NCBI GenBank assembly: GCA_913775095.1
Contig: CAJYIW010000019.1
Location: 310,001-374,000, forward strand
Direction: 5' to 3'
From: an uncultured Siphonobacter sp.
GTDB taxonomy: Bacteria; Bacteroidota; Bacteroidia; Cytophagales; Spirosomataceae
Length of the DNA stretch: 64,000 bases
This document shows, one piece after another, positions 1 through 64,000 of this stretch (position 1 is the stretch's first letter; the number at the start of each line of letters is the position of its first letter). Below the pieces are notes generated by a model. That model worked only from the letters and a program-made list of their open reading frames with translations, ran no database searches and was not told the origin of the DNA. The translations under genes were made by a program, and so were the position numbers.

Positions 1-475
1 TTACCTCGCGTTCGCGGGAGGTAAGTTTAGCCAGGTAATTCAACGCCTCCGGACCGTTGTCCCCGGTTATTGATGGGGTTGACGCATAGCGAAGTCCCTG
101 CTGCAACTGTTGCAAACAGAAACGCAGGTCCTGGACTGAAAAGCTGGTGGGTAAAAGACCACTTAAATCCAAAGAGTTGAATAGTTGATGGTTGCCTTCC
201 AGAGATAGAAATACAATGCACTTGGTGGCCAGCTTTGGGGTAGCCCGGATCTTTTGAAGCAAACCAAACGTGCCCTGGTAAAGCGAAAGCTGGGGCGGCT
301 GAACCAGGAAGAAGTCAGGAGCTAAAAAGTGAACGGCCTGGTGGATGGGTGCTTCGTGGTTTTCCAGGTTGATCAGGAGGTAATCATCAGATAATGAATG
401 AACGATGGAAAGCTGTTCCGCTTTGAACGCAGGCAGATGATAGGCAATGGTTAGAGGCAGGCGGCATGAATTCAT
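1..475 (-). CDS. LuxR/NarL-type response regulator, N-terminal 158 aa (cut by window edge)
   Basis: Reading the minus strand from the ATG at 475 gives an open frame to the first base. Its last residues, LTSREREV, are the classic opening of a LuxR/GerE helix-turn-helix, so the DNA-binding domain lies outside the window. The preceding ~145 residues have the length and alpha/beta alternation of a receiver domain. However, the strand where the phospho-accepting Asp normally sits reads PDFFLVQPPQ and carries no Asp. I infer a degenerate, possibly phosphorylation-independent receiver. The start is supported by continuous receiver-like sequence; another ATG at 467 is out of frame. The target genes cannot be told from here. 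Confidence 0.75.
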   Translation of the reverse strand, partial: MNSCRLPLTIAYHLPAFKAEQLSIVHSLSDDYLLINLENHEAPIHQAVHFLAPDFFLVQPPQLSLYQGTFGLLQKIRATPKLATKCIVFLSLEGNHQLFNSLDLSGLLPTSFSVQDLRFCLQQLQQGLRYASTPSITGDNGPEALNYLAKLTSREREV

Positions 476-807
476 CAGAGTGTGGCGGATTAGTGGTAGC
501 GTAATTTAACTACTTTTCCTATCTAACTCCTGCTCTATACGTTAACAAATTTTAAAGGGCTTCGTCCATGATCTTATCTGGTACTTAATCGTTTAGCTTA
601 TCGTTTTTTTCATGCTAGAGCCGGGGGGAAGCGTAGAGAAGGGTTGAACGATTTCTTAATTAAAATGTAAGGGCTGTATTTTTATGAGTAATGATCTGCT
701 AATCAATGGTGGGTTTTTTCTGCATTAAAAATCTAAATAAATCTGATAGGTAAGGGCATAAAGTAAGGCTCCCTTTATCATTCGATCACTGAAAAAGCAA
801 AGAGGAG
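476..807. other. Intergenic, no gene seen
   Basis: About 330 bases between the start of the minus-strand regulator and a doubtful small ORF. The stretch is AT-rich with stop codons in all frames and should hold the promoter of the regulator gene. I see no convincing hairpin or repeat. Confidence 0.5.
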
Positions 808-1077
808 TTACCTCAAGCATCCGAACCGTAAGTCGATGTCTGATCCCGAAGTGAATAGTTTCCCACGTGATGAGATCATCTGCTCTAACAACTCACGGGT
901 CTGGCTGGCCACCACTCGCTCATGAGTTTGGTGAGTAGTGGCCAGATGAGTATCTACGCTACGAGCCCGATCAAAGCATAGGCAACCAGGCCTGCAAAGA
1001 TAAACAGGCAGGCTTTGATTAATGCTGACAAGCAGATCCAGGCGGTTAAGGATATACGTCAAGTAGTCCAGGGTCAT
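808..1077 (-). CDS. Small hypothetical protein (89 aa), doubtful
   Basis: An 89-codon ORF with an ATG preceded by an A-rich stretch, acceptable for Bacteroidota. The product starts with a hydrophobic stretch, has a Cys pair (LCRPGCLC) near residues 27-34 and a polar C-terminal half. I recognise no family. It stands alone, with no overlapping better ORF, so it may be real, but composition alone cannot exclude a chance ORF. Confidence 0.35.
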   Translation of the reverse strand: MTLDYLTYILNRLDLLVSINQSLPVYLCRPGCLCFDRARSVDTHLATTHQTHERVVASQTRELLEQMISSRGKLFTSGSDIDLRFGCLR

Positions 1078-1158
1078 GCTTTTATGAGCAGTGATGAACG
1101 GTTTTACAACCTGTGAACCGCCTTTAGTGTCTATGCGTTACTAACAAAATCTAAATCA

Positions 1159-1554
1159 ATGAAATACTATTTACTACCTGTAACCCTACTTTCGTTAGGG
1201 CTTTTATCCTGCTCAAAAGACGAAGCTGCCGTGCGTACGAAGACTGCCTGTGCTGCGGTTCGCTATAGTATGGACTACTGTCCGGTTAAAGCTTCATTGG
1301 TGACCTTTCTGGAGCCCCGCTCAGATATTCCTGTTCCGGTGTATTCCAGTACGATTTATACCTCGCAGGCAGCGGTGCTGAATCTTCCGGAAGAGTTCAA
1401 GAAAAAAGACACCGTCTTCTATCTGACTTTTCATTACGATGAACGCCGGGAGAAACAAGAAAATGCGGAAGCTCCCTACATCTTCTGTCCGGCTAACATA
1501 GGTCCTGGTCCACTCATCGTCGGCGAATCAGCCTCCTGGCAACCTTGTCGGTAG
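1159..1554 (+). CDS. Small lipoprotein of unknown function (131 aa)
   Basis: The first 18 residues form a lipoprotein signal: Lys2, a hydrophobic core and the lipobox LLSC with Cys18 as the lipidated residue, followed by SKDE. The mature part has five further cysteines (about positions 31, 41, 110, 130), suggesting an oxidised, disulfide-bearing exported domain. The protein is probably anchored in the outer membrane or its inner leaflet. No family is recognised. It is monocistronic, with spacers on both sides. The start is unambiguous because the signal peptide begins at the ATG. Confidence 0.75.
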   Translation: MKYYLLPVTLLSLGLLSCSKDEAAVRTKTACAAVRYSMDYCPVKASLVTFLEPRSDIPVPVYSSTIYTSQAAVLNLPEEFKKKDTVFYLTFHYDERREKQENAEAPYIFCPANIGPGPLIVGESASWQPCR

Positions 1555-1867
1555 AAGGCGGCGGAGCTATGCCGGGTGAAAGGATACATAAAAACTTTTT
1601 TGAAGAACGGGAAACCGCCGCTCACAGCCTTGGGTATTCATTTCGGTAATACATTAATGGCGGCTAAGTTTATGACGTAGGATGATTCCGTCTTTTGCAA
1701 TCGGCTGAACACCGGTACCGGCGTCAGTATAGAATCTTTTACAGAGTACTCAAAACGATACTCATTTATCCTGAGTCTCCGATTAGCTCCGTAGAAACAC
1801 CTCTCATCCTTTTAGAACACCGGAAGAGAGCCTGTGTAGTTAGTTTAAGGTTCAAACGAACCAAACG
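1555..1867. other. Intergenic, no gene seen
   Basis: A 313-base spacer. It holds a small inverted repeat GGTTC-aaac-GAACC at 1850-1863, immediately before the ATG of the next gene. Otherwise I see neither an ORF nor a clear terminator. Confidence 0.4.
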
Positions 1868-2134
1868 ATGACTACACTACGTACTTTCTGTGCTTACCAT
1901 CCCTCCACTCTTCAGGAGCTTTCTGACGATCAACTGCTCAGGGGAAAAGCTACACTACAGCGAATAGGACTTTTGATGCTGGGCCTCCTGGCGGTCATTG
2001 TCGGCTCTGCATTTATGCTGGAGTCGTACCTGGTGGCCGCTACCAGTTGGGCTATCATTCCGGCTTTGATAGAGTATAGCCACAAACGTAAGGCCCTTCT
2101 GACAGAAGTACAAAGCCGTAGTCGGGCTAATTAA
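1868..2134 (+). CDS. Small two-helix membrane protein (88 aa)
   Basis: A short protein with a soluble N-terminus of ~28 residues and then two predicted transmembrane segments at about residues 31-50 and 53-70. The polar C-tail is basic (SHKRKALLTEVQSRSR), which would face the cytoplasm. The gene lies 44 bases upstream of the ABM-domain gene on the same strand and may be co-transcribed with it. No family is recognised; small inner-membrane proteins of this type are common stress or envelope accessories in Cytophagales. Confidence 0.6.
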   Translation: MTTLRTFCAYHPSTLQELSDDQLLRGKATLQRIGLLMLGLLAVIVGSAFMLESYLVAATSWAIIPALIEYSHKRKALLTEVQSRSRAN

Positions 2135-2178
2135 ACAGGAACGTAGTAGATTAATAAGTACACGAAAGACTTTGAAAC

Positions 2179-2505
2179 ATGATCTTGGAGAAAAAAAACA
2201 GGTACGGGCTGATTGGCAAACTCAGAGCCGTTGCGGGCCAGGGAAAAGAGCTGGCCTCCATTTTACTGGAAGCATCGCAGGTACTTTCTGCCGCTGCGGG
2301 GTGCCACCTGTATGTCGTTAGTCAGGACGCCGGGGATGAAACCTTAATCTGGATACAGGAGGTGTGGGACAGCAGGCAGGAGCACGATGAATCCCTGAAT
2401 CTGCCCGGCGTGCGGGAACTGATTGCCCGGGCCATGCCACTTCTGGAGGGCAGACCGGAACCCGGAACCCCTCTGAACGTTTGGGGTGGTAAAGGACTCG
2501 ATTGA
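2179..2505 (+). CDS. Antibiotic biosynthesis monooxygenase (ABM) domain protein, putative quinol monooxygenase
   Basis: The 108-residue protein fits the dimeric ABM/YgiN ferredoxin-like fold. It opens with YGLIGKLRAVAGQGKEL and a helix, has the central strand GCHLYVVSQDAGDE and the strand IWIQEVWDSRQEHDESL, and ends in a helix carrying RELIARAMPLLEG. These match the usual order in the family (strand with K.....G....L, then GC..Y.V..d, then the W.s...l.aH-like segment). Members oxidise quinols or aromatic polyketides without a cofactor, or act as small stress proteins. The substrate is unknown. It is probably cytoplasmic and may be co-transcribed with the preceding small membrane protein. Confidence 0.8.
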   Translation: MILEKKNRYGLIGKLRAVAGQGKELASILLEASQVLSAAAGCHLYVVSQDAGDETLIWIQEVWDSRQEHDESLNLPGVRELIARAMPLLEGRPEPGTPLNVWGGKGLD

Positions 2506-2545
2506 TCTTCGATTACTGTAGCCGTAAGCTGACCGGTACAGAACC

Positions 2546-3715
2546 ATGTTATTCCCTAATTCATCCCCCTGTATGTCACCCCATCCCCCCGCATGGAAAG
2601 TCCAGTCAAAAATATATTACCTGGATTACGACAGGATACTTCTGACCGCTCTGGTCATTCTGCATCACGTTTTCATCACCTATGGGGCTCCCGGCGGATG
2701 GTATTTCCGGCAACCCACGACGGACGCCGTGGCTAAGGTTGGCCTAACGCTGGTGGTGGCTACGAATCAGTCCTTTTTCATGGGGCTGTTCTTTCTGCTG
2801 TCGTCCTATTTTATTGAACCATCGTATCGCCGCAAAGGAGCGAAAACCTTTGTGCTGGATCGGTTGAAGCGGTTAGGGATTCCACTGGTTTTTTATTCCC
2901 TGGTTCTTTCGCCGATCATGAATTTTCTGGTCTATCGCTATGGACATCATCAGCAGGTCACGTTTCCTGCATTCATTACGGGCTATGATCATTGGATCGA
3001 TCCGGGCGTACTGTGGTTTGTCGCCGCTTTATTACTGTTTAACTTACTTTACGTCTTGCTTCGGCCGGGTTCATTACTGCAACAACACCCCATTAAGCTC
3101 CCTTCTTTTGCCGGCATTCTCGGGTTTGCGATTGCCGTTGGGTTGATTAGCTTTCTGGTGCGACTGGTCTTCCCGGTCGGCTGGGTGTGGCAGCCCGTCG
3201 GCTTTCAGCTTTGTTACTTTCCGCAGTATGCGGCTTTCTTTATGGTGGGCCTGCTAGCTCAACAAAACCACTGGTTGGACCAGCTGTCCAGTCAAACCGG
3301 GAAAAAGTTTTTCAAAATAGCTCTGGTAGCCATTTTCGTGGTATTCCCCTTGCTGTTCATCGTGACTACGAAACTATCACTAGCGATGGCTGACTTTAAC
3401 GGTGGCTGGAATGGACAATCATTGGTGTTATGCTTTTGGGAGCAGATCACCGGCGTTTCCATCAGCATTGCCCTGTTGAGCTACAGCAGACAGCATTGGA
3501 ACGTGAAAAGTGCCTTTTTCAGTAAGGTAGCCCGCAGCACCTATAGTACGTATATTCTGCACCCTTTGGTGGTGATTGGCTTGTCACTTTTACTGGCCGA
3601 AGTTTCCATCGAGCCTGTGGTAAAACTGCTCATCGTAGCCCCGCTAGCCCTTCTTCTGTCTTTCACTGTGGGGAGGCTGGCCTTACGAATACCGGGGGCC
3701 GATACGATTTTATAA
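2546..3715 (+). CDS. Acyltransferase 3 family membrane protein
   Basis: An integral membrane protein of about ten hydrophobic segments. Near the N-terminus it has the acyltransferase-3 hallmark around YYLDYDRILLTALVILHHV, with the catalytic-type His pair in the first helix. This is followed by SFFMGLFFLLSSYF and the R-K-rich loop FVLDRLKRLGIPL. Family members transfer acetyl or other acyl groups to sugars of the envelope or to exopolysaccharide (OatA, NodX and relatives). The acceptor here is unknown. The ATG at 2546 gives a short pre-sequence; the ATG at 2573 is an alternative start. A terminator follows about 125 bases downstream. Confidence 0.85.
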   Translation: MLFPNSSPCMSPHPPAWKVQSKIYYLDYDRILLTALVILHHVFITYGAPGGWYFRQPTTDAVAKVGLTLVVATNQSFFMGLFFLLSSYFIEPSYRRKGAKTFVLDRLKRLGIPLVFYSLVLSPIMNFLVYRYGHHQQVTFPAFITGYDHWIDPGVLWFVAALLLFNLLYVLLRPGSLLQQHPIKLPSFAGILGFAIAVGLISFLVRLVFPVGWVWQPVGFQLCYFPQYAAFFMVGLLAQQNHWLDQLSSQTGKKFFKIALVAIFVVFPLLFIVTTKLSLAMADFNGGWNGQSLVLCFWEQITGVSISIALLSYSRQHWNVKSAFFSKVARSTYSTYILHPLVVIGLSLLLAEVSIEPVVKLLIVAPLALLLSFTVGRLALRIPGADTIL

Positions 3716-3840
3716 AACATGAAGATTAGTAAAGCATGTCCGGCCTTTCATCAGTGTTCGAGGGCTTAGCTATCTAGTGCAGCGTATCTTCGGCTCACTG
3801 AATCGGCCTGAATAGTGGCGGCTTTGAAGACGTATTTACA

Positions 3841-3874
3841 AAAAAGCCTACTCATCGTCATGGGTAGGCTTTTT
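3841..3874 (+). terminator. Intrinsic terminator after the acyltransferase gene
   Basis: An 11-bp perfect stem, AAAAAGCCTAC (3841-3851) with GTAGGCTTTTT (3864-3874), and a 12-base loop. The A-run and T-run make it usable in both directions. It lies about 125 bases after the acyltransferase stop codon. Confidence 0.75.
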
Positions 3875-4742
3875 CATTCCAGTTACTATAAACCATTATT
3901 TATCCAAGCGGCTGATGGGCTCTTTTGCATTAGCCTGCTCTGACTTATTCGTTAACAGAGCTTCCGGTGGCCATGCTACAATCGCCATTAGCTCTGTTTC
4001 TATACTCAATGGCTACTGCATAGAGTGCATTCGCTTCACTAGGACGCATCACCCTGGATCCAGGACCAGTAGCTGCTCTGACTACGGTAAAGGACTGCTC
4101 TCCCGAAGCACTGGTTCAGGAGTCGTTTCCAGCTGGAAAGGCCCGTTGAGGGCCTTCCAGAATAGCTTCGTACCACTGCCCAAAGTATCTTTTCGAATAA
4201 ACGGTTCTACCGACAGCTGCGTTTAAAAAATCTTTAGGTGTGGTCGTGCCCGAACATGCGAGGAAAAGGCGGCTCCCAAAAGAGCCGCGGAACGTAAAAA
4301 GTATCTCACCGTCGAAAAGTTAACATGAACATTGTGGGCAAACGACGGGATCACGATAGCGTATCATAAAAGGTTAATTCGCAGTATTTTAACTTAGGAA
4401 GAGAAAGATAACGATGCAAACCTGCTAATCGGTCCTGCCAGGCAGGGAAGCGAAAGCTGGATCTTTAAAACACTCGAATCACGCCTTTAAACTCGTACGG
4501 TTAAGAGGCTGTATGGATAGTTACTGATTAAAGTTTTATGAAAGGGTACTAGTAGTAAAACGAGGGGATAAGAGCTTATGGTATCGAGGACAACTCTGCT
4601 CATTGAGCTGATTTACTGATTATTACCTAATGCCAAAAAATCATTTGCTGAAGCTAAAGTGGTCTGACTTTTGAGTTACTTCGTCTCATCCTGGTTCCTT
4701 ACAAGACAAAACCCTTCCAGCCTCACGTTAATTCCAGCCTTT
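3875..4742. other. Long spacer with little coding content
   Basis: Nearly 870 bases without a convincing gene. It contains a possible degraded C-terminal coding remnant on the minus strand (3945-4115, listed separately). There is also a hairpin GCGGCTC-ccaaaa-GAGCCGC at 4269-4288 without a T-run, and an inverted repeat GGAAGGCCC/GGGCCTTCC-like near 4136-4160. The rest, up to the histidine kinase start, shows stops in every frame and presumably holds that gene's promoter. Confidence 0.5.
3945..4115 (-). pseudogene. Possible remnant of a secreted protein's C-terminus
   Basis: On the minus strand, a 56-codon open stretch runs from just after a TGA (4118-4116) to a TAA (3947-3945). Its translation is rich in small and polar residues and ends in an orderly tail (ALYAVAIEYRNRANGDCS then SSVNE). 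This resembles the last beta-strands of an Ig-like or surface-protein domain. It has no start codon and an in-frame stop directly upstream, so if it was ever coding it is now a fragment. This is weak evidence, reported only as a possibility. Confidence 0.2.
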
Positions 4743-7700
4743 ATGAATGAGTCAGTCAACTCCCATGAGACCTCATCGGAAGAATACCAGACATTGATTT
4801 CCTCCTTTGCCCAGGCCTTCTGGGAAACGGATGCCAGGGGCATGGTGGTAACGGATTCCCCCAGCTGGCGGGCGTATACGGGTCAAAGTCTGCAAGAATG
4901 GCTGGGTGAAGGCTGGGCCTCCGCAGTTCATCCCGATGACCAGGCGTATGCCCTTTCGCAGTGGCAGGAAGCAGCTGGACAGCTGTGGCCCGTAAATGCA
5001 GAATTTCGACTGCAACGACCCGGCGGCGGGTGGCGGTGGACCAACGTGCGGGCTACCCCCATTCTTCATGCGGACGGAAGCGTCAAAAAATGGCTGGGCA
5101 TCAATATTGACATTCAGGAAAAAAAGGAAGCCGAAGCCGCTTTACAGCAGGCTCAGCACGCGTACCAGCAAAAACTTGAGCAGCAGCTAGCCGAGCAAAC
5201 CAGGCAGTTACAGGAAAACCAGGCCTTACTCAGGGCCACCCTGGACAGTACGCTGGAAATGATTCAGGTGTTCAGGGCCGTACGCAATGAATCAGGAGAA
5301 ATCATTGATTTCATCTGGACCCTTAACAATCAAAGCAGCGAGCGACAGTACGGGGATGTGATCGGGAAGAGCCTGCTCACGTTAAACCCCGGCGTAAAGC
5401 AGGCCGGCATCTTTGATACGTTTAAGCGGGTATGCGAAACGGGCGTAGCCGATCAATCCGAACGGCACTACATCCACGAGCAGTTCAAAGGCTGGTTTGA
5501 TCAGTCCACGGTGAAGCTGGGGGATGGCGTCGCAACCACTACTACGAACATTACCGCCCGTAAGCAGGCAGAAGCCGAACTGGAGTCTACCAAAGAACTG
5601 TTGCAGACAGTTTTGGACAGTACCCCCTTCATCATTCAGGCCTTTCACGCCCTAAGGGATGGGGCGGGTCGCATCGTGGACTTTGCCTGGATCATGAACA
5701 ATGAGCGGGGTGTCAGACAGAATGGTGAAGTCATGGGCCAAAGCCTGCTGAGCCGAAACCCGGGGGTAGTGGAAACCGGCTTGTTTGAAAAATTCGTGCA
5801 GGTAACGGAGACGGGCCTCGCCATCGAGCACGAGCAGTATTACTCTCATGAACAGTTTAAGGGCCAGTGGTTTCATCAGACCCTGATAAAAATGGGGGAT
5901 GGCTTCGTGATGACTACCGAAGATATCTCGGAGAGGAAACGAGCGGAACAGGAGCTCAAAGCAAGCAAGGATTTAGTACAGACGGTCTTTGATGTTTCTT
6001 TGAATCCAATAGCGTATCATAAAGCGGTACGGGACGAAAATGGGATAATCGTTGATTTTGAGTTTCAGTTGGAAAACCAGCAAGCCCGCAAGTATGCCCT
6101 TAAGAACCGAAGAGGACAGCGGTATTCAGAGGCCTATCCAGGTATCAAAGATACTCTCGTATTCAAACTCTACAAGGACGTAGTAGAGACGGGTACGGAA
6201 TTGAACACCGAAGTTCAGATTACCCTCAAAGGCGTGGACCGCTGGTTTCATGTGATGGCTGCTAAACTGAACGATGGACTGGTAGCAACGGCGGTTGATA
6301 TTACCCAGCGAAGAACGCAGGAGCAGGAAAACCTGCGATTGAAAGACGAAATAGCCACACTTGCTCAGGACCGCTACCGTACCTTGTTTAACTCCATCGC
6401 CGAGGGCTTCAGCATCATTGAACTGATCTTCGAAGAGACCGGTCAAGCCGTAGACTATCGGTTCATCGAAGTCAATCAGGCCTATGTCTCTCAGACGGGG
6501 CAGGCGGATCCGACGGGGAAGCTGGGCAGCGAAGTTATTCCGGGTACGGAGGATTATTGGCTGGAGGCGTACCAACAAGTGATTGCTACCGGAGAGCCTG
6601 TTTTTCTTGAAAATTATAATGATCACTCCAAACGCTGGTATAAGGCGTACGCCTCACGCATCGGTGGGTCGGGGAGCCATGACATTGCCGTGGTTTTCGA
6701 AGATATCACCGAGCGTAAACAGCGGCTGGAAAAACAGGCCTTCCTGCTTAGATTCTCTGACGCTCTCAGAACTCATGCAACGGCGGATGAGGTGGCAAAC
6801 CAGGCCCTCAGGCTACTCATAGAGCAGTTGCAGCTCGATCGCAGTTACATTACGACGTATCATTTAGATGAGAATCGGGCTACCCTTGATTATCAAATCG
6901 GCAATGATACGGTTCCTCCTTTGCCCGACTACTTTGTTTTGTCGGACTATCCGGAAGCGTTCAAGGCTGTCCATGGTCAGACGTTCATCATCGAAGATGA
7001 CTACGAAAGGCAGGGATTGACGGAGACTGAACAGCAAAATAGTAAGAAACTGGGCATGCGGGCTATGTTGGCCTCTACCGTACGCATGGGTCAAAGCCGA
7101 CCTCTCAGCTCCCTGATGGCTATTTCTTCACGTCCGCGTCGCTGGACCCCAAGCGAGATCAAATTAGTAGAAGAAGTGGCCGAACGAACCTGGTCCGCGT
7201 TAGAAAAAGTACGAATCGAAGAAACGCTGCAAAAGACCGAAGAACGAACAAGGCTGGCGATTGAAGCGGCAAATCTGGCCACCTGGGAATGGGACTTAAT
7301 TACGAATGAGGTCCATTGGAATAAGCAGCATTTTGAGTTGCTGGGTATGAATATCCGGCCTAACCCTTTGCCCGCCGAGGTGTTTATGAATCACCTGCAC
7401 CCGGACGATGCCGACTCCATCAAAGCTCAGCTTCAGAAAGCTATTGACGAACGTTCGTTATACGATGCCGAATTTCGCGTGATCAGAGAAGATGGCATGA
7501 TTCGCTGGATGAGCGGCTATGGCCGGGTAACGGTCGAAGGCAACGGACATCCCCTACAGGCCAGTGGCATTATGTTCGATATTACGGAGCGAAAAGAAGC
7601 TCAGCGGGCTTTAGAGGAAAGTGAAACTCGCTTATCAGCCATCTTTGAGAGTTTACCCGTCGGCATCGGCGTAGTGAATAAACAGGGCCGGATTACGCAC

Positions 7701-8507
7701 TGTAATAAAGAGATGGAATATTTTGTGCCCACTGGCCTGATGCCTTCGATGGATGAAAATCAAAGAAACCGCTGGCAGGCACATGACGAACAGGGCCGTC
7801 CCATCCCGCCCGAAAACTTTCCCGGAGCCCGGGCCTTAAGGGGGGAACGGGTACTGCCTCCCATCGAGATGCTGTACACGCCAGCCGTGGGAAATCAAAT
7901 CTGGACGCACGTCTCGGCCGTGCCCATTCGCACGAGCGAAGGAGTGATCTCGGGACCAATGGTTGTTATTTCTAATATCAATGAGTTAAAGAGAGCCGAG
8001 CGGGTTTTAAAGGAGAATGATCAGCGGAAAAATGAGTTTCTGGCCATGCTGGCTCATGAGCTCCGCAATCCGATGGCAACTCTTCGCAACGGGTTACAAA
8101 TCCTCTCCATAACGGTTGCTGCGAATGCCCAGGCAAAACCAGTCCTGGAGATGATGACCCGGCAAACTGAGCATCTGGTACGGATGGTCGATGACCTTCT
8201 GGATATCAGCCGCATTAGTCAGGGGAAGATCGAACTCCGAAAAACAAGAATCAACCTGGTAGAACTCCTGAAACAGGCCAGGGAATCCATACAAATGGTA
8301 GTGCAGCAAAAGCAGCAACAGCTGACCTTCCGTTTGCCTGCTATGCCGGTTGAACTCGAAGGAGATGCCACGCGGCTCGTTCAGCTAACCATGAACCTCT
8401 TAACGAACGCATCTCGCTATACCCCGGCTCAGGGCAAAATTCACCTGAGTCTGGAGCACCGGGACATACGGCCTTCTTACGGGTGGAGGATACGGGCATT
8501 GGACTGA
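4743..8507 (+). CDS. Multi-PAS/GAF hybrid sensor histidine kinase, N-terminal part (frameshifted)
   Basis: A large soluble sensor kinase. From the ATG at 4743 (a TTG at 4671 is less likely) the order is: PAS/PAC at about residues 16-125 and a short coiled coil. Next come three mutually similar PAS-like units (~160-275, 280-397, 403-524), another PAS (~540-659), a GAF domain (~667-820) and two more PAS domains (~836-1084). A HisKA domain follows with the H-box LAMLAHELRNP (His1105), then the first half of the ATPase domain, including the N-box NLLTNASRYT. The frame then runs into nonsense (RDIRPSYGWRIRALD) and stops at 8507. The G-boxes and a receiver domain continue in the next frame. The downstream partner is unknown; no transmembrane segment is seen, so it probably senses intracellular signals. 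Confidence 0.85.
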   Translation: MNESVNSHETSSEEYQTLISSFAQAFWETDARGMVVTDSPSWRAYTGQSLQEWLGEGWASAVHPDDQAYALSQWQEAAGQLWPVNAEFRLQRPGGGWRWTNVRATPILHADGSVKKWLGINIDIQEKKEAEAALQQAQHAYQQKLEQQLAEQTRQLQENQALLRATLDSTLEMIQVFRAVRNESGEIIDFIWTLNNQSSERQYGDVIGKSLLTLNPGVKQAGIFDTFKRVCETGVADQSERHYIHEQFKGWFDQSTVKLGDGVATTTTNITARKQAEAELESTKELLQTVLDSTPFIIQAFHALRDGAGRIVDFAWIMNNERGVRQNGEVMGQSLLSRNPGVVETGLFEKFVQVTETGLAIEHEQYYSHEQFKGQWFHQTLIKMGDGFVMTTEDISERKRAEQELKASKDLVQTVFDVSLNPIAYHKAVRDENGIIVDFEFQLENQQARKYALKNRRGQRYSEAYPGIKDTLVFKLYKDVVETGTELNTEVQITLKGVDRWFHVMAAKLNDGLVATAVDITQRRTQEQENLRLKDEIATLAQDRYRTLFNSIAEGFSIIELIFEETGQAVDYRFIEVNQAYVSQTGQADPTGKLGSEVIPGTEDYWLEAYQQVIATGEPVFLENYNDHSKRWYKAYASRIGGSGSHDIAVVFEDITERKQRLEKQAFLLRFSDALRTHATADEVANQALRLLIEQLQLDRSYITTYHLDENRATLDYQIGNDTVPPLPDYFVLSDYPEAFKAVHGQTFIIEDDYERQGLTETEQQNSKKLGMRAMLASTVRMGQSRPLSSLMAISSRPRRWTPSEIKLVEEVAERTWSALEKVRIEETLQKTEERTRLAIEAANLATWEWDLITNEVHWNKQHFELLGMNIRPNPLPAEVFMNHLHPDDADSIKAQLQKAIDERSLYDAEFRVIREDGMIRWMSGYGRVTVEGNGHPLQASGIMFDITERKEAQRALEESETRLSAIFESLPVGIGVVNKQGRITHCNKEMEYFVPTGLMPSMDENQRNRWQAHDEQGRPIPPENFPGARALRGERVLPPIEMLYTPAVGNQIWTHVSAVPIRTSEGVISGPMVVISNINELKRAERVLKENDQRKNEFLAMLAHELRNPMATLRNGLQILSITVAANAQAKPVLEMMTRQTEHLVRMVDDLLDISRISQGKIELRKTRINLVELLKQARESIQMVVQQKQQQLTFRLPAMPVELEGDATRLVQLTMNLLTNASRYTPAQGKIHLSLEHRDIRPSYGWRIRALD

Positions 8508-9103
8508 GTCCGGATCAACGGACTTCAATCTTTGACCTGTTCGTGCAGGGGGATAACTCCCTGGCCCGCTCGGAAGGGGGGCTGGGTTTGGGACTTACGT
8601 TAGTAAAACAGGTCGTGGAACTGCACGGCGGAACCGTAGAAGCTCAGAGTGAGGGACCAGGCCGGGGCAGTACGTTCACGGTTAGCTTGCCCACATTAAC
8701 CGAAGGTCAATCAACCGCTACCCTGGCACAAGAGGTACGGCGGGATTCTCTGCGTTTGTTAATCGTGGATGATAATCCCGATGCTACCCTCACCTTGAGT
8801 ATGCTCCTGGAGCTCAACGGCTATGAGGTACACAGCCGAACCAGCGGAAAGGCTGGCTTACAGGCCGCTGAAGAGTTACGGCCTGAGGTCATCCTGTTAG
8901 ACATTGGCATGCCGGAACTGGATGGGTACGAAACGTGCCAGCTCATGCGTAACCAGGCTTCAGGAGCGAAAGCTTTCATCGTTGCGGTGTCAGGATATGG
9001 ACAGGACTCAGACAAGCAAAAGGCCAGAGAAGCGGGATTCGATGAGCACATTACCAAACCAGTACATATGCAGACTCTTATTCAGATCATTGCGAACCGA
9101 TGA
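8483..9103 (+). CDS. C-terminal part of the frameshifted hybrid kinase: ATPase G-boxes plus receiver
   Basis: This frame carries what the upstream gene lacks. VEDTGIGLSPDQ is the G1 box, an F-box region follows, and GGLGLGLTLVKQVVELHGG is the G2 box. After a linker comes a complete receiver domain with acidic pair DD (96-97 of this fragment), phospho-acceptor Asp140 in ILLDIGMPELDGYE, and the conserved Thr/Ser and Lys (ITKPVHMQ). In-frame sense codons extend back to 8468 (TAFLR before VED). Inserting one base between 8465 and 8466 would restore a continuous reading R-D-D-T-A-F-L-R-V-E-D. As written, translation would need reinitiation at the GTG at 8483. I treat both pieces as one gene. Confidence 0.85.
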   Translation: MEDTGIGLSPDQRTSIFDLFVQGDNSLARSEGGLGLGLTLVKQVVELHGGTVEAQSEGPGRGSTFTVSLPTLTEGQSTATLAQEVRRDSLRLLIVDDNPDATLTLSMLLELNGYEVHSRTSGKAGLQAAEELRPEVILLDIGMPELDGYETCQLMRNQASGAKAFIVAVSGYGQDSDKQKAREAGFDEHITKPVHMQTLIQIIANR

Positions 9104-9426
9104 AAACCCATGCATGGCATTGCTGCCAAACCTGGGAAGAGATGGCTTGGGTTAGGAGATTTCCTCGGTACACATGGGGGAGGGTCTGGTACCGTTGCCT
9201 TAACCGGGATCCTCGATGAAGTCCTTTTTCGCTACTTTTTTCTATATCGTCCTGTGTTAGGATTGGAGTTTTCGTACAAAAGACAGTCCTCCGGTTAGAA
9301 CCAAACCTCCTGGTAATCAAATGGTTTTATGGAGGGCTTTAGGCCTTTTAGAAGAGGCTGAGTGAAACAATACATGCGGCAAACGAAAAAAACGTTTGCC
9401 GCATGTATAATAGCCTGGGGAATGAT
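9104..9426. other. Spacer between convergent genes
   Basis: About 320 bases between the hybrid kinase and the minus-strand surface protein. Apart from the hairpin at 9371-9407 I see nothing. The overlapping small ORFs are in conflict with each other and look accidental. Confidence 0.4.
9371..9407. terminator. Perfect 15-bp hairpin with A7 loop between convergent genes
   Basis: TACATGCGGCAAACG (9371-9385) pairs exactly with CGTTTGCCGCATGTA (9393-9407) around a loop of seven A. It lies 20 bases beyond the stop codon of the minus-strand gene. There is no T-run, so termination efficiency is uncertain, but position and symmetry suit a bidirectional terminator. Confidence 0.6.
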
Positions 9427-10359
9427 TTATTCGATAATTAAGGAAAGCGAGACATTCTCATAGCCAGAAATGGCCTGATTGTAAGGCCTGTTCAGGGCAA
9501 TACCTGTTCCGCTCAAGCCCCCTGGAGCATAGTATCTGGCCAGACCATTCTCATCCGTTGGTTTCATAAGTTCAACGCCAATAAAAGAGCCACTGAGTAC
9601 GGGTATGTGTTGAGGAATCTTTTCGCCCGTGGTGAGTACCAGACCCGTGATCGCAGTTGCCTGATAAAGACCATCTGAAGTTCGAATCCCATTGCTCAGT
9701 AACGTTCGAGTGGTTGAGGTAGGGGTATTTACCCCTAAGCTGCCGGAGGTAGGGGCCGAGATCTCAAACTCCATGTAGCCAATCAACTCCCGTTGAGATA
9801 CATCTTCACGATAGATGCCGACTACTGCGTAGCACGGATACGTAACCGATTCACTGTTTACCCGAGCTTTCACTATAGATAGAACGCCACCGGTAATGGA
9901 AGTACCTTTACCAACCGGTTGGGGAACAATCTGATTAACGTTGTTTAACCCAGTCCACACCCTCGTAGATGGAGGAGCTGACGGTAAATTAATGGATCGC
10001 ATCGGGTAGTTGCCATCCATATCCAATGCTGAAAAGGGATGATAAAACTTCATCGTTTCAGTAGCACCGTGTACCGATTTCCAGCTCTTACTACCTTCAT
10101 TCCAATAATAGAAGCCGGGTAGTTTATTACCAGATCCCACGGTTAAAAACACCATCATCCCGTTTTGTTCAGCCGTTGGGTTCGTGGCTGGGAAGGCACT
10201 AACGCGGGGGACAAGCAGACCATCGGTGTTAGCCGGCGTAGATGGATTACTCGCCGTGACGTCGAGTTTAGCTTTAGGCGTAGGAGTGCCAACACCTAAT
10301 TGAGCATGGGCGGATACGGTTGCCAGCATAAGGCCGGCAGAGAGTAAAAGAGGTTTCAC
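9427..10359 (-). CDS. Secreted surface protein with GVGT-P-KAKLDV motif, unknown function
   Basis: The first 19 residues are a Sec signal peptide (MKPLLLSAGLMLATVSAHA, cleavage before QLGVGT). The mature N-terminus LGVGTPTPKAKLDVTASNPS is the stock opening of a large group of Bacteroidota exported proteins, in which a 'GIGT..P.A.LDV' repeat precedes a trimeric or tail-fibre-like stalk. The following VPRVSAF, then NGMMVFLT and GFYYWNEGSKSWKSV also belong to that pattern. The C-terminal ~200 residues are beta-rich without a recognised fold. I infer a cell-surface structural or adhesive protein. The gene is monocistronic. Confidence 0.65.
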   Translation of the reverse strand: MKPLLLSAGLMLATVSAHAQLGVGTPTPKAKLDVTASNPSTPANTDGLLVPRVSAFPATNPTAEQNGMMVFLTVGSGNKLPGFYYWNEGSKSWKSVHGATETMKFYHPFSALDMDGNYPMRSINLPSAPPSTRVWTGLNNVNQIVPQPVGKGTSITGGVLSIVKARVNSESVTYPCYAVVGIYREDVSQRELIGYMEFEISAPTSGSLGVNTPTSTTRTLLSNGIRTSDGLYQATAITGLVLTTGEKIPQHIPVLSGSFIGVELMKPTDENGLARYYAPGGLSGTGIALNRPYNQAISGYENVSLSLIIE

Positions 10360-10650
10360 TTAGGCGGTAGATAAGATAGAGGGTAATTACGAAAACGAAT
10401 ATAGTTCAGATGCCGCTAATTACTATACGTTAAATTGAGACTTCTCTTAACTTTTAATGTATTTCTACTTACGGGGTATACATAGAGTAGACCAATCACA
10501 ACGAAGGTAAATTCATTGAGACTTTTAAATTACGAATGTCCCAGGCACTACGTCTAACTTTTTTATAGGAAGCGGGTAGTTCATTTCTTCACAAAGCGGG
10601 TCACTCCTGAGGAAGAATGAAAGTCCTTACGTAAATAAACACGTCTTCTA

Positions 10651-10863
10651 TTAGGCAACACGCTTCTTTTTTCCATACGTCACAGCAACAGCGATCGCAC
10701 AAGCCACAGCTACATGACTATAATTTGGCTGATGGAGAGCCATGGCCTCTTCAAACGGTAAGCCTTTCATAACCCGGTAGAGGACTTCAAGGGCAAACAC
10801 ACAGGCGAACACTCCTGCAGTGGTAATGAGGAAGAATTTGATAAACGTTAGGTAGGCAGCCAT
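10651..10863 (-). CDS. Small two-helix membrane protein (70 aa)
   Basis: The product has two hydrophobic segments (about residues 6-27 and 49-63) joined by a short loop with a charged patch (RVMKGLPFEEAM). It ends in a basic tail (YGKKKRVA), so both termini probably face the cytoplasm. No family is recognised. It has its own spacers on both sides. Coding quality is judged from the clean alternation of hydrophobic and charged segments. Confidence 0.55.
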   Translation of the reverse strand: MAAYLTFIKFFLITTAGVFACVFALEVLYRVMKGLPFEEAMALHQPNYSHVAVACAIAVAVTYGKKKRVA

Positions 10864-11029
10864 AGTCAGAGGGTTAAGGGTAACTGGTGCTGTAAGATGG
10901 TGCTTTCAAACCCGGTTGTAAAAGAAAATAGGATGAACGGCTGAGAAATAACCACGGGTGCTTCCGGCATAAAGCTATCTGATTTACCGCCCGGGGTATT
11001 TTAAAACCAGTCAGTAGATTTAGCCGTCT

Positions 11030-11284
11030 ATGAAACTCCCAGCTCTCTCTTTTCTTGGTCATTTTTCATCGGCAGATACACTCTGGCTCGTAGATAGTCA
11101 TCAAAACATCCTCAAGGGTACGCTTTATCAAGTTGAACGATTTAAATCATTAATCTGGGCATTAGCGAAGGCCTGCTATCCTGGGCTCCAGGAAGAAATT
11201 CATTCGAACATGGAAATACCAGACCGGGAGCTATTCCCCGATGGCAAAGAGCATGTGATTGATCATCGCTATAATGCTCAATAA
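11030..11284 (+). CDS. Hypothetical small protein (84 aa)
   Basis: A short, soluble, mixed alpha/beta protein. The stretch WLVDSHQNILKGTLYQVERFKSLIW looks like two strands and an amphipathic helix. The C-terminal NMEIPDRELFPDGKEHVI is acidic. An antisense ORF covers part of the region, but its composition is poor. I do not recognise a family. The VOC-family gene follows 78 bases downstream on the same strand. Confidence 0.45.
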   Translation: MKLPALSFLGHFSSADTLWLVDSHQNILKGTLYQVERFKSLIWALAKACYPGLQEEIHSNMEIPDRELFPDGKEHVIDHRYNAQ

Positions 11285-11362
11285 TCGCTATTAGCAACAT
11301 CTTATATAGCTAACTTAAATAAGGCTGGCAGCATTATAAGTAGTAGATTAGCCTCCTACGAT

Positions 11363-11776
11363 ATGAATCAACGCATTGCTCACCTTACCCTGGTCGTCCG
11401 GAATTACGACGAGGCGATTGACTTTTATACGACGAAGCTAGGCTTTACTTTGGTAGAAGATACTAAGCTTAGTGAAACCAAACGCTGGGTATTAGTGGCT
11501 CCGAAAGGCGAGGGGTCCTGTGCTGTATTGCTGGCCAAAGCGGATGGCGAACCCCAGGAAAGCCGGATTGGCAATCAAACGGGGGGCAGGGTATTCCTCT
11601 TTCTTTACACCGACGACTTCGAAAGAGATTATCTGGCGTATCAGCGGGCGGGCGTCAGGTTCGTCAGGCCTCCCAAAGAAGAAGCCTATGGTACGGTAGC
11701 CGTGTTTGAAGACCTCTACGGCAATCACTGGGATCTGCTGGAGCCGAGAGGTAACTATCTTCATAAAAATAAGTAA
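11363..11776 (+). CDS. VOC (glyoxalase/bleomycin-resistance) superfamily protein
   Basis: Two beta-alpha-beta-beta-beta half-modules of the vicinal-oxygen-chelate fold are visible. The first is IAHLTLVVRNYDEAIDFYTTKLGFTLVEDT with the RWVLVAPK strand; the second is GRVFLFLYTDDFERDYLAYQRAGVRF with YGTVAVFEDLYGNHWDLLEP. His7 in the first strand and Glu in the last strand (WDLLEP) are at the usual metal-ligand positions. The family includes glyoxalase I, fosfomycin/bleomycin resistance proteins and dioxygenases; the substrate here cannot be assigned. It sits upstream of the ars operon but is separated by 160 bases and probably transcribed independently. Confidence 0.85.
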   Translation: MNQRIAHLTLVVRNYDEAIDFYTTKLGFTLVEDTKLSETKRWVLVAPKGEGSCAVLLAKADGEPQESRIGNQTGGRVFLFLYTDDFERDYLAYQRAGVRFVRPPKEEAYGTVAVFEDLYGNHWDLLEPRGNYLHKNK

Positions 11777-11892
11777 TACTAGATTGACATGGCAGTAAAA
11801 GCAATGGAGTTAACCTATGGATTGATGATAGAACAGCTTTATAATGATAAATACACTTTTACTAGATTTCTACTTTCAATGAAAATACAATT

Positions 11893-11932
11893 ATCGTAAT
11901 ATTGCGATTGATAAATTAAAATTATAAGTTTG
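11893..11932 (+). promoter_or_regulatory. arsR promoter with overlapping ArsR-type operator
   Basis: A 16-base imperfect palindrome ATCGTAATATTGCGAT lies at 11893-11908. A TTG at 11902-11904 is followed after 20 bases by TAAGTTTG (11925-11932), an exact match to the Bacteroidota -7 consensus TAnnTTTG. The palindrome therefore covers the -33 element, ideal for repression by ArsR. The same 11-mer ATCGTAATATT recurs before the next gene. The start codon (11937) falls about where transcription should begin. Confidence 0.65.
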
Positions 11933-11936
11933 CGGC

Positions 11937-12266
11937 ATGGGAGTTACGAAAACGGAGAGTTTTACCGCCGAACAAAACCGGATTGCGGATCTGGCCAAAG
12001 CCTTTTCACATCCCGCTCGCGTGGCTATTCTGCAAATGCTGGCGGCTAAAAAAGCATGCGTTTGTGGGGATTTAGTGGATGAACTGAACTTGGCTCAGGC
12101 AACCGTATCTCAGCACCTCAAGGAACTTAAACGCATTGGCATCATTCAGGGAGAAATTAACCCGCCCCGCGTTTGCTATTGCATTAACCCCGTGGTCTGG
12201 CAGGAGGCTAAGCAAGTCTTTGGGAACTTATTAGAAACCTTTACCGAGGTTTCCTGCTGCAACTAG
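11937..12266 (+). CDS. arsR: ArsR-family arsenic-responsive repressor
   Basis: A 109-residue winged-helix protein of typical SmtB/ArsR length. ADLAKAFSHPARVAILQMLAAKK is followed by the metal-site helix KKACVCGDLVDEL, whose CVCGDL is the classic ELCVCDL-type As(III) site. LAQATVSQHLKELKRIG is the recognition helix and NPPRVCYCINP the wing. Extra Cys pairs lie in the wing (CYC) and at the C-terminus (SCCN), which could add thiolate ligands. It should repress the ars genes and release DNA on binding arsenite. A terminator overlaps its 3' end, so it forms its own transcript. Confidence 0.92.
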   Translation: MGVTKTESFTAEQNRIADLAKAFSHPARVAILQMLAAKKACVCGDLVDELNLAQATVSQHLKELKRIGIIQGEINPPRVCYCINPVVWQEAKQVFGNLLETFTEVSCCN

Positions 12267-12280
12267 TGCAGCTTTTTTTT
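12256..12280 (+). terminator. Intrinsic terminator overlapping the arsR stop codon
   Basis: GCTGCA (12256-12261) pairs with TGCAGC (12267-12272) around a five-base loop that contains the TAG stop, followed by eight T (12273-12280). It would separate arsR from the downstream resistance genes, or act as an attenuator between them. Confidence 0.7.
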
Positions 12281-12289
12281 AATACGTTC

Positions 12290-12305
12290 ATCGTAATATT
12301 ACAAT
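12290..12305 (+). promoter_or_regulatory. Second ArsR-type operator, before the DUF6428 gene
   Basis: ATCGTAATATTACAAT matches the operator in front of arsR at 14 of 16 bases, including the first 11 in a row. It sits just after the arsR terminator and six bases before the next ATG. I infer direct ArsR control of the resistance genes. Confidence 0.6.
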
Positions 12306-12311
12306 AAACCA

Positions 12312-12878
12312 ATGAACATTTTGGTCAATCAAATCAGTCCTATGACCTGGCAGGCGTTTAAAAGCACGCTGGAAGCCAACCCAGACTTACACCTGGCCTT
12401 TGAATATCAACCCGGGCAATACGCGGATGCTTCGTTTCATATTACCGAGATTAAGCAAGCTTCCCTTGTATCGGTTGATTGCGGGGGACAGATGAACAGC
12501 TGGACGGAAGTTATCGTACAGCTCTGGGAACCACCCGTCAGGGAGGCAGAGCGTTCCATGAGAGTGAGCAAAGCCCTTGAGATTATTAACCTCGTTGAAA
12601 AATCCCTGCCCCTGAATCCTTTAGCCGTAGTGAAAATTGAGTTTGGCAATGCCAGGTTCGACACCCGCCAACTATATCCCGGTGAGTTTTCCACCACCTC
12701 AGACGACTTTATTGTTCACCTTGTACCTGACTATACGCAATGCAAAGCCCTGAGCCGTAACGAAGCTTGTGGCGTAACGGCATCGGATTCGGCGTGCTGT
12801 GCCCCTGCTGCGGAAAAGCCAGCGTTAGAAATCATAGCCGAAGGAGCTACCTGTACACCCGGTTCTGGCTGTTGTTAA
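12312..12878 (+). CDS. DUF6428 family protein of the ars operon
   Basis: This 188-residue soluble protein matches the DUF6428 family, which in Bacteroidota is found almost only between arsR and arsC. Visible hallmarks are MTWQAFKSTLEANPDLHLAF, the strand DASFHITEIKQASLVSVDCGG, then SWTEVIVQLWEP and ALEIINLVEKSLPL. Unusually, the C-terminal ~45 residues are Cys-rich: C144, CGV, ACCAPA, then CTPGSGCC at the very end. They look like an arsenite-binding tail. The biochemical role of the family is unknown; context implies arsenic detoxification, perhaps as a chaperone handing As(III) to the pump. It is followed 12 bases later by arsC. Confidence 0.8.
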   Translation: MNILVNQISPMTWQAFKSTLEANPDLHLAFEYQPGQYADASFHITEIKQASLVSVDCGGQMNSWTEVIVQLWEPPVREAERSMRVSKALEIINLVEKSLPLNPLAVVKIEFGNARFDTRQLYPGEFSTTSDDFIVHLVPDYTQCKALSRNEACGVTASDSACCAPAAEKPALEIIAEGATCTPGSGCC

Positions 12879-12890
12879 CCATTCTTTCCT

Positions 12891-13304
12891 ATGAAAAAGA
12901 TTCTGGTATTATGTACGGGCAATTCAGCCCGCAGCCAATTGGCCGAAGGCTATCTGCAACACTTTGCCGGAAATCGGGCTCAGGTCTACAGTGCCGGAGT
13001 AGATCCCAAAGGAGTAAACCCGGTTGCTATCCAGGTCATGGCTGAAGATGGAATTGATATTTCCCATCACACGTCTAATCATGCCGATGAGTACACCGGA
13101 ATGGCCTTTGACTACGTCATTACCGTCTGTGATAACGCCCGGGAGCAGTGCCCCTATTTTCCATCCGCGGGGCAAATGATTCATCAAAGCTTTTCTGATC
13201 CGGGACATACAGAAGGGGAAGATTTGGTAACGTCTTTTCGGCGGGTACGGGATGAAATCAAGCTATTCAGCCAGAAATTTATCAATCAAAACGTGTCTGC
13301 TTAG
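12891..13304 (+). CDS. arsC: Arsenate reductase, thioredoxin-coupled (LMW phosphatase type)
   Basis: A 137-residue protein with the P-loop LCTGNSARSQLAEG (CX5R: Cys8...Arg14) of low-molecular-weight tyrosine phosphatases. It also has the second redox pair Cys80 and Cys87 (VCDNAREQC) characteristic of the S. aureus pI258 ArsC class, and the general acid Asp103 in SFSDPG. It reduces arsenate to arsenite by a Cys8-Cys80-Cys87 disulfide cascade, then is recycled by thioredoxin. The arsenite product would be expelled by the pump encoded 12 bases downstream. Confidence 0.95.
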   Translation: MKKILVLCTGNSARSQLAEGYLQHFAGNRAQVYSAGVDPKGVNPVAIQVMAEDGIDISHHTSNHADEYTGMAFDYVITVCDNAREQCPYFPSAGQMIHQSFSDPGHTEGEDLVTSFRRVRDEIKLFSQKFINQNVSA

Positions 13305-13316
13305 AGGCAATTCGGA

Positions 13317-14348
13317 ATGCAAGAAAAACGGCTTTCTTTTCTGGATCGTTATTTGACGCTCTGGATTTTCCTGGCGATGCTCATAGGCGTATCGCTGGGT
13401 TACTTTTTCCCGGATGCCCCTGCCTTCGTGAATCAGTTTAGTTCAGGCTCAACGAATATCCCCTTAGCCATTGGATTGATCCTAATGATGTATCCGCCAC
13501 TGGCAAAAGTTCGCTATCGGCAACTGCCGCTGGTTTTTGACAACACTAGGATCCTGCTTTTATCGCTCGTGCAAAACTGGATTATTGGGCCGGTATTAAT
13601 GTTTGGGTTAGCAGTCGCGTTTCTAGCTGATAAACCGGAATACATGACGGGCTTAATCATGATCGGCATTGCCCGTTGTATTGCGATGGTCATCGTTTGG
13701 AATGATCTGGCCGGAGGAGATCGGGTGTATGCCGCTGGGCTGGTAGCTTTTAACAGTATTTTTCAGGTACTCTTTTACTCGGTCTATGCGTATGTATTTG
13801 TAACTCTGCTGCCCCCTTTATTCGGTTTGCAAGGCTTTGAAGTAGATATCACGATTAGTGAAGTAGCTCAAAGCGTCTTTGTGTACCTGGGTATTCCTTT
13901 CCTTTTGGGTATTTTCTCCAGAGAAGTATTAAGCCGGGTGTTTAGTCAGGAATGGTACGAAACCAGGTTCCTGCCTGCCATCAGCCCGCTTACTTTAATT
14001 GCGTTACTGTTTACGATTGTAGTCATGTTTAGTTTGAAAGGGCAGTTGATGGTGAGCATTCCTCTGGACGTGGTACGTATTGCTATGCCGCTGACGGTCT
14101 ACTTTGCCATCATGTTCTTTTCAGCCTTCTACCTATCTAAACGAGCGGGAGCTGGCTATTCAAAATCGACATCACTGGCATTCACGGCCGCTGGCAACAA
14201 TTTTGAATTGGGTATAGCGGTCGCTATTGCTGTTTTCGGGATCAATTCAGGAGCTGCCTTTGCTGCCGTGATTGGACCTCTGATTGAAGTACCCGTGCTG
14301 ATTTTAATGGTAGGGTTTGCTCGTGGACAACAAGCTAAATTCGGTTAG
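13317..14348 (+). CDS. acr3: ACR3-family arsenite efflux permease
   Basis: A 343-residue membrane protein of about ten transmembrane helices. It opens [24 protein letters not shown] and has the ACR3 signature [11 protein letters not shown]. The conserved Cys121 lies in [23 protein letters not shown], with the [19 protein letters not shown] motif of helix 9. The family expels As(OH)3, driven by the proton gradient. It is the last gene of the ars cluster; spacing of 12 bases to arsC supports co-transcription. No clear intrinsic terminator follows. Confidence 0.95.
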
Positions 14349-14544
14349 TAAATTATTTTTTAATCATAGAATTTTACACAAGATCACTCAAGTGATAGAA
14401 GAGTATTCTGTCAACATCTGAATGCCTGTTCACATGTGTTCTGTAGTAGATTGACTTTGTTCTGTCTTTACTAGTAGAAGTAATACGCATGAAAAGGATT
14501 AGAGTTGTACTCCTTTTCAAAGAGGTCTGTAGTAGCAAAAAGAA

Positions 14545-14850
14545 TCAGCGGGTATTTTTTCTATGGGCGACTAAATATAGGACGGTAAAGACCAGATTCA
14601 CAGGTAAAAAAATAAGGATAGAAATAAGAATCTGTTCCTTTGAAAGAGAAGGAGCAATGCCGCCAAAAATTATAAATACAATCCCCAAAGAGATCAGATA
14701 GATGCCAGCCCAGCGAACGGATTTCTCAGGATTGATCACCTCAGTAGCATCAACGTTATTAAGCAGGTGAATGAGCCTGTACTTCCAGATAGTAATACCC
14801 AAAAGGATAAGAAAAAGGCCAACCGCACACAAGATCCATGCCATAAACAA
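14545..14850 (-). CDS. Three-helix membrane protein, DUF3784-like
   Basis: The 101-residue product has three hydrophobic segments (about residues 3-22, 47-66, 74-93). A cytoplasmic loop carries RLIHLLNNVDATEVINPEKSVR. The arrangement 'L-I-x3-N...K..R..G..L...GI....G' resembles the DUF3784 family of small membrane proteins, but the match is only by eye. Function is unknown. It is monocistronic, on the strand opposite to its neighbours. Confidence 0.6.
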   Translation of the reverse strand: MFMAWILCAVGLFLILLGITIWKYRLIHLLNNVDATEVINPEKSVRWAGIYLISLGIVFIIFGGIAPSLSKEQILISILIFLPVNLVFTVLYLVAHRKNTR

Positions 14851-15036
14851 AGACTATTTTATAGGTGAATGGAGTAACCCTATCCAATATACGAATAGTA
14901 TAGCATTTCACACCCTGATAAGGATAGTAAACGAATGAGCGGTCAGGGTAGCTTCAATTAATTTATGCAGGTTCATGCGTTGCTTCGCGACGTTCTAATT
15001 TAAGTTTGCGGGTAATTTTTCTCTAACCTTGAAGTA

Positions 15037-16011
15037 ATGATGCGGTCCATGAGTGTACAGAAGATAGTCAGAATCAGCAACTCCTGCGTTTTCCTCCTGG
15101 TATTGACCTTAATTTTCACCCATTTTTGTGCGTTAGCCCAGCCTTTTCCCAAGCGTACCCGTCGCGTTCTTTTTCTGGGTAACAGCATCACTTACCATGG
15201 ACAATACGTCAATGATGTAATTGCGTACCTTCGGGTACGTTACCCTGATCGCACCTATCAGTACATCAATGTGGGGTTGCCCAGTGAAACCGTCTCCGGA
15301 CTCTCAGAACCCAATCACGCCGACGGTAAATTTCCCCGACCTGACCTGCACGAGCGACTGCATCGGGTGCTCGGCCAGACCAAACCCGACCTCGTACTGG
15401 CCTGTTATGGCATGAATGATGGGATTTACATGCCTTTTGATTCTTCGCGGTTTGAAGCTTTTCAAAAGGGCATGCATTGGTTACACCGGGAAGTGGAAAA
15501 AAGGGGGGCATCCATTATCCACATTACCCCGCCCGTCTATGATGAGGAGAATGGCGGAGTAAGGGGGTATGCCGAAGTGCTGGATCGGTATTCCGAGTGG
15601 TTGTCAGAGCAGCGGAGCCGGCAAAACTGGCAGGTAGTCGATCTTCATTTCCCCATGAAACAATACCTGGGAAACCAGAAAAAGCAGAATCCAGGGTTTT
15701 ATCTGGCTGCCGACGGCATCCATCCCGGCGAGCTGGGGCACTGGCTGATGGCTCAATCCATGCTGCGGCATCTGTGTGGTCCCAGTAAAGAAATAGAAGA
15801 AGCCACCAGCATTGAGGACGCTCTCCGCAGCCATCCCAACGCGAAGAAAATCCTGCAACTAACCAGCCAGGAACAACAGATTCTGAAAGAGGCCTGGCTG
15901 ACTAAAACCGGACATACCAGACCCGGAATAAAACCCGGATTACCGCTGAAACAGGCCCAGTCATCAGCTAAAGAACTACAAAAGAAAATCAGCTATTCTT
16001 TAAATCACTAA
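15037..16011 (+). CDS. Secreted SGNH/GDSL-family hydrolase
   Basis: An N-terminal signal peptide or anchor (hydrophobic stretch ~17-35, cleavage probably after CALAQ) precedes an SGNH domain. Block I is VLFLGNSITYHG with nucleophile Ser50. Block II Gly lies near VGLPSETVSG, block III is YGMNDG with the oxyanion Asn, and block V is DGIHPGELGHW with the Asp-x-x-His pair. Such enzymes deacylate carbohydrates, lipids or peptidoglycan. The C-terminal ~70 residues form a charged helical tail. No partner genes suggest the substrate. I keep the first ATG; a Met five residues on is equally possible. Confidence 0.85.
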   Translation: MMRSMSVQKIVRISNSCVFLLVLTLIFTHFCALAQPFPKRTRRVLFLGNSITYHGQYVNDVIAYLRVRYPDRTYQYINVGLPSETVSGLSEPNHADGKFPRPDLHERLHRVLGQTKPDLVLACYGMNDGIYMPFDSSRFEAFQKGMHWLHREVEKRGASIIHITPPVYDEENGGVRGYAEVLDRYSEWLSEQRSRQNWQVVDLHFPMKQYLGNQKKQNPGFYLAADGIHPGELGHWLMAQSMLRHLCGPSKEIEEATSIEDALRSHPNAKKILQLTSQEQQILKEAWLTKTGHTRPGIKPGLPLKQAQSSAKELQKKISYSLNH

Positions 16012-16249
16012 AAAATTAGTTTGATCAATAGCTAGTTAGGATCGGTCATTGGTTAGATTATATTTTGAAAAGAATAATGAACCATGACTCTATTATTTTT
16101 AATACGAGCCTAACGTATTAGAAATAATACAATCGAATACGTTTATGAAACCTGAAGAGTCGAAGTAAACCATGTTAAGGCTTAAGTGATGAATGATGCA
16201 GCAGTTTCGACAGCTCATGTACTAGGAAACGGCACGGTGAATTGGGAAT

Positions 16250-16963
16250 TCAAGGGTGGTCAGGCGTCGTTTCGGAAGGATTAATCCGGAAATTTTGTAG
16301 AATTTCGGTCAGCTTTTCTTCCACACTGGTCAGGTTACGCTCCAGCACATCGCGAAATTTACTTCGGTGTTCGGCACTGCTTTGTTCCGTACTGAGCAGG
16401 GCGGCGGCTCCGCTTACCAGTCCCAGGGAACCCCTGGCATCGTGGATCAGACGTCTAATGAGCGAAGCCCGGTCGTGGATGAACCCCTGTAAATGCAGGT
16501 TCGTACGGTTCAGTTCAGCCTGCTGTTCAGCCAGTAATGCCCGTGGTCGTTCTTCCCATACCTTTACATTAGTCTCAATTACTTTGTGCACCGCTGTTAA
16601 CACTGCCTGACTCACCTGCGTCAGAAATGAATCAGACGGATGAAGGGGGCGGTATCCCTGGATTTCCGGGAGTAAAAGCAAAGAAAAGGAATGAAGTTCA
16701 GCGAGCAGGGGAGTGATCTCAGCAGAAGTATTGGAGCGGCTGAACACCGGAATGTTCGGCCCGGGCCCGCTACCGGCCCCTCCGTCCAACGCTACAAAGA
16801 AAGGAAGACTTTGCCGAAGGTAAGTCCAGAGTTCATTCTTTTCTTCGGTAGTCATGACGCCTGACTGGCCGCCATCCATCTGCTGCCAGGACGAGTCAAT
16901 GCCGGCCCGCCGTAGAGATAAATAGTCAGAAAAGTCATTTATTTCTTTAGAAATAAAGCCCAT
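16250..16963 (-). CDS. Orphan HisKA-domain protein lacking an ATPase domain
   Basis: The 237-residue protein aligns along its whole length with the N-terminal half of the histidine kinase at 41930-43207. The N-termini EINDFSDYLSLRRAGI and QVNKLTDYLFSRRETI correspond. The dimerisation helix RRLIHDARGSLGLVSGAAALL (His174) corresponds to RQVSHDLQGSLGMLSGVANLL (His186). The sequence then ends where the ATPase domain should begin. So it keeps a phospho-accepting H-box but no kinase. I infer a phosphotransfer relay, decoy or dimerisation partner. It is divergent from the NarL-type regulator 390 bases away, a plausible partner. Confidence 0.7.
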   Translation of the reverse strand: MGFISKEINDFSDYLSLRRAGIDSSWQQMDGGQSGVMTTEEKNELWTYLRQSLPFFVALDGGAGSGPGPNIPVFSRSNTSAEITPLLAELHSFSLLLLPEIQGYRPLHPSDSFLTQVSQAVLTAVHKVIETNVKVWEERPRALLAEQQAELNRTNLHLQGFIHDRASLIRRLIHDARGSLGLVSGAAALLSTEQSSAEHRSKFRDVLERNLTSVEEKLTEILQNFRINPSETTPDHP

Positions 16964-17210
16964 GAAATTTAATTGAATAGTAATCTAATGGATAATTTAA
17001 ATTTAAAATATAATGATAATTGACAGGCTGTATAGATTGAAGTTCTAATGATTGAAAGATTATTATAAAACTATAATAAATAAAATATTAAAAGAAGATA
17101 GTACTAATTATGAATACACCATAAGTTCCGCCAAGTGACTCCAGCGTATTTAAATTAATACTATCGACTTTTAACAAAAGTACTGCGATTATTTTAGCGA
17201 TAATATAACT

Positions 17211-17264
17211 AGTTTAATCCTAAATATACCCCCTATTTTTAGGGGGTATATTTAGGATTAAACT
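17211..17264. promoter_or_regulatory. 25-bp perfect inverted repeat with C5/G5 core
   Basis: The arm AGTTTAATCC plus TAAATATACCCCCTA (17211-17235) is repeated exactly in reverse complement at 17240-17264, around a TTTT loop. The core CCCCCT-N6-AGGGGG (17229-17246) recurs with the same spacing at 19075-19092. It lies about 105 bases upstream of the regulator gene. As DNA it may be an operator for a dimeric LuxR/NarL-type protein (half site TACCCCC); as RNA or cruciform it would form a strong hairpin. Confidence 0.6.
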
Positions 17265-17304
17265 TAAAGTAGAATATAGGCAAATATAAACCAGGTAATA
17301 CCTT

Positions 17305-17312
17305 TATATTTG
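17305..17312 (+). promoter_or_regulatory. Probable -7 element of the response-regulator promoter
   Basis: TATATTTG fits the Bacteroidota consensus TAnnTTTG exactly and lies 40 bases before the start codon. No clear TTTG is found at -33, which would fit a promoter needing an activator bound at the upstream palindrome. Confidence 0.45.
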
Positions 17313-17351
17313 CTTTTTTATCAATATAAATGCTACTAAACCACTTTACGG

Positions 17352-17978
17352 ATGACCATTTCAATCATTGATGATCACGTAGTAACGGGGGAGTCCTTGA
17401 AAGTAGTCCTGTCACTGAGCCATCCCGATGCTTCCGTTCATTATTACAACAGCACGGCAGCTTTTCTGAAAGATCCGGATCATACCGCTACGGACATCAT
17501 CATTATAGACTTGCTCATGCCTAATGATTCTGGTCTTGAGTTTATTAACACCTTTCGGGCTACCTTCGAGAAAGCCAAGTGTATTGTCGTTTCGGCACTG
17601 TCCGACAATCATACCATTCGTTATGCCCTTCGGATTGGAGTGGATGCTTACGTCTCCAAAACGGATTCTCTCACTGAAATTACCAGGGCTATTACCAGCG
17701 TCATGGCCAATCAGCAATACCTGAGTACCAGCATTCGCAATAGTTTAATTGATTCGATTATTGTGAATGAAAAAGTGGTGTTCCATTTAACGCCCCGGGA
17801 AAAAGAAGTACTGAAATTCGTTTGCAGTGGGCAGACCATCAAAGAGACGGCTTATCATTTGAAAATTAGTGTACATACCGCTCAGGAACACTATAAAAAC
17901 ATCATGCGAAAGTTTAACGTGAACCGAACCAGTGATTTAATAGTTTTTGCCATTAAACACGGACTTTATTACATTTAA
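17352..17978 (+). CDS. NarL/FixJ-family response regulator
   Basis: An intact 208-residue two-domain regulator. The receiver has the acidic pair DD (7-8), phospho-acceptor Asp53 in IIIDLLMPNDSG, Ser81 and Lys103 (VSKTDS). The LuxR helix-turn-helix spans about 144-205, starting LTPREKEVLKFVCSG and ending FNVNRTSDLIVFAIKHGL. It would bind DNA as a dimer on phosphorylation. No full kinase is adjacent; the divergent orphan HisKA protein and the C5/G5 palindrome upstream are the closest functional clues. I infer autoregulation and control of nearby stress genes. Confidence 0.93.
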   Translation: MTISIIDDHVVTGESLKVVLSLSHPDASVHYYNSTAAFLKDPDHTATDIIIIDLLMPNDSGLEFINTFRATFEKAKCIVVSALSDNHTIRYALRIGVDAYVSKTDSLTEITRAITSVMANQQYLSTSIRNSLIDSIIVNEKVVFHLTPREKEVLKFVCSGQTIKETAYHLKISVHTAQEHYKNIMRKFNVNRTSDLIVFAIKHGLYYI

Positions 17979-18184
17979 AAAGGTGATTTTACGAAGAAGA
18001 TCGAGTGGAAATATCCTTAACCATTCAGTGAATATCCGCTTTTGATATAAGGTAGTTAAGTAAGTATATCAACCAATGGGGTCTCTTTCCGACCGGTAGT
18101 AATTAGCAACACCATCCGGCTTCAATCAGTGATTCATACCAGCCATTGCCGGTATGAACCCGAATGTAGTCATAACGTGCCTTT

Positions 18185-18940
18185 TCAATGGTGGTGGTGA
18201 GACAAAACTCCTTTGGTATCATTAGTGATTATTAACTGGCGAACTTCCCCCTGTTGCCAGGCATCGGCTCCGGGTTGTGGGGAAGGTACCGGAATATCCG
18301 CTCGATTTTTCTTTTTCTCGGCCGTTGAAATGCCAAAACGCTCATCACGGCTGGCAATCAGGCTATCCGCCAGTTGACCTTCCTGAGTAAATCCCATCAT
18401 CACCATGGGATGCCCCATGGGCAGCACCAGATCTTTGTCGGTGTGCCAGGTATGAAAAGTTTTGCCGTAGGTACTGACGAGTTTTTCCATTAATTCATGT
18501 TCGGCGACTTCGGGAATGCCCGGTGCGATCAGACTGCCGGATTTTACTTTGTGGCGGTGACTATGCCAGAGTTTACGTTCTTCAGCGGGAAGGGACTTAA
18601 AAATCTGCTCCGAGACGATGTATTCTACCCCCATGATTTTCGCATCGGCTTTATTGCCATCAAAAATGACGCACTGAATGCAGTCCTCGTTGATCTGGCT
18701 ACAGTAGTGGTGGGCTTCCATCTGACCGTTCAGATCGCCGTTGTAAAAGTGAAAGCCATCCAGGTACATATTCAGGGACTTCAGGGGTCTTTTGGCCTGC
18801 AGAAGATCAGCTCCTGCTTCCAGAATCCTACTGGTGTCCGTTTTTTCCCGTCCGGGCGAATCTACGTTGGAAGAGGTGTTTTTGCCGCCGCAGGCCAGAA
18901 GCAGCGAAGCACTCAGGAGGATGTTAAAGTGATGTTTCAT
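18185..18940 (-). CDS. OBAP/DUF1264-family lipoprotein
   Basis: The N-terminus MKHHFNILLSASLLLACGG is a lipoprotein signal with Cys17. The remainder is the oil-body-associated-protein (DUF1264) domain: LNMYLDGFHFYNGDLNGQMEAHHYC, QCVIFDGNKADAKIMGVEYIVS, LWHSHRHKVKSGSLIAPG, then TWHTDKDLVLPMGHPMVMM. The domain has many conserved His (EAHHYC, WHSHRH, WHTD) that might bind metal. The product also ends in four His. Function in bacteria is unknown; in plants the family associates with lipid droplets. It sits beside a Mn-catalase gene on the same strand and downstream of a C5/G5 palindrome, suggesting a stress role. Confidence 0.85.
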   Translation of the reverse strand: MKHHFNILLSASLLLACGGKNTSSNVDSPGREKTDTSRILEAGADLLQAKRPLKSLNMYLDGFHFYNGDLNGQMEAHHYCSQINEDCIQCVIFDGNKADAKIMGVEYIVSEQIFKSLPAEERKLWHSHRHKVKSGSLIAPGIPEVAEHELMEKLVSTYGKTFHTWHTDKDLVLPMGHPMVMMGFTQEGQLADSLIASRDERFGISTAEKKKNRADIPVPSPQPGADAWQQGEVRQLIITNDTKGVLSHHHH

Positions 18941-19074
18941 AAGAGCAGTGAACGGCTAAGAGAATACATACAAACACGTAGGAAATCAGGCATTGAACGG
19001 TAGAGTTCGAATTCAGAAGCATTGTCGCTTTCCGCTCGGAGTTCGTCCGTATTCAGGCAGTTGCTGGGGCGATA

Positions 19075-19092
19075 CCCCCTGAATGTAGGGGG
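19075..19092. promoter_or_regulatory. C5/G5 palindrome, second copy
   Basis: CCCCCT-GAATGT-AGGGGG, with TA before it, is the same architecture and spacing as the core of the repeat at 17229-17246. It lies 135-152 bases upstream of the OBAP gene and 24 bases upstream of a plus-strand promoter-like TTG. It is a putative regulator-binding site. Confidence 0.5.
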
Positions 19093-19115
19093 ATGAATAC
19101 CGCTAAATCAGATGA

Positions 19116-19146
19116 TTGATGGGGATCGATAGTTGTTCTACTTTTA
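19116..19146 (+). promoter_or_regulatory. Promoter-like pair for a candidate small RNA
   Basis: TTG (19116-19118), a 20-base gap, then TACTTTTA (19139-19146), one mismatch from TAnnTTTG. Transcription would start near 19152. Confidence 0.35.
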
Positions 19147-19151
19147 CGCCG

Positions 19152-19359
19152 CACTCCACAACGTTCTGAACGTATGTACGGGTGCGTTCGAAAGAAACGT
19201 TCCGTTCAAGGGGTTGGAGGGGGGATACTACAACTCACCGACGAGAGCTCTGTTGGAGTGCCCCACTGCGAAAGCGGTAGGCTTCAGTACCATTCGATGA
19301 CCGCCTGTAATTTTATGAAGAGGCTTGTTCAGCTTAGCTGGGCAAGCCTTCCTTTTTTA
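19152..19359 (+). ncRNA. Candidate intergenic small RNA (~205 nt)
   Basis: A plus-strand Rho-independent terminator at 19321-19359 has no plus-strand gene in front of it for more than 900 bases, while a Bacteroidota-type promoter lies at 19116-19146. The transcript between them contains several short self-complementary stretches (e.g. AACGTTCTGAACGT near 19160-19174). The one ORF here runs through the terminator stem and is unlikely. The C5/G5 palindrome just upstream suggests regulated expression. This is inferred from signals only. Confidence 0.35.
19321..19359 (+). terminator. Intrinsic terminator on the plus strand
   Basis: AGGCTTG (19321-19327) pairs with CAAGCCT (19343-19349), with an inner AGCT/AGCT pairing, and is followed by TCCTTTTTT. 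The T-run is only on the plus-strand side, so it ends a plus-strand transcript. Confidence 0.65.
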
Positions 19360-19400
19360 TCATCCGAATGATTCTGACTGTGTTGCCTATACGTATTAAA

Positions 19401-19436
19401 TCTACCCTTCGTGAGTCAGAACTCACGAAGGGTAGA
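19401..19436 (-). terminator. 16-bp perfect hairpin after the Mn-catalase gene
   Basis: TCTACCCTTCGTGAGT (19401-19416) and its exact complement (19421-19436) flank a four-base loop. It lies about 50 bases beyond the stop of the minus-strand catalase gene, followed on that strand by TTTAATA. Likely its terminator, with a weak T-run. Confidence 0.6.
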
Positions 19437-19484
19437 GAATCGATTCAGCAGGTGGAAAATAGCATCAGGCGGTTGTACAATTAA

Positions 19485-20360
19485 CTAGAACAATGTTTCT
19501 TTTACTTTTTCAATGAAGCCATCGGCTCCTCCGGTCATTTGTTCCTGCTGGGCATATCCTTCCGGAGCGGGGGGGGCCAGCTGGGGTTCCTGTCCATGCG
19601 GCTGAGCGTGCTGATACGTAAACTCGCCTTTTCCGTCAATGGATGGTCCGGAAGCCCAGCGGGCATCGGGTGCGTCAGGACGGTTAATGTCCGTCGAGAT
19701 AAAGGCATAAGCAAATTCATTCGGCTGGCTGGTCATCGGAAACGAATTAGGAATGGGTAATGCATTCTGAACACCCCCTAACTCTTCCAGTACCGCTAAC
19801 CACTGATTCTGGTGCATGGTATCACGGGCAATGAGAAAGGACAGCATGTCTTTCATTCCGCTATCATCAGTGGCCTCATACAGACGGGTGGCCAGCACGC
19901 GTCCGGTGGATTCAGCCATGACGTTGGCGTACATATCGGCGGCGATGTTTCCGCTTCCTACCACCCAGGAGCCGTTAAAGGGAACGCCATTGCTATCCAC
20001 TGCCATGGCGGCCAAACCCGACGACAGGTAATGACGGGGGTCCATACCACCCATGATACCTGCCAGAATGGGACTTTCGGCGGCCATGCTATCCTTCAGT
20101 TCATTCGTGGCACCTTCCAGGTTAAGGGCTACGGCCGTAGCCAGCATTTCAATGTGAGCCATTTCTTCCGTTCCGGTTTCCAGAAGCATATCCTTGTACT
20201 TCTGCGGACCCCGGCTGCCCCAGGATTGGAACAAATACTGTAAACAAACTCGGATTTCTCCTTCAATCCCGCCGATAGCCTGTTGCAGTAATCGGGCAAA
20301 AGCCGGGTTGGGACGATCCACGCGAACCGTGTACTGGAGTTTTTTGTCGTGATAAAACAT
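19485..20360 (-). CDS. Manganese (non-haem) catalase
   Basis: The 291-residue product begins MFYHDKKLQYTVRVDRPNPAFARLLQQAIGG, the usual N-terminus of KatN/Mn-catalases, so I choose the ATG at 20360 rather than the longer frame from 20429. The di-manganese ligands are visible: EGEIRVCLQY (first Glu), TEEMAHIEML (Glu-x-x-His), then DMYANVMAESTGR and ARDTMHQNQWLAVLEEL (Glu and His of the second pair). It dismutates hydrogen peroxide to water and oxygen in the cytoplasm. The Pro/Gln-rich C-terminus (HGQEPQLAPPAPEGY) is commonplace in the family. Its neighbours fit a general-stress cluster. Confidence 0.93.
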   Translation of the reverse strand: MFYHDKKLQYTVRVDRPNPAFARLLQQAIGGIEGEIRVCLQYLFQSWGSRGPQKYKDMLLETGTEEMAHIEMLATAVALNLEGATNELKDSMAAESPILAGIMGGMDPRHYLSSGLAAMAVDSNGVPFNGSWVVGSGNIAADMYANVMAESTGRVLATRLYEATDDSGMKDMLSFLIARDTMHQNQWLAVLEELGGVQNALPIPNSFPMTSQPNEFAYAFISTDINRPDAPDARWASGPSIDGKGEFTYQHAQPHGQEPQLAPPAPEGYAQQEQMTGGADGFIEKVKETLF

Positions 20361-21137
20361 ACGAATAGTTGATTGTGTATAAACAGGTTTGGAATCAAAT
20401 CGGGATATTTGAAACAAATAATATTCCATTTGATTATTAGTTACAGAAGCGTAATTTCAGGTAAAAATGAAGACTTATATCCCCAGTTGTTTTTCGTAAA
20501 AATTATAAATATTTTATTATAAATAGATCATTATTTGAGTATAAGATTTTATAATATATACCCCTAATTTTAAGTACATAAGTGTTTAAATAGTGTACAG
20601 TTAATGATTTAATAACTAAATTTTATAATTTTTAATTAATTGATAATCAGTAATTTAAAAACAAATAGTTCTTTATATTATTATTTATTAAATCAAAATT
20701 GGGTAATAATTTTTCCGGGTAATATGGCACGAATATTTTCTTCGAAGGATTTCAGTGGATCGCAGGATGTAACTTTATGTTTGCGATTTAATATTGATAA
20801 AATTATCAAAGTGTAATCTTCCTTAAAATGAATGATTGTCGGGCATTGCATCTGTTTGTAAGACTTCAGATATGGCTACTAATCATGATTATATCGGAAA
20901 GAAAAACGTAGAAAAAACCTGCCGGAAGGGTGGAACGGTTTCCATGCCGGGAGAGTACGGATAATTCGTCAATAAAATCCCGACCTCATTACCCATCTGA
21001 TGGGTGTCAGAAGGGGCAAAACCCTAAGACCTATACTACGAAAAAGACATCATTGCCCATGGGCGTTTTCACGCCCTCAGGAATTCAGGTATTATCCACC
21101 TCCTGTTCCAGCCTTTTAATCCTATCTGTTCTTTTCT
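20361..21137. other. Very AT-rich spacer upstream of the Mn-catalase gene
   Basis: Nearly 780 bases without a convincing gene; about 20460-20720 is extremely AT-rich. It holds a half site TATACCCCTA (20557-20566) resembling the left arm of the C5/G5 palindromes, a short palindrome ACCCATC-TGATGGGT at 20991-21005, and a hairpin GGGCGT-tttc-ACGCCC at 21061-21076. An 81-codon ORF at 20930-21175 has poor composition and overlaps the next gene. Confidence 0.45.
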
Positions 21138-21443
21138 ATGAAACACATCCAGCGAGCGGGATCTACCTTTTTTAACGACAAAACCATGGTAGGATCAACC
21201 GAACAGTTTTCCGAAAAAGTGATCGAATTTCTTTCTGAAACCGAAGATTTTCAGCCACCCTCCCTGCCGCTGGCGAAAGATACCTGGGCGGGTATCATGC
21301 AGGACTCGCGGCAACAGTACTACGCCGTTTGGACTTCCGGTCAGGGAACTCCCTACTTCACGGAAGTTCAGTACCGGCCCGTGAACGAAGAGGAAGCTCC
21401 GGAGCTTTGGTCAGCCATTCAGACGTATAGTCAGGAAGTCTAA
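21138..21443 (+). CDS. Hypothetical protein (about 85-101 aa)
   Basis: A small soluble protein with an acidic helix (STEQFSEKVIEFLSETEDF) and a C-terminal strand-rich part (QYYAVWTSGQGTPYFTEVQYRPV) ending in a helix. No family is recognised. The ATG at 21138 is taken, but a Met 16 residues on (21186) is a good alternative because the first residues look unstructured. The 738-aa protein gene follows 51 bases later, so the two may be co-transcribed. Confidence 0.6.
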   Translation: MKHIQRAGSTFFNDKTMVGSTEQFSEKVIEFLSETEDFQPPSLPLAKDTWAGIMQDSRQQYYAVWTSGQGTPYFTEVQYRPVNEEEAPELWSAIQTYSQEV

Positions 21444-21494
21444 CCTGGACGAAAGTACTCAGTCTTATAAATTTCTGCCAAACCCAATAAACTT

Positions 21495-23711
21495 ATGTCT
21501 AGTACCATCACCTCTATTCCCGGAGTCACCCAATGGGCGGCCGGTATGCAAACGGTATACGAAAGCGAAAATCAGCAGGTTCTGACTTTTCCAGTTGTAA
21601 AGGGAAAATGGACCTATCTGTCGGATACGAATTCGCTTTGGTTTATTTACCATTATCCGGAAGGTCGACAACTGGCCATTCGGTCCTGCTTTGATCCTCA
21701 GGGATTTGAATCCTGCCAGATTACCGAGTACACCACTCAGCAGATCGGTTTTACCATCCAGGGTAGCCTGGGACTTTTTCAGGTAAGCTTTTCCATCATA
21801 GACCCCGAAAAGGGACTGGTTCGGTACACGAATCAGTTGAAGCCACGTCACGGCTTACTGCTCAATGCTCTTCCGCGGGACGTGTATCCGCAGGGGCAGG
21901 TGGAAGTGAAGGTAGCTCAAAAAGGCCCTGCGGTAGGCTTGCTTTATCTTGAAATGCCGGATGCGGGTAGTGCTCTGTATGTTCAGAACTTTACTTCCCT
22001 AAATGATTATTTTGAGTCCTCTCATACCGAGCCCATCACCTGCGTGGGGGGAGAATGGCCCGAACTGGGATTTGCCCTGCCCGTCGGTCAGCATCCGCTG
22101 AAAGCCAGTCAGAGCTACGTCATCTCCGATGCTTATCTGGTGGTTAATCAAATCTCCGACGCATCGCAGCTGGAGAAGCCGCTGGAATTTATACGGGCTC
22201 TATCCTCTATTTATACCCAGTTACCCAAGCCAGAAACGAAATATGTGGACTGGCCGGGCCGGGCCCAGCGAACGCTGGTCAGTTTAAACCGATCCAAAGC
22301 CTGCCGGCAGACGATTGATCAGCACGTATATCTGAATGCCTACGTAGACTCTTACCAGAAACCACCGGAATGCATGGTTCAGCTGGCCATTCTGATTCCT
22401 CTGCTGGAGTATGAGCAGTGGAAGTCGAGCAACTCGTACGCGTTATCGCAGGAATTACAGCAGAGTTTTCCCCGCTTTTTTAACAAAAAACTCGGGGTGC
22501 TGACCCGATGGCTCCCTGGCGTAGAATTTAAAAAGACCGAGGAAGAACTGAGCGAGGAAGAAAATCCGGACATCATTGATTCCTGGTATCTGCTGCATAT
22601 TCTACTCAATGCGGGTCGACTGGCTGCCTTCGGTAACGAAACGGCTCATGCTATTTTCCTGGAATCCGTAGGGTATCTGATCAAAGCCGCTCAGCATTTC
22701 AATTACGAATGGCCGGTTTTTTATTACATGAAAGATTTTTCAGTAATGAAAGCCGAAACCGAACCCGGAGCGGGGGGCGAACACGACGTCCCTGGTCTGT
22801 ACATTCACGTCATGTTGCAGGCCTACGAATTTACGAAAGACGAGCTCTACCTTCAGGAAGCCGAGCATTCCGCCAAATGCTTACTGAAATTCGAATTTGA
22901 TCTGCTTTACCAGTCCAACAATACCCTGATGAGTGGCGTGGCTCTGGCCAGGCTCTGGCGGATTACCAACAACCGTACCTATTTGGATCTGAGCTATCTC
23001 TGCATGAGTAACGTACTGGCGAAGATGTGGATCTGGGAATGTGACTTTGGCTACGGAAAAGATTACTCGACCTTTATGGGGCTTTCGCCGCTCAGGGATG
23101 CGGAATATATTTCTGCCTACGAAGAGGCGGAATCGCTGGCCGCTATCACGGCTTACGTCAAAGAGGTGCATCAGGTAGCTCCGAAAGAATTAAATTACCT
23201 GCTGGCGGAGTATGGCAAATACCTGCTGCATCGCGGTCAGTTTTTTTATCCGGATCAGGCTCCCGCGGCCATGATTTCCATGCAGCCCCGCGAAGGGATC
23301 ACGCAACGAAACCTCAGCATTCCCATCGAAGATTTACGAAGTGGCTGGCAGCAGTCCGGGCAGGTCGGCCAGGAAGTGTACGGGGCAGCCATGGCCTTTG
23401 TTTTAAGTTCCTATGCCTATTTTCAGTTTCCCGGCGTACCCTTTCTGGTTTTTGTGGAATACCCGGTTTTTCACGCTGATTTCTCACATCAGTCGGCGAA
23501 AGCGGGCAAGGTGACGCTAACCATTGGCGGCAGTGCCCTGGGCACCTGCAAGCTTCGTCTCTTATCCGCCAAAGGGAGCTTACCCTATACCCAGTGCCTG
23601 GTAGGAGAGGAGCCTCAGGAGAAGCCTGCCAAAAACGAAGATCATGCTCATACCTTCCGGGAATTTGAATTGCCCGGTGGATCAGAAGTAACCCTTACAT
23701 ACTGGCACTAA
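21495..23711 (+). CDS. Large protein resembling (alpha/alpha)6-toroid carbohydrate enzymes, family unknown
   Basis: A 738-residue protein without a signal peptide. Residues ~1-230 are beta-rich, like the N-terminal sandwich of several glycosidases or lyases. Residues ~240-640 are repeated helix pairs with aromatic- and acid-rich motifs: WYLLHILLNAGRLAAFG, NYEWPVFYYMKDFS, GGEHDVPGLYIHVMLQAY and WIWECDFGYGKDYS. This is the look of a six-hairpin toroid with a carbohydrate-binding groove. The last ~90 residues are again beta. I cannot assign a catalytic family. It lies 13 bases before an SDR gene, suggesting a shared operon and perhaps intracellular sugar metabolism. Confidence 0.65.
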   Translation: MSSTITSIPGVTQWAAGMQTVYESENQQVLTFPVVKGKWTYLSDTNSLWFIYHYPEGRQLAIRSCFDPQGFESCQITEYTTQQIGFTIQGSLGLFQVSFSIIDPEKGLVRYTNQLKPRHGLLLNALPRDVYPQGQVEVKVAQKGPAVGLLYLEMPDAGSALYVQNFTSLNDYFESSHTEPITCVGGEWPELGFALPVGQHPLKASQSYVISDAYLVVNQISDASQLEKPLEFIRALSSIYTQLPKPETKYVDWPGRAQRTLVSLNRSKACRQTIDQHVYLNAYVDSYQKPPECMVQLAILIPLLEYEQWKSSNSYALSQELQQSFPRFFNKKLGVLTRWLPGVEFKKTEEELSEEENPDIIDSWYLLHILLNAGRLAAFGNETAHAIFLESVGYLIKAAQHFNYEWPVFYYMKDFSVMKAETEPGAGGEHDVPGLYIHVMLQAYEFTKDELYLQEAEHSAKCLLKFEFDLLYQSNNTLMSGVALARLWRITNNRTYLDLSYLCMSNVLAKMWIWECDFGYGKDYSTFMGLSPLRDAEYISAYEEAESLAAITAYVKEVHQVAPKELNYLLAEYGKYLLHRGQFFYPDQAPAAMISMQPREGITQRNLSIPIEDLRSGWQQSGQVGQEVYGAAMAFVLSSYAYFQFPGVPFLVFVEYPVFHADFSHQSAKAGKVTLTIGGSALGTCKLRLLSAKGSLPYTQCLVGEEPQEKPAKNEDHAHTFREFELPGGSEVTLTYWH

Positions 23712-23724
23712 CATCTACATCATC

Positions 23725-24462
23725 ATGAATGCAATCGAACTTATTTCTCTAGAGGGAAAACGTATCTTGATTACCGGCGGGACCACTGGCATTGGCCGGG
23801 CCATTGCTCAGTTACTGGCCGCTCAGGGGGCAAAAATTCTGCTGGTGGGTCGCCACCAGGAAGCCATAAACGAAACCCTGAAGGGTATCAGGGAGGCGGG
23901 CTATTCGGCCTGTGGACTGCAGGCGGACGTAAGTATGCCCCGGGACATTGAGCTGATTTTCAAGAAAGTGGATAGTCAGCTGGGAGGGCTGGATGTATTG
24001 ATTAACAATGCCGCTCTGGGTGCCAGCGGGATCATGGACGAAGAAAACTGGCGATACGTGATTGAAACCAACTTGATGGGCTATCTGGCCTGTAGCCGGG
24101 AAGCCCTGAAACGAATGAAACCAGCGGGAGCGGGCCATCTCGTGTACATTGGCTCGATGAGTGCGGATGTCCGGGAGGAGGGTAGTTCGGTGTATGTGGC
24201 GACCAAAGCGGGCATTCAGGGATTCACCGAAAGCCTTCGCAAAGAAGTCAATCCCCTGGGGATCAAGGTAAGTCTGATCGAGCCGGGAGCCGTGGCTACT
24301 CCTATGCAGCCCGCTTCGCCGGAAGAGCAGGAGCAACAGCAGGCCGATCTGGAAATGTTACACGCCGATGACATTGCTCAGGCCGTACAGTTTGTGCTTG
24401 CCCAGCCCCAGCGTAGTGATGTCGTAGGCTTGCAGATTCGACCTCATCTACAGCTCATTTAA
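23725..24462 (+). CDS. Short-chain dehydrogenase/reductase
   Basis: A classical 245-residue SDR. The NAD(P) Rossmann motif is ILITGGTTGIGRAIAQLLAAQG (TGxxxGIG) and NNAALG is the NNAG-type motif. The catalytic Ser is in GSMSADV and the Tyr-x-x-x-Lys pair in VYVATKAGIQGF; IEPGAVATPM is the usual post-catalytic loop. Arg43 after the second strand (VGRH) suggests NADP(H). The substrate is unknown. It starts 13 bases after the 738-aa toroid-like protein, so the two probably work together, for instance on a sugar or polyol. Confidence 0.9.
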   Translation: MNAIELISLEGKRILITGGTTGIGRAIAQLLAAQGAKILLVGRHQEAINETLKGIREAGYSACGLQADVSMPRDIELIFKKVDSQLGGLDVLINNAALGASGIMDEENWRYVIETNLMGYLACSREALKRMKPAGAGHLVYIGSMSADVREEGSSVYVATKAGIQGFTESLRKEVNPLGIKVSLIEPGAVATPMQPASPEEQEQQQADLEMLHADDIAQAVQFVLAQPQRSDVVGLQIRPHLQLI

Positions 24463-24495
24463 CGTAAATCCTTTGTCAGTTATTTACTCCTTCGC

Positions 24496-25095
24496 ATGAA
24501 AACGATAGTTTTAATAATGGGTATTACCGGAATGGTGTATGGCCAGCAGCACGACCAGCGAACCAATCAGATGGCCAAGCCGGGGCCCCGGTCCATGAAG
24601 TCGACCTACGATACCACGGGGCAAATGGGTGGTCGCAAACGCGTGCCGATGGATCCCCGCAAAGACATTGTCCAGAATATTAATAATTCGCATCTGTTCT
24701 ACATGTTCATGTCGGCCATTCGCGGCGTAGGTTTGGTGCAGACCTTACAGGGCCCCGGCCCTTACACCGTGTTTGCTCCCTCGGATTCGGCCTTTTACGG
24801 GTCTACGCACGTGCCCAAATTGCTGGAAGAGAACCGGGCGGTGGAATTAAAGAAAGTCATGTCCCTGCACATCGTCCCGGGAAAATTCACGACGGCTCAG
24901 CTTCGGCAGGCCATTGCGAAAGGAAACGGCGTGGCCCGCTTGAAAACCATTTCCGATGAGGTCGTCATGGTGGTTGAAAAAAACAATCAGCTCATCTTTA
25001 CGGACAAGAAAGGCACCCAGGCTCTGATTCACTTACCCGATCAGCCGCAGAAGAATGGCATCATTCACGTGGTTAATGCCGTTCTGTTGCCCTGA
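24496..25095 (+). CDS. Secreted fasciclin (FAS1) domain protein
   Basis: An N-terminal signal peptide (cleavage near VYGQQ) and a low-complexity Gln/Arg-rich linker precede one FAS1 domain from about residue 58. It contains the H1 block GPYTVFAPSDSAF and the YH-like block LHIVPGKFT, and ends GIIHVVNAVLLP (H2). FAS1 proteins mediate adhesion or bind small ligands at the cell surface. It follows the SDR gene by 33 bases, but the signal peptide puts it in the envelope. A terminator lies ~80 bases downstream. Confidence 0.9.
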   Translation: MKTIVLIMGITGMVYGQQHDQRTNQMAKPGPRSMKSTYDTTGQMGGRKRVPMDPRKDIVQNINNSHLFYMFMSAIRGVGLVQTLQGPGPYTVFAPSDSAFYGSTHVPKLLEENRAVELKKVMSLHIVPGKFTTAQLRQAIAKGNGVARLKTISDEVVMVVEKNNQLIFTDKKGTQALIHLPDQPQKNGIIHVVNAVLLP

Positions 25096-25176
25096 CTCAG
25101 GGTCGAAACCAAACGTATCAGTACACTCGTTCAGCCGTAGTGATAAAAAACTGGTATCGTTTTTTATGAAAAATGG

Positions 25177-25203
25177 AAAGGATTCCCACGGGAATCCTTT
25201 TTT
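25177..25203 (+). terminator. Intrinsic terminator after the fasciclin gene
   Basis: AAAGGATTCC with GGAATCCTTT around a four-base CACG turn, followed by further T. It closes the 21-25 kb transcription unit. Confidence 0.75.
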
Positions 25204-25235
25204 GACCTTCGGCCCTTTTTATACCTTACGTACGG

Positions 25236-25901
25236 ATGAATACGAAAAAGTTATGGCGGAACAATGGCTTATCCATTGTCCTGATTACCATTACGCTGCT
25301 AACCCTGATGGCCCATTTACTAACGGGCTGGCATGACTACAACCAGGAACGTCAGGAGTATCATCTGGCCGCCCTTTCCTTTGTGGAGTATCTACCGACG
25401 GGTCATTGCATTGAATCCGTTTTTGAGAACTGGGAAAGCGAATTCCTGCAAATGGGTTTATATGTAGTATTAACCGTTTCTCTGTACCAGCGGGGTTCCT
25501 CCGAATCCAAAGATCCGGATTCTTCCGAAGAAGTAGACCGTCAGCCCAATCCGCAGCGGAAGGACGCCCCCCGGGCCGTACGCAGGGGCGGCTGGGTACT
25601 GGCCTTGTACCAGCATTCCCTGAGTCTGGCCTTTTTTCTGCTCTTCGCCCTGTCCTTTATCCTGCACGCTCTGGGCGGCCTCAAGCAGCATAACACCGAA
25701 GAACAGATGAAAGGCTCAAACGAGGTATTGAATCTGGGGGAATTTCTGGGGACCAGTGAATTCTGGTTTCAGTCGTTTCAAAACTGGCAGAGTGAGTTTT
25801 TATCGGTATTATCCATTGTCGTCCTTTCCATTTTCTTACGCCAGAAGGGCTCGCCCGAGTCTAAACCCGTGGACGCTCCTCATTCCGAAACTGGTAACTA
25901 A
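25236..25901 (+). CDS. DUF6766 family membrane protein
   Basis: A 221-residue protein with about four transmembrane segments. It shows an internal duplication: each half has a hydrophobic segment, then FENWESEFLQMGLYVVLTVSLYQRGSSESK in the first and FQNWQSEFLSVLSIVVLSIFLRQKGSPESK in the second. This NWxSEFLQ...L.Q.GS.ESK pattern is the DUF6766 hallmark. Function is unknown; members are frequent beside stress genes in soil bacteria. The gene is followed after 6 bases by a beta-barrel protein gene. Confidence 0.8.
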   Translation: MNTKKLWRNNGLSIVLITITLLTLMAHLLTGWHDYNQERQEYHLAALSFVEYLPTGHCIESVFENWESEFLQMGLYVVLTVSLYQRGSSESKDPDSSEEVDRQPNPQRKDAPRAVRRGGWVLALYQHSLSLAFFLLFALSFILHALGGLKQHNTEEQMKGSNEVLNLGEFLGTSEFWFQSFQNWQSEFLSVLSIVVLSIFLRQKGSPESKPVDAPHSETGN

Positions 25902-25907
25902 TCATCC

Positions 25908-26609
25908 ATGAAACCTTTTCTGACGGGAATGCTGCTCTGCCTGAGCAGCGTGACTCTGTTTGCCCAGCAAACCATTTTTAATGTTCCTTCTTCGGACATT
26001 ACCCCACAGCGTAAAATTCTGGCTCAGCAACAAATTGACGTGAACAGAGAGCAGTTTCGATCCATGACCACGGTAAATTACGGGCTTGGCCAGCACTGGG
26101 AGGTGGGCTTTAACCTGTACAATTTCATGTATCAGGATCACCACTGGATTCATAATGACACGACCACCCGGATTCCCTATGCTCCGCTGGTGCTGGTGAA
26201 TGCCCAGAAGATCTTTGAGATCAATAACCACTGGCAGATCGGTACCGGCTTTCAGGCGGGCACGAACCTAAACGGAAAAGCGGCCTGGGTAGGCTTCTTG
26301 TACGCCAATGTGGAAGGACATTTCCATGACGATCATTACCAGGTGGTAGCAGGGACGTACACGGGTAACGCCCGTTTTCTGGGCGAAGGACCCAACGTGG
26401 GGATCCACATGGGCTTTGACGCCGGAATTATCTATCAGAAGTTTCATTTGCTGGGCGACTGGGCCAGTAATGCCCACGATTATGGCCAGCTGGTGCTGGG
26501 AGCCGAGGTGTACCTGACGCCCCATCTTCCCCTGGCCGTAGGATGGCGGCGTTCCAATCAGGACGGCAGTCAGGGGCTGGTGGTGCAGCTTACCTATACG
26601 CCTAAATAA
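25908..26609 (+). CDS. Outer-membrane beta-barrel-like protein
   Basis: A cleavable signal peptide (MKPFLTGMLLCLSSVTLFA) precedes ~215 residues of alternating amphipathic strands rich in Tyr, Trp and Gly. Examples are HWEVGFNLYNFMYQDHHW, HWQIGTGFQAGTNLNG and YQVVAGTYTGNARF. The final strand LVVQLTYTPK is a typical barrel C-terminus, although it lacks the terminal Phe. It is probably a small outer-membrane barrel or transporter-like protein. Many His residues occur in loops. It is coupled to the DUF6766 gene (6-base gap). Confidence 0.7.
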   Translation: MKPFLTGMLLCLSSVTLFAQQTIFNVPSSDITPQRKILAQQQIDVNREQFRSMTTVNYGLGQHWEVGFNLYNFMYQDHHWIHNDTTTRIPYAPLVLVNAQKIFEINNHWQIGTGFQAGTNLNGKAAWVGFLYANVEGHFHDDHYQVVAGTYTGNARFLGEGPNVGIHMGFDAGIIYQKFHLLGDWASNAHDYGQLVLGAEVYLTPHLPLAVGWRRSNQDGSQGLVVQLTYTPK

Positions 26610-26688
26610 CTGGCGTTAACAAGCAGCGGATTTATGTTAATGTATAACGTATAGGGTTAATAGTTAGTAGGTGCGTTCGTTACGATTA

Positions 26689-26835
26689 ATGAGCAAGGAA
26701 AGAAAAAACGATTATCGGAAGTACGGAAAATATGCCGATTTATATGCCCAGTTACCCGAAGGTGGTTCGTTCTTTGTTTCTGTGCGGGTAAAGGCAAAGC
26801 ACCTGATCCGCGGTGATAAGCCCCCCAGTATATAG
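26689..26835 (+). CDS. Small basic protein (48 aa), putative
   Basis: An ATG at 26689 opens 48 codons ending in TAG at 26833-26835. The N-terminal half is basic and aromatic (MSKERKNDYRKYGKYADLY) and the rest alternates as one strand (FFVSVRVKAKHLIRG). The stop codon lies within a C6/G5 hairpin followed by TTTTCTT, which would terminate the transcript immediately after the ORF. That ORF-plus-terminator arrangement supports expression. No family is recognised. Confidence 0.4.
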   Translation: MSKERKNDYRKYGKYADLYAQLPEGGSFFVSVRVKAKHLIRGDKPPSI

Positions 26836-26846
26836 GGGGTTTTCTT
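26821..26846 (+). terminator. C6/G5 hairpin at the end of the small ORF
   Basis: CCCCCC (26821-26826) and GGGGG (26835-26839), flanked by AAG on the left and TTTTCTT on the right. This fits an intrinsic terminator. The same sequence also matches the CCCCCW-N6-AGGGGG palindrome seen at 17229 and 19075, so a regulatory reading is possible but less likely. Confidence 0.55.
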
Positions 26847-27172
26847 CACTAATAGTTGGAAGAGCAATTAAAGTATAACTTTCAAGTATCTGAATCAGAG
26901 CGACTTACCTTAATATGAATTCCATTTCAGGAAATTTATACTTCCTGAAATGGAATGTATTTTTTGAATAAAATAAGGGAACAGGGCCGCTTCAGGCTCT
27001 GAACTTGCTTCGGTGTTTCAGAAACATACACTTGAAAAATCAGAAAGAAATCAGTCATCGGATGCAGGAAAGCTAACCCGCTGGTCTGAACTCAGATACC
27101 TGCTGGATTGCCAGCGGATCCGTTTCCCGTTGAAGATCGAATCCTCATCACTCTACTCAGGCTTACTCTACT
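26836..27172. other. Spacer upstream of the MDR dehydrogenase gene
   Basis: About 340 bases with an additional strong terminator (26919-26964) but no credible ORF. A promoter-like pair (TTG 26856, TAACTTTC 26876-26883) lies between the two hairpins, so a very short transcript is conceivable. Confidence 0.35.
26919..26964 (+). terminator. Strong intrinsic terminator
   Basis: ATTCCATTTCAGGAA (26919-26933) and its exact complement (26942-26956) around an eight-base loop, followed by GTATTTTTT. It lies 80 bases after the previous hairpin terminator, with no recognised gene between them. Confidence 0.7.
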
Positions 27173-28237
27173 ATGGCTCATCAAATGAAGGCTGCTCTCA
27201 AGACAGCTCAGGGAGATTTTGAAGTAATGGAAGTGGATCGCCCCAGGATTCCCAAACCCGACTGGGTCTTAGCCCGGGTACGGGTAGCGGGAATATGCGG
27301 GACGGATCTTCGCCACTGGAAAAAGGAAGAACCGGAACTGGTTCATAAGATCATGGGGCACGAACTGGCCGGGGAGGTAGTGGAGGTGGGCAGTGAGGTT
27401 ACTCACCTGAAGCCGGGCGACCGCGTGGTTATTGAAACCGTTCTCGGGGATGATACCTGTGAATACTGCCGAATCCAGCAGTATAACCTTTGTCCGCACC
27501 TGTACGAAGTCCGGATGGAAACGGTTTCCCGGGCCTTTGCCGCTTACCTCGTCGGACCCGCCAAGAAGTTCTACAAACTGCCGGATCACGTAAGCTTTGA
27601 AGAAGCGACCTTACTGGATACCTTCTCTGTGTGCATGCATGCCATTCAGCTCAGTGGTTTGAAGATCAATGATAAAGTGGCCATCATTGGAGCCGGACCC
27701 ATCGGTCTCGGGCAACTGCAACTGGCCAAAGCCTGCGGGGCTGACGTGGTGGTTACTGACGTGGTAGAGTCCTCGCTGGCTCTGGCCCGGGAGTTGGGGG
27801 CTGATCTGGTGATTAACAGTGCAAAGGAGGACGCTCAGCAGAAAATCATGGAATTCACCCAAAACCGGGGCGTGGATATAGCTTTTGAATGTGCCGGTGG
27901 ACCTTCGATGAAAACCACGCTCGACCAGGCCACTAAATTTGCCCGGAGCGGAGGAAAGGTGGTGATCGTAGGCGGCTTCGACGCTGGTTCCACGACCCTT
28001 GATCTGGAGTGGCAACGCATTCAGATGTCAGAAATCAAGCTTATCCCCAGTGCCAGCTATTCCTACTGGGGCATTTATCCGGAAATGCAGATGTGTCTGG
28101 ACTTGCTGGCGAAAGGCAAGCTCAATGCCCAAAAGCTGATTACCCACCATTTTTCTCTGGATGACATTAATGAAGCCTTTGAAACGGCTCAGGATAAGGA
28201 ACATACGCACGCCGTTTTTGTGGCCCTGCGAATCTAA
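27173..28237 (+). CDS. Zinc-type MDR alcohol/polyol dehydrogenase
   Basis: A 354-residue medium-chain dehydrogenase. Catalytic zinc ligands are Cys in AGICGTDLRHW and His-Glu in IMGHELAGEVVEVGSEV; the nucleotide fold has AIIGAGPIGLGQLQLAK. In the structural-zinc lobe DDTCEYCRIQQYNLC, the first of the four usual Cys is replaced by Asp, so that site is altered. Best relatives are sorbitol/threonine-dehydrogenase-like proteins; the substrate is unassigned. It lies 120 bases before a GT9 gene. Start at the first ATG; a Met four residues later is also possible. Confidence 0.88.
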   Translation: MAHQMKAALKTAQGDFEVMEVDRPRIPKPDWVLARVRVAGICGTDLRHWKKEEPELVHKIMGHELAGEVVEVGSEVTHLKPGDRVVIETVLGDDTCEYCRIQQYNLCPHLYEVRMETVSRAFAAYLVGPAKKFYKLPDHVSFEEATLLDTFSVCMHAIQLSGLKINDKVAIIGAGPIGLGQLQLAKACGADVVVTDVVESSLALARELGADLVINSAKEDAQQKIMEFTQNRGVDIAFECAGGPSMKTTLDQATKFARSGGKVVIVGGFDAGSTTLDLEWQRIQMSEIKLIPSASYSYWGIYPEMQMCLDLLAKGKLNAQKLITHHFSLDDINEAFETAQDKEHTHAVFVALRI

Positions 28238-28358
28238 AGGCAGGGTTCGCTTCGGCTCGTTAGTAAGAGTTTAATGCCCTGCGTCAGTTGTGTAATACTC
28301 CCGCTGCGAGAGGTAAGCTCCGCTCAGGGACTTTCATTCCCAATCTAAAATAGTACGT

Positions 28359-29405
28359 ATGGAAACGGATCAGTTACCGGAATACCTCAGGCCTATTCCT
28401 GAAAAAATAGCCGTGTTTCGGGTAGGAAGGGAAGAAGACTTATGGGTAGCTTTGCCCGCCCTGCAAATCCTCCGAAGCACCTTTCCCAACGCTCATATCG
28501 CCCTGATTGGATCAGGGGAGGTGAAGCAAAACCAGTATCGCGAATTCGTTGATGAATGCATCGCCTTTCCGGACTCGATTCCGCTGGCGGAAGCCGCCGC
28601 TAACCCGGAGCTTTTATTAGTTTTCTGCCGGCAAATGCAACAACGGGACTGGGATCTGCTGCTGCAAATGCAGGACGACGGCACTTTTCTAAATCCCTTG
28701 CTGCAACAAATGGGAGCCTCCTTACTAGCGGGCTTGATTCCGGAGGCATATCGCGAAAGTCCCGAGGTAAATGAGCGGTTTTTCATGGCCTATGCCCCGG
28801 AGAAGCCAGTCCTGAATCGTTTTCCGGACCTGATGCATTACCTCGGCTTTGCTTCTTCGGTTCCCTCGCTGCCGCTGACTTTCCTGGCCGAGGCTTCCGC
28901 ACAGGAGTCACTCGTTCCCCCGAAGTCTTTTGTTGGTCTGTGTCCGGTTACCCGAACCGCCCGGAGCTGGCCCGCTTCGCATTACGCCTGGGTGGCCAGC
29001 AAACTGGCCGGAAAAGGGTATCCGATTATATGGATGGGAACCGCTGCGGAAAGAGAAGCTCTGGAAGAAATCAAGGCTCACCTTCCGCACGGGAACACTT
29101 CCATTTTCTGCGGGAAGAACTCGAAAAGTCTGGCCTGGCTTCTTAGTCAGGCCACTCTGATCATCAGCAACGATATCCAAATAGCTCAATGGGCGGTCGC
29201 TCTAAAGGTTCCTGTCGTCAGGATTGAAACGAATCAGCTGCTGGACGAGCAACGCCTGCCCGCCGGGACAAAGTACCACCGCATTCGGGAAAAAGAGGCC
29301 GTGAATCTCAACACCGTGCTTGATCGGGCTTTGGATTTGCTTGCTGCGGAAAGCGAATCCTCCAGCGAGGATTTAGTTTCCCTGGAAGACCAGGCTCAGT
29401 CGTAA
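28359..29405 (+). CDS. Glycosyltransferase family 9 (heptosyltransferase-like)
   Basis: The protein has the two-lobe GT-B layout of ADP-heptose:LPS transferases. The N-terminal lobe is IAVFRVGREEDLWVALPALQILRSTFPNAHIALIG with DWDLLLQMQ. The C-terminal lobe is FVGLCPVTRTARSWPASHYAWVASKL, then PIIWMGTAAEREALEEI, SIFCGKNSKSLAWLLSQATLIISND. The last stretch is the usual nucleotide-sugar site, where ISNDIQIAQWAVAL stands for the common 'vsnDTGpmHlAaAl'. The altered motif suggests an atypical member of this class, which often sits in stress or nucleotide-sugar clusters rather than in LPS operons. Confidence 0.8.
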   Translation: METDQLPEYLRPIPEKIAVFRVGREEDLWVALPALQILRSTFPNAHIALIGSGEVKQNQYREFVDECIAFPDSIPLAEAAANPELLLVFCRQMQQRDWDLLLQMQDDGTFLNPLLQQMGASLLAGLIPEAYRESPEVNERFFMAYAPEKPVLNRFPDLMHYLGFASSVPSLPLTFLAEASAQESLVPPKSFVGLCPVTRTARSWPASHYAWVASKLAGKGYPIIWMGTAAEREALEEIKAHLPHGNTSIFCGKNSKSLAWLLSQATLIISNDIQIAQWAVALKVPVVRIETNQLLDEQRLPAGTKYHRIREKEAVNLNTVLDRALDLLAAESESSSEDLVSLEDQAQS

Positions 29406-29505
29406 AGTTCCACGATTGCAAGACCGCAGGATCGCCGCCGGGAGTAAGGACCATGTAGCAGAAAATTTGCACCTTTTCTATTCTCCAACCTTTATCAAGT
29501 CAGGT

Positions 29506-31080
29506 ATGAACGAGCCAGAAAAACAAAACACCTTCTTCCGGGAGAAACCAATCCTGCCACGGGATGGATCGAATGAAAGCATTTGGCAGGGAAGCACCTT
29601 CCGGCATCAGCTAACGAATTCACCAGAGAATACGGAGGAATCCTGCGATGTGGTCATCGTGGGAGGAGGAATTACGGGCTTTACCGCGGCGGTTCGTTTG
29701 CAGGAGCAGGGTAAATCCGTCATCCTGGCCGAAGCCCATACCGTTGCGTATGGAACCACTGGCGGTACCAGTGCCCACATCAATACCTTTGCCGATACGA
29801 CGTATGCCGAGGTCGAGCAGAATTTTGGGTACGATTCGGCAAAGCTCTTCGCCCGGGCTATTCAGGAGGCCGTAGATACCATTCACACGCACGCGGCCAC
29901 GTACCGCATCGACTGCGATCTGGAGACCAAAGATGCGTATGTATACGCTGAGGACGAATCCCAGCAAAAGGAGCTGGACAGCCTTTTGGAAAGTGCCTTA
30001 CGGGCCGGAGTGAACGCGGATGTGGTTGCCGGGTCACCTCTGCCCATCCCTGCCCTGAAAGTAATCCGGCTGCCGGGACAGGCTCAGTTTCATCCCCTGA
30101 AATACCTCACGGGCCTGCGAAAGGTGTTTGAAGCCCTGGGCGGAATCGTTCTCGAACATACCCGGATAGAAGACGTGGAGCAGGAGGAAAACGGGCTTAT
30201 CGCCCGGTCGGGTGATCGGAAGTTACGGACCAGAGCGGTCGTGTACGCAACTCACATCACTCCCGGCGGGGTCAACGCCCTGCATTTTCTGAATGCTCCC
30301 TACCGCAGTTACGTACTGGCGGTCACATTAAACGACGACGCTTACCCCGATGATCTGGTGTACGACATGCAGGAACCGTATCATTACTTCCGGTCGCACG
30401 TCATTGACGGGCAGAAGTACCTGATTGTCGGAGGTAATGACCACAAAACGGGCCACGACGATCCGGAGGTGGCTTTTCAGGAATTAGAAACGTACACAAA
30501 AGAGCATTTTAACGTGAAGGACATCGCTTATCGCTGGTCTTCGCAGTATTATGTGCCCGCCGACGGACTGCCTTACATCGGCAAAATGCCGGGCAGTCCA
30601 AACGGTTTGTATACGGCCACGGGTTACAACGGAAACGGGATGATCCTGGGGACCATTGCCGGAAAAATCCTCAGTGATCTCGTCCGTGAGCGGGAAAATC
30701 CCTACGCCGAACTGTTCGATCCTGGTAGAATAAAGCCACTGGCGATTAATCCCGAACTGATCAAAGAAAACGCGGATGTGGCCTATCATTTCATTGCGGA
30801 TCGACTATCGGCCGAAGAGCTGGATTCACTCAGGGACGTTCCGGAAGACACCGGGATGATCGCTAAAATCGGCGGGAAAAAGGTGGCGGTGTATAAAAGT
30901 CCGTCCGGAGAGGTGCATACCCTGAGTCCCGTTTGCCCGCATGCCCATTGCTACGTCAACTGGAATGCCTCCGAGAAAAGCTGGGACTGTCCCTGCCACG
31001 GAGCCCGGTTTTCGCCCGAGGGCCAGCTCATCACCGGTCCCGCCCGAAAAGACCTGGAAAAGCTGACGCTTCCAGCCTGA
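29506..31080 (+). CDS. FAD-dependent oxidoreductase with C-terminal Rieske [2Fe-2S] domain
   Basis: From the ATG at 29506 (the longer frame from 29416 has no plausible start) the protein has 524 residues. It carries a DAO-type FAD-binding motif DVVIVGGGITGFTAAVRLQEQG and TTGGTSAHINTFAD. GLYTATGYNGNGMILGTIAGKILSDLV is the second FAD contact. The last ~90 residues form a Rieske domain: SPVCPHAHCYVNWN and DCPCHGARFSPEGQ supply two Cys and two His for the [2Fe-2S] cluster. This architecture is widespread in soil bacteria; the substrate is unknown. It lies ~100 bases after GT9 and ends inside a terminator stem. Confidence 0.9.
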   Translation: MNEPEKQNTFFREKPILPRDGSNESIWQGSTFRHQLTNSPENTEESCDVVIVGGGITGFTAAVRLQEQGKSVILAEAHTVAYGTTGGTSAHINTFADTTYAEVEQNFGYDSAKLFARAIQEAVDTIHTHAATYRIDCDLETKDAYVYAEDESQQKELDSLLESALRAGVNADVVAGSPLPIPALKVIRLPGQAQFHPLKYLTGLRKVFEALGGIVLEHTRIEDVEQEENGLIARSGDRKLRTRAVVYATHITPGGVNALHFLNAPYRSYVLAVTLNDDAYPDDLVYDMQEPYHYFRSHVIDGQKYLIVGGNDHKTGHDDPEVAFQELETYTKEHFNVKDIAYRWSSQYYVPADGLPYIGKMPGSPNGLYTATGYNGNGMILGTIAGKILSDLVRERENPYAELFDPGRIKPLAINPELIKENADVAYHFIADRLSAEELDSLRDVPEDTGMIAKIGGKKVAVYKSPSGEVHTLSPVCPHAHCYVNWNASEKSWDCPCHGARFSPEGQLITGPARKDLEKLTLPA

Positions 31081-31131
31081 TGATAAAACGAAAGGCCGTG
31101 TTGGGAAACACGGCCTTTCGTTTTATCATCA
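31078..31131. terminator. Bidirectional terminator, 25-bp perfect stem, between convergent genes
   Basis: The left arm begins with the TGA stop of the FAD-Rieske gene (31078) and runs to 31102. The exact complement follows at 31107-31131 around GGGA. A/T tracts flank the GC-rich inner stem on both sides. It serves both this gene and egtD, which ends at 31150. Confidence 0.85.
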
Positions 31132-31149
31132 GGTATCTTGATAATACCT

Positions 31150-32091
31150 TTATTTTACCCACAAACTGTCGGTGAAGTAATGTTTGCAATCCAGAAAGTG
31201 ATTCACTACGCTGAAGCCATTTTGCTGAGCCAGTTGTTCGATTTCCTGGAACGTGTATTTGCGGGATAACTCGGTCCAGATGAGTTCATTCTGATCGAAA
31301 TGGAAGCTTCGCTCCAGGTCATCAATGTACACGTCCTGATCCTTGAGGCTAACCAGGTAACTCCTTACCTCGCCGTTGTCGGGATTGTAGTAACAGTAAA
31401 AATCAAACTGATCCGGCAGGAACGTGCCACCCATTTCGCGGTTAATGCGATGCAGTAAATTAAGGTTGAAAGCTTTGGTAATGCCCTGAGAATCATCGTA
31501 GGCCCGGCGGATGGTAATGGGGTTTTTCTGAAGGTCGAAACCCGTGAGCAGCTTGTCGCCCGGTTTCATGTTCTCGTAAAACTGCTTCAGGAGATCATGT
31601 ACCTGCGGACCTTCGTAATTCCCGATGTTGCCCCCCAGAAATAGAAACAGGCAGGGAATATCCGACTGGGCCAGCACTTCCATTTGCGTGAAGTAATCGC
31701 CCACCAGTGATTTAATCGAAAGCCCCGGCAGTTCCCGCGACATATTTTCTTCGAGAGCATGAATCGCCTCCGCCGAAATGTCGATGGGAACGTAGTGAAA
31801 AAAAGCTCCCAGTTCCGTTAATTTCCGCAGGAGCTGAAGCGTTTTGATGCCATCGCCCGCTCCCAGTTCAACGATATTGAATGGCTCCGAGAAATCGAGT
31901 TTATTAATGATTTGCAACGACTGGAAGGAAAGGATTTCAAATTCACAACCCGTCGGATAATACTCCGGCATTCGCATGATGTCCTGAAAAATCCGGCTTC
32001 CCTGATCGTCGTAAAAAAACTGGGAGGAAATATATTTACTGGAAGCAGATAAACCCTGCTCAATCGCCTGGTGAAATGCAGTAAGAACCAT
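31150..32091 (-). CDS. egtD: L-histidine N-alpha-trimethyltransferase (ergothioneine synthesis)
   Basis: The 313-residue product matches EgtD. It has the YISSQFFYDDQGSRIFQDIMRMPEYYPT opening that shapes the histidine pocket, and the SAM motif NIVELGAGDGIKTLQLL. FLFLGGNIGNYEG is the hallmark of the family, followed by DKLLTGFDLQKNP and YDDSQGITKAFNLNLLHRINREMGG. The C-terminus ends with a strand-rich lobe (YTFQEIEQLAQQNGFSVV). It methylates histidine three times to hercynine, the substrate of EgtB encoded just upstream in the same operon (68-base gap). Cytoplasmic. Confidence 0.95.
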   Translation of the reverse strand: MVLTAFHQAIEQGLSASSKYISSQFFYDDQGSRIFQDIMRMPEYYPTGCEFEILSFQSLQIINKLDFSEPFNIVELGAGDGIKTLQLLRKLTELGAFFHYVPIDISAEAIHALEENMSRELPGLSIKSLVGDYFTQMEVLAQSDIPCLFLFLGGNIGNYEGPQVHDLLKQFYENMKPGDKLLTGFDLQKNPITIRRAYDDSQGITKAFNLNLLHRINREMGGTFLPDQFDFYCYYNPDNGEVRSYLVSLKDQDVYIDDLERSFHFDQNELIWTELSRKYTFQEIEQLAQQNGFSVVNHFLDCKHYFTDSLWVK

Positions 32092-32159
32092 TGGAGCGTT
32101 TGTTAATAATTTGTCCTTAATCGTGTAAAGGTATCCGGGAGAAGGCGGCTAATCGGCGG

Positions 32160-33326
32160 TCATTTCACGAGTCGAATGCCGGTATATTGCCAGCGTTCCG
32201 GGGCGTGAAAGAAGTTACGGTAGGTTTTGCGGCTGTGCCGGGGCGAGGTAGCCACGGAAGCTCCGCGAAGCACCATCTGATTGACCATGAATTTGCCATT
32301 GTATTCGCCAACGGCTCCTTCGGCTTTGGTGAAACCCGGATAGGGCAGGTAGGCACTGTTCGTCCATTCCCAGCGTTGTCCCCAGTCCAGCTGATCGGCT
32401 GCGACTTCCCATTCAAATTCCGTGGGTAATCGCATGCCTTTCCATTGAGCAAAGGCAGCGGCTTCGTAATAACTCACGTGACTCAGGACCGCGTCCGGAT
32501 TAAGCTTTTGCAGGCCTGATAGCGTATAATTGTACCACACGCCGTTGATCTGGTGCCAGTACATCGGAGACTGGATCGCGTTTTCCTGAACCCAGGACCA
32601 TCCTTCGTCCAGCCAGAGGTTAAAGTCCGCGTATCCGCCTGCCTGCATGAACTCCAGGTACTGGGCGTTGGTGACCAGTGCCCTGCTGATCTCAAAGGGA
32701 TGAATGTACACCTTATGACGCCCCAGCTCGTTATCAAAGCAGAACGAATCTCCTTCGTGCCCAATGGAATAAACCCCCTCTTCAATGCCTGTCCAGCCCT
32801 GATGCTGATTCATTACCTCCGATAAGGGTTGATCGTAGGAATAGATGGGAAAGGTAGGATTATGGCCGAGGATGTATTTGATATCGGTCAGCATCAGCTC
32901 CTGGTGCTGCTGCTCGTGATGGAGACCCAGTTCAATGAGTTTCAGGGCCTCGGGATCTTCCAGCGTTTCCAGCAGATCTTCCATGTGAGCATCCACGTAC
33001 TGACGATAGGCGTACACTTTCTCCACGGACGGGCGGGTCATGTTCCCGCGATCGGTTCGTAATACCCGATCCCCTACGTTGTTGTAATAACTGTTGAAGA
33101 GGTAGCTGAAATCTTCGTGGTACACCTGATAGTCAGACTTGTAATTCCGGAGAATAAACGTTTCAAAGAACCAGGTCGAATGAGCCAGGTGCCACTTCGG
33201 GGGACTCACGAAGGCGACGGGCTGCGGCACGTAGTCCTCGGTTTCGAGCGGTTCGCAAATCATTCTGGAATAATCCCGTACTTCCAGATAAGCTTCTCTG
33301 AGGCGATTAGTGGTGGTTGGAAACAT
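32160..33326 (-). CDS. egtB: Ergothioneine synthase EgtB-type sulfoxide synthase
   Basis: A 388-residue enzyme with an N-terminal DinB-like four-helix domain and a C-terminal formylglycine-generating-enzyme fold. The iron triad is visible as His49 (HLAHSTWFFETF) and His137/His141 (LGLHHEQQHQELML), matching His51/134/138 of the mycobacterial enzyme. FGE-domain features are RALVTNAQYLEFMQAGGY, then VSYYEAAAFAQWKGMRLPTEFEWE and GGASVAT-like RGASVATSPRH. It joins a thiol donor to hercynine using O2. No EgtA, EgtC or EgtE is nearby, so the thiol donor and lyase step are not settled. Its start overlaps the transporter gene by 20 bases. Confidence 0.94.
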   Translation of the reverse strand: MFPTTTNRLREAYLEVRDYSRMICEPLETEDYVPQPVAFVSPPKWHLAHSTWFFETFILRNYKSDYQVYHEDFSYLFNSYYNNVGDRVLRTDRGNMTRPSVEKVYAYRQYVDAHMEDLLETLEDPEALKLIELGLHHEQQHQELMLTDIKYILGHNPTFPIYSYDQPLSEVMNQHQGWTGIEEGVYSIGHEGDSFCFDNELGRHKVYIHPFEISRALVTNAQYLEFMQAGGYADFNLWLDEGWSWVQENAIQSPMYWHQINGVWYNYTLSGLQKLNPDAVLSHVSYYEAAAFAQWKGMRLPTEFEWEVAADQLDWGQRWEWTNSAYLPYPGFTKAEGAVGEYNGKFMVNQMVLRGASVATSPRHSRKTYRNFFHAPERWQYTGIRLVK

Positions 33327-34869
33327 AGGTCGATAAGTCTGATATGGTGTGTATGCCCAGGGCCTGGGCCTGCGAACGCCGCATCATCAGAGCGTAGGCA
33401 TTATTAAAACCAATGGGTGTTAACCATTGCAACTGATACTGGTCCTGAAACTCTTTTTTTACAAAATCATACACCCGCTGACGGTCCGCTCCAAGCCGTT
33501 TTTGCTGATCGGGCGATGCTTTTAAAATCGTCAATAAACCCGTACCCGTGTATTCGGGATACAGGTCTATTTCTCCATGGGTCAGAGCATCAAAGCAGAT
33601 TTTCGTGCCGCCCAGACCCGTTTTTAATTCTACATTCAGAGCCGTATAGCCTTCCAGTAACAATCGGTACAGGTGAACCAGAATGTATTGTTCGCCGAAG
33701 ATCTTGGAGCCAATGCGGACACGTCCTTTTCGGGCTACGTTCGACGTTTTCAGTAAGCTCAGCGTCTGAAGGTATTCGCGGGCGACCTGTTCGGGTAATT
33801 GCTTGCGATAGTCCACGCGGTAATTCAGTTCAGTCATGATCGAATCATTAATCCGACCGGCCAGTAAATTGAGCGTGGGTTCCAGTTCCGGGTAAGCCTT
33901 CAGGGCCTCGTTGCGAACGACGGGAGCGGCGTAATAGGGAGGGAAAATATGCCGGTCATCTTCGAGCGTAATCAGGTCATAGGCCTTCAGCCGTCCGTCC
34001 GTACTGTAGCCGCTGATGACGTCAATCTGTTGCTCGAAGGCCGCCTTATACATCACCGCATCACTGATGACTACGGTGGGTACGTCCAGCTTGTAAACGG
34101 AGGTAAGCCCCAGGTAGCCATCTTCCCGACCCATGAATTCCGGCGTAAAGCCCGCCAGCATGGCTTGTCTGGAACCGGGAATGACGTAGGCAGAACTGAT
34201 GAGTAACAGCACAACAGGCGTGATCCACACGGCCTTTCGGAGGCGACGGCTGGAAAATTTCTGGATGAACGACAGCAGCAGATCAAAGGTTAGAGCCAGC
34301 AGGGCCGCCGGGATGGCCCCGGCCAGAATCATGTTGGTATTATTTAGCGAGATGCCGCCAAAAATAAATTCGCCCAGTCCACCCGCCGCGATGTAAGCCG
34401 CCAGTGTAGCCACGCCTACATTGATCACCGCCGCGGTTCGCACGCCGGCCAGAATAACGGGCATGGCCAGGGGCAGTTCAACCTGCGTTAAGACCTGTCC
34501 CGGAGTCATGCCCAGTCCCCGGGCCGATTCGGTAATGGCGGGGTCCACTCCGGCAATTCCGGTGTACGTATTGCGAATGATGGGCAACAGGGCATACAGA
34601 AACAAGGCAACGATGGCCGGAACGGCCCCAATGCCCAGTAGTGGTATCAGAAAACCCAGCAAGGCAATACTCGGAATGGTTTGTAAGACCCCGGCGATTC
34701 CCAGCACCGTTCCGGCCGCTTTCGGGGTACGGGCAATCAGAATGCCCAGCGGCATACCCGCCAGAATGGATAACAATAGCGAGATACAGGTAAGGCCCGT
34801 GTGGGTCAGGGTCTGCTGCCAGAGTTTGGGAGCCTGCTGCTGCATGAATTGCCATAAGGTCTGCTCCAT
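33307..34869 (-). CDS. EgtU-type ABC permease fused to a circularly permuted substrate-binding domain
   Basis: Residues 1-210 are an OpuCB/ProW-type permease, with the ATPase-contact loop TESARGLGMTPGQVLTQVELPLAMP at 113-137, and a further helix at 213-230. The remainder is a quaternary-amine/ergothioneine-type binding domain, but in swapped order. The lobe that normally comes second (EFMGREDGYLGL, ISGYSTDGRLKAYDL, LEDDRHIFPPYYAAP) occupies 240-372. The normally first lobe (VRIGSKIFGEQYIL, GLGGTKICFDAL, IDLYPEYTGTG, IGFNNAYAL, TISDLS) occupies 382-514 and ends the protein. It is translationally coupled to the ATPase (TAATG) and to egtB. Position with egtB/egtD makes ergothioneine the likely substrate; betaine or choline is the alternative. 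Confidence 0.85.
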   Translation of the reverse strand: MEQTLWQFMQQQAPKLWQQTLTHTGLTCISLLLSILAGMPLGILIARTPKAAGTVLGIAGVLQTIPSIALLGFLIPLLGIGAVPAIVALFLYALLPIIRNTYTGIAGVDPAITESARGLGMTPGQVLTQVELPLAMPVILAGVRTAAVINVGVATLAAYIAAGGLGEFIFGGISLNNTNMILAGAIPAALLALTFDLLLSFIQKFSSRRLRKAVWITPVVLLLISSAYVIPGSRQAMLAGFTPEFMGREDGYLGLTSVYKLDVPTVVISDAVMYKAAFEQQIDVISGYSTDGRLKAYDLITLEDDRHIFPPYYAAPVVRNEALKAYPELEPTLNLLAGRINDSIMTELNYRVDYRKQLPEQVAREYLQTLSLLKTSNVARKGRVRIGSKIFGEQYILVHLYRLLLEGYTALNVELKTGLGGTKICFDALTHGEIDLYPEYTGTGLLTILKASPDQQKRLGADRQRVYDFVKKEFQDQYQLQWLTPIGFNNAYALMMRRSQAQALGIHTISDLSTYVSNHH

Positions 34870-35819
34870 TAGTGCTGGGTTTTATACTGCTGATAGGCTA
34901 CCTGAAGCGAGGAAAGGCTAAGGGCTTTGGCTGAATGACCATTTTCCGCCCGGACGATTCCCGGCTTCTGTTCGGATAGCCATTCCATGGCTTCCCAGAG
35001 GCTCTGCTGACTGTTCAGGTGAACCGGGTTGGGGTCGGAGCTGTCCGGAAGCAGGGACCAGATTTGCTTTAACTTCAGGGCTTTCAGTTCGAGCTGATAC
35101 CGCTGGTGCTGGAAGAAATCCTTCACAAAGGCATTGTCGGGTTTAAAGATTAATGCCTCGGCCGAACCCATTTGCTGAAGCTTACCCTGGTGCATGAGTC
35201 CAATCTGATCGCCCAGTTCGAAAGCTTCCGCCATGTCGTGGGTAACCATGACGATGGTCTTGTTCTGCAACTCGGGTAAGCGTTTGAAGTCCTGATGAAT
35301 GGTCGAACGGGTCAGGGGGTCCAGGGCACCAAAAGGCTCATCCATCAACAGGATGGGCGGATTGAACACCAGAGCCCGGGCAAGAGCCACCCGTTGTTTC
35401 TGACCCCCGCTGAGCTCATCGGGGTAAGCGTGCCCATACGAATCAAAAGGTAAATTCAGCTGCTCCAGCAGACGCTGCGTCCGGTGGTGAATCTGTGGCC
35501 GATCCCACCGAAGCAGTTTAGGCACTACGGCGATGTTTTCGGCGACGGTCAGGTGCGGAAACAGCCCGTTATTCTGGGAAACGTAGCCCATCGTTCGCCG
35601 AAGCTTTTCGGGGGTTCCGGAGGTAATGTCTTTTCCCTGAATAAACACCCGACCGGAGGTGGCCTCGATCAGTCGGTTGAGCATTTTCAGCGTGGTCGTT
35701 TTCCCGCAGCCGCTGGTACCCAGCAACACCATAGTCCGGCCTTCACCTACTTCAAAAGATACCTCCTCAACGGCCCTGAATCCTCTAAACGTTTTTGTGA
35801 GCTGCTCGGCAACGATCAT
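34869..35819 (-). CDS. ABC transporter ATPase, EgtV/OpuCA-like
   Basis: A 316-residue ATPase with Walker [10 protein letters not shown] (34-42), Q-loop [14 protein letters not shown], signature [17 protein letters not shown] (134-150), Walker [14 protein letters not shown] and the switch His in VTHDMAEAF. This is the quaternary-amine (OpuCA/ProV) subgroup. The C-terminal ~80 residues are short and only loosely like a CBS pair, so regulation by ionic strength is uncertain. It shares one base with the permease gene and four with the disulfide reductase gene upstream, so the operon is translationally coupled. Confidence 0.92.
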
Positions 35820-37192
35820 TCTTCGAGTTTCATAAACAGATTGTTCAAAGACTCTGCGTAAGTGGGATGAGCAAAAACGCCATTTTGTAATTGCTTATAA
35901 GTCAGATCACCCATCATGGCTACCTGCAAGAGCGACATAAGCTCACCGCCCTCGGGGCTGAGGATGGCAGCACCCAGAATTTTACCACTTTCTTTCTCCA
36001 GAACTACCTTCCAGAAGCCCCGGGTGTCACCCACTTCCTGGGATCGGGCCACGCTTTTTCCGGGCATTTTAGCCACCTGAATGACCAGTCCTTTTTTCCG
36101 GGCTTCCTGTTCGGATAGACCCACCCGGCCCAATTGGGGATCCGTAAACATGCAGTAGGGAAGGGGTCGGTCATCCCGGGAGCGATTGCCTTTTTCCAGC
36201 AGATTTTCGGAAACGATCCGGTAATCGTCATAGGCAATGTGAGTAAAAGCGGGGCCGCCGTTGGCTTCGCCCAGAGCATAGATCCCGGCAACCGACGTTT
36301 CCAGCTGATCATTGACCTGGATATACCCTTTTTTATCGACGTTGATGTCCGTGTTTTCCAGACCTGAATCCAGACTGTTGGGCTCGCGACCTACCGCTAT
36401 TAACAGGTGAGAAGCCTTAACTGTTTTGTGGCCCGAGTCGGTTTTAAAGGAAGCGATGAGGGTTGAACCGTCTTTTTTGACGGAGTCCAGCGTGTGGCCC
36501 TTCAGAAAAGTAATGTCTTCTTCGCTGAGAATGGATTCCATTTCTTCGGCCACGTCCTCGTCTTCTTTGGGAAGCAGGCGATCCGAATCTCCCACAATCG
36601 TCACGGCACTCCCGAATCGTCGGTACATCTGACCAAATTCAAAGCCAATGTATCCGCTCCCGATGATGAGCAGGTGCTCCGGAATGTCGGTAAGTTCCAG
36701 AATGGTTTTATTGGTCAGGTAATCGACCTCCGACAGCCCTTCAACGTCGGGAATGGCGGGGCGGGTGCCGGTATTGATAAAAATGGTTTCTGCCGTAAGG
36801 ACGATTTCCTCGTCCGACTCAACGATCAGCTCTTTGTTACTCCTGAATCGGGCTTTGCCGTAGATCAGATCCAGGTTTTCCAGTTCTTCGAGTTTTTCTT
36901 CCGAAGCCGAACGCTTCATCTCGACGATCTTCGCCTTACGGTCCTGCACCATTTTCATGTTTACCCGATACTCGGGAATATCTATTCCCATCTCGGCTCC
37001 GTGAGCTGCCTTATAGGCCAGTTGAGCGGAGGCAATCAGGGTCTTGGTAGGCGTACAGCCGTAATTGACGCAGGAACCTCCCACGAGTTCCTTTTCGATG
37101 AGGGCGGTCTTATAACCCGCCTGAGCGTATTTCATGGCCAGAGGAACACCCGCCTGACCGGCTCCGATGATGATGGTATCGTATTTTTTCAT
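35816..37192 (-). CDS. Class I flavoprotein disulfide reductase (pyridine nucleotide-disulfide oxidoreductase)
   Basis: A 458-residue enzyme of the lipoamide/mercuric/glutathione reductase class. The FAD motif is [21 protein letters not shown]. The redox-active pair is Cys41/Cys46 in [15 protein letters not shown], the NAD(P) fold has [19 protein letters not shown], and [19 protein letters not shown] is the second FAD contact. The C-terminal dyad is His442...Glu447 in [13 protein letters not shown]. There is no lipoamide-dehydrogenase context, no N-terminal HMA domain and no C-terminal Cys pair, so it is not MerA. It heads the ergothioneine operon and overlaps the ATPase gene by 4 bases. I infer a thiol-disulfide reductase working with ergothioneine or with the thiol donor. 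Confidence 0.88.
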
Positions 37193-37250
37193 GTAAAATT
37201 CGGCAATCAGAGGTATAAGAGGCCGTACCCGGCCCGTGTTTGAGAAGAAT

Positions 37251-37532
37251 TCAGGCTTCCACCCGGACGCCTTTCCAGAAAGCTACGTAGGCTTTGATTT
37301 CGGCGGCGGCTGGTTTGGGATCCGGGTAAACCCAGGCGGCATCTTTGTTTTCCTGACCATCCACGAGCAGGGTAAAATAAGAGGCGACGCCTTTCCAGGG
37401 GCAAACCGTATGGGTGGGAGAATCCATGAGCCACTGCCGGTGCACGGACTCGGGTGGGAAATAGTGATTTCCTTCAATGACAATGGTCTGATCGCTCTCG
37501 GCAATGACCTGATTATTCCAGACAGCTTTCAT
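37251..37532 (-). CDS. DUF427 family protein
   Basis: The 93-residue product is a full-length DUF427 domain: MKAVWNNQVIAESDQTIVIEGNHYFPPESV, then THTVCPWKGVASYFTLLVDG, then DAAWVYPDPKPAAAEIKAYVAFWKGVRVE. The conserved TxCPWKG and AAWxYPDP motifs are intact. Function is unknown; the fold is a small beta-barrel-like domain. It lies 58 bases upstream of the disulfide reductase, same strand, and probably is the first gene of the ergothioneine-linked operon. Confidence 0.9.
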   Translation of the reverse strand: MKAVWNNQVIAESDQTIVIEGNHYFPPESVHRQWLMDSPTHTVCPWKGVASYFTLLVDGQENKDAAWVYPDPKPAAAEIKAYVAFWKGVRVEA

Positions 37533-37669
37533 AAACAGTAGTAAGTATGCGTTGTCATTTGTTAAAAAAATTATTCCCGTCCGGCCTTACTTTGAAAACT
37601 ACGCCGGGATGGAACAGGAGTTTTAGCGGGCCATCCGTATGCTACTGAACTACTAACCTTCAAAAAAAT

Positions 37670-38152
37670 ATGACAAGCTTTTCCAACGAGAGCATCATCC
37701 GGGAGTTGACTCAGAATCTTCGCACCGGCAACGCTCACGTGTCGCTGGAGGATGCCCTGGCGAATGTGAAGCCCGAGCTTCGCTCTAAACTATACGAGAA
37801 CCTGCCCTACAGCCTCTGGCAGTTAGCCGAACATATTCGTATTGCCCAATGGGATATTCTGGAGTTCAGTACTTCCCCGGATCACCAGTCGCCCCAGTGG
37901 CCGGACGAGTACTGGCCGGAACCCGTAGACGAAGTTTCCGATGAAATCTGGGAGAAAACCCTGGAGGCCATCCGGACGGACCGGGAGCGATTCATTCAGC
38001 TTTTGAATGATCGTCAGGATAGCCTTTTTCAGCCCTTTCCGTATGGAGATGGGCAAACCCTTTTCAAAGAAGCCCTGCTGATCATTGATCATACTTCGTA
38101 TCACGTAGGAGAAATCCTGGTTTTGCGTCGCTTGTTTAAGGACTGGAACTAA
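37670..38152 (+). CDS. DinB-fold protein, possible thiol-dependent transferase
   Basis: A 160-residue four-helix protein of the DinB/YfiT superfamily. Metal-ligand His are visible in LWQLAEHIRIAQWDIL (~66) and HTSYHVGEILVLRRLF near the C-terminus. The superfamily includes bacillithiol S-transferases, mycothiol-dependent isomerases and the N-domain of EgtB. It is divergent from the ergothioneine operon across a 137-base spacer, so it may share its control. I infer, without direct evidence, a low-molecular-weight-thiol transferase. Confidence 0.8.
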   Translation: MTSFSNESIIRELTQNLRTGNAHVSLEDALANVKPELRSKLYENLPYSLWQLAEHIRIAQWDILEFSTSPDHQSPQWPDEYWPEPVDEVSDEIWEKTLEAIRTDRERFIQLLNDRQDSLFQPFPYGDGQTLFKEALLIIDHTSYHVGEILVLRRLFKDWN

Positions 38153-38317
38153 GCCAGGTCTCCAGGCTAAACGGGAATTCTTCCCCGCCAGATTTGCAGG
38201 ACGATGATCCGTTTGGGTTTTGAAGTCTCTGGCAAAATGGGTCTGGTCCGAGCAAAGTATATAAAGAAATTCTATCTCCATTTAGTATCTTTCGGGTTAG
38301 TTTATAAGCCGTTAGTC

Positions 38318-40477
38318 ATGCGTAATGATTCGTCCGCTTCCGTGGAACAAAATCCTTTTTCAAGTTTAGAAGAACTATCCATTGCTTTACAGGCAGCCCG
38401 CGTAGGGACCTGGAGTCTGGATGTGACAAACCAGCGGGTAAGCTGGGATGACTGCTGTAAAGAATTATTTGGGTTCTCCGGCGGCTATACTCTGATGTAT
38501 AGCGAGCTGATCAGTCTGATTCATCCGCAGGATCAGGAGCGGGTAGAGCAGGCCGTTGCTTTTGCCCTGAATCCGGCTTCGGGTGGAACCTATGAGGTGG
38601 AATTCAGATCCAGTCGAGCCGAAGAAAAGAAGGTACGCTGGCTGCGTAGTACAGGCAAAGCCTATTTTGACGAGCGGGGACAGGTAACCCGGTTCTCAGG
38701 CGTTGCCCAGGATATTTCGGCCGGAATGGAGTCACAGCGACAGCTGGAGTCCAGCGAACTGCACTGGCGTAGCCTGGTGGATCATTCGGCTACGGCCACG
38801 GCGATCTATCAGGGCAGAGAAATGCGGATTCAGGCTGTTAATGAGGCCATGATCAGAATCTGGGGAAAGGATGCTTCAGTGCGTGGAAAAACGTTTGATG
38901 AAGCCATTCCCGAAGTAGCCGATCAACCCTTCCTCAGGCTGTTGCAGCAGGTGTACGATAGCGGTGTCGCTTATTACACGCCCGAAGGTGCGGCTACGCT
39001 GCGGGTTAACGGGGTACTTCAGGAATTCTGGTTTACGTACGCTTACGTGCCTCTGAAACGGGCGTCGGGCGAGATCTATGGCATCATTCATACGGCTACC
39101 GATATCACGCATCAGGTCCACGCCCGAAAAGCACTCGAAGTGCAGCAACAGCAGTTCAGGGCCCTGATGGAAGGGAGCTTACTGCTGAAAATTCTGCTGG
39201 ATGCAAACGGAACCATCATTTTTCAGAACCAGCGTTATGGCGACTATACCGGACAAACGCTGGAGGAAAGTCAGTTGCAGGGCTGGCAGCACCTGTTGCA
39301 TCCGGATGATTTCAATGAGCTGATTGCGGTTATCACCGAAGGTTTTCAGCGTCAGCGTAGCTTTATTGTCGAAGGGAAACTGCGTAGTCATAAAGGGGAA
39401 TATTGCTGGCACGAGATTGAATTTGTGCCTTTGTTTGATGAGCTTCAACTTTCGGGCTGGGTTTGCCGGGCTACCAATATTCACGAGCAGAAAGTGTTAC
39501 AGCAGGAGCTGGAGTCTCAGGTACAGGAACGAACGGAAGAGCTGCAGGCCACTCTGGAAGAATTTCAGGCTCTCAATGAAGAACTGGCTGCCAGCAACGA
39601 AGAAATTCGGGCAACGAGTGATGAACTGAGTCAGAAAAGCCTGCTTCTCGAAGAAAGTTACGCCATTCTTCAGGAACGCAGTGAGGAGCTGGGAGCCATT
39701 AATGAAGAGTTACAGGCTACCGGTGAGGAGTTGAGTGAATACAATCATCAGCTGACGCTTTCCAACGAACGCCTGCAACGGTTTGCCTACGTCGCCAGTC
39801 ATGACTTGCAGGAGCCGCTCCGGAAAATTCAGACGTTTGGGTCTCTGGTGATTCAGAAGTACGGAGACCAGCTTGGCGAACAGGGGCTTTACTTCCTGAA
39901 CCGGATCAGTAAAGCCGGAGAGCAAATGTCTACCCTGATTCAGGACCTGCTGACCTACTCCCGAATGAACGGTGGATCCCATCAGTTTCAGGTAGTGTCC
40001 CTGCAGGAAGTGACAGCTCAGGTGCTGGATACCCTGGAAGTAAGCATCGGGCAAACCGGAGCTCTCATTGAGACCGATCCGTTACCCGCGATTCTGGGCG
40101 ACGAGTTTCAGTTGGGGCAACTTTTTCAGAATCTGCTTTCCAATGCCATCAAGTTTGCCAAACCCGGTGAAAATCCCCGCATACACATTAGTTCTCAACT
40201 ACAGTGGCGGTGGCAATTGCCTTCCCACGTAAAATTGATGAGTAAGGCGGATCGTTTTTACCGGATAACAGTACGTGACGAAGGAATTGGGTTTGATGAG
40301 CAGTTTCTGGATCGCATTTTTGAAGTTTTCCAGCGGTTGCATACCAGACAGGAGTTTAGCGGTACCGGCATTGGGCTGTCCATTTGCCAGCGGGTCATGG
40401 AAAATCACGCCGGTGCCATCACCGCGGAGAGTGTACCGGGTCAGGGATCCATCTTTCACGTTTATTTCCCGGGGTAA
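38318..40477 (+). CDS. PAS-domain sensor histidine kinase with long coiled-coil linker
   Basis: From the ATG at 38318 the protein has 719 residues. Three PAS/PAC domains are seen: LQAARVGTWSLDVTNQRVSW..., then HWRSLVDHSATATAIYQG..., then FRALMEGSLLLKILLDANGTI.... They are followed by ~90 residues of near-perfect heptads (LEEFQALNEELAASNEEI). Next come HisKA with VASHDLQEPLRKIQTF (His495) and an intact ATPase domain (NLLSNAIKFAKP, VRDEGIGFDEQ, GTGIGLSICQRVMENH). No membrane segment is present, so it is cytoplasmic. The upstream TATCTTTC at 38290 is a near-consensus -7 element. A CheY-like gene is convergent 14 bases downstream and is the likely partner. Confidence 0.93.
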   Translation: MRNDSSASVEQNPFSSLEELSIALQAARVGTWSLDVTNQRVSWDDCCKELFGFSGGYTLMYSELISLIHPQDQERVEQAVAFALNPASGGTYEVEFRSSRAEEKKVRWLRSTGKAYFDERGQVTRFSGVAQDISAGMESQRQLESSELHWRSLVDHSATATAIYQGREMRIQAVNEAMIRIWGKDASVRGKTFDEAIPEVADQPFLRLLQQVYDSGVAYYTPEGAATLRVNGVLQEFWFTYAYVPLKRASGEIYGIIHTATDITHQVHARKALEVQQQQFRALMEGSLLLKILLDANGTIIFQNQRYGDYTGQTLEESQLQGWQHLLHPDDFNELIAVITEGFQRQRSFIVEGKLRSHKGEYCWHEIEFVPLFDELQLSGWVCRATNIHEQKVLQQELESQVQERTEELQATLEEFQALNEELAASNEEIRATSDELSQKSLLLEESYAILQERSEELGAINEELQATGEELSEYNHQLTLSNERLQRFAYVASHDLQEPLRKIQTFGSLVIQKYGDQLGEQGLYFLNRISKAGEQMSTLIQDLLTYSRMNGGSHQFQVVSLQEVTAQVLDTLEVSIGQTGALIETDPLPAILGDEFQLGQLFQNLLSNAIKFAKPGENPRIHISSQLQWRWQLPSHVKLMSKADRFYRITVRDEGIGFDEQFLDRIFEVFQRLHTRQEFSGTGIGLSICQRVMENHAGAITAESVPGQGSIFHVYFPG

Positions 40478-40491
40478 GCAGATGCTGAGCG

Positions 40492-40893
40492 TTACCTGGG
40501 TCTGATCTGAAGCATGTAGAGCTGATTCCAGACTACCGATAATTCTTCGATGGTGGGAGGTTTGCAGATGAAACTACTGATGCCGCTTGAATAAGCCGTG
40601 TGAATGGTTTGCTGATTCTCCGTAGTAGAAAGCATGACCACCGGAATCGCATGCCATTGAGGGGAGGCTTTGATTTCCCTCAGCAGTTCCATGCCATCCA
40701 TGCGGGGCATGTTTAAATCAGTAATGATGAAGTCCGGAGAAAATTTCAGAGAGTTAAGCACATCCAGGGCGGATTCCCCATCCCTGGCAAAAACCAACTC
40801 ACAGGGTTGGGACCCCTGCCGTGCGACGAAGCTGAGCAGTAATTGATCATCTTCGTCGTCTTCTACCACAAGTACCAGAGGCATTTTTTTCAT
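40492..40893 (-). CDS. Single-domain CheY-like response regulator
   Basis: A 133-residue stand-alone receiver. Acidic cluster EDDEDD (11-16), phospho-acceptor Asp59 in FIITDLNMPRMDGMELL, the Ser/Thr of VVMLSTTEN and Lys in FICKPPTIEEL are all present. The Rcp1-like ending without an output domain suits a relay partner for PAS/phytochrome-type kinases such as the one whose gene ends 14 bases away on the other strand. No terminator lies between them, so their 3' ends may overlap as antisense transcripts. Confidence 0.92.
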   Translation of the reverse strand: MKKMPLVLVVEDDEDDQLLLSFVARQGSQPCELVFARDGESALDVLNSLKFSPDFIITDLNMPRMDGMELLREIKASPQWHAIPVVMLSTTENQQTIHTAYSSGISSFICKPPTIEELSVVWNQLYMLQIRPR

Positions 40894-41187
40894 AAGTATT
40901 CAAAGGAAGCTTTTTCAGCCCGTGTATCCGTTGCTACAGGCCTGTCCATTTTCGAGGCTTACCAGGCGTAGGGTATTATCCATCCTCCTGAATAAGATCT
41001 CTACAGGTAAACCCAAGAACAGAGGCATTGTTTATAGGGGCCTTACCTGACTACCTCAGATCAGACCTGTATTCCTGAAGATTTCAGCTTTTGCAAACCA
41101 GGTCCGGGACTCTGTTTATCCGGTAGAAAGGATATAAAAAATCAAAGGTGATGGTTAGTAAAACCACCACCCCTGGATCGGAATACC

Positions 41188-41718
41188 TCAGGCTTCCTGA
41201 GCCGCTTCATCGTTCACGTAACCCTCCGCTAATTCCGTCAGCTTCTGATCCGTAGTGCCTTCTTCGTCGAGGGTGGTCTGGAGCAGATCGGCTACTTCAG
41301 TCAGCCCTAATTTCTGGGCCAGCGTACGCAGGCCTCCGTAGCTGGCAATCTCATAGTGCTCCACTTTCTGAGCGGCCAGAATCAGTCCGCAGTCCCGCAC
41401 CAGCGTTCCCTTTTCCGTTTCTTCCCGAATGCTGTCGCTTTCTTTCAGCAGCCCTTCCATGGCTTCGCACTTTTTAGCCGCTGCTTTTTCGCCGATCAAT
41501 TCGAAGACCTGCTCCAGTCGTTCTACGTGCGTCTGCGTTTCAGTTGTATGCAAATCGAAAGCGGCTTTCAGTTCTTCGGAGGTGGCGGCTTTGGAAAGCT
41601 TGGGCAAGGCTTTCGCCAGATGTTTTTCAGCCCAGTAAATATCTTTCAGGGAGTCTACGAACAGCTCCGTAAGGGCTGGAGAATCTTTTTCCGAGACGGG
41701 TTTTACCTTCTTTTTCAT
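41188..41718 (-). CDS. DUF892/YciE-YciF family ferritin-like stress protein
   Basis: From the ATG at 41718 (preferred because the family starts near the LxELFVDSLKDIYWAEKHLAKALPKL motif) the protein has 176 residues. A ferritin-like four-helix bundle is evident: TTETQTHVERLEQVFELIGEKAAAKKCEAMEGLL, then LILAAQKVEHYEIASYGGLRTLAQKLG and TLDEEGTTDQKLTELAEG. Di-metal ligands Glu and His are at EAKH-like, HTTETQTH and VEHYE positions. YciE/YciF genes respond to osmotic and oxidative stress. It fits the stress theme of the window. Confidence 0.92.
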   Translation of the reverse strand: MKKKVKPVSEKDSPALTELFVDSLKDIYWAEKHLAKALPKLSKAATSEELKAAFDLHTTETQTHVERLEQVFELIGEKAAAKKCEAMEGLLKESDSIREETEKGTLVRDCGLILAAQKVEHYEIASYGGLRTLAQKLGLTEVADLLQTTLDEEGTTDQKLTELAEGYVNDEAAQEA

Positions 41719-41929
41719 GATGTATCGCAAGTTGGTTGTTTCCCGTTTCTGGTAGAAAACCGTACCCGCTGAGGGGCTGATACCCAGGCTCCTCAAACTT
41801 CCGCAGGTCTATACGTAACCAGGGGTGGGAACTGGACCATTCAACCCGTTTGCCGGGTAATGGAATGACCAATGGTGTTGACCAGTATTCCCGAATGAGC
41901 TTCCTGAAGCCCTGTAGATATCCGGCTTT

Positions 41930-43207
41930 TTACACGCCGTTTGATTTGGGTTTGATCAGGAAACGGATTCGAATCAGAGTGCCTTTTTCACTGGTTTCGA
42001 TGTCCATGCTGGCTTTGAGTAATTCGCACATTCGCTTGACTATGAACAGTCCAATGCCTTCCCCTGGAGCCTGGAAGTAAGCATTTTTATCGGGCTTTTG
42101 CGAAAGGCCTTCCCCATGATTCAGGGGACCCTCGGGCTGGTAAGAAGAAGAAGGCTCGACCATGGGCTGGAGCTGATGAGCCAGCAGGGCAGCAGGACCC
42201 TGCAACAGACCCGGGCCCGTATCCTGAATGGCAACGACCCATCGATCCTGATTTTCCACGCCCCAGCTTACGTTCACCCAGCCTTTTTGCGTATACATCA
42301 GAGCGTTAAGCAATAAATTCTGGACAATTCGCTGCACTTTCAGGGCATCCCCCCGAACGGGCAGGTGTTCAGGACCATCGGCCTGAAGAACCAGTTGTTT
42401 CTGGGCAGCGAGCCCTTCTACCGACCTGACCAGTTGGTGTAAGAGTTCACTGGCATCAAACGGCTGGTTTTCCACGACCTCCTGACCCGCTTCCATCCGT
42501 GCATAATTCATCAATTGACCCAGCATGGATTCAACGGCCTGTAGATTACGCGTCAGGATTTCCATGAATTTCTCCCGGTCCGCTTTCTTACCCGGTAGCT
42601 TCAGCAGGTTGGCTACCCCGGAAAGCATACCCAGGCTACCCTGCAAATCATGAGATACCTGCCGCAAATGCTCGCCGCGTTGCTGCGTAATCGTTTCCAG
42701 GTTACTCAGAGCTTCTTCCAGCGTCTGGACCTGTTTGAGAGCGGCCGTCTGACGAAGCTGGTCAAAGTACATGACGCTCCCTCGATTAATATCTTTGGAT
42801 AGTTTGAGAAGCTGGCTATACGCCTGAGCCATGACCTGGGCCTGCGTTTCAGGATAGAGTTCCAGGAATGAAACAAACTGCTCTTCAATAACCTCGTAGA
42901 AATAATTCAACTCGTGCACCAGCTCGCCCAGCGTATAGCCCCGCTGCCAGCGATGCAGGCCGTGGGTTCCTGAGTGTTCAATGGCATTGGCCTGTTCGGC
43001 CTCTCCCAGCAGACGCTGGCTCAGCACATTGAGCAATACCGACAGCTCATCATTGAACTCCTCCCGCGAAAAACTCACGCCCGTGAAGAGTTCCTGATCC
43101 TCGGTACACCGGTTTCTCCATACGTTAAGAATGGTTTCCCGGCGGGAAAACAGGTAATCCGTTAATTTATTTACCTGATCGGTATATCCTGAATTTTGTT
43201 TGCCCAT
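41930..43207 (-). CDS. Sensor histidine kinase with helical N-terminal domain
   Basis: A 425-residue soluble kinase. Residues ~10-150 form an all-helical RsbRD-like sensor (VNKLTDYLFSRRETILNVWRNR, HRWQRGYTLGELVHELNYFYEV). A short coil leads to HisKA with RQVSHDLQGSLGMLSGVANLL (His186). The ATPase domain carries NLLLNALMYTQKG, IQDTGPGLLQG and GEGIGLFIVKRMCELL. Between G1 and G2 there is an unusual ~45-residue insert (PMVEPSSSYQPEGPLNHGEG...). The protein at 16250-16963 is a paralogue of its first half. No cognate regulator is adjacent. Confidence 0.92.
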   Translation of the reverse strand: MGKQNSGYTDQVNKLTDYLFSRRETILNVWRNRCTEDQELFTGVSFSREEFNDELSVLLNVLSQRLLGEAEQANAIEHSGTHGLHRWQRGYTLGELVHELNYFYEVIEEQFVSFLELYPETQAQVMAQAYSQLLKLSKDINRGSVMYFDQLRQTAALKQVQTLEEALSNLETITQQRGEHLRQVSHDLQGSLGMLSGVANLLKLPGKKADREKFMEILTRNLQAVESMLGQLMNYARMEAGQEVVENQPFDASELLHQLVRSVEGLAAQKQLVLQADGPEHLPVRGDALKVQRIVQNLLLNALMYTQKGWVNVSWGVENQDRWVVAIQDTGPGLLQGPAALLAHQLQPMVEPSSSYQPEGPLNHGEGLSQKPDKNAYFQAPGEGIGLFIVKRMCELLKASMDIETSEKGTLIRIRFLIKPKSNGV

Positions 43208-43440
43208 ACGTTAAGATTGAATCGGTGAGTCCGTGAATCGGGTTTTCCCTGACTATTCGCTGATCCTTCTATTAACTGAATGGGGTTACGGTTGGTTTTA
43301 GACTTTTCCGGTGAAACGATTCTGGTCCAATCAGGCGGGTGTAACGGTTAAGGACTGAAAAGCGGATTTTCCCTGAGTAAGCAGTAAGGCAGAGCATTCT
43401 GACGTACGCCGGGCGGAAGTTACCCAGGCGGAGCGTTCAG

Positions 43441-43478
43441 CAAACCATAATAACTAAAAATTTAGTTATTATGGTTTG
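43441..43478. promoter_or_regulatory. 38-bp near-perfect palindrome upstream of the serine hydrolase
   Basis: CAAACCATAATAACTAAA (43441-43458) and its exact complement (43461-43478) are separated only by AA. It lies 43 bases before the chosen ATG. The inner AACTAAA/TTTAGTT core resembles operators of dimeric winged-helix repressors; no repressor gene is next to it. As it is AT-rich and precedes the gene, I read it as an operator, not a terminator. Confidence 0.6.
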
Positions 43479-43521
43479 TTTAGGTATATTGCTGTCCACA
43501 AACGCTTTAACCTTTCTAACA

Positions 43522-44628
43522 ATGAACCGAATCCATACAATTTTAGTAGTACTGGTGGTGTACACCATGTGGAGTGTACCCGGATTTACGCAAAGTAAAT
43601 CAGCTCAGCTTGACAGCCTGTTTATTACTTTACAGCGACAGGGGTCCTTTAACGGCAACGTTCTCGTGGCCGAGAAGGGCAGTATCCTTTTTGAAAAAAG
43701 CTATGGTAACGCAAACGAGCAAACCGGGCAACGGCTGAATGCTGAGTCCGTTTTCGAGCTGGCTTCCTTATCCAAGGCGTTTACTGCCATGGGCATTGTG
43801 CTTTTGCAGAAGCAGGGCCGGCTGGGCTATGATGATCCGGTGGGAAAATACCTTCCCGAGCTGAAAAATTACGGTAAGATTACGATCCGTCATCTGCTGC
43901 ACCATACCAGCGGTTTACCCGACTACACCGACTATTTTATCGAACACTGGGATAAAAGCAAGTTCGCTACCAACGCGGATGTCATTCAGGCTTTTGGCCA
44001 GGTTCAGCCTCCGGTACTTTTTCAGCCGAATGAAAAATTCAGCTACAGCAATACCAATTACGTTCTTCTGGGAAGCATCATTGAACGGGTCTCGAAACAG
44101 TCCTACGCCGATTACCTCTCTTCTGCGATATTCAAGCCCCTGGGGATGAAGCATACCCGGGTGTACCAAAGTAAGTTCAGGCCTCAGAAGATCGAAAACT
44201 ATGCTTCCGGGTATTTGCTGGATAGTTTAGGGCAGAAGGTATCGCCGGACCAGTACGGAAAAACCTTTTTTACCTACTTCCTGGATGGCATTGTGGGCGA
44301 CCGCATGGTGAATTCAACGGCCCGGGATTTACTGCTGTGGGATCAGGCCCTGTACACCGATCAGCTGGTCAATAATCAGGATAAGGAACTCCTGTTTACG
44401 GGCGTCAAAACCACGTATGGAGGCATTACGGCGTATGGGTTCGGATGGATGCTCAAACAGGATCCGGCGTATGGGCAGCTGGTTAGTCATTCCGGCAGCT
44501 GGGCGGGGTACATCCATTACCTGGACCGGCATCTGGATTCGCGTAAAACCATCATCATCCTTCAAAACCTGGACACCTGGAAAAACAGGGTAGTCATGGA
44601 CCCCGTACGGAAGATTCTGTATCCGTGA
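43522..44628 (+). CDS. Serine beta-lactamase-like hydrolase (class C/peptidase S12 family)
   Basis: The ATG at 43522 is followed directly by a signal peptide (MNRIHTILVVLVVYTMWSVPGFTQ), so the longer frame from 43471, which starts within the palindrome, is rejected. All three active-site motifs are present: SLSK (Ser-x-x-Lys) in FELASLSKAFTAMG, YSNTNY (Tyr-x-Asn), and HSG in VSHSGSWAGY near the end. The enzyme is exported and acts as an esterase, D-aminopeptidase or peptidoglycan hydrolase; true beta-lactamase activity is possible but not implied. The upstream palindrome suggests inducible control. Confidence 0.9.
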   Translation: MNRIHTILVVLVVYTMWSVPGFTQSKSAQLDSLFITLQRQGSFNGNVLVAEKGSILFEKSYGNANEQTGQRLNAESVFELASLSKAFTAMGIVLLQKQGRLGYDDPVGKYLPELKNYGKITIRHLLHHTSGLPDYTDYFIEHWDKSKFATNADVIQAFGQVQPPVLFQPNEKFSYSNTNYVLLGSIIERVSKQSYADYLSSAIFKPLGMKHTRVYQSKFRPQKIENYASGYLLDSLGQKVSPDQYGKTFFTYFLDGIVGDRMVNSTARDLLLWDQALYTDQLVNNQDKELLFTGVKTTYGGITAYGFGWMLKQDPAYGQLVSHSGSWAGYIHYLDRHLDSRKTIIILQNLDTWKNRVVMDPVRKILYP

Positions 44629-44649
44629 TTCATTAGTTCGATACCCGCC

Positions 44650-44703
44650 AAAAGCGATGAAGGGCTTTCAGACGGATCCGTCTGAAAGCCCTTCATCGCT
44701 TTT
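44650..44703. terminator. Perfect 54-bp palindromic terminator between convergent genes
   Basis: A palindrome with no unpaired centre: arms 44650-44676 and 44677-44703 are exact complements, meeting at GGATCC. It has A4 at the left end and T4 at the right end. It lies between the stop codons of the hydrolase (44628) and a minus-strand gene (44740), so it can end both transcripts. Confidence 0.85.
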
Positions 44704-44739
44704 GTGCATCAGGCAGTACGCCTGAGTATAAGATCCGGT

Positions 44740-45246
44740 TTAGCGTACTTTTGGCTGCTTACCAGAGCCTCGCCGGCATAAAAAGGCCACCGCTGCGGTA
44801 GTAACCAGGGCTCCAACGGCAAGCTTCGTAATCAGTCCTTTACGGTTATATTTCCACTCGGCATTCCAGCCTTTTTCGGCAAAAATATTAGGAACGTAGC
44901 CCCGTTTCAAATCGTCAATGATGCCTTCGACGACATTCACCCGGTCGGCCAGCAGTAAGGGTAACCAATGACCGTATTCGGACTCGCTGAACCGGAAGGC
45001 ATACCGACGGATGGCTCCGCTCAGTCCCGAAGGCGGGTTAGAGGTGCCAAAGACGGCGGTGACCCCGGGTCTTTCATTGGAGTGCAGGATTTCGACCGTT
45101 ACGGGTTGCTGAGGCGGCTTCTGGTAATTGAGTCGCCGGTAATCATCACCCGTGTACTTTTTCATGGGGTAGGTGGGTTCATTTTTCGGATCCGCATCCA
45201 TGCCCCATCCGTTGATGTGTGAATAATGGCTTTCTAGATTTTCCAT
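44740..45246 (-). CDS. Hypothetical protein with C-terminal membrane anchor
   Basis: The likely start is the Met at 45246 (a longer frame begins at 45258). The product has a polar, partly disordered N-terminus (MENLESHYSHINGWGMDADPKNEP) and a compact middle domain with EILHSNERPGVTAVFGTSNPPSGLSGAIRRYAFRFSES. A single hydrophobic segment lies near the end (LAVGALVTTAAVAFLC), then RRGSGKQPKVR. This is a tail-anchored topology. No family name comes to mind. It directly follows the MDR dehydrogenase gene on the same strand and is surely in its operon. Confidence 0.65.
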   Translation of the reverse strand: MENLESHYSHINGWGMDADPKNEPTYPMKKYTGDDYRRLNYQKPPQQPVTVEILHSNERPGVTAVFGTSNPPSGLSGAIRRYAFRFSESEYGHWLPLLLADRVNVVEGIIDDLKRGYVPNIFAEKGWNAEWKYNRKGLITKLAVGALVTTAAVAFLCRRGSGKQPKVR

Positions 45247-45258
45247 GACAGCATGCAT

Positions 45259-46413
45259 TTATACCCTGGCCGAAGGTGGAATAAGAATAGGTTTGATACA
45301 GTTATCGAGTTTAGCGGAGAAGATGTGATAGGCATCCGAAACTTCTTCCAGAGGTACCCGGTGCGTGATGATGGCTTTAGGGTCAATCCGGCCCGCCCGC
45401 ACGTGCTCAATGAGTTTAGGCAGTAACCGCTTAACCGAAGCCTGATTGGCCCGAATGGTGATGCCCTTATTGACTACATTGCCAATGGGAATGAGGTTAT
45501 CGGTGGGGCCATAGACGCCAACGATGGAAACAATACCTCCTTTTTTGACAGAGTTGATGGCCCAGTGCAAAGCCGTAGCTGAACCCGCCTGTAGCATCAG
45601 TTTACGGCCCGTGATGGTTTGAAGGGCACTGCCTGCGGCATCACTTCCTACCGCATCAATGCATACGTCAGCTCCGAAGTAATCGGTTGTTTTCTTGAGA
45701 AATAACACCGGATCGTTCATGGATCTGAAGTTGTAGGCTTCGCACTGAGCATAGGTACGCACAAAGTCAAGTCGATATTCCAGATGGTCAATCACAATTA
45801 CCCGGCCTGCTCCGAAGAGCCAGGCACATTTGGCGGCCATGATTCCTACAGGCCCGGCTCCGAAGACGACAACGGTGTCGCCGGGTTTGATTCCGGCCAT
45901 TTCAGCGGCCTGATAACCCGTTGGAACTACGTCCGTAAGCAGTACGGCATCATCCGGATGTAAATCGGCCGGAATGACCATGGGACCTACATCGGCGTAA
46001 GGGACCCGGACGTACTCGGCCTGGCCGCCGTCGTAGCCTCCAGCGGTATGAGAATAGCCAAAAATTCCCCCCACGGCCGTGGCCTCGGGATTGGATTCGT
46101 GACAATTACCGTAAAGTTCCTGTAGACAGAACGGGCAGCTCCCGCAGGCAATGTTGAAAGGAACCAGGACGTGATCTCCCACCTTAAGGTTCTGGACGTC
46201 AGCTCCGACTTCTTCGACAATTCCGATGAATTCGTGACCGAACGTTGTTCCGACCCGCGTGTCGGGGACCAGTCCGTGGTACAGGTGTAAATCAGATCCG
46301 CAGATACACGAACGCGTAACGCGGACGATGGCATCACTCGGATGCTGGATTTCGGGGTAGGGTTTGTGGTCCACACGGACCCTGAAAGGACCCCGGTAGT
46401 TCATGGCAAGCAT
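45259..46413 (-). CDS. Zinc-dependent MDR dehydrogenase, formaldehyde-dehydrogenase-like
   Basis: From the Met at 46413 (or three codons on, at 46404) the 384-residue protein starts in the usual way, NYRGPFRVRVDHKPYPEI; the upstream extension to 46545 is not credible. Catalytic zinc ligands are in CICGSDLHLYHG and GHEFIGIVEEVG. The structural zinc lobe CGSCPFCLQELYGNC has all four Cys, and the nucleotide fold has VVVFGAGPVGIMAAKCAWLFGA. The insertion HTAGGYDGGQAEYVRVPYADVGP marks the glutathione-independent formaldehyde dehydrogenase subgroup. It may detoxify aldehydes. The downstream gene is coupled to it. Confidence 0.9.
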   Translation of the reverse strand: MLAMNYRGPFRVRVDHKPYPEIQHPSDAIVRVTRSCICGSDLHLYHGLVPDTRVGTTFGHEFIGIVEEVGADVQNLKVGDHVLVPFNIACGSCPFCLQELYGNCHESNPEATAVGGIFGYSHTAGGYDGGQAEYVRVPYADVGPMVIPADLHPDDAVLLTDVVPTGYQAAEMAGIKPGDTVVVFGAGPVGIMAAKCAWLFGAGRVIVIDHLEYRLDFVRTYAQCEAYNFRSMNDPVLFLKKTTDYFGADVCIDAVGSDAAGSALQTITGRKLMLQAGSATALHWAINSVKKGGIVSIVGVYGPTDNLIPIGNVVNKGITIRANQASVKRLLPKLIEHVRAGRIDPKAIITHRVPLEEVSDAYHIFSAKLDNCIKPILIPPSARV

Positions 46414-48507
46414 ACGTTTCAATAGATTTATGTGGCAGATGGGTTTGGGCGTGGTATTTAATAGCCCCCGCAAAGCATTATGCGGTGTTATCTTCTGATA
46501 ACCAAACCTTCGGCAACAAAGAAGAAAAAAGTGAACCACCCTCATTTCGCCGGGATTTAAGTACTCGGGGTAGGTTATGTGGGGATGCTGGTGAATTTAT
46601 GTATAAAAAATTACTGCCTGAAGGGTAACTATTGGGTCTATACGAAGTGAAATGCCCTGGGAGAAGATGAATCCGGTATGCAGGGTTCTTACCGCAAGGG
46701 ATGCACGTTTGTAACTCCCGGGACCAGATCAAAGAACCTGGAGAAGAGATGTATTCAGTAATCTTTCTAACGAAATTGGAATATAACTACTCTTTCAGGA
46801 AAGAATTACTACAGTCGATTGGCGACTTTATCCGTAATGAAATTAGAATAAACAAAAGTCAAATACAATAATTGATCTAACGTTGACGTTTATCAATTAC
46901 ACGTTCAGTGATGCAAGTGGCGGCTTCACTGCTGAACGGAAAGAAAGGCCTGTTCCCAGTTAGGATAGGCCTTTTCCTATTTTAGAATTCAGCGTTCGTA
47001 AATGGAAAGAAACGGATGCTTTCTTTTTCTTAAGTAGTCTATTCCTGAACGATATGCCTTGAACGGAGGATTGCTTCACTTTATACTCATTCCCTAAGGT
47101 TCAGTTGATCCGGTTCTTTAATAATAGTTTGCTTTCGTAGATACCTGCGTTGCCGTCAATACCGCGGCAGGCATGAAAGTCAGGTGACAGGTAAAATTCA
47201 AAAAATAAAACCGCTTAATTCATGCCTTATTACATACGGCGTATCTTTTTCAGAAGTAATCCTGAGGGCTCGCTGTTATTGGCTGGGTAACGGAGAGTAG
47301 TAAGGAGAACTTTGGGTATAAAACTGACCTGATCATGGCTAGAAGGCGGAAAATTATGTTTTCGTGAGTTTTGCGGAAGAAGTATTAAGGGCCTGTAAGC
47401 AACCGATAAGAAGGAAATTCCAGGGTGGGAATGATGACTAGTGCGAGTGAACTAAGTCCGTTACTAAGCCGGAAATAATCTTTTAAAACAGCGATTTTTG
47501 TTTTAGAATGGTGAAGTAAGTATCCTTCATGGGTATAGAAATGATGCGAATACTGAATTGAGGAAATATCAGTCGTTTTCATAACAAATGATTAGACGGC
47601 AGGTAGGGGGGGAACCCAGGCAAGTCGTATTCCAATACTTCAATAAGTAAGCTTATTTTAAAAGGTTCAGATTCAGGAGGGCTAATAATACAGGGCGATT
47701 GAAACGATTCATTGAATCCTAAATATTAGGAAAGAGATAGAACTAAAGTACCTGCTTAGGAAATCAACTATGTTTGGAAATCAAGTAATAAGTACATCTG
47801 CTTTAACGATGATAAGTATAAAGTAGAGATGAACTATAGGGACTTCTGACTGACTCTGAAAGAATGTCTATGAACCGAGTATAACTTTCAATTTTTCGTC
47901 TATATTTGGTTACAGAAGTACAAAAAAATTCCAGACGTAAAGTACATCTGGAATTCGCTAATCCGCTAATAAATAAAATTTGTATCTCAAAGTTAATCAT
48001 TCGAGCTCTGATTACGAAATTCTTATCTAATTTCAGGTAAGAATTTTTAAGTACTAGTACTTAGTTGTCCGTTTTTTGAGAGCCTCGTATACAGAGCAAT
48101 AGTTTATTTTTAATAAACTGCTTAAACTTATTTTGTATGTTTCTATGATTTTGATATGATTTTATACAAAATATAGCATAATTGGGAGATCAGTACGGGT
48201 TAGGTACTTATACTATATCCGTTTTTAAAATTTCTTTATGATTACGGACTCAGGCCAGTTTTTCGAAAAATCAACTCGTCCGAATGAAGCCTGAGATGAA
48301 TTATTCACTCTTTAACGAACAAGCCCTGCTGAAATTGTGGGAGGGGTTGTCCGGCCCGGGAAGCTCTGGGCTAAAATGGCTTAGCTTCTGAACAACTCGG
48401 CCCTTATGCGGTTAGTTCTGGTATATTCTGGCATTTGGCTCAGCCGATGATGGTATAATGTACGTGTACATGTCATCGGATTTTTGCTCACCATTCCAAA
48501 CTATCAG
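46414..48507. other. Gene desert of about 2 kb
   Basis: No convincing coding region on either strand. Short ORFs at 46478-46732, 47385-47582 and 47803-48000 (all minus) have poor composition and no family resemblance. The left part holds a structured element with terminator (46902-46979). About 47600-48250 is AT-rich, with simple stop-laden sequence. The right end should carry the promoter of the sterol desaturase gene. It could be a decayed insertion or hold unannotated RNA. Confidence 0.5.
46902..46979 (+). ncRNA. Candidate structured RNA: stem-loop followed by terminator
   Basis: A hairpin with CGTTCAG (46902-46908) against CTGAACG (46932-46938), extended inside by TGA/TCA. After five bases comes an intrinsic terminator AAAGGCCT (46944-46951) with AGGCCTTT (46967-46974), followed by TTCCTATTTT. 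There is no plus-strand gene upstream for more than 2 kb, so the terminator most likely ends a non-coding transcript. No clear promoter is seen. Confidence 0.35.
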
Positions 48508-49476
48508 ATGATTGCAGCCCATCAACTCCTTCTTATTCCCAACGCCCTGTTTGGGGTACCGAAAATTCCGCTGGACAACCTTTCCGAACTGGAAAAAGCC
48601 GCCCCCAACCTGATTCTGTGGGCAGTTCCGGCGATGATTATTTTCACTGCCCTGGAAATGATTATCTCCTACGTGCAGGAAAAACCCTATTACGAGAAAA
48701 GTGAAACGATTGGGTCCGTTCTGACCGGACTAGGTTCACTGGTGGTAGGAGCCGCTCTGAAATTCAGCCTTTTATTTGCCGTTGTATGGATTTACAATCA
48801 GTTACCCTGGCGAATGGCTCTCAACTGGTGGACCTTCATTCCCTGTTACGTCATCTTTGACCTGTGCAGCTACTGGGCTCACCGCGTTTCGCACGAACAA
48901 CGCTTCTGGTGGGCCACGCACGTGGTGCACCATTCCGGCGAACGGTATAACCTGAGCGTGTCCTTCCGCCTGAGCTGGATTCAGAACCTGAAGACCATTT
49001 TCTTCCTGCCCGTGGCCCTGTTTGGCTTTCACCCGATCATTTTCTTTACCACCAACCAGATTGCCGTTTTGTTTCAGTTCTGGGTGCATACGGAGTATAT
49101 CCGAAAAATGCCCCGCTGGGTCGAATACATTTTCGCCACGCCCTCCAATCACCGCGTACACCACGGATCGCAGCCCAAGTATATTGATAAGAATTTTGGA
49201 GCAACCTTTATTTTCTGGGATCGGATTTTCGGCACGTATCAGCACGAAGATGAACCGCCCGTGTACGGAATCACCACCAACATTACCCAGAAGGCGAATC
49301 CCCTGATGATTAACTTTCACGAAGTAAACGACATCATTGCGGACGTGAAAAAGGCCAGGGGCTTTCGGAAAAAACTCTTTTACATCTTCGGTAGTCCGAT
49401 TGCCATCGACCTGGAAAAGAAGCGGCAAGCCGCCGAAAGGAACGTCAGATCAGAGCTGAAGCAGGAAAGAGCCTAA
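48508..49476 (+). CDS. Sterol desaturase/fatty acid hydroxylase superfamily membrane protein
   Basis: The ATG at 48508 is preferred to a TTG at 48484. The 322-residue protein has about four hydrophobic segments and the three His clusters of the superfamily: SYWAHRVSHEQRFWWATHVVHHSGERYNLS gives HRxxH and HxxHHS, and PSNHRVHHGSQPKYIDKNFG gives NHRVHHG. These bind a di-iron centre in the membrane for oxygen-dependent hydroxylation or desaturation. Members in Cytophagales act on lipids or carotenoids; the substrate is unknown. A terminator follows about 20 bases after the stop. Confidence 0.92.
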   Translation: MIAAHQLLLIPNALFGVPKIPLDNLSELEKAAPNLILWAVPAMIIFTALEMIISYVQEKPYYEKSETIGSVLTGLGSLVVGAALKFSLLFAVVWIYNQLPWRMALNWWTFIPCYVIFDLCSYWAHRVSHEQRFWWATHVVHHSGERYNLSVSFRLSWIQNLKTIFFLPVALFGFHPIIFFTTNQIAVLFQFWVHTEYIRKMPRWVEYIFATPSNHRVHHGSQPKYIDKNFGATFIFWDRIFGTYQHEDEPPVYGITTNITQKANPLMINFHEVNDIIADVKKARGFRKKLFYIFGSPIAIDLEKKRQAAERNVRSELKQERA

Positions 49477-49497
49477 TACACAAAGAAGAGCGTATGG

Positions 49498-49533
49498 AAA
49501 TCCCCGAACGAAAGATCGTTTGGGGATTTTTGG
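49498..49533 (+). terminator. Intrinsic terminator after the sterol desaturase gene
   Basis: AAATCCCCGAACGA and TCGTTTGGGGATTT pair with one G-T wobble around AAGA, then a T-run (TTTTTGGTTT). Confidence 0.8.
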
Positions 49534-49638
49534 TTTAATGCCTCTTTTATCCCATAAAAGGGGTACTCTGGCCCAGATTCAAGCTTTCGTTCTTAAAAGT
49601 GCGTATCTTGCCAACTGTCTCAAACTAAGATACCCCTT

Positions 49639-52600
49639 GTGAAAAAATTATTTTCGACCCTGTTGCTGAGTAGTCTGGCTCTGATGGCCCAGGCTCAGCA
49701 AACGCCATCGTGGCTGCGTTATCCTTCGATTTCGCCCGATGGTAAAACCATTGTATTTACCTACAAAGGAGACCTCTGGAAAGTAGCCTCAACGGGTGGG
49801 GTGGCGACGCCTTTGACATCCCACGAAGCTCATGATTTCATGCCCGTCTGGTCACGTGATGGGAAGTCCATTGCCTTTGCTTCCGACCGCTACGGAAACT
49901 TCGACGTGTTCGTCATGAGTCTGGACGGGGGCGAACCCCGCCGCATTACGTCCCACTCGGCGGCTGAGTATCCCTACGACTTCACGCCCGACGGCAGGAA
50001 AGTCATCTTCGGTTCTGCCCGTCTGGATCTGGCCAGTAACCGCCAGTTTCCCACGGGTTCGCAGCCTGAGTTATATCAGGTTTCGACGCAGGGAGGCCGG
50101 GTTGAGCAGATTTTCACTACACCGGCCGAAGACGTCAAGTTCAATAGAGACGGCAGCAAGCTGGTTTACCACGATAAAAAAGGCGGTGAAAACGCCTGGC
50201 GGAAACACCACGTCTCTTCAATTACCCGTGATGTATGGGTGTATGATGCGAAAGCAGGCAAGCACACCAGGGTCACCAGCTTCGCCGGAGAAGACCGGAA
50301 TCCCATTTTTGCCGACGGTGACAAAAGTCTGGTGTACCTGAGTGAAGGCAATGGCTCATTTAACGTATACAAATTGTCGTTAGACCATCCTTCGCAGCCT
50401 CAGGCCCTTACTTCGTTCAAAAAACACCCCGTGCGTTTTCTGAGTCAGGCTCAGAACGGAACGCTGAGTTTTAGTTACGACGGCGATCTCTATACCATGG
50501 CTCCCGGCGGAAAGCCGCAGAAACTGAGCATTAGTATCGCTTCCGATTCCCGCAGCAACAACGAGAAAGTAATGCCCGTGAGCGGTGGTATTCGCGGCAT
50601 GGCCGTTTCTCCCAGTGGCAAGGAGGTAGCCTTCCTGTTCCGGGGGGAAGTGTTTGTCAGTTCGCTGGAAGGCGGCATTACCAAACGCATCACCAACACG
50701 CCCGAGCAGGAAACCGACGTCAGCTTCTCGCCCGATGGTAAATCCCTATTGTACGCGTCGGAACGCGGCAACAGCTGGAAAATCTACGAAACACGTATCG
50801 TCCGGAAAGAAGAACCGTATTTCTACGCTTCGACGCTGATCAAAGAAACGCCGATTATCGAGAATACCAGGGAAAACTACGAGCCGGAGTATTCACCCGA
50901 CGGTAAGGAAATTGCCTTTATCGAGAATCGAATGACGCTCAAGGTGTACAATATCGCCTCGAAGCAAACGCGTAGCATTCTTACGGATAAAGAGTTATTC
51001 TCGATGCGGGATAACGACCAGTATTTTCAGTGGAGTCCCGACAGCAAATGGTTTTTGTTTGATTATGCCATGCCGGGCATTGCCGCCGGAGAAGTGGGAA
51101 TCGTAGAAGCCAGCGGCAAGGGCAAGGTACGTAACCTCACGGAAAGCGGCTTTCAGGATTACCGGGCCAAGTGGATCATGGACGGCAAAGCCATGCTCTG
51201 GTTCAGTAACCGGGACGGCTTACGGGCGGCGGCCATGAGTGGCGGCAGCACCTCCGACGTTTACGCCCTGTTCTTCACGCAGGATGCCTTCGAGAAATTC
51301 AAACTGTCGAAGCAGGAAGCGGCTTTACAGAAGGAAATCGACGAGAAAAATGCCAAAGCTGATACAACGAATAAAAAGAAGGACGCGAAAGTAGCGAAGA
51401 AAGATAGCGTGAAAAACGTGCTGATTGAGTGGGAGGGACTATCGGACCGCAAAGCGAAACTGACCCTTCATTCGTCTTCGCTGGCGGATGCTCTGATTAG
51501 CAAGGACGGCGAAACGCTGTATTACCTGGCCCGTTTCGAGAAGGGTTTCAACCTCTGGTCGACGAACCTGCGGACGAAGGAAACCAAGATGCTGGTACCG
51601 CTCAATTCCGGCGGCGGCTCGATGGTGTGGGATAAAGATCAGAAAAACATCTTCCTGAACACCGACGGTCGCCTCGTGAAAATTGATCCGGCTTCGGCTA
51701 AGCAGGAAGGCATTAACGTCGGCGGCGAAATGCTATTGGACACGAAAGCCGAGCGTCTGTTCATGTTCGAGCACGTGTGGCGTCGCACGAAAGAGACGTT
51801 TTACACGGGCGGTTACCATGGCATTAACTGGGACAGCTACAAGCCCGATTACGAAAAGTACCTGCCGCACATCAGCAACAACTACGAGTTTTCGGAAATG
51901 CTGAGTGAGCTATTAGGAGAGCTGAACGTCTCGCATAGTGGTTCGTCCTACGGTAGCTTCAACGCGAATGCCGATCAGACGGCTTCGCTCGGAATTTTCT
52001 ACGATCCGAATTTTACGGGTACGGGCGTAAAGATTGATGAAGTCATTGCGAACGGTCCGCTGGCGAAGGCCAGCCTGAACGTGAAAGCGGGTATGATTAT
52101 CGAGGCCATCGACGGTGAAACCATTACGCCCGAGCGGGATCTGCCGTATTACCTGAACCGCAAAGCGGGCAAAAATACGCTGTTAACGATTCTGGACGGT
52201 AAAGAACGCCGCGAAATCATTGTGAAGCCGGTTTCAGCGGGTGAGGAAAGTGGATTGCTGTACCGTCGCTGGGTGAAACGCAATCAGGACGAAGTCGAGC
52301 GACTGAGCAAAGGCCAGCTGGGCTACGTACACATTCCGGGCATGAACGACGGAGCGTACCGCATGACCTACGAAGAAGTGATGGGCAAGTTTGCCGACAA
52401 AAAAGCCATCGTCATTGACACCCGTTTCAATGGCGGCGGTGACCTCGTGGCCGATCTGGCGATGTTCCTCTCGGGTAAGAAGTTCCTGGACTACACCACG
52501 GACACCCGCAGCAACGGCTACGAGCCCAACTTCCGCTGGACGAAGCCAAGCATTTCGCTGGCCAACGAAGCCAACTATTCCGACGGACACTGCTACGCCT

Positions 52601-52866
52601 TTACCGTGCAGGAAATGAAGCTGGGTAAGCTGGTAGGGCAGCCCGTACCGGGCACCTGTACCTTTGCCGGTTGGGAATCTTTACAGGATAACAGTATTCG
52701 CTGGGGCGTACCTCCGCTGGGCGTAAAAGCCATGAACGGTAAATACCTCGAAAACTGGCAAACCGAGCCCGACATCAAAGTCTGGAACGACTACGAGCAG
52801 GTGAGTAAAGGGAAAGATCAGCAGCTGGAGAAGGCGGTGGAGGTGTTGTTGGGTGAGGTGAAGTAA
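49639..52866 (+). CDS. Tricorn-like S41-family peptidase, exported
   Basis: A GTG start at 49639 opens a signal peptide (KKLFSTLLLSSLALMAQAQ). Two beta-propellers of TolB/PD40 repeats follow (repeated 'SPDGK.I.F.S.R.G' units such as WSRDGKSIAFASDRYGNFDVFV), to about residue 690. A Lys/Asp-rich low-complexity hinge lies near 560-600. A core helical domain, a PDZ domain (GTGVKIDEVIANGPLAKASLNVKAGMIIEAIDGETI, ~790-860) and the S41 domain follow. The latter has YVHIPGMNDGAYR, VIDTRFNGGGDLVADL and the catalytic Ser in NEANYSDGHCYAF. It degrades peptides in the periplasm. Length (1075 aa) is typical of bacterial tricorn homologues. Confidence 0.92.
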   Translation: MKKLFSTLLLSSLALMAQAQQTPSWLRYPSISPDGKTIVFTYKGDLWKVASTGGVATPLTSHEAHDFMPVWSRDGKSIAFASDRYGNFDVFVMSLDGGEPRRITSHSAAEYPYDFTPDGRKVIFGSARLDLASNRQFPTGSQPELYQVSTQGGRVEQIFTTPAEDVKFNRDGSKLVYHDKKGGENAWRKHHVSSITRDVWVYDAKAGKHTRVTSFAGEDRNPIFADGDKSLVYLSEGNGSFNVYKLSLDHPSQPQALTSFKKHPVRFLSQAQNGTLSFSYDGDLYTMAPGGKPQKLSISIASDSRSNNEKVMPVSGGIRGMAVSPSGKEVAFLFRGEVFVSSLEGGITKRITNTPEQETDVSFSPDGKSLLYASERGNSWKIYETRIVRKEEPYFYASTLIKETPIIENTRENYEPEYSPDGKEIAFIENRMTLKVYNIASKQTRSILTDKELFSMRDNDQYFQWSPDSKWFLFDYAMPGIAAGEVGIVEASGKGKVRNLTESGFQDYRAKWIMDGKAMLWFSNRDGLRAAAMSGGSTSDVYALFFTQDAFEKFKLSKQEAALQKEIDEKNAKADTTNKKKDAKVAKKDSVKNVLIEWEGLSDRKAKLTLHSSSLADALISKDGETLYYLARFEKGFNLWSTNLRTKETKMLVPLNSGGGSMVWDKDQKNIFLNTDGRLVKIDPASAKQEGINVGGEMLLDTKAERLFMFEHVWRRTKETFYTGGYHGINWDSYKPDYEKYLPHISNNYEFSEMLSELLGELNVSHSGSSYGSFNANADQTASLGIFYDPNFTGTGVKIDEVIANGPLAKASLNVKAGMIIEAIDGETITPERDLPYYLNRKAGKNTLLTILDGKERREIIVKPVSAGEESGLLYRRWVKRNQDEVERLSKGQLGYVHIPGMNDGAYRMTYEEVMGKFADKKAIVIDTRFNGGGDLVADLAMFLSGKKFLDYTTDTRSNGYEPNFRWTKPSISLANEANYSDGHCYAFTVQEMKLGKLVGQPVPGTCTFAGWESLQDNSIRWGVPPLGVKAMNGKYLENWQTEPDIKVWNDYEQVSKGKDQQLEKAVEVLLGEVK

Positions 52867-52886
52867 GTTATCTAAATATAGTAAGC

Positions 52887-52917
52887 CCCGGTTCTCTGGA
52901 AAGAGAACCGGGTTTCT
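52887..52917 (+). terminator. Intrinsic terminator after the tricorn-like peptidase gene
   Basis: CCCGGTTCTCT (52887-52897) and AGAGAACCGGG (52902-52912) form an 11-bp stem with a GGAA loop, followed by TTTCTGTTT. Confidence 0.85.
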
Positions 52918-53012
52918 GTTTATAAATAAAGATTCATTTTTTTGATAACCTTTCAGGGAAAGTGTTATAAATTGATAACGATGTACTCATATTAGTCAAG
53001 AAACGCTATAAT

Positions 53013-53145
53013 GGTTCTAAGAGTGAAGCTCACAGAGATTGACTTGAAGCTTCTGATAAAAGGTAGTTTTTCAATGCTGTCAGTCATAGGCTAACATTTA
53101 TCTACCGTTCAGAGTGACGCCTTTCAATCTTAACATTTAGAAACA
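53013..53145. repeat. Diverged copy D of the 135-bp inverted-repeat family
   Basis: Same order of blocks as the copies at 55392 and 56193: GTTCTAAGAGTGAAGCTCACAG, CTTCTGATAAAAGG, CTGTCAGTC, CATTTATCTACCGTTC, AGAGTGACG. Many substitutions have broken the terminal symmetry. It stands upstream of the AT-rich ATPase gene, in the spacer 52918-53383, which otherwise holds only AT-rich promoter-like sequence. Confidence 0.7.
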
Positions 53146-53383
53146 TAATGGACTAGAGGCTAGCTACAATTAAAATTGATTAGTACTTAATTTGCTGGAA
53201 TAGTGGGTTGATTTAAATAAAAGGTAATACTATATAAACAAAATGAATAGCAAAAATAAAAACATACTATCTTTATAGTATGTATAGGTAAGTCGCTTTA
53301 TTATAAGGTCACATTGAGGTTTATACTTACCAAGAATTTACTTATTGCTGAAACTCATTTCATACGACTAAACCTAACTTCCT

Positions 53384-55384
53384 ATGAACAATACTAATAA
53401 AACTTACCCAGGTATTAACCAAAAAGTGTCATTGGCTCATTTCGATGAAACTGAAAAAGAAATAATTAGAAAAATATCTTCTGAATGGTATGTAACGAAT
53501 GGCGGAGGCGAGATAGTTTTGAGTACGACATCACGTTATAAATATTTTCTCGTTAAACCTACTGAAAATTACAAAGAGCTATTTAACATAGAATTAGAGA
53601 TAATTGTTATATTTAGTAATTATAGTATGTTTGAAACAAGAACACTTGATAGTGTATCGGCTGTAGAGAAAAAGTATCAATCTCTTAGATTAGAAAAATT
53701 ATGTTTTGTTTTGATTAGTAATGATAATAATATAGTACATAGAATTAATGAATTAGTAAAACAAGATCAAGAGTCGCAAATAGTGGTTCCTTTTTCATAC
53801 AGTGAACTAATAGGTAACGCGGATCCTTATTTTGTTAGGAATAGATTTAAAAACCATTTTTATTCTAGAGATTTATTTGCATTTGAATCTCCATTAAAAA
53901 AAGATTTATATTTTTTTGGAAGAAATGATTTAGTATTAAAGCTGGTAAATAGACATAGATCCAATGAAAATACTGCATTGTTTGGTCTTAGAAAAACAGG
54001 AAAAACCTCGGTAATATTTGGTATAAAAAGAGTTTTAGAAAGCTTAGGAGAATACTCAGTTTTTATTGATTGTCAAAATCCATCCTTGCATAAAAGAAAT
54101 TGGAATAATGTGCTATGGTATATATTACATGAATTAAAAAATCAGATTTATAGTGATTTGAATCTTCCTAATGAAAATTTATTTACAGAACTAAATGCAT
54201 CATTATTATTTGAAGAATATTTAAATATTACATATAAATACTTAGGTAATAAGAGTATACTTTTGATCTTTGATGAAATTGAAAATATAACCTTTAATAC
54301 TTCTCCTTCAGAACACTGGACTACAAGGTTAGATTTTATATTTCTATGGCAGTCTCTTAGAACTATTTTTCAAAAAAATAAAAATATTTTTTCGTATTGT
54401 ATAGTAGGTACTAATCCTAATGCTATTGAAACTTCACAAATACAAGGTAAACCTAATCCTATTTTTAATCAAATATATTTCGAGTATATTCCTAATTTTG
54501 ATGTTCCACAGACTAGAGAAATGGTGAGAAAACTTGGAAGGATTATGGGATTACAGTTTGATGAATCTATTTACTCAAAGCTTACGGATGATTTTGGTGG
54601 ACATCCTTTTTTGATAAGACATGTATGTAGTCTTATTAACAAAATATCTGATCAAACAAGACCTGTTAGAGTAGATAAAATGTTATATGAAAAGGCAAAA
54701 TCAAATTTTCATGAAGAAAATAGTAGCTATGTAGAAATGATATTAGGAGTATTAAAAGATTTTTACCCTTATGAATTTGATATGTTGAAATATATTGCTA
54801 TTGAAGATATGACAACTTTTAGACAGTTGGCTGAGCTTTCTTCAGAATTTACCAATCATTTGATAGGATACAAAATTATAGATAAAAGCAATAATAACTA
54901 TTATTTTAAAATTGATGCTATTAAGGATTATCTGCTAGCAAAACATAAATACGAAAAAGCTCTTGAATCTCCTCAGGAGAGATTTATAGAAATATCTGAA
55001 AGAAGAAATGATATAGAAATAAAATTGCGTAAAATTGTTAGAACTATATTGCAAGCTAATTTTGGTAAATCGGATGCGACAATAAATTATTTAAATATTT
55101 TAGGTGAACCTAGAAAGAGTAAATATTATGGAATTAGTTTTAATGAATTGTTTGATCCAAATATTTGTGAAGTATATTTTGAGGATATTAGGAAATCTAT
55201 AATTAAATACTACGAATTATTTAAAAATATTTTTGGATCAAATAAGGAAGATTTTGATTTTAAAATGAAACAGATAAATAAGTATAGATCAGATGCTCAT
55301 GCTAAAGAAATAAGTAAAGAAGAAATGGATATGTTTAGACATAGTGCAACTTTCATTCAAAATAAAATAAAAGAATTTGAGTAA
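53384..55384 (+). CDS. STAND-like P-loop ATPase with probable C-terminal HEPN domain
   Basis: A 666-residue protein in strikingly AT-rich DNA. Residues 1-160 are an uncharacterised alpha/beta domain (IELEIIVIFSNYSMFETRTLD, VVPFSYSEL). Residues 175-430 are an ATPase_2/STAND-like module: FFGRNDLV, Walker A GLRKTGKTS (201-209), Walker B SILLIFDEIE (291-300), sensor CIVGTNP (339-345), GGHPFLIRHVC (405-415). A winged-helix-like part follows. Residues ~545-666 look like a Swt1-type HEPN domain: helices with LRKIVRTILQANFG and VYFEDIRKSIIKYYELFKNIF, then the putative catalytic NKYRSDAHA (Arg635...His639). HEPN domains are often RNases. I infer a sensor-ATPase-effector, possibly an abortive-infection protein; no partner gene is seen. 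Confidence 0.75.
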   Translation: MNNTNKTYPGINQKVSLAHFDETEKEIIRKISSEWYVTNGGGEIVLSTTSRYKYFLVKPTENYKELFNIELEIIVIFSNYSMFETRTLDSVSAVEKKYQSLRLEKLCFVLISNDNNIVHRINELVKQDQESQIVVPFSYSELIGNADPYFVRNRFKNHFYSRDLFAFESPLKKDLYFFGRNDLVLKLVNRHRSNENTALFGLRKTGKTSVIFGIKRVLESLGEYSVFIDCQNPSLHKRNWNNVLWYILHELKNQIYSDLNLPNENLFTELNASLLFEEYLNITYKYLGNKSILLIFDEIENITFNTSPSEHWTTRLDFIFLWQSLRTIFQKNKNIFSYCIVGTNPNAIETSQIQGKPNPIFNQIYFEYIPNFDVPQTREMVRKLGRIMGLQFDESIYSKLTDDFGGHPFLIRHVCSLINKISDQTRPVRVDKMLYEKAKSNFHEENSSYVEMILGVLKDFYPYEFDMLKYIAIEDMTTFRQLAELSSEFTNHLIGYKIIDKSNNNYYFKIDAIKDYLLAKHKYEKALESPQERFIEISERRNDIEIKLRKIVRTILQANFGKSDATINYLNILGEPRKSKYYGISFNELFDPNICEVYFEDIRKSIIKYYELFKNIFGSNKEDFDFKMKQINKYRSDAHAKEISKEEMDMFRHSATFIQNKIKEFE

Positions 55385-55391
55385 GCCCCTC

Positions 55392-55527
55392 CCTGTTCCA
55401 AGTGTTAAGCTCACAGAGCGACACTTGGAACTTCTGATAGAAGGCAGTTTGTAACTGCTGTCAGTCGCAGACTGACATTCATCTATCGTTCCGAGTGATG
55501 CTCTGCGAGCTTAACACTCGGAACAGG
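55392..55527. repeat. Copy A of a 136-bp terminally inverted repeat, left of the RAYT gene
   Basis: The ends are 28-base inverted repeats: 55392-55419 begins CCTGTTCCAAGTGTTAAGC, and 55500-55527 is its complement with 26 of 28 bases paired. Inside are two smaller hairpins (AAGGCAGTT-tgt-AACTGC and TCAGTC-gcaGACTGA). A sub-terminal alternative pairing, GTTCCAAGTGT with ACACTTGGAAC, would form a local stem. A and C also share the preceding GCCC(C)TCC. It lies 43 bases upstream of the transposase gene and 7 bases after the ATPase stop. Confidence 0.9.
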
Positions 55528-55570
55528 TTTTAACAGGTTTCTTAAAATGATTGAATGGTAGGAAATAGTT

Positions 55571-56173
55571 ATGGTTTCTGATTTAGGTTGCGAAATATAC
55601 CAACCTGCAAACACCATGGGCTTTGCTTACGCAATTCGAAATCCTCAGGCCGTATACTTTATTACGTTTGCTGTTGTGGAATGGGTCGACGTTTTTACCA
55701 GACCTCGTTACGTTGACATTTTATTGAATAGCATTCGCTATTGTCAACGGGAAAAAGGATTACAGGTGCACGCCTGGGTTATCATGTCTAATCACGTGCA
55801 TCTGATTATTTCTGCCAAATACCCGAAGCCAGATTTATCAGATATTATTCGCGATTTGAAAAAATTTACCTCCAAACAGATCGTATCTGCTATTAATGAC
55901 CAGCAGGAGTTTGAAAGCAGAAACCGCTGGATGAACTGGATTTTTCAATCCAATGGCCAGCGTAACTCGAATAATAAATTTATACAGTTCTGGCAACAGG
56001 ATAATCATCCAGTTGAATTGGATTCACGTTCGAAGCTAACCAGCAGGTTAAGTTATTTGCATCTAAATCCTGTTCGGGCGGGATATGTGAATGAACCCTG
56101 GCACTATAACTATTCTTCTGCCTGTGATTATATGGCGAATCAGAAAGGATTATTAGAAGTTACCTTTCTATGA
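55571..56173 (+). CDS. REP-associated tyrosine transposase (RAYT), Y1/HUH family
   Basis: A 200-residue protein with the Y1-transposase/RAYT layout: strand YFITFAVVEWVDVFTRPRYVDIL, then HAWVIMSNHVHLII with the metal-binding His75-x-His77 (HUH motif). The helix LSDIIRDLKKFTSKQIV is followed by the Tyr helix LSYLHLNPVRAGYV (putative nucleophile Tyr162) and the family ending WHYNYSSACDYM. Such enzymes cut and rejoin single-stranded DNA at palindromic repeats. It is flanked on both sides by copies of the 135-bp inverted repeat (gaps of 43 and 19 bases), its obvious substrate. All key residues are present, so it may be active. Confidence 0.93.
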   Translation: MVSDLGCEIYQPANTMGFAYAIRNPQAVYFITFAVVEWVDVFTRPRYVDILLNSIRYCQREKGLQVHAWVIMSNHVHLIISAKYPKPDLSDIIRDLKKFTSKQIVSAINDQQEFESRNRWMNWIFQSNGQRNSNNKFIQFWQQDNHPVELDSRSKLTSRLSYLHLNPVRAGYVNEPWHYNYSSACDYMANQKGLLEVTFL

Positions 56174-56192
56174 CTTAGTAAGGATTATACCT

Positions 56193-56327
56193 CTGTTCCA
56201 GGTGTTAAGCTCGCAGAGCGACACTTGGAACTTTTGATTAAAGGCAATTTGTAACTGCCCTCAGTCGCAGACTGACTTTTATCTGTCGTTCCGAGTGATG
56301 CCTTGCAGGCGTAACACCCGGAACAGG
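56193..56327. repeat. Copy B of the inverted repeat, right of the RAYT gene
   Basis: Same orientation and block order as copy A: CTGTTCCAGGTGTTAAGC at the left, AACACCCGGAACAGG at the right, with TTTGTAACTGCC and TCAGTCGCAGACTGAC in the middle. Most of its terminal changes keep symmetry (AGGTGT pairs with ACACCC), suggesting selection on the fold. It begins 19 bases after the transposase stop. Confidence 0.9.
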
Positions 56328-56396
56328 TTTCTGGAATTGCAGTAATAGTGAACTAATTATCTCATCGGAAAGGCTTAAGTAACGCATAAACCGACT

Positions 56397-56942
56397 ATGA
56401 AAAAAACAATTTACAATCCCGCACTGAAGGAAACTATTGTATTTGTGACTACCTCTGAAGAAACTTCGGGGGCTTACTCTGAACTTGAGATTTCTCTGGA
56501 GCCCGGTGGCGGTAACCCCATGCATTACCATAAAGCTTATACGGAATTGTTTACTGCTCAGGAAGGCGTCTTAGGCATGGAACTGAAGAATGGAAAGAAG
56601 ATCTATCTGAAACCGGGTGAATCGTATTTAGTAAAAAGAGGGGAAAACCACCGTTTCTTTAACCAGAACGATCATCCCATTACGTTCACTAACAAGGTAG
56701 TTCCGGGTTCCACTGGTTTGGAGAATACACTAAGAATTCTCTGCGGATTAGCTCAGGATGGACAGTATTCGAAAGCGAACATTCCCAGTAATCTATACCA
56801 CATGGGAATAGGTGCGGTGATGAGCGATATGCGGTTGACGGGTCTGGCCGGACTCCTCACTACGCCATTGGTTAAAGTTCTTGCCTATTTGGGACGTAGG
56901 AAAGGGATAGAAGCAGCGTTGGTTAAGAAGTATTGCGTTTGA
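56397..56942 (+). CDS. Cupin-domain protein
   Basis: A 181-residue protein with one conserved-barrel (cupin 2) domain. Motif 1 is PGGGNPMHYHKAYTELFTAQEG (metal His-x-His and Glu); motif 2 is PGESYLVKRGENHRFFN (His). The C-terminal ~80 residues are helical with two weakly hydrophobic stretches (MRLTGLAGLLTTPLVKVLAYLG) and a basic end, possibly membrane-associating. Cupins of this type are found in small-molecule enzymes and sensors; the substrate is unknown. It lies between repeat copies B and E. Confidence 0.85.
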   Translation: MKKTIYNPALKETIVFVTTSEETSGAYSELEISLEPGGGNPMHYHKAYTELFTAQEGVLGMELKNGKKIYLKPGESYLVKRGENHRFFNQNDHPITFTNKVVPGSTGLENTLRILCGLAQDGQYSKANIPSNLYHMGIGAVMSDMRLTGLAGLLTTPLVKVLAYLGRRKGIEAALVKKYCV

Positions 56943-56970
56943 TTTTAAGTAATGGTTTAGACTTTTCCTA

Positions 56971-57072
56971 CTTGTTCCAAAGGGTAAACTTTCGCACCGT
57001 CACCTGGAATTACCTATAAAGACAGTTACCGTCGTTGCCATACATAAACTATGGTGCATAAGCTTAAAACGG
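56971..57072. repeat. Decayed copy E of the inverted-repeat family
   Basis: CTTGTTCCAAAGGGTAAACTTTCGCAC, CACCTGGAATTACCTATAAAG, ACAGTTACCGTCG and GGTGCATAAGCTTAAAAC keep the order of the family blocks, with many substitutions and a shortened middle. It is recognisable only by comparison with A-C. Confidence 0.5.
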
Positions 57073-57107
57073 TAGTACGGAAATGTTAATTGACAATACA
57101 GAAAATT

Positions 57108-57923
57108 ATGAAATTCATTTATTATAACTTGTTATTTATACTGGTAGTACTGACAGGTTTTTCAAACGCATCGCAGCCCAACGATCCCATACCCCAACAC
57201 GAAACTTTCAAAATTCACTCTAAACACGTTGGAGAAGAGAGAACTATTAATGTATGGACTCCGGCAAATGATAAGAAAAATGCTAACTCATTGCCAGTAA
57301 TGTACATGGCAGACGGAGGAATACAGGAAGATTTTCCTCACGTGGCGAATACTTTGGCTAAACTGATACAGGAGAATAAAATAAAACCTTTAATTCTGGT
57401 AGGCATTGAAAATACTCAACGGCGAAGAGATTTGACAGGGGCTACCGAAGTAGCCAAAGACAAAGAAATTGCCCCAGTGGTTGGAGGTTCAGAAAAATTC
57501 AGGGCTTTCATCAAAGAAGAATTGTTCCCCGAAATAAATAAACGATATAGAACCACATCTGAAAAAAGCATCATTGGCGAATCTTTATCAGGACTTTTCG
57601 TTGTAGAGACCTTCTTTCTTACGCCCGATATGTTCGATAACTACATTGCGTTTGATCCTTCTCTTTGGTGGAATGATCATTATTTAGTGAAAAATTCAGA
57701 AAAATATTTAGCCCATTTTCCTAAAACTGAGAAAAGGATTTGGTTTGCAGGATCTAACACGGAAGGGATTTCAGAATATACAGATGACCTGGCAGAAATG
57801 TTCAAGAAAGAAAATCCGGTAACTATAAAATGGAATTATTCACCCGAGCCAAATGAAAAACACAATACAATTTTCAGAGCCACAAAAGAAAAGGCAATCA
57901 GTTGGACATTACATAAAAACTGA
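57108..57923 (+). CDS. Exported esterase, alpha/beta hydrolase (esterase D/Fes type)
   Basis: The ATG at 57108 begins a signal peptide (MKFIYYNLLFILVVLTGFSNA); the frame extends to a TTG at 57090, which I reject. The mature protein has SKHVGEERTINVWTPAND, VMYMADGGIQED and LILVGIENTQRRRDLT. The nucleophile elbow is IIGESLSGLFVVETF (Gly-Glu-Ser-Leu-Ser-Gly), followed by YIAFDPSLWWN and the catalytic His in NEKHNTIF. Relatives include enterochelin and carbohydrate esterases. It lies in the AT-rich, repeat-studded island, between copies E and F. Confidence 0.88.
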   Translation: MKFIYYNLLFILVVLTGFSNASQPNDPIPQHETFKIHSKHVGEERTINVWTPANDKKNANSLPVMYMADGGIQEDFPHVANTLAKLIQENKIKPLILVGIENTQRRRDLTGATEVAKDKEIAPVVGGSEKFRAFIKEELFPEINKRYRTTSEKSIIGESLSGLFVVETFFLTPDMFDNYIAFDPSLWWNDHYLVKNSEKYLAHFPKTEKRIWFAGSNTEGISEYTDDLAEMFKKENPVTIKWNYSPEPNEKHNTIFRATKEKAISWTLHKN

Positions 57924-57938
57924 ACGTACCATCTTAAC

Positions 57939-57991
57939 GGTTGCAAGTGTTAAATTCGTAGAGTATCACTCGAAAAATCCTTGATAATTCA
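57939..57991. repeat. Partial copy F (left arm only)
   Basis: GGTTGCAAGTGTTAAATTCGTAGAG then ATCACTCGAAAAATCCTTGATAA resembles the first ~50 bases of the family. It stops where the intact copy C begins, as if one copy inserted into or beside an older one. Confidence 0.5.
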
Positions 57992-57997
57992 GCCCTC

Positions 57998-58130
57998 CCT
58001 GTTCCAAGTGTTAAGCTCGCACAGCAACACTTGGGGCTTCTGATAAAGGCAGTTTGTAACTGCCGTCAGTCGCAGACTGACTTCATCTACCGTTCCGAGT
58101 GACGTTCTATGAGCTTGACACTCGCAACAG
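57998..58130. repeat. Copy C of the inverted repeat
   Basis: CCTGTTCCAAGTGTTAAGC at the left; the middle blocks TTTGTAACTGCCG and TCAGTCGCAGACTGAC are nearly identical to copies A and B; the right end is GAGCTTGACACTCGCAACAG. Same orientation as A and B. It lies ~1.8 kb downstream of the transposase, so it is a non-autonomous copy. Confidence 0.88.
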
Positions 58131-58184
58131 CCTTGGTAATTAAGTTGGAATATTTCCTGAATAGTTACAGATTTTTAATTGTCT

Positions 58185-58649
58185 ATGAAAAAGTACTTAT
58201 TCGCCATTATTGGATTACTATTCCTGCAATCATGTGGAAGTAGTAACTGCAAGGAAGATATAACATTAAAAAAGAAACTTGTATCTAAAGTATACGAAGC
58301 TAGAAAAAGTGATACTTTTTTGAATTTTGCATCAACTGTTCAATTTGAGTGGGATACTATATATATACTTCCTCCTTATACAGTTTTAGATCATTTTCAC
58401 AAATCGACAGGCTTAGATATTTCTTGCTTGAATGAGACAGGTATCCAATCTAGGGATGATATGAACTTAATTGTGTTTACAAAGAAATCTGAAATAATTT
58501 CATATGTAAATTATTCTAGAAAAGATGGCGATTTCTATATACCGAATAGTAAAAACTATATCACCCATGAGGATTCAAATTTTAATATAATTAACAATGC
58601 AATTATGTTAAAAGATAGTAGCAATAATTATATCATTTTTCATCAATAG
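58185..58649 (+). CDS. Hypothetical lipoprotein (154 aa), AT-rich
   Basis: From the ATG at 58185: MKKYLFAIIGLLFLQSCGSS, a lipoprotein signal with lipobox LQSC. The mature protein is soluble, with KEDITLKKKLVSKVYEARKSDTF, then VLDHFHKSTGLDISCLNETG and LIVFTKKSEIISYVNYSRKDGDFY. No family is recognised. Base composition is very AT-rich, like the ATPase gene at 53384, so it probably arrived with the island. Its stop codon lies within the arm of a strong terminator. Confidence 0.65.
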   Translation: MKKYLFAIIGLLFLQSCGSSNCKEDITLKKKLVSKVYEARKSDTFLNFASTVQFEWDTIYILPPYTVLDHFHKSTGLDISCLNETGIQSRDDMNLIVFTKKSEIISYVNYSRKDGDFYIPNSKNYITHEDSNFNIINNAIMLKDSSNNYIIFHQ

Positions 58650-58708
58650 AAAAGCTTATGCTACGGGTCTACTTTCAGTGATAGTAGACCCGTAGCATAA
58701 GCTTTTCT
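58648..58708 (+). terminator. Very strong hairpin terminator, 26-bp perfect stem
   Basis: The left arm (58648-58673) includes the end of the TAG stop codon. The exact complement is at 58683-58708, around a nine-base loop; the outer AGAAAAG/CTTTTCT part supplies the T-run. Confidence 0.8.
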
Positions 58709-58711
58709 GCC

Positions 58712-58744
58712 GTTGTTGGTGTTTAGCGAAGCGTCACCAACAAC
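58712..58744. repeat. Hairpin GTTGTTGGTG/CACCAACAAC
   Basis: Ten bases (58712-58721) pair exactly with 58735-58744; the 13-base loop contains GCGaaGCG. It directly follows the 26-bp terminator. Its role is unknown, and it could be a REP-like element of another family; no second copy was found in the window. Confidence 0.5.
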
Positions 58745-58808
58745 TCATGATTAACCTATATACAGCTAAATGTATCTAGTAGACATCTTTGTCATTGATA
58801 ATCACTAG

Positions 58809-58850
58809 CTGTTCCAAGTAGTTAGCTTGCAGGGCGGCACCCGGACACTG
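58809..58850. repeat. Partial copy G of the inverted-repeat family
   Basis: CTGTTCCAAGTAGTTAGCTTGCAG followed by GCGGCACCCGGACACTG corresponds to the left ~40 bases of copies A-C. The rest is absent. Confidence 0.5.
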
Positions 58851-58922
58851 TCTGGTTAATTCAACCAGTATTCGTATCTTTCTTTCCGGAAGTCTTTCAA
58901 ACGCAACATCAAACATGATCTC

Positions 58923-59288
58923 ATGAATACTTCAGCTACGCACGATCAGCGGATCGCTGCGATGACGTTCGCGTCCGTGTATCCGCATTACGTAACGAAA
59001 GTGGAAAAGAAAGGCCGTACGCAGGAAGAACTGCATCAGGCCATTGAATGGCTGACGGGATTTGATGAGCAGAAACTTCAGGAGCTGATTCGTAAAAAGG
59101 TATCCTTTGAATCCTTTTTCGAACAGGCTACCCTGAATCCCCAGGCTCATCAGATTACCGGAACCATTTGTGGTTACCGGATTCAGGACATTGAAAACCC
59201 CCTGACCCGGCAGCTTCGGTACCTGGATAAACTCGTAGACGAGCTGGCGAAAGGTCGGGCGATGGAAAAGATTTTGCGGAAAGCCTGA
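58923..59288 (+). CDS. DUF2200 family protein
   Basis: The 121-residue product is a full-length DUF2200 domain: [37 protein letters not shown], then [49 protein letters not shown]. The family is of unknown function, often near acetyltransferases or phage-like regions. Base composition returns to that of the main chromosome here, marking the right edge of the AT-rich island. Confidence 0.9.
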
Positions 59289-59299
59289 GCCGGATCATC

Positions 59300-59345
59300 A
59301 TCTCTTTCAGGGATTAAGCTCGCCGGGCATCACCCGAAGCCGAGC
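59300..59345. repeat. Possible fragment H of the inverted-repeat family
   Basis: GGATTAAGCTCGCCGGGCATCACCCG keeps the AAGCTCGC...CAC pattern of the family's left arm, but little more. This is the rightmost trace of the family in the window. Confidence 0.3.
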
Positions 59346-59386
59346 CTGGTATTGCATTTATTTTCCCAAATTCCTTTCTTGTATGA

Positions 59387-59914
59387 ATGGAACTTAGAAA
59401 AGCAGACCTTCCCGAATTACCATTCATCTGGGAAATCATTCAGCAGGCCATCGAGCAGCGGCGGCAGGACGGCAGCGAGCAGTGGCAACAGGGCTATCCC
59501 AACGAGCAAACCATCGAAGAAGACATCACCAACGGCTGGGGTTATGTGCTGATCGAAAACGCTCAGGTCATCGCCTACGCCGCCATCATTGTTGGTAACG
59601 AACCTGCCTACGAGAATATTCAGGGAAAATGGTTAACCGACGGAACATACGTTGTTATTCATCGCGTGGCCACGTCGAACGCCGTGAAGGGACGGGGAGT
59701 CGCTACGCAATTGTTCCGAATGATTGAAGAACTGGCTCTCGCTCATGACGTATATAGTATCAGGGTCGATACCAACTTTGATAACGTGCCCATGCTTAAA
59801 ATTCTGGAGCGGCTGAACTATGTCTATTGTGGCGAAGTATTCTTCATTGGAGCCAATCGCATGGCTTTTGAAAAGGTGCTTACCAGTGTTCAGGCCAGAA
59901 AAGAAGACCACTAA
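59387..59914 (+). CDS. GNAT-family N-acetyltransferase
   Basis: A 175-residue acetyltransferase: MELRKADLPELPFIWEIIQQAIEQRR at the start, QVIAYAAIIVGNEPAYENI as the central strands, and VIHRVATSNAVKGRGVATQLFRMIEELA with the R/Q-x-x-G-x-G/A acetyl-CoA loop (KGRGVATQLF). IRVDTNFDNVPMLKILERLNYVYCGEVFF, the DT.F.N..M...LE..GF segment, completes the domain. The acceptor substrate is unknown. A terminator follows 30 bases on. Confidence 0.9.
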   Translation: MELRKADLPELPFIWEIIQQAIEQRRQDGSEQWQQGYPNEQTIEEDITNGWGYVLIENAQVIAYAAIIVGNEPAYENIQGKWLTDGTYVVIHRVATSNAVKGRGVATQLFRMIEELALAHDVYSIRVDTNFDNVPMLKILERLNYVYCGEVFFIGANRMAFEKVLTSVQARKEDH

Positions 59915-59942
59915 ACTTCTGTTGCCCAAAACGTTTGAATGG

Positions 59943-59972
59943 ATTCCTGCCCAAAACAGGAATTTATTTTTA
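59943..59972 (+). terminator. Intrinsic terminator after the acetyltransferase gene
   Basis: ATTCCTG (59943-59949) pairs with CAGGAAT (59957-59963), seven-base loop, then TTATTTTTAAT. Confidence 0.65.
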
Positions 59973-59979
59973 ATAAAGT

Positions 59980-60013
59980 ACTTTGAATTTCAAAGTAAAT
60001 GCCTTTATCTTTA
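59980..60013 (+). promoter_or_regulatory. Promoter with a palindrome over the -33 element
   Basis: TTTG (59982-59985), a 20-base gap, then TATCTTTA (60006-60013), one mismatch from TAnnTTTG. The palindrome ACTTTGAA-T-TTCAAAGT (59980-59996) covers the -33 element, so a dimeric repressor could block it. It serves the gene at 60109. Confidence 0.55.
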
Positions 60014-60108
60014 ACCCGTCAATCTTAAATCGGGTAGGGCAGGTGGGCATAAACGCTTAATCTGCCGATTCTGTCCAGCCTTATTTACCAACGCCAACCT
60101 TCACTAGT

Positions 60109-60573
60109 ATGGGTCTTATTGCCATTGTTTCGCTGTTTCTGATGCTGCTGGGAATTCCAGTGTATTACGGATTTCGTTACCTGCTGAACAAGTTCGACTG
60201 GGAAGAACGAAAACACGTCTGGGTTCTCTGGACCTTAACCATTGTGTCGACGCCTATACTTTTGGCGACTATGGTGGTAAGCTTTTTCGTGTATATAAAC
60301 TATTATCCTCAGCGGGAATTTGACAAAACCGCCTGGGAGGCAGATCCTCACAAACGTTATGAGTTAATGGATGATCTGATCACCCATAAAAAGCTTATGG
60401 GAAAGTCGAAAGCAGAGGTCAGGCAGTTATTGGGGGAGGGAAGTAGTGGATACGCCATTGACGAATGGTCCTATTATACGGGTCACAAACCAGGCTTTTC
60501 CTTTGGACCTACCGTTTTGGTGGTTAAGTATAAAGACGGAAAAGTAAATGACGTTGGAAGTTACGTGGATTAA
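60109..60573 (+). CDS. Membrane protein with BamE/SmpA-like C-terminal domain
   Basis: Two transmembrane segments (about residues 3-24 and 40-62) precede a soluble part with LITHKKLMGKSKAEVRQLLGEGSSG, the helix of BamE/SmpA-like and related lipoprotein modules. WSYYTGHKPGFSFGPTVLVVKYKDGKVNDV forms its strands. It is anchored in the inner membrane with the domain outside. Function is unknown. A promoter with an overlapping palindrome lies ~100 bases upstream and a terminator 27 bases downstream, so it is a single-gene unit. Confidence 0.7.
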   Translation: MGLIAIVSLFLMLLGIPVYYGFRYLLNKFDWEERKHVWVLWTLTIVSTPILLATMVVSFFVYINYYPQREFDKTAWEADPHKRYELMDDLITHKKLMGKSKAEVRQLLGEGSSGYAIDEWSYYTGHKPGFSFGPTVLVVKYKDGKVNDVGSYVD

Positions 60574-60600
60574 TAACCCTCATAAGTGAAGAAGAAAACA

Positions 60601-60632
60601 AAAAAGCCGTTCATTTCTGAACGGCTTTTTTT
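60601..60632. terminator. Bidirectional terminator between a gene and the tRNA
   Basis: AAAAAGCCGTTCA (60601-60613) and TGAACGGCTTTTT (60618-60630) around a TTTC loop, with A- and T-runs on both sides. It ends both the plus-strand gene and the minus-strand tRNA. Confidence 0.85.
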
Positions 60633-60636
60633 CTAG

Positions 60637-60709
60637 TAGCGGGAACAGGACTCGAACCTGTGACCTTTGGGTTATGAGCCCAACGAGCTGCCAACTGCTC
60701 CATCCCGCG
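60637..60709 (-). tRNA. Initiator tRNA-fMet (CAT anticodon)
   Basis: The minus strand folds into a cloverleaf: acceptor CGCGGGA with TCCCGCT, D-arm GGAGCAGTTGGCAGCTC, anticodon loop CTCATAA on a stem with three consecutive G:C pairs (GGG/CCC), and T-arm ACAGGTTCGAGTCCTGT. The GGG/CCC anticodon stem and an unpaired first position mark it as the initiator. Here the mismatch is C1-U72 instead of the C1-A72 of E. coli. The CCA end is not encoded. Confidence 0.95.
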
Positions 60710-60983
60710 GTGTTTGTTGATACAAAGATAGTACATTTTCCTTCAGATAGACAATTATTTTTTATATTTATTTATAAACTATTGATTATTAATTCATTAG
60801 TTATTGAAATATTATTGTTTTCATCAGGGAAGTAACAAAAGTGGGATAGTTGGATGGATAGTTTAGCAACGATTGGCCTGCCAGCGGAGATTGATAAAAT
60901 TTAACTATAGGATGAAAAAATAGTATATAAAACAGGTGATTTAGAGTAGGACTTTTGTATCCGAACCAGATACAATCTATTTC

Positions 60984-62402
60984 ATGAAATTTTTACCACT
61001 AGCTGCTCTTCTAGCTTTATCATGGGCTCACAGTGCCTGTACGGATCACGTCAGTCCCGAAAACTCGCCCCGCCTGCTGGCTTTCCCGGAAGCTGAGGGT
61101 TTCGGAAAATATGCCACCGGAGGCCGGGGAGGGAAGGTTGTCGAAGTAACCAACCTTAACGATGCCGGTGAGGGAAGTTTCCGGGAAGCCCTCCGTACTT
61201 TTCCTGATGAACCCATTACCATTGTGTTTCGGGTGGGAGGAACCATTGAATTACTCTCGGAAATCAAGGTCAATCGTTCGAACTTCACCATTGCCGGGCA
61301 AACTGCCCCCGGTGACGGGATCTGCCTGAAAGGCCATTCGTTTATCATCAATGGAGCACGGCTGGCCAGTCGGGGAGGGAATCACGGAAACATCATTGTT
61401 CGTTACCTGCGTTCGCGGCCCGGCGGCGACAATCCCAAGGGCATTTACGGCTTTGACATGGAAAATTGCCACAACGTTATCGTCGATCATTGTTCCTTCA
61501 GCTGGGCCAATGAAGAATGTGCCGCCATGTACGATACGAAAAATACCACCGTGCAGTGGAGCATCGTCAGCGAAGGCCTCTATAACGCCGGTCACGCCAA
61601 AGGAACACGTTCGTACGGCGGGGTCTGGGGCGGACAGTACGCTACTTATCATCACAACCTGATTGCTCATCAGAACAGCCGCACCATTCGTTTCAACGGT
61701 GCACGGGCTCACGATACCCTGGCGGTGATTGACTACCGCAACAATGTCATTTACAACTGGGGCAACAACAATGCCTGCGGCGGGGGTAGTGTGAATATTC
61801 CCGGAGGCAAATCCGAGATCAACCTGGTGAACAACTATTACAAGCCCGGTCCGGCTGCCCCGAATACGTTAAAATTCATGCGGTGTGATTACGACATGAA
61901 CGGGCAGTATGGCGTGGGCAGGTGGCATTTGGCCGGGAACGTGATGGAAGGCCGGGCTGATTTCACCAGTGATAACTGGCTGGGACTGGATGCTTCCAGC
62001 ATTCCGGAAGCCGACCGTCCCCAGATCAGGGTAAGCAGTCCGTTTAAGGTGAGTGATATTAAAACGGAGACGGCGAGTCAGGTCTTCGAATCCGTCCTGA
62101 TGCAATCAGGAGCGACGCGGCCCAAACGCGATGGGGTGGATACCCGCGTCGTGAACGAAACCCGTGCCGGTACGGCCTCGGGCATGGGGAGCTTTGGTAA
62201 AGCCGGAATCATCGATCACCCCGGTGCGGTGGGCGGCTGGCCCGTCTATGCCTCCGCCGCAGCCCCGACCGATACTGATCACGACGGAATGCCCGATGCC
62301 TGGGAAACGGCGAAGGGCCTGGATCCGGCCAATCCCGGGGACCGGAACAAGGTGCATGCCAGCGGGTATACCATGCTGGAAGTGTACCTGAATAGTTTAT
62401 AG
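60984..62402 (+). CDS. Exported pectate lyase (PL1-like beta-helix)
   Basis: A 472-residue protein with a signal sequence ending near SAC (Cys19 may be lipidated). It begins FPEAEGFGKYATGGRGGKVVEVTNLNDAGEGSFREAL and TIVFRVGGTIELLSEIKV, the hallmark opening of Bacteroidota pectate lyases. The beta-helix follows, with NIIVRYLRSRPGG, VIVDHCSFSWANEECAAMYDTKNTTVQWSIVSEGLYNAGH and HHNLIAHQNSRTIRFNG; the last holds the catalytic Arg region. The C-terminus has a Ca-binding type-3-repeat-like end, DTDHDGMPDAWETAKGLDP. It cleaves pectin, so the organism probably lives with plant material. No SusC/SusD pair is nearby. Confidence 0.9.
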   Translation: MKFLPLAALLALSWAHSACTDHVSPENSPRLLAFPEAEGFGKYATGGRGGKVVEVTNLNDAGEGSFREALRTFPDEPITIVFRVGGTIELLSEIKVNRSNFTIAGQTAPGDGICLKGHSFIINGARLASRGGNHGNIIVRYLRSRPGGDNPKGIYGFDMENCHNVIVDHCSFSWANEECAAMYDTKNTTVQWSIVSEGLYNAGHAKGTRSYGGVWGGQYATYHHNLIAHQNSRTIRFNGARAHDTLAVIDYRNNVIYNWGNNNACGGGSVNIPGGKSEINLVNNYYKPGPAAPNTLKFMRCDYDMNGQYGVGRWHLAGNVMEGRADFTSDNWLGLDASSIPEADRPQIRVSSPFKVSDIKTETASQVFESVLMQSGATRPKRDGVDTRVVNETRAGTASGMGSFGKAGIIDHPGAVGGWPVYASAAAPTDTDHDGMPDAWETAKGLDPANPGDRNKVHASGYTMLEVYLNSL

Positions 62403-62417
62403 AATAAGTTCAGTCGT

Positions 62418-62451
62418 AATCCCCGCAGATATTTATTTGCGGGGATTTTTG
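62418..62451 (+). terminator. Intrinsic terminator after the pectate lyase gene
   Basis: AATCCCCGCA (62418-62427) and TGCGGGGATT (62438-62447) around a ten-base loop, followed by TTTG. Confidence 0.8.
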
Positions 62452-62497
62452 TAGGGTGTCCACTCCGTATCTTAGCTAATCGACAAACCGTTTATCC

Positions 62498-62911
62498 ATG
62501 AAGAAGCACACGACTAATTACTACAATACCTTCATTGAGGTGGCCGAAGACACCCGGGTCACTCAGGGCACCGTGCCCGTTTCCAGAGGTGACCAGAAGA
62601 CGGTAGCGGAGCGGCAGTTTAGTCTAATCACCAGTCATCCGTATGCCTATACTTCAGACGACGTTTTGTTTCAGGTGTACGCCGACAGAAATGAGTTGCT
62701 GTCAACAGAATATGAGGCGGCCCGCCACCAGTTTTTTTCGAAAGGACAGCCCTGTTTCCGGGCTTCTCCGCTCGCCAAAACGCAGGGCTTTGGCATCCAC
62801 CATGATCAGGATGGGAAAGTAGCAATTTACGGCATGGAAACACCAGACTATGAACGCCTGTTGAAGGATGAGGCAGTCAAAAAAGTTAAAGCCATGAGAT
62901 CCAGTAAATAA
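62498..62911 (+). CDS. DUF6157 family protein
   Basis: The 137-residue product matches DUF6157: HTTNYYNTFIEVAEDTRVTQGTVP, then LITSHPYAYTSDDVLFQVYADRN, FFSKGQPCFRASPLAKTQGFGIHHDQDGKVAIYGMETPDYERLL. The conserved YTSDDVLF and CxRASPL..GxGIHHD motifs are intact. Function is unknown. TATCTTAG at about 62470 is a near-consensus -7 element. Confidence 0.88.
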   Translation: MKKHTTNYYNTFIEVAEDTRVTQGTVPVSRGDQKTVAERQFSLITSHPYAYTSDDVLFQVYADRNELLSTEYEAARHQFFSKGQPCFRASPLAKTQGFGIHHDQDGKVAIYGMETPDYERLLKDEAVKKVKAMRSSK

Positions 62912-63069
62912 GAGGCTGATGCGTATAGTCAGCATCGACAGGAAGATCAGCGTTAGGATAAAGCGTTGGATTCAATTCATTTTGTTTTTAATCGCTCCCT
63001 TAGTAAAGAATATAAATCAGGAATTATTGACTAGCTTTAATGCTTTATTAAGGATCTGATTACCTCTTT

Positions 63070-64000
63070 ATGAAATCGATTTTAAGCGACCGAAGTTTTC
63101 GTTTATCCATTGGTATTACCTTCATTTTTCTGGCTACGGGTATTGCTTTTCTTTTTCTGGGCTGGGTTAATTATAGTTGGGTATTATTTATTTTATTGCC
63201 AATCGTTCTGGGTATTTCCATTGGAGCGATGCCCAACCAGAAATACGTCTTGCGGGGAGCTTCTGTGACGACTATTATTTTGTTAGCCGCTATGTACATT
63301 CCGGGCTTATCAGGACTGCTCTGTATTGTCATGACCCTGCCGCTGATCATTCCGCTGATTTTTGCCGGGTATGTCTTCACGCACCTGATCAGACGGTATC
63401 GCCAGATTAAAGGCACCGACCAGCTCAGTGTGCTGTTATTGCCCCTGATTCCTTTCCTGATTGCTGCACCCACCGAACAGAGCCTTCAAACGAATCGGGA
63501 AGCCGTGATCGAGGTAAAGACTGAACAGGTTTTTGCCTATACTCCCGAGCAGGTATATGACGCCATTAAATCCGTAGATACGCTGGATGCCGACAAGCCT
63601 TTTCTGATGAATTTTGATTTGCCCATTCCGGTTAAATGCGTACTTGAGAAAGAAGAAGTCGGCGGATTACGAACCTGCTATTTTAAAGCCGGTAAACTGA
63701 GTAATGCCGAGTTTGGAGGCGGAACTATTGTGGAAAAAATAACCCGGCTGGAAAGGGGTAAAGTTCTGAAAATGGATGTGATTGATTATAACCTCATTGG
63801 TCGTAAGTGGCTGGGATTTAAAGAGGCCATTTATTACTTTGAACCCGTAGGAACCAGGGCCTGTAAACTCACGCGGATTACAACGTATACGTCAGTTCTG
63901 ACACCAAGGGTATACTGGGAACCCCTCGAAAAAATAGGCATTACTCAGGAACATGATTACGTGTTCAGTAACCTGAAAAAAGACCTGAGACGCCTGTACG
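63070..64000 (+). CDS. Membrane protein with C-terminal SRPBCC-like domain (cut by window edge)
   Basis: An ATG at 63070 opens a frame that runs uninterrupted for 310 codons to the end of the window. The first ~140 residues hold four hydrophobic segments (SIGITFIFLATGIAFLFLGW, WVLFILLPIVLGISIGA, and two more), then SVLLLPLIPFLIAAPTEQS. The rest is soluble, alpha/beta, with EVKTEQVFAYTPEQVYDAIKSVDTLD and the strands GGTIVEKITRLERGKVLKMDVIDYN and IYYFEPVGTRACKLTRITTYTS. This is the pattern of a START/SRPBCC (polyketide-cyclase-like) domain. Its ligand is unknown. The C-terminus lies outside the window. Confidence 0.75.
   Translation, partial: MKSILSDRSFRLSIGITFIFLATGIAFLFLGWVNYSWVLFILLPIVLGISIGAMPNQKYVLRGASVTTIILLAAMYIPGLSGLLCIVMTLPLIIPLIFAGYVFTHLIRRYRQIKGTDQLSVLLLPLIPFLIAAPTEQSLQTNREAVIEVKTEQVFAYTPEQVYDAIKSVDTLDADKPFLMNFDLPIPVKCVLEKEEVGGLRTCYFKAGKLSNAEFGGGTIVEKITRLERGKVLKMDVIDYNLIGRKWLGFKEAIYYFEPVGTRACKLTRITTYTSVLTPRVYWEPLEKIGITQEHDYVFSNLKKDLRRLY

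Follow-up and report, generated by a model that had tools for sequence, protein, structure and literature searches.

Conserved palindrome upstream of a response regulator gene of Siphonobacter: a probable gene-specific control element

Background

Porphyromonas gingivalis belongs to the same phylum as Siphonobacter, and the control of stress responses in environmental members of this phylum has, to our knowledge, been little studied. Response regulators of the LuxR/NarL class often act on their own promoters, and the heptamer recognised by NarL reads TACYYMT. According to the accessible part of the source, the NarL operator has a 7-2-7 arrangement, in which two inverted heptamers lie 2 bp apart (PMC7419079). 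The nearest published case found for the palindrome described below is, judging from the available parts of the reports, the capsule locus of P. gingivalis, which comprises a 77-bp inverted repeat, the antisense RNA asSuGR and the response regulator PG0720 (PMC8757827; PMC3969353). A search of the open literature returned no description of the Siphonobacter element itself.

The window, that is, the whole stretch of 64,000 nucleotides analysed here, comes from the genome of an uncultured Siphonobacter sp. (5.65 Mb, the source genome below). It contains a long palindrome upstream of a response regulator gene, which the original prediction had taken for one of several sites of a local stress regulon. 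This reading is corrected here to one conserved site with no shared motif, and sequence comparison suggests that the palindrome is probably a single conserved, gene-specific control element.

Genes around the palindrome

Genes were called mechanically as open reading frames of at least 80 aa. The following ones surround the palindrome:

16250-16963, minus strand: divergent ORF from the ORF list, with a histidine-kinase-like H-box segment (IHDARGSLG, recognised by eye) and no Pfam match.
17352-17978, plus strand: response regulator of 208 aa, with receiver domain and LuxR/GerE HTH (Pfam PF00072, PF00196).
18185-18940, minus strand: DUF1264 protein (Pfam PF06884), named OBAP in the original prediction and in this text.
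19485-20360, minus strand: manganese catalase (Pfam PF05067), with the start set at the conserved MFYHDKK.

Both domains of the regulator score above the cut-off (61.2 bits for PF00072 and 50.9 bits for PF00196), which assigns it to the NarL/FixJ type with a LuxR-type HTH, and its best solved chains are VraR and NarL. A NarL-type regulator had been predicted directly downstream of the first palindrome, and this holds; the palindrome is tied to the regulator in three species.

The comparison set comprised six genus genomes, three of which carry the hairpin. G002 corresponds to L036 and G005 to L035; each pair was treated as one contig, its hairpin sequences being in agreement. At E <= 1e-30, relatives of the regulator were found in five of the six genomes (two named records have an orthologue, Siphonobacter sp. 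SORGH_AS_0500 and the MAG of an uncultured Siphonobacter), and in all five the regulator gene is adjacent to an OBAP, Mn-catalase or DUF892 gene: OBAP and then Mn-catalase in the source genome, OBAP in G002, DUF892 in G005, and Mn-catalase in G003 and G001. Because the gene order varies between the species, the regulator is linked to stress-type genes by neighbourhood and not as one operon. At the thresholds used, G004 gave no match to the regulator, OBAP or Mn-catalase, and G005, which has the regulator, gave none to Mn-catalase. The stress-island context of the regulator is supported by gene neighbourhood, and to this extent the original prediction is supported. The OBAP gene of G005 (L047, G005:C252) carries an in-frame TAG, reflecting either a pseudogene or an assembly error.

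The divergent ORF encodes 237 aa and matches, with 33% over 98 aa, a longer protein near the L036 regulator; such longer relatives are located near the regulator in both L035 and L036 (357 and 377 aa). Among solved structures, the L036 relative matches kinases only weakly, with E values of 0.045 at best and aquaporins ranked between them, so that a kinase role would be a guess.

Structure of the palindrome and its flanks

Three features were delimited upstream of the regulator:

17173-17178, no strand assigned: AACAAA box, common to the three palindrome-bearing genomes.
17211-17264, no strand assigned: perfect hairpin or palindrome of 54 bases, from inverted-repeat search, fold and two congeners.
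17280-17319, plus strand: second hairpin, AT-rich and weaker, which has a T6 run behind it and lies shortly before the start of the regulator gene, from the fold.

Two divergent genes flank the palindrome, with their starts at distances of 247 bases and, for the regulator, 87 bases. Its arms (17211-17235 and 17240-17264) comprise 25 nt each, are 100% complementary and enclose a 4-nt loop, exactly the 25-bp perfect inverted repeat originally described at the first site. The core, TCCTA-N6-CCCCC-N8-GGGGG-N6-TAGGA, spans 17218-17257, and CCCCCTATTTTTAGGGGG is read inside the hairpin at 17229-17246. The 151 bases from 17190 to 17340 fold with z = -9.18, a stability equalled by none of 200 shuffles; on account of this value and of its conservation in two congeners, the hairpin is clearly beyond chance. 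Three other inverted repeats of the window are longer, with arms of 27-30 nt, and all of them lie at gene ends.

A DNA search of the source genome at E <= 10 revealed no copies of the hairpin, matching only the hairpin itself, and a repeat element or MITE was dropped as an explanation in view of this result and of the absence of the exact core half-site from any other place in the six genus genomes. A known RNA family was also discarded, since the Rfam matches at the hairpins all fall below the gathering score. The sigma-70 promoter scan remained at shuffle level (four found versus a mean of 3.1).

In the genomes that carry the palindrome, the AACAAA box precedes the C5 run by 56, 56 and 57 bases, a near-constant spacing; when the left flanks were shuffled by mononucleotides, three of 2000 trials yielded any 6-mer shared at equal distance (+-1). 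Within the second hairpin, TATATTTG (17305-17312) represents a -7-like box of the TAnnTTTG type, a consensus taken from the accessible part of its source (PMC9723704). The second hairpin was not recognised at the corresponding place in the folds of the two congeners and is absent from the terminator-scan output; a two-hairpin small RNA was dropped as a candidate, the T6-tailed hairpin being found in the source genome only. The idea that the downstream TTTA/-7 box keeps a fixed distance from the palindrome was likewise rejected: this distance amounts to 63.5 in the source genome, while the two congeners have 93.5 and 93.

Conservation upstream of the regulator

The regulator orthologues of G002/L036 and G005/L035 share 66-67% identity with that of the source genome, and a perfect hairpin is present upstream of each. 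The former has 26-bp arms with a 1-nt loop and ends 111 bases before the start codon, the latter has 22-bp arms with no loop and ends 116 bases before it, and the hairpin of the window ends 87 bases before it. The hairpin thus precedes the regulator in three of the five genus genomes having the gene. In the other two, G001 and G003, whose orthologues are 52% identical, no perfect upstream hairpin with arms of at least 12 was found; G003 contains only an imperfect pairing of CCCCCTAAATAT with ATATTTGGGG, which may or may not be related to the palindrome. Since these two orthologues lack a perfect upstream hairpin, it is, judging from the genomes compared, not essential to the regulator gene.

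When the pairs are followed outward from the C5 run, 12 of the 18 compared between the source genome and L035 are the same and six are changed on both sides; for the source genome and L036, 12 identities are accompanied by 11 two-sided changes among 23 pairs, and L035 and L036 differ by three two-sided changes among 18 pairs, 15 being the same. No one-sided change occurs in any of these comparisons, which share sequences, three in all, and are therefore not independent. Pairing is kept while the sequence changes, as looked for in a cis-acting hairpin. The letters TCCTA-N6-CCCCC are kept in all three hairpins, with 8, 8 and 7 bases from C5 to G5.

The core half-site, TCCTAWWTNNNCCCCC, occurs six times in the six genus genomes, and all six occurrences are arms of the three palindromes; the control occurs twice. 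With one mismatch allowed there are 61 hits in these genomes, fewer than the 102 of the reversed control. The full core dyad was found in three of 200 family genomes, a draw from a larger group, at one place in each, while the control was found in none. The operator of a regulon should recur and this half-site does not, so that the element has the look of a control site for a single gene and not of a regulon operator.

Possible modes of action

The best explanation, to which we assign a probability of about 0.42, is that the palindrome would control the downstream regulator gene in cis, would serve this gene alone and would act mainly by folding. It draws on the position of the palindrome, its perfect pairing, the two-sided co-change in three species, the conserved core and the uniqueness of this core in each genome. 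In one variant, the regulator mRNA would start upstream of the palindrome and carry a leader hairpin of 22-26 bp, which could tune the elongation or the stability of the regulator transcript; in the other, the palindromic DNA would extrude a cruciform next to the regulator promoter. Either variant would affect expression of the regulator, with folding, and not base-specific protein binding, as the presumed active property. Folding is favoured because the outer arms keep their complementarity although the letters change: the outer seven read AGTTTAA in the source genome and TAATGGG in G002, differing at six of seven positions with perfect pairing in each. The inner core keeps its letters, as would suit either a protein or a structured RNA, and hairpin-templated repair might keep the arms perfect without selection. 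The spacing to the possible downstream -7 box, 63.5 versus about 93, counts against a folding mechanism.

A more detailed picture, which we consider doubtful, is that of a lineage-specific palindrome selected for its structure, the arms of which would be free to drift but stay self-complementary around a fixed C5/TCCTA core. As a cruciform or a leader hairpin, it would be a switch that responds to supercoiling or transcription and sets the level of the one regulator at the head of a stress-gene island.

The core that keeps its letters is also what one would look for in an autoregulatory DNA operator, where one or two dimers of the downstream regulator, or another dedicated protein, would bind TCCTA-N6-CCCCC and repress or activate the regulator gene. 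This possibility is somewhat unlikely. The conserved core is symmetric, the C5-N7/8-G5 spacing is found in all three species, the starts of TCCTA and C5 are 11 bases apart, i.e. on about one face of the DNA, and action on the own promoter is common in this class. The HTH of the regulator differs, too, in a way consistent with such binding: its sequence is HTAQEHYKN in the three species that have the palindrome and HTVQGYYNN in the two that lack it. However, the half-site recurs nowhere else in the six genomes without mismatches and is, as given above, underrepresented at one mismatch, and symmetry, but not sequence, is maintained in the outermost 7 bp of the arms. The 7-2-7 spacing of NarL is also absent. 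The original suggestion of a NarL-type site fails at this point: 8 bases separate the half-sites, and no 7-2-7 match in the intergenic region (16964-17351) is better than one with mismatches at 4 of 14 positions, which is located at 17311, off the palindrome. A NarL 7-2-7 operator was consequently dropped.

Long hairpins at gene ends

The hairpins of the source genome were sampled in 454 kb of the contig that carries the window (C19:200001-654000). This sample contains 27 perfect hairpins with arms of at least 18, of which 18 are in convergent, seven in tandem and two in divergent regions; 25 of the 27 lie within 50 bases of a gene 3' end, and each of the seven in tandem gaps within 20 bases of one. 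For comparison, 200 kb of G009 contain nine such hairpins and 200 kb of G030 four. With arms of at least 20 there are 13 convergent, four tandem and one divergent, the last being the palindrome at 17211-17264, among 67 divergent gene pairs. Long perfect hairpins are therefore the usual style of gene ends in this genome, and the palindrome does not have the position of a terminator. The gene-end hairpins are also perfect Watson-Crick stems and presumably act as RNA, and for this reason the lack of G-U pairs in the palindrome is compatible with an RNA form.

The palindrome might nevertheless be the terminator or boundary of an unannotated small transcript that ends in the divergent region, in either direction. 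The location of 25 of the 27 long perfect hairpins at gene 3' ends, where they probably act as RNA, is in line with this, as is a pattern scan that calls the core terminator-like on both strands (two found, shuffle mean 0.0). Against it, the hairpin lies between two gene starts, and the only ORF of at least 80 aa ending within 500 bases is an antisense one inside the regulator gene (17412-17717, minus strand). No T-run follows the full stem, which is succeeded by TAAAGTAG on the plus and AGTTATAT on the minus strand; the palindrome is one of eight among the 27 whose 5' arm contains neither AAAA nor TTTT, and a terminator would not be expected to conserve the sequence of its core. Termination is thus an unlikely role.

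Perfect hairpins with arms of at least 15 were seen in two other divergent regions of the sample, at 43441-43478 of the window and at C19:420937-420976. Both adjoin ORFs that resemble, by eye, sensor or histidine-kinase proteins, so that all three divergent-region hairpins of the 454 kb flank two-component-like genes, in small numbers.

The C5/G5 dyad and the proposed stress regulon

Two further sites had been connected with the stress-type genes:

19075-19092, no strand assigned: second CCCCCTN6AGGGGG (CCCCCTGAATGTAGGGGG), which precedes the OBAP start by about 135 bases.
20557-20566, plus strand: half-site TATACCCCTA, claimed to lie upstream of the Mn-catalase gene, not conserved.

According to the original prediction, the regulator, OBAP, Mn-catalase and surface-protein genes share one operator. 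The letters of its sites are as described: CCCCCT-N6-AGGGGG is present at 17229-17246 and at 19075-19092, both intergenic in the ORF list, and GGGGTATA is read at 10474-10481 upstream of the surface-protein gene. The genome-wide scan proposed at that time did not bear out a shared motif. The exact dyad occurs at two places in the 5.65 Mb of the source genome, and so does its reversed control, while the core half-site is confined to the regulator. With spacers of 7-8 the C5/G5 dyad is found at four places versus six for the control, and in the six genus genomes at 12 versus 25; in the window, at up to two mismatches, there are three sites versus a shuffle mean of 2.93. The third of these, at 26822-26839, is terminator-like and stands at the end of a small ORF, and an operator cluster of three C5-N8-G5 dyads within 10 kb was dropped because this site, CCCCCC...GGGGGTTTTC, is of that nature. 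An excess of the shared C5/G5 motif over chance is not supported. The two dyads are alike in letters and are not equivalent. The small ORF at 26690-26840 of the window has about 49 codons and ends in a terminator-like C6-N8-G5-TTTT hairpin.

The site at 19075-19092 lies between the OBAP and Mn-catalase genes, both on the same strand, and the 331 bases around it fold like shuffles (z 0.20; 55 of 100). None of the four congeners having the OBAP gene carries a C5/G5 dyad upstream of it. In G005, which is alignable there, the site reads CATCCCTACGTTTGAGGGGTAT with 15 of 24 columns identical (window mean 10.4), and 51 of the 427 windows of this alignment are as good, so the block is not clearly better than its surroundings and was dropped as a conserved footprint. 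From these comparisons the site is judged not to be a conserved dyad, and its resemblance to the hairpin is probably a coincidence. The half-site predicted upstream of the Mn-catalase gene is present at 20557 and reads AATTAGGGGTATA in the source genome, but it is degraded in G002 (AATTAGGGAGTTC) and unrecognisable in G001 and G003.

A shared operator of a local stress regulon is, on these data, very unlikely. Sites in relatives are found at the regulator in three of five genomes, at OBAP in none of four and at Mn-catalase in none of three congeners, and sites upstream of several genes do not exceed background in the counts of the dyad and the core half-site; the part of the original prediction concerning the operator is not sustained. 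Several observations speak for a regulon. The regulator is linked to stress-type genes in all five genomes, and, at the thresholds used, it is jointly absent with OBAP and Mn-catalase from G004. The shorter motif ATMCCCCCT, defined after inspection of this very region, points the other way from the dyad: it occurs 45 times in the source genome versus 23 times for the reversed control, and five of the 45 fall within 3.7 kb at this locus, two as the palindrome arms, two upstream of the OBAP gene and one in coding sequence. This local excess somewhat favours a shared regulon, and with the C-runs partly retained upstream of the G005 OBAP gene (AGTATCCCC, CATCCCTAC...GGGGTAT) it leaves some room for that reading.

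ATCCCCCCT is located upstream of OBAP at 19218-19226, with AGTATCCCC at a similar place in G005. Of the 15 occurrences of TATACCCC in the 454 kb of the contig, five fall in the window. An operator of a CsoR/RcnR-type metal repressor, suggested by the resemblance of TATACCCCC...GGGGGTATA to what we take to be its operator, TACCCC..GGGGTA, was dropped as highly improbable, as a search that matches PF02583 in six of 14 control genomes found no such cognate protein in the assembled part of the source genome and the TA flank of the C5 run is not kept in the congeners, which read ATCCCCC...GGGGGAT.

Comparison with known systems

The conserved hairpin marks one response regulator, which adjoins an Mn-catalase, OBAP or DUF892 gene, as worth testing, and offers a compact, testable case for selection on the shape of a palindrome versus a base-specific operator sequence. 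It has perfect arms and a short loop in common with the hairpins that this genome carries at the 3' ends of genes, the arms of which are of 18-28 bp; unlike these hairpins, which are placed within 50 bases of a 3' end, it lies between gene starts and has a sequence core that is kept across species. As in the NarL 7-2-7 site, so far as the accessible part of its description goes, an inverted repeat is tied to a NarL/LuxR-type regulator, and the half-site of the source genome contains TACCCC, but the half-sites are 8 and not 2 bases apart and TAC is not kept in the congeners. The repeat of P. gingivalis, as represented in the available parts of the reports, is likewise a long inverted repeat that can form a hairpin and is found close to where a transcription unit begins; it was studied together with a response regulator and may form a stem-loop or cruciform. 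It has 77-bp arms and an antisense RNA that starts within the loop, whereas arms of 22-26 bp and loops of 0-4 nt are found here. According to the same parts, its regulator bound a 67-bp part, and not a 77-bp part, of the asSuGR promoter region (PMC8757827; PMC3969353), and the target is the capsule operon, whereas the gene linked to the Siphonobacter palindrome is that of the regulator itself.
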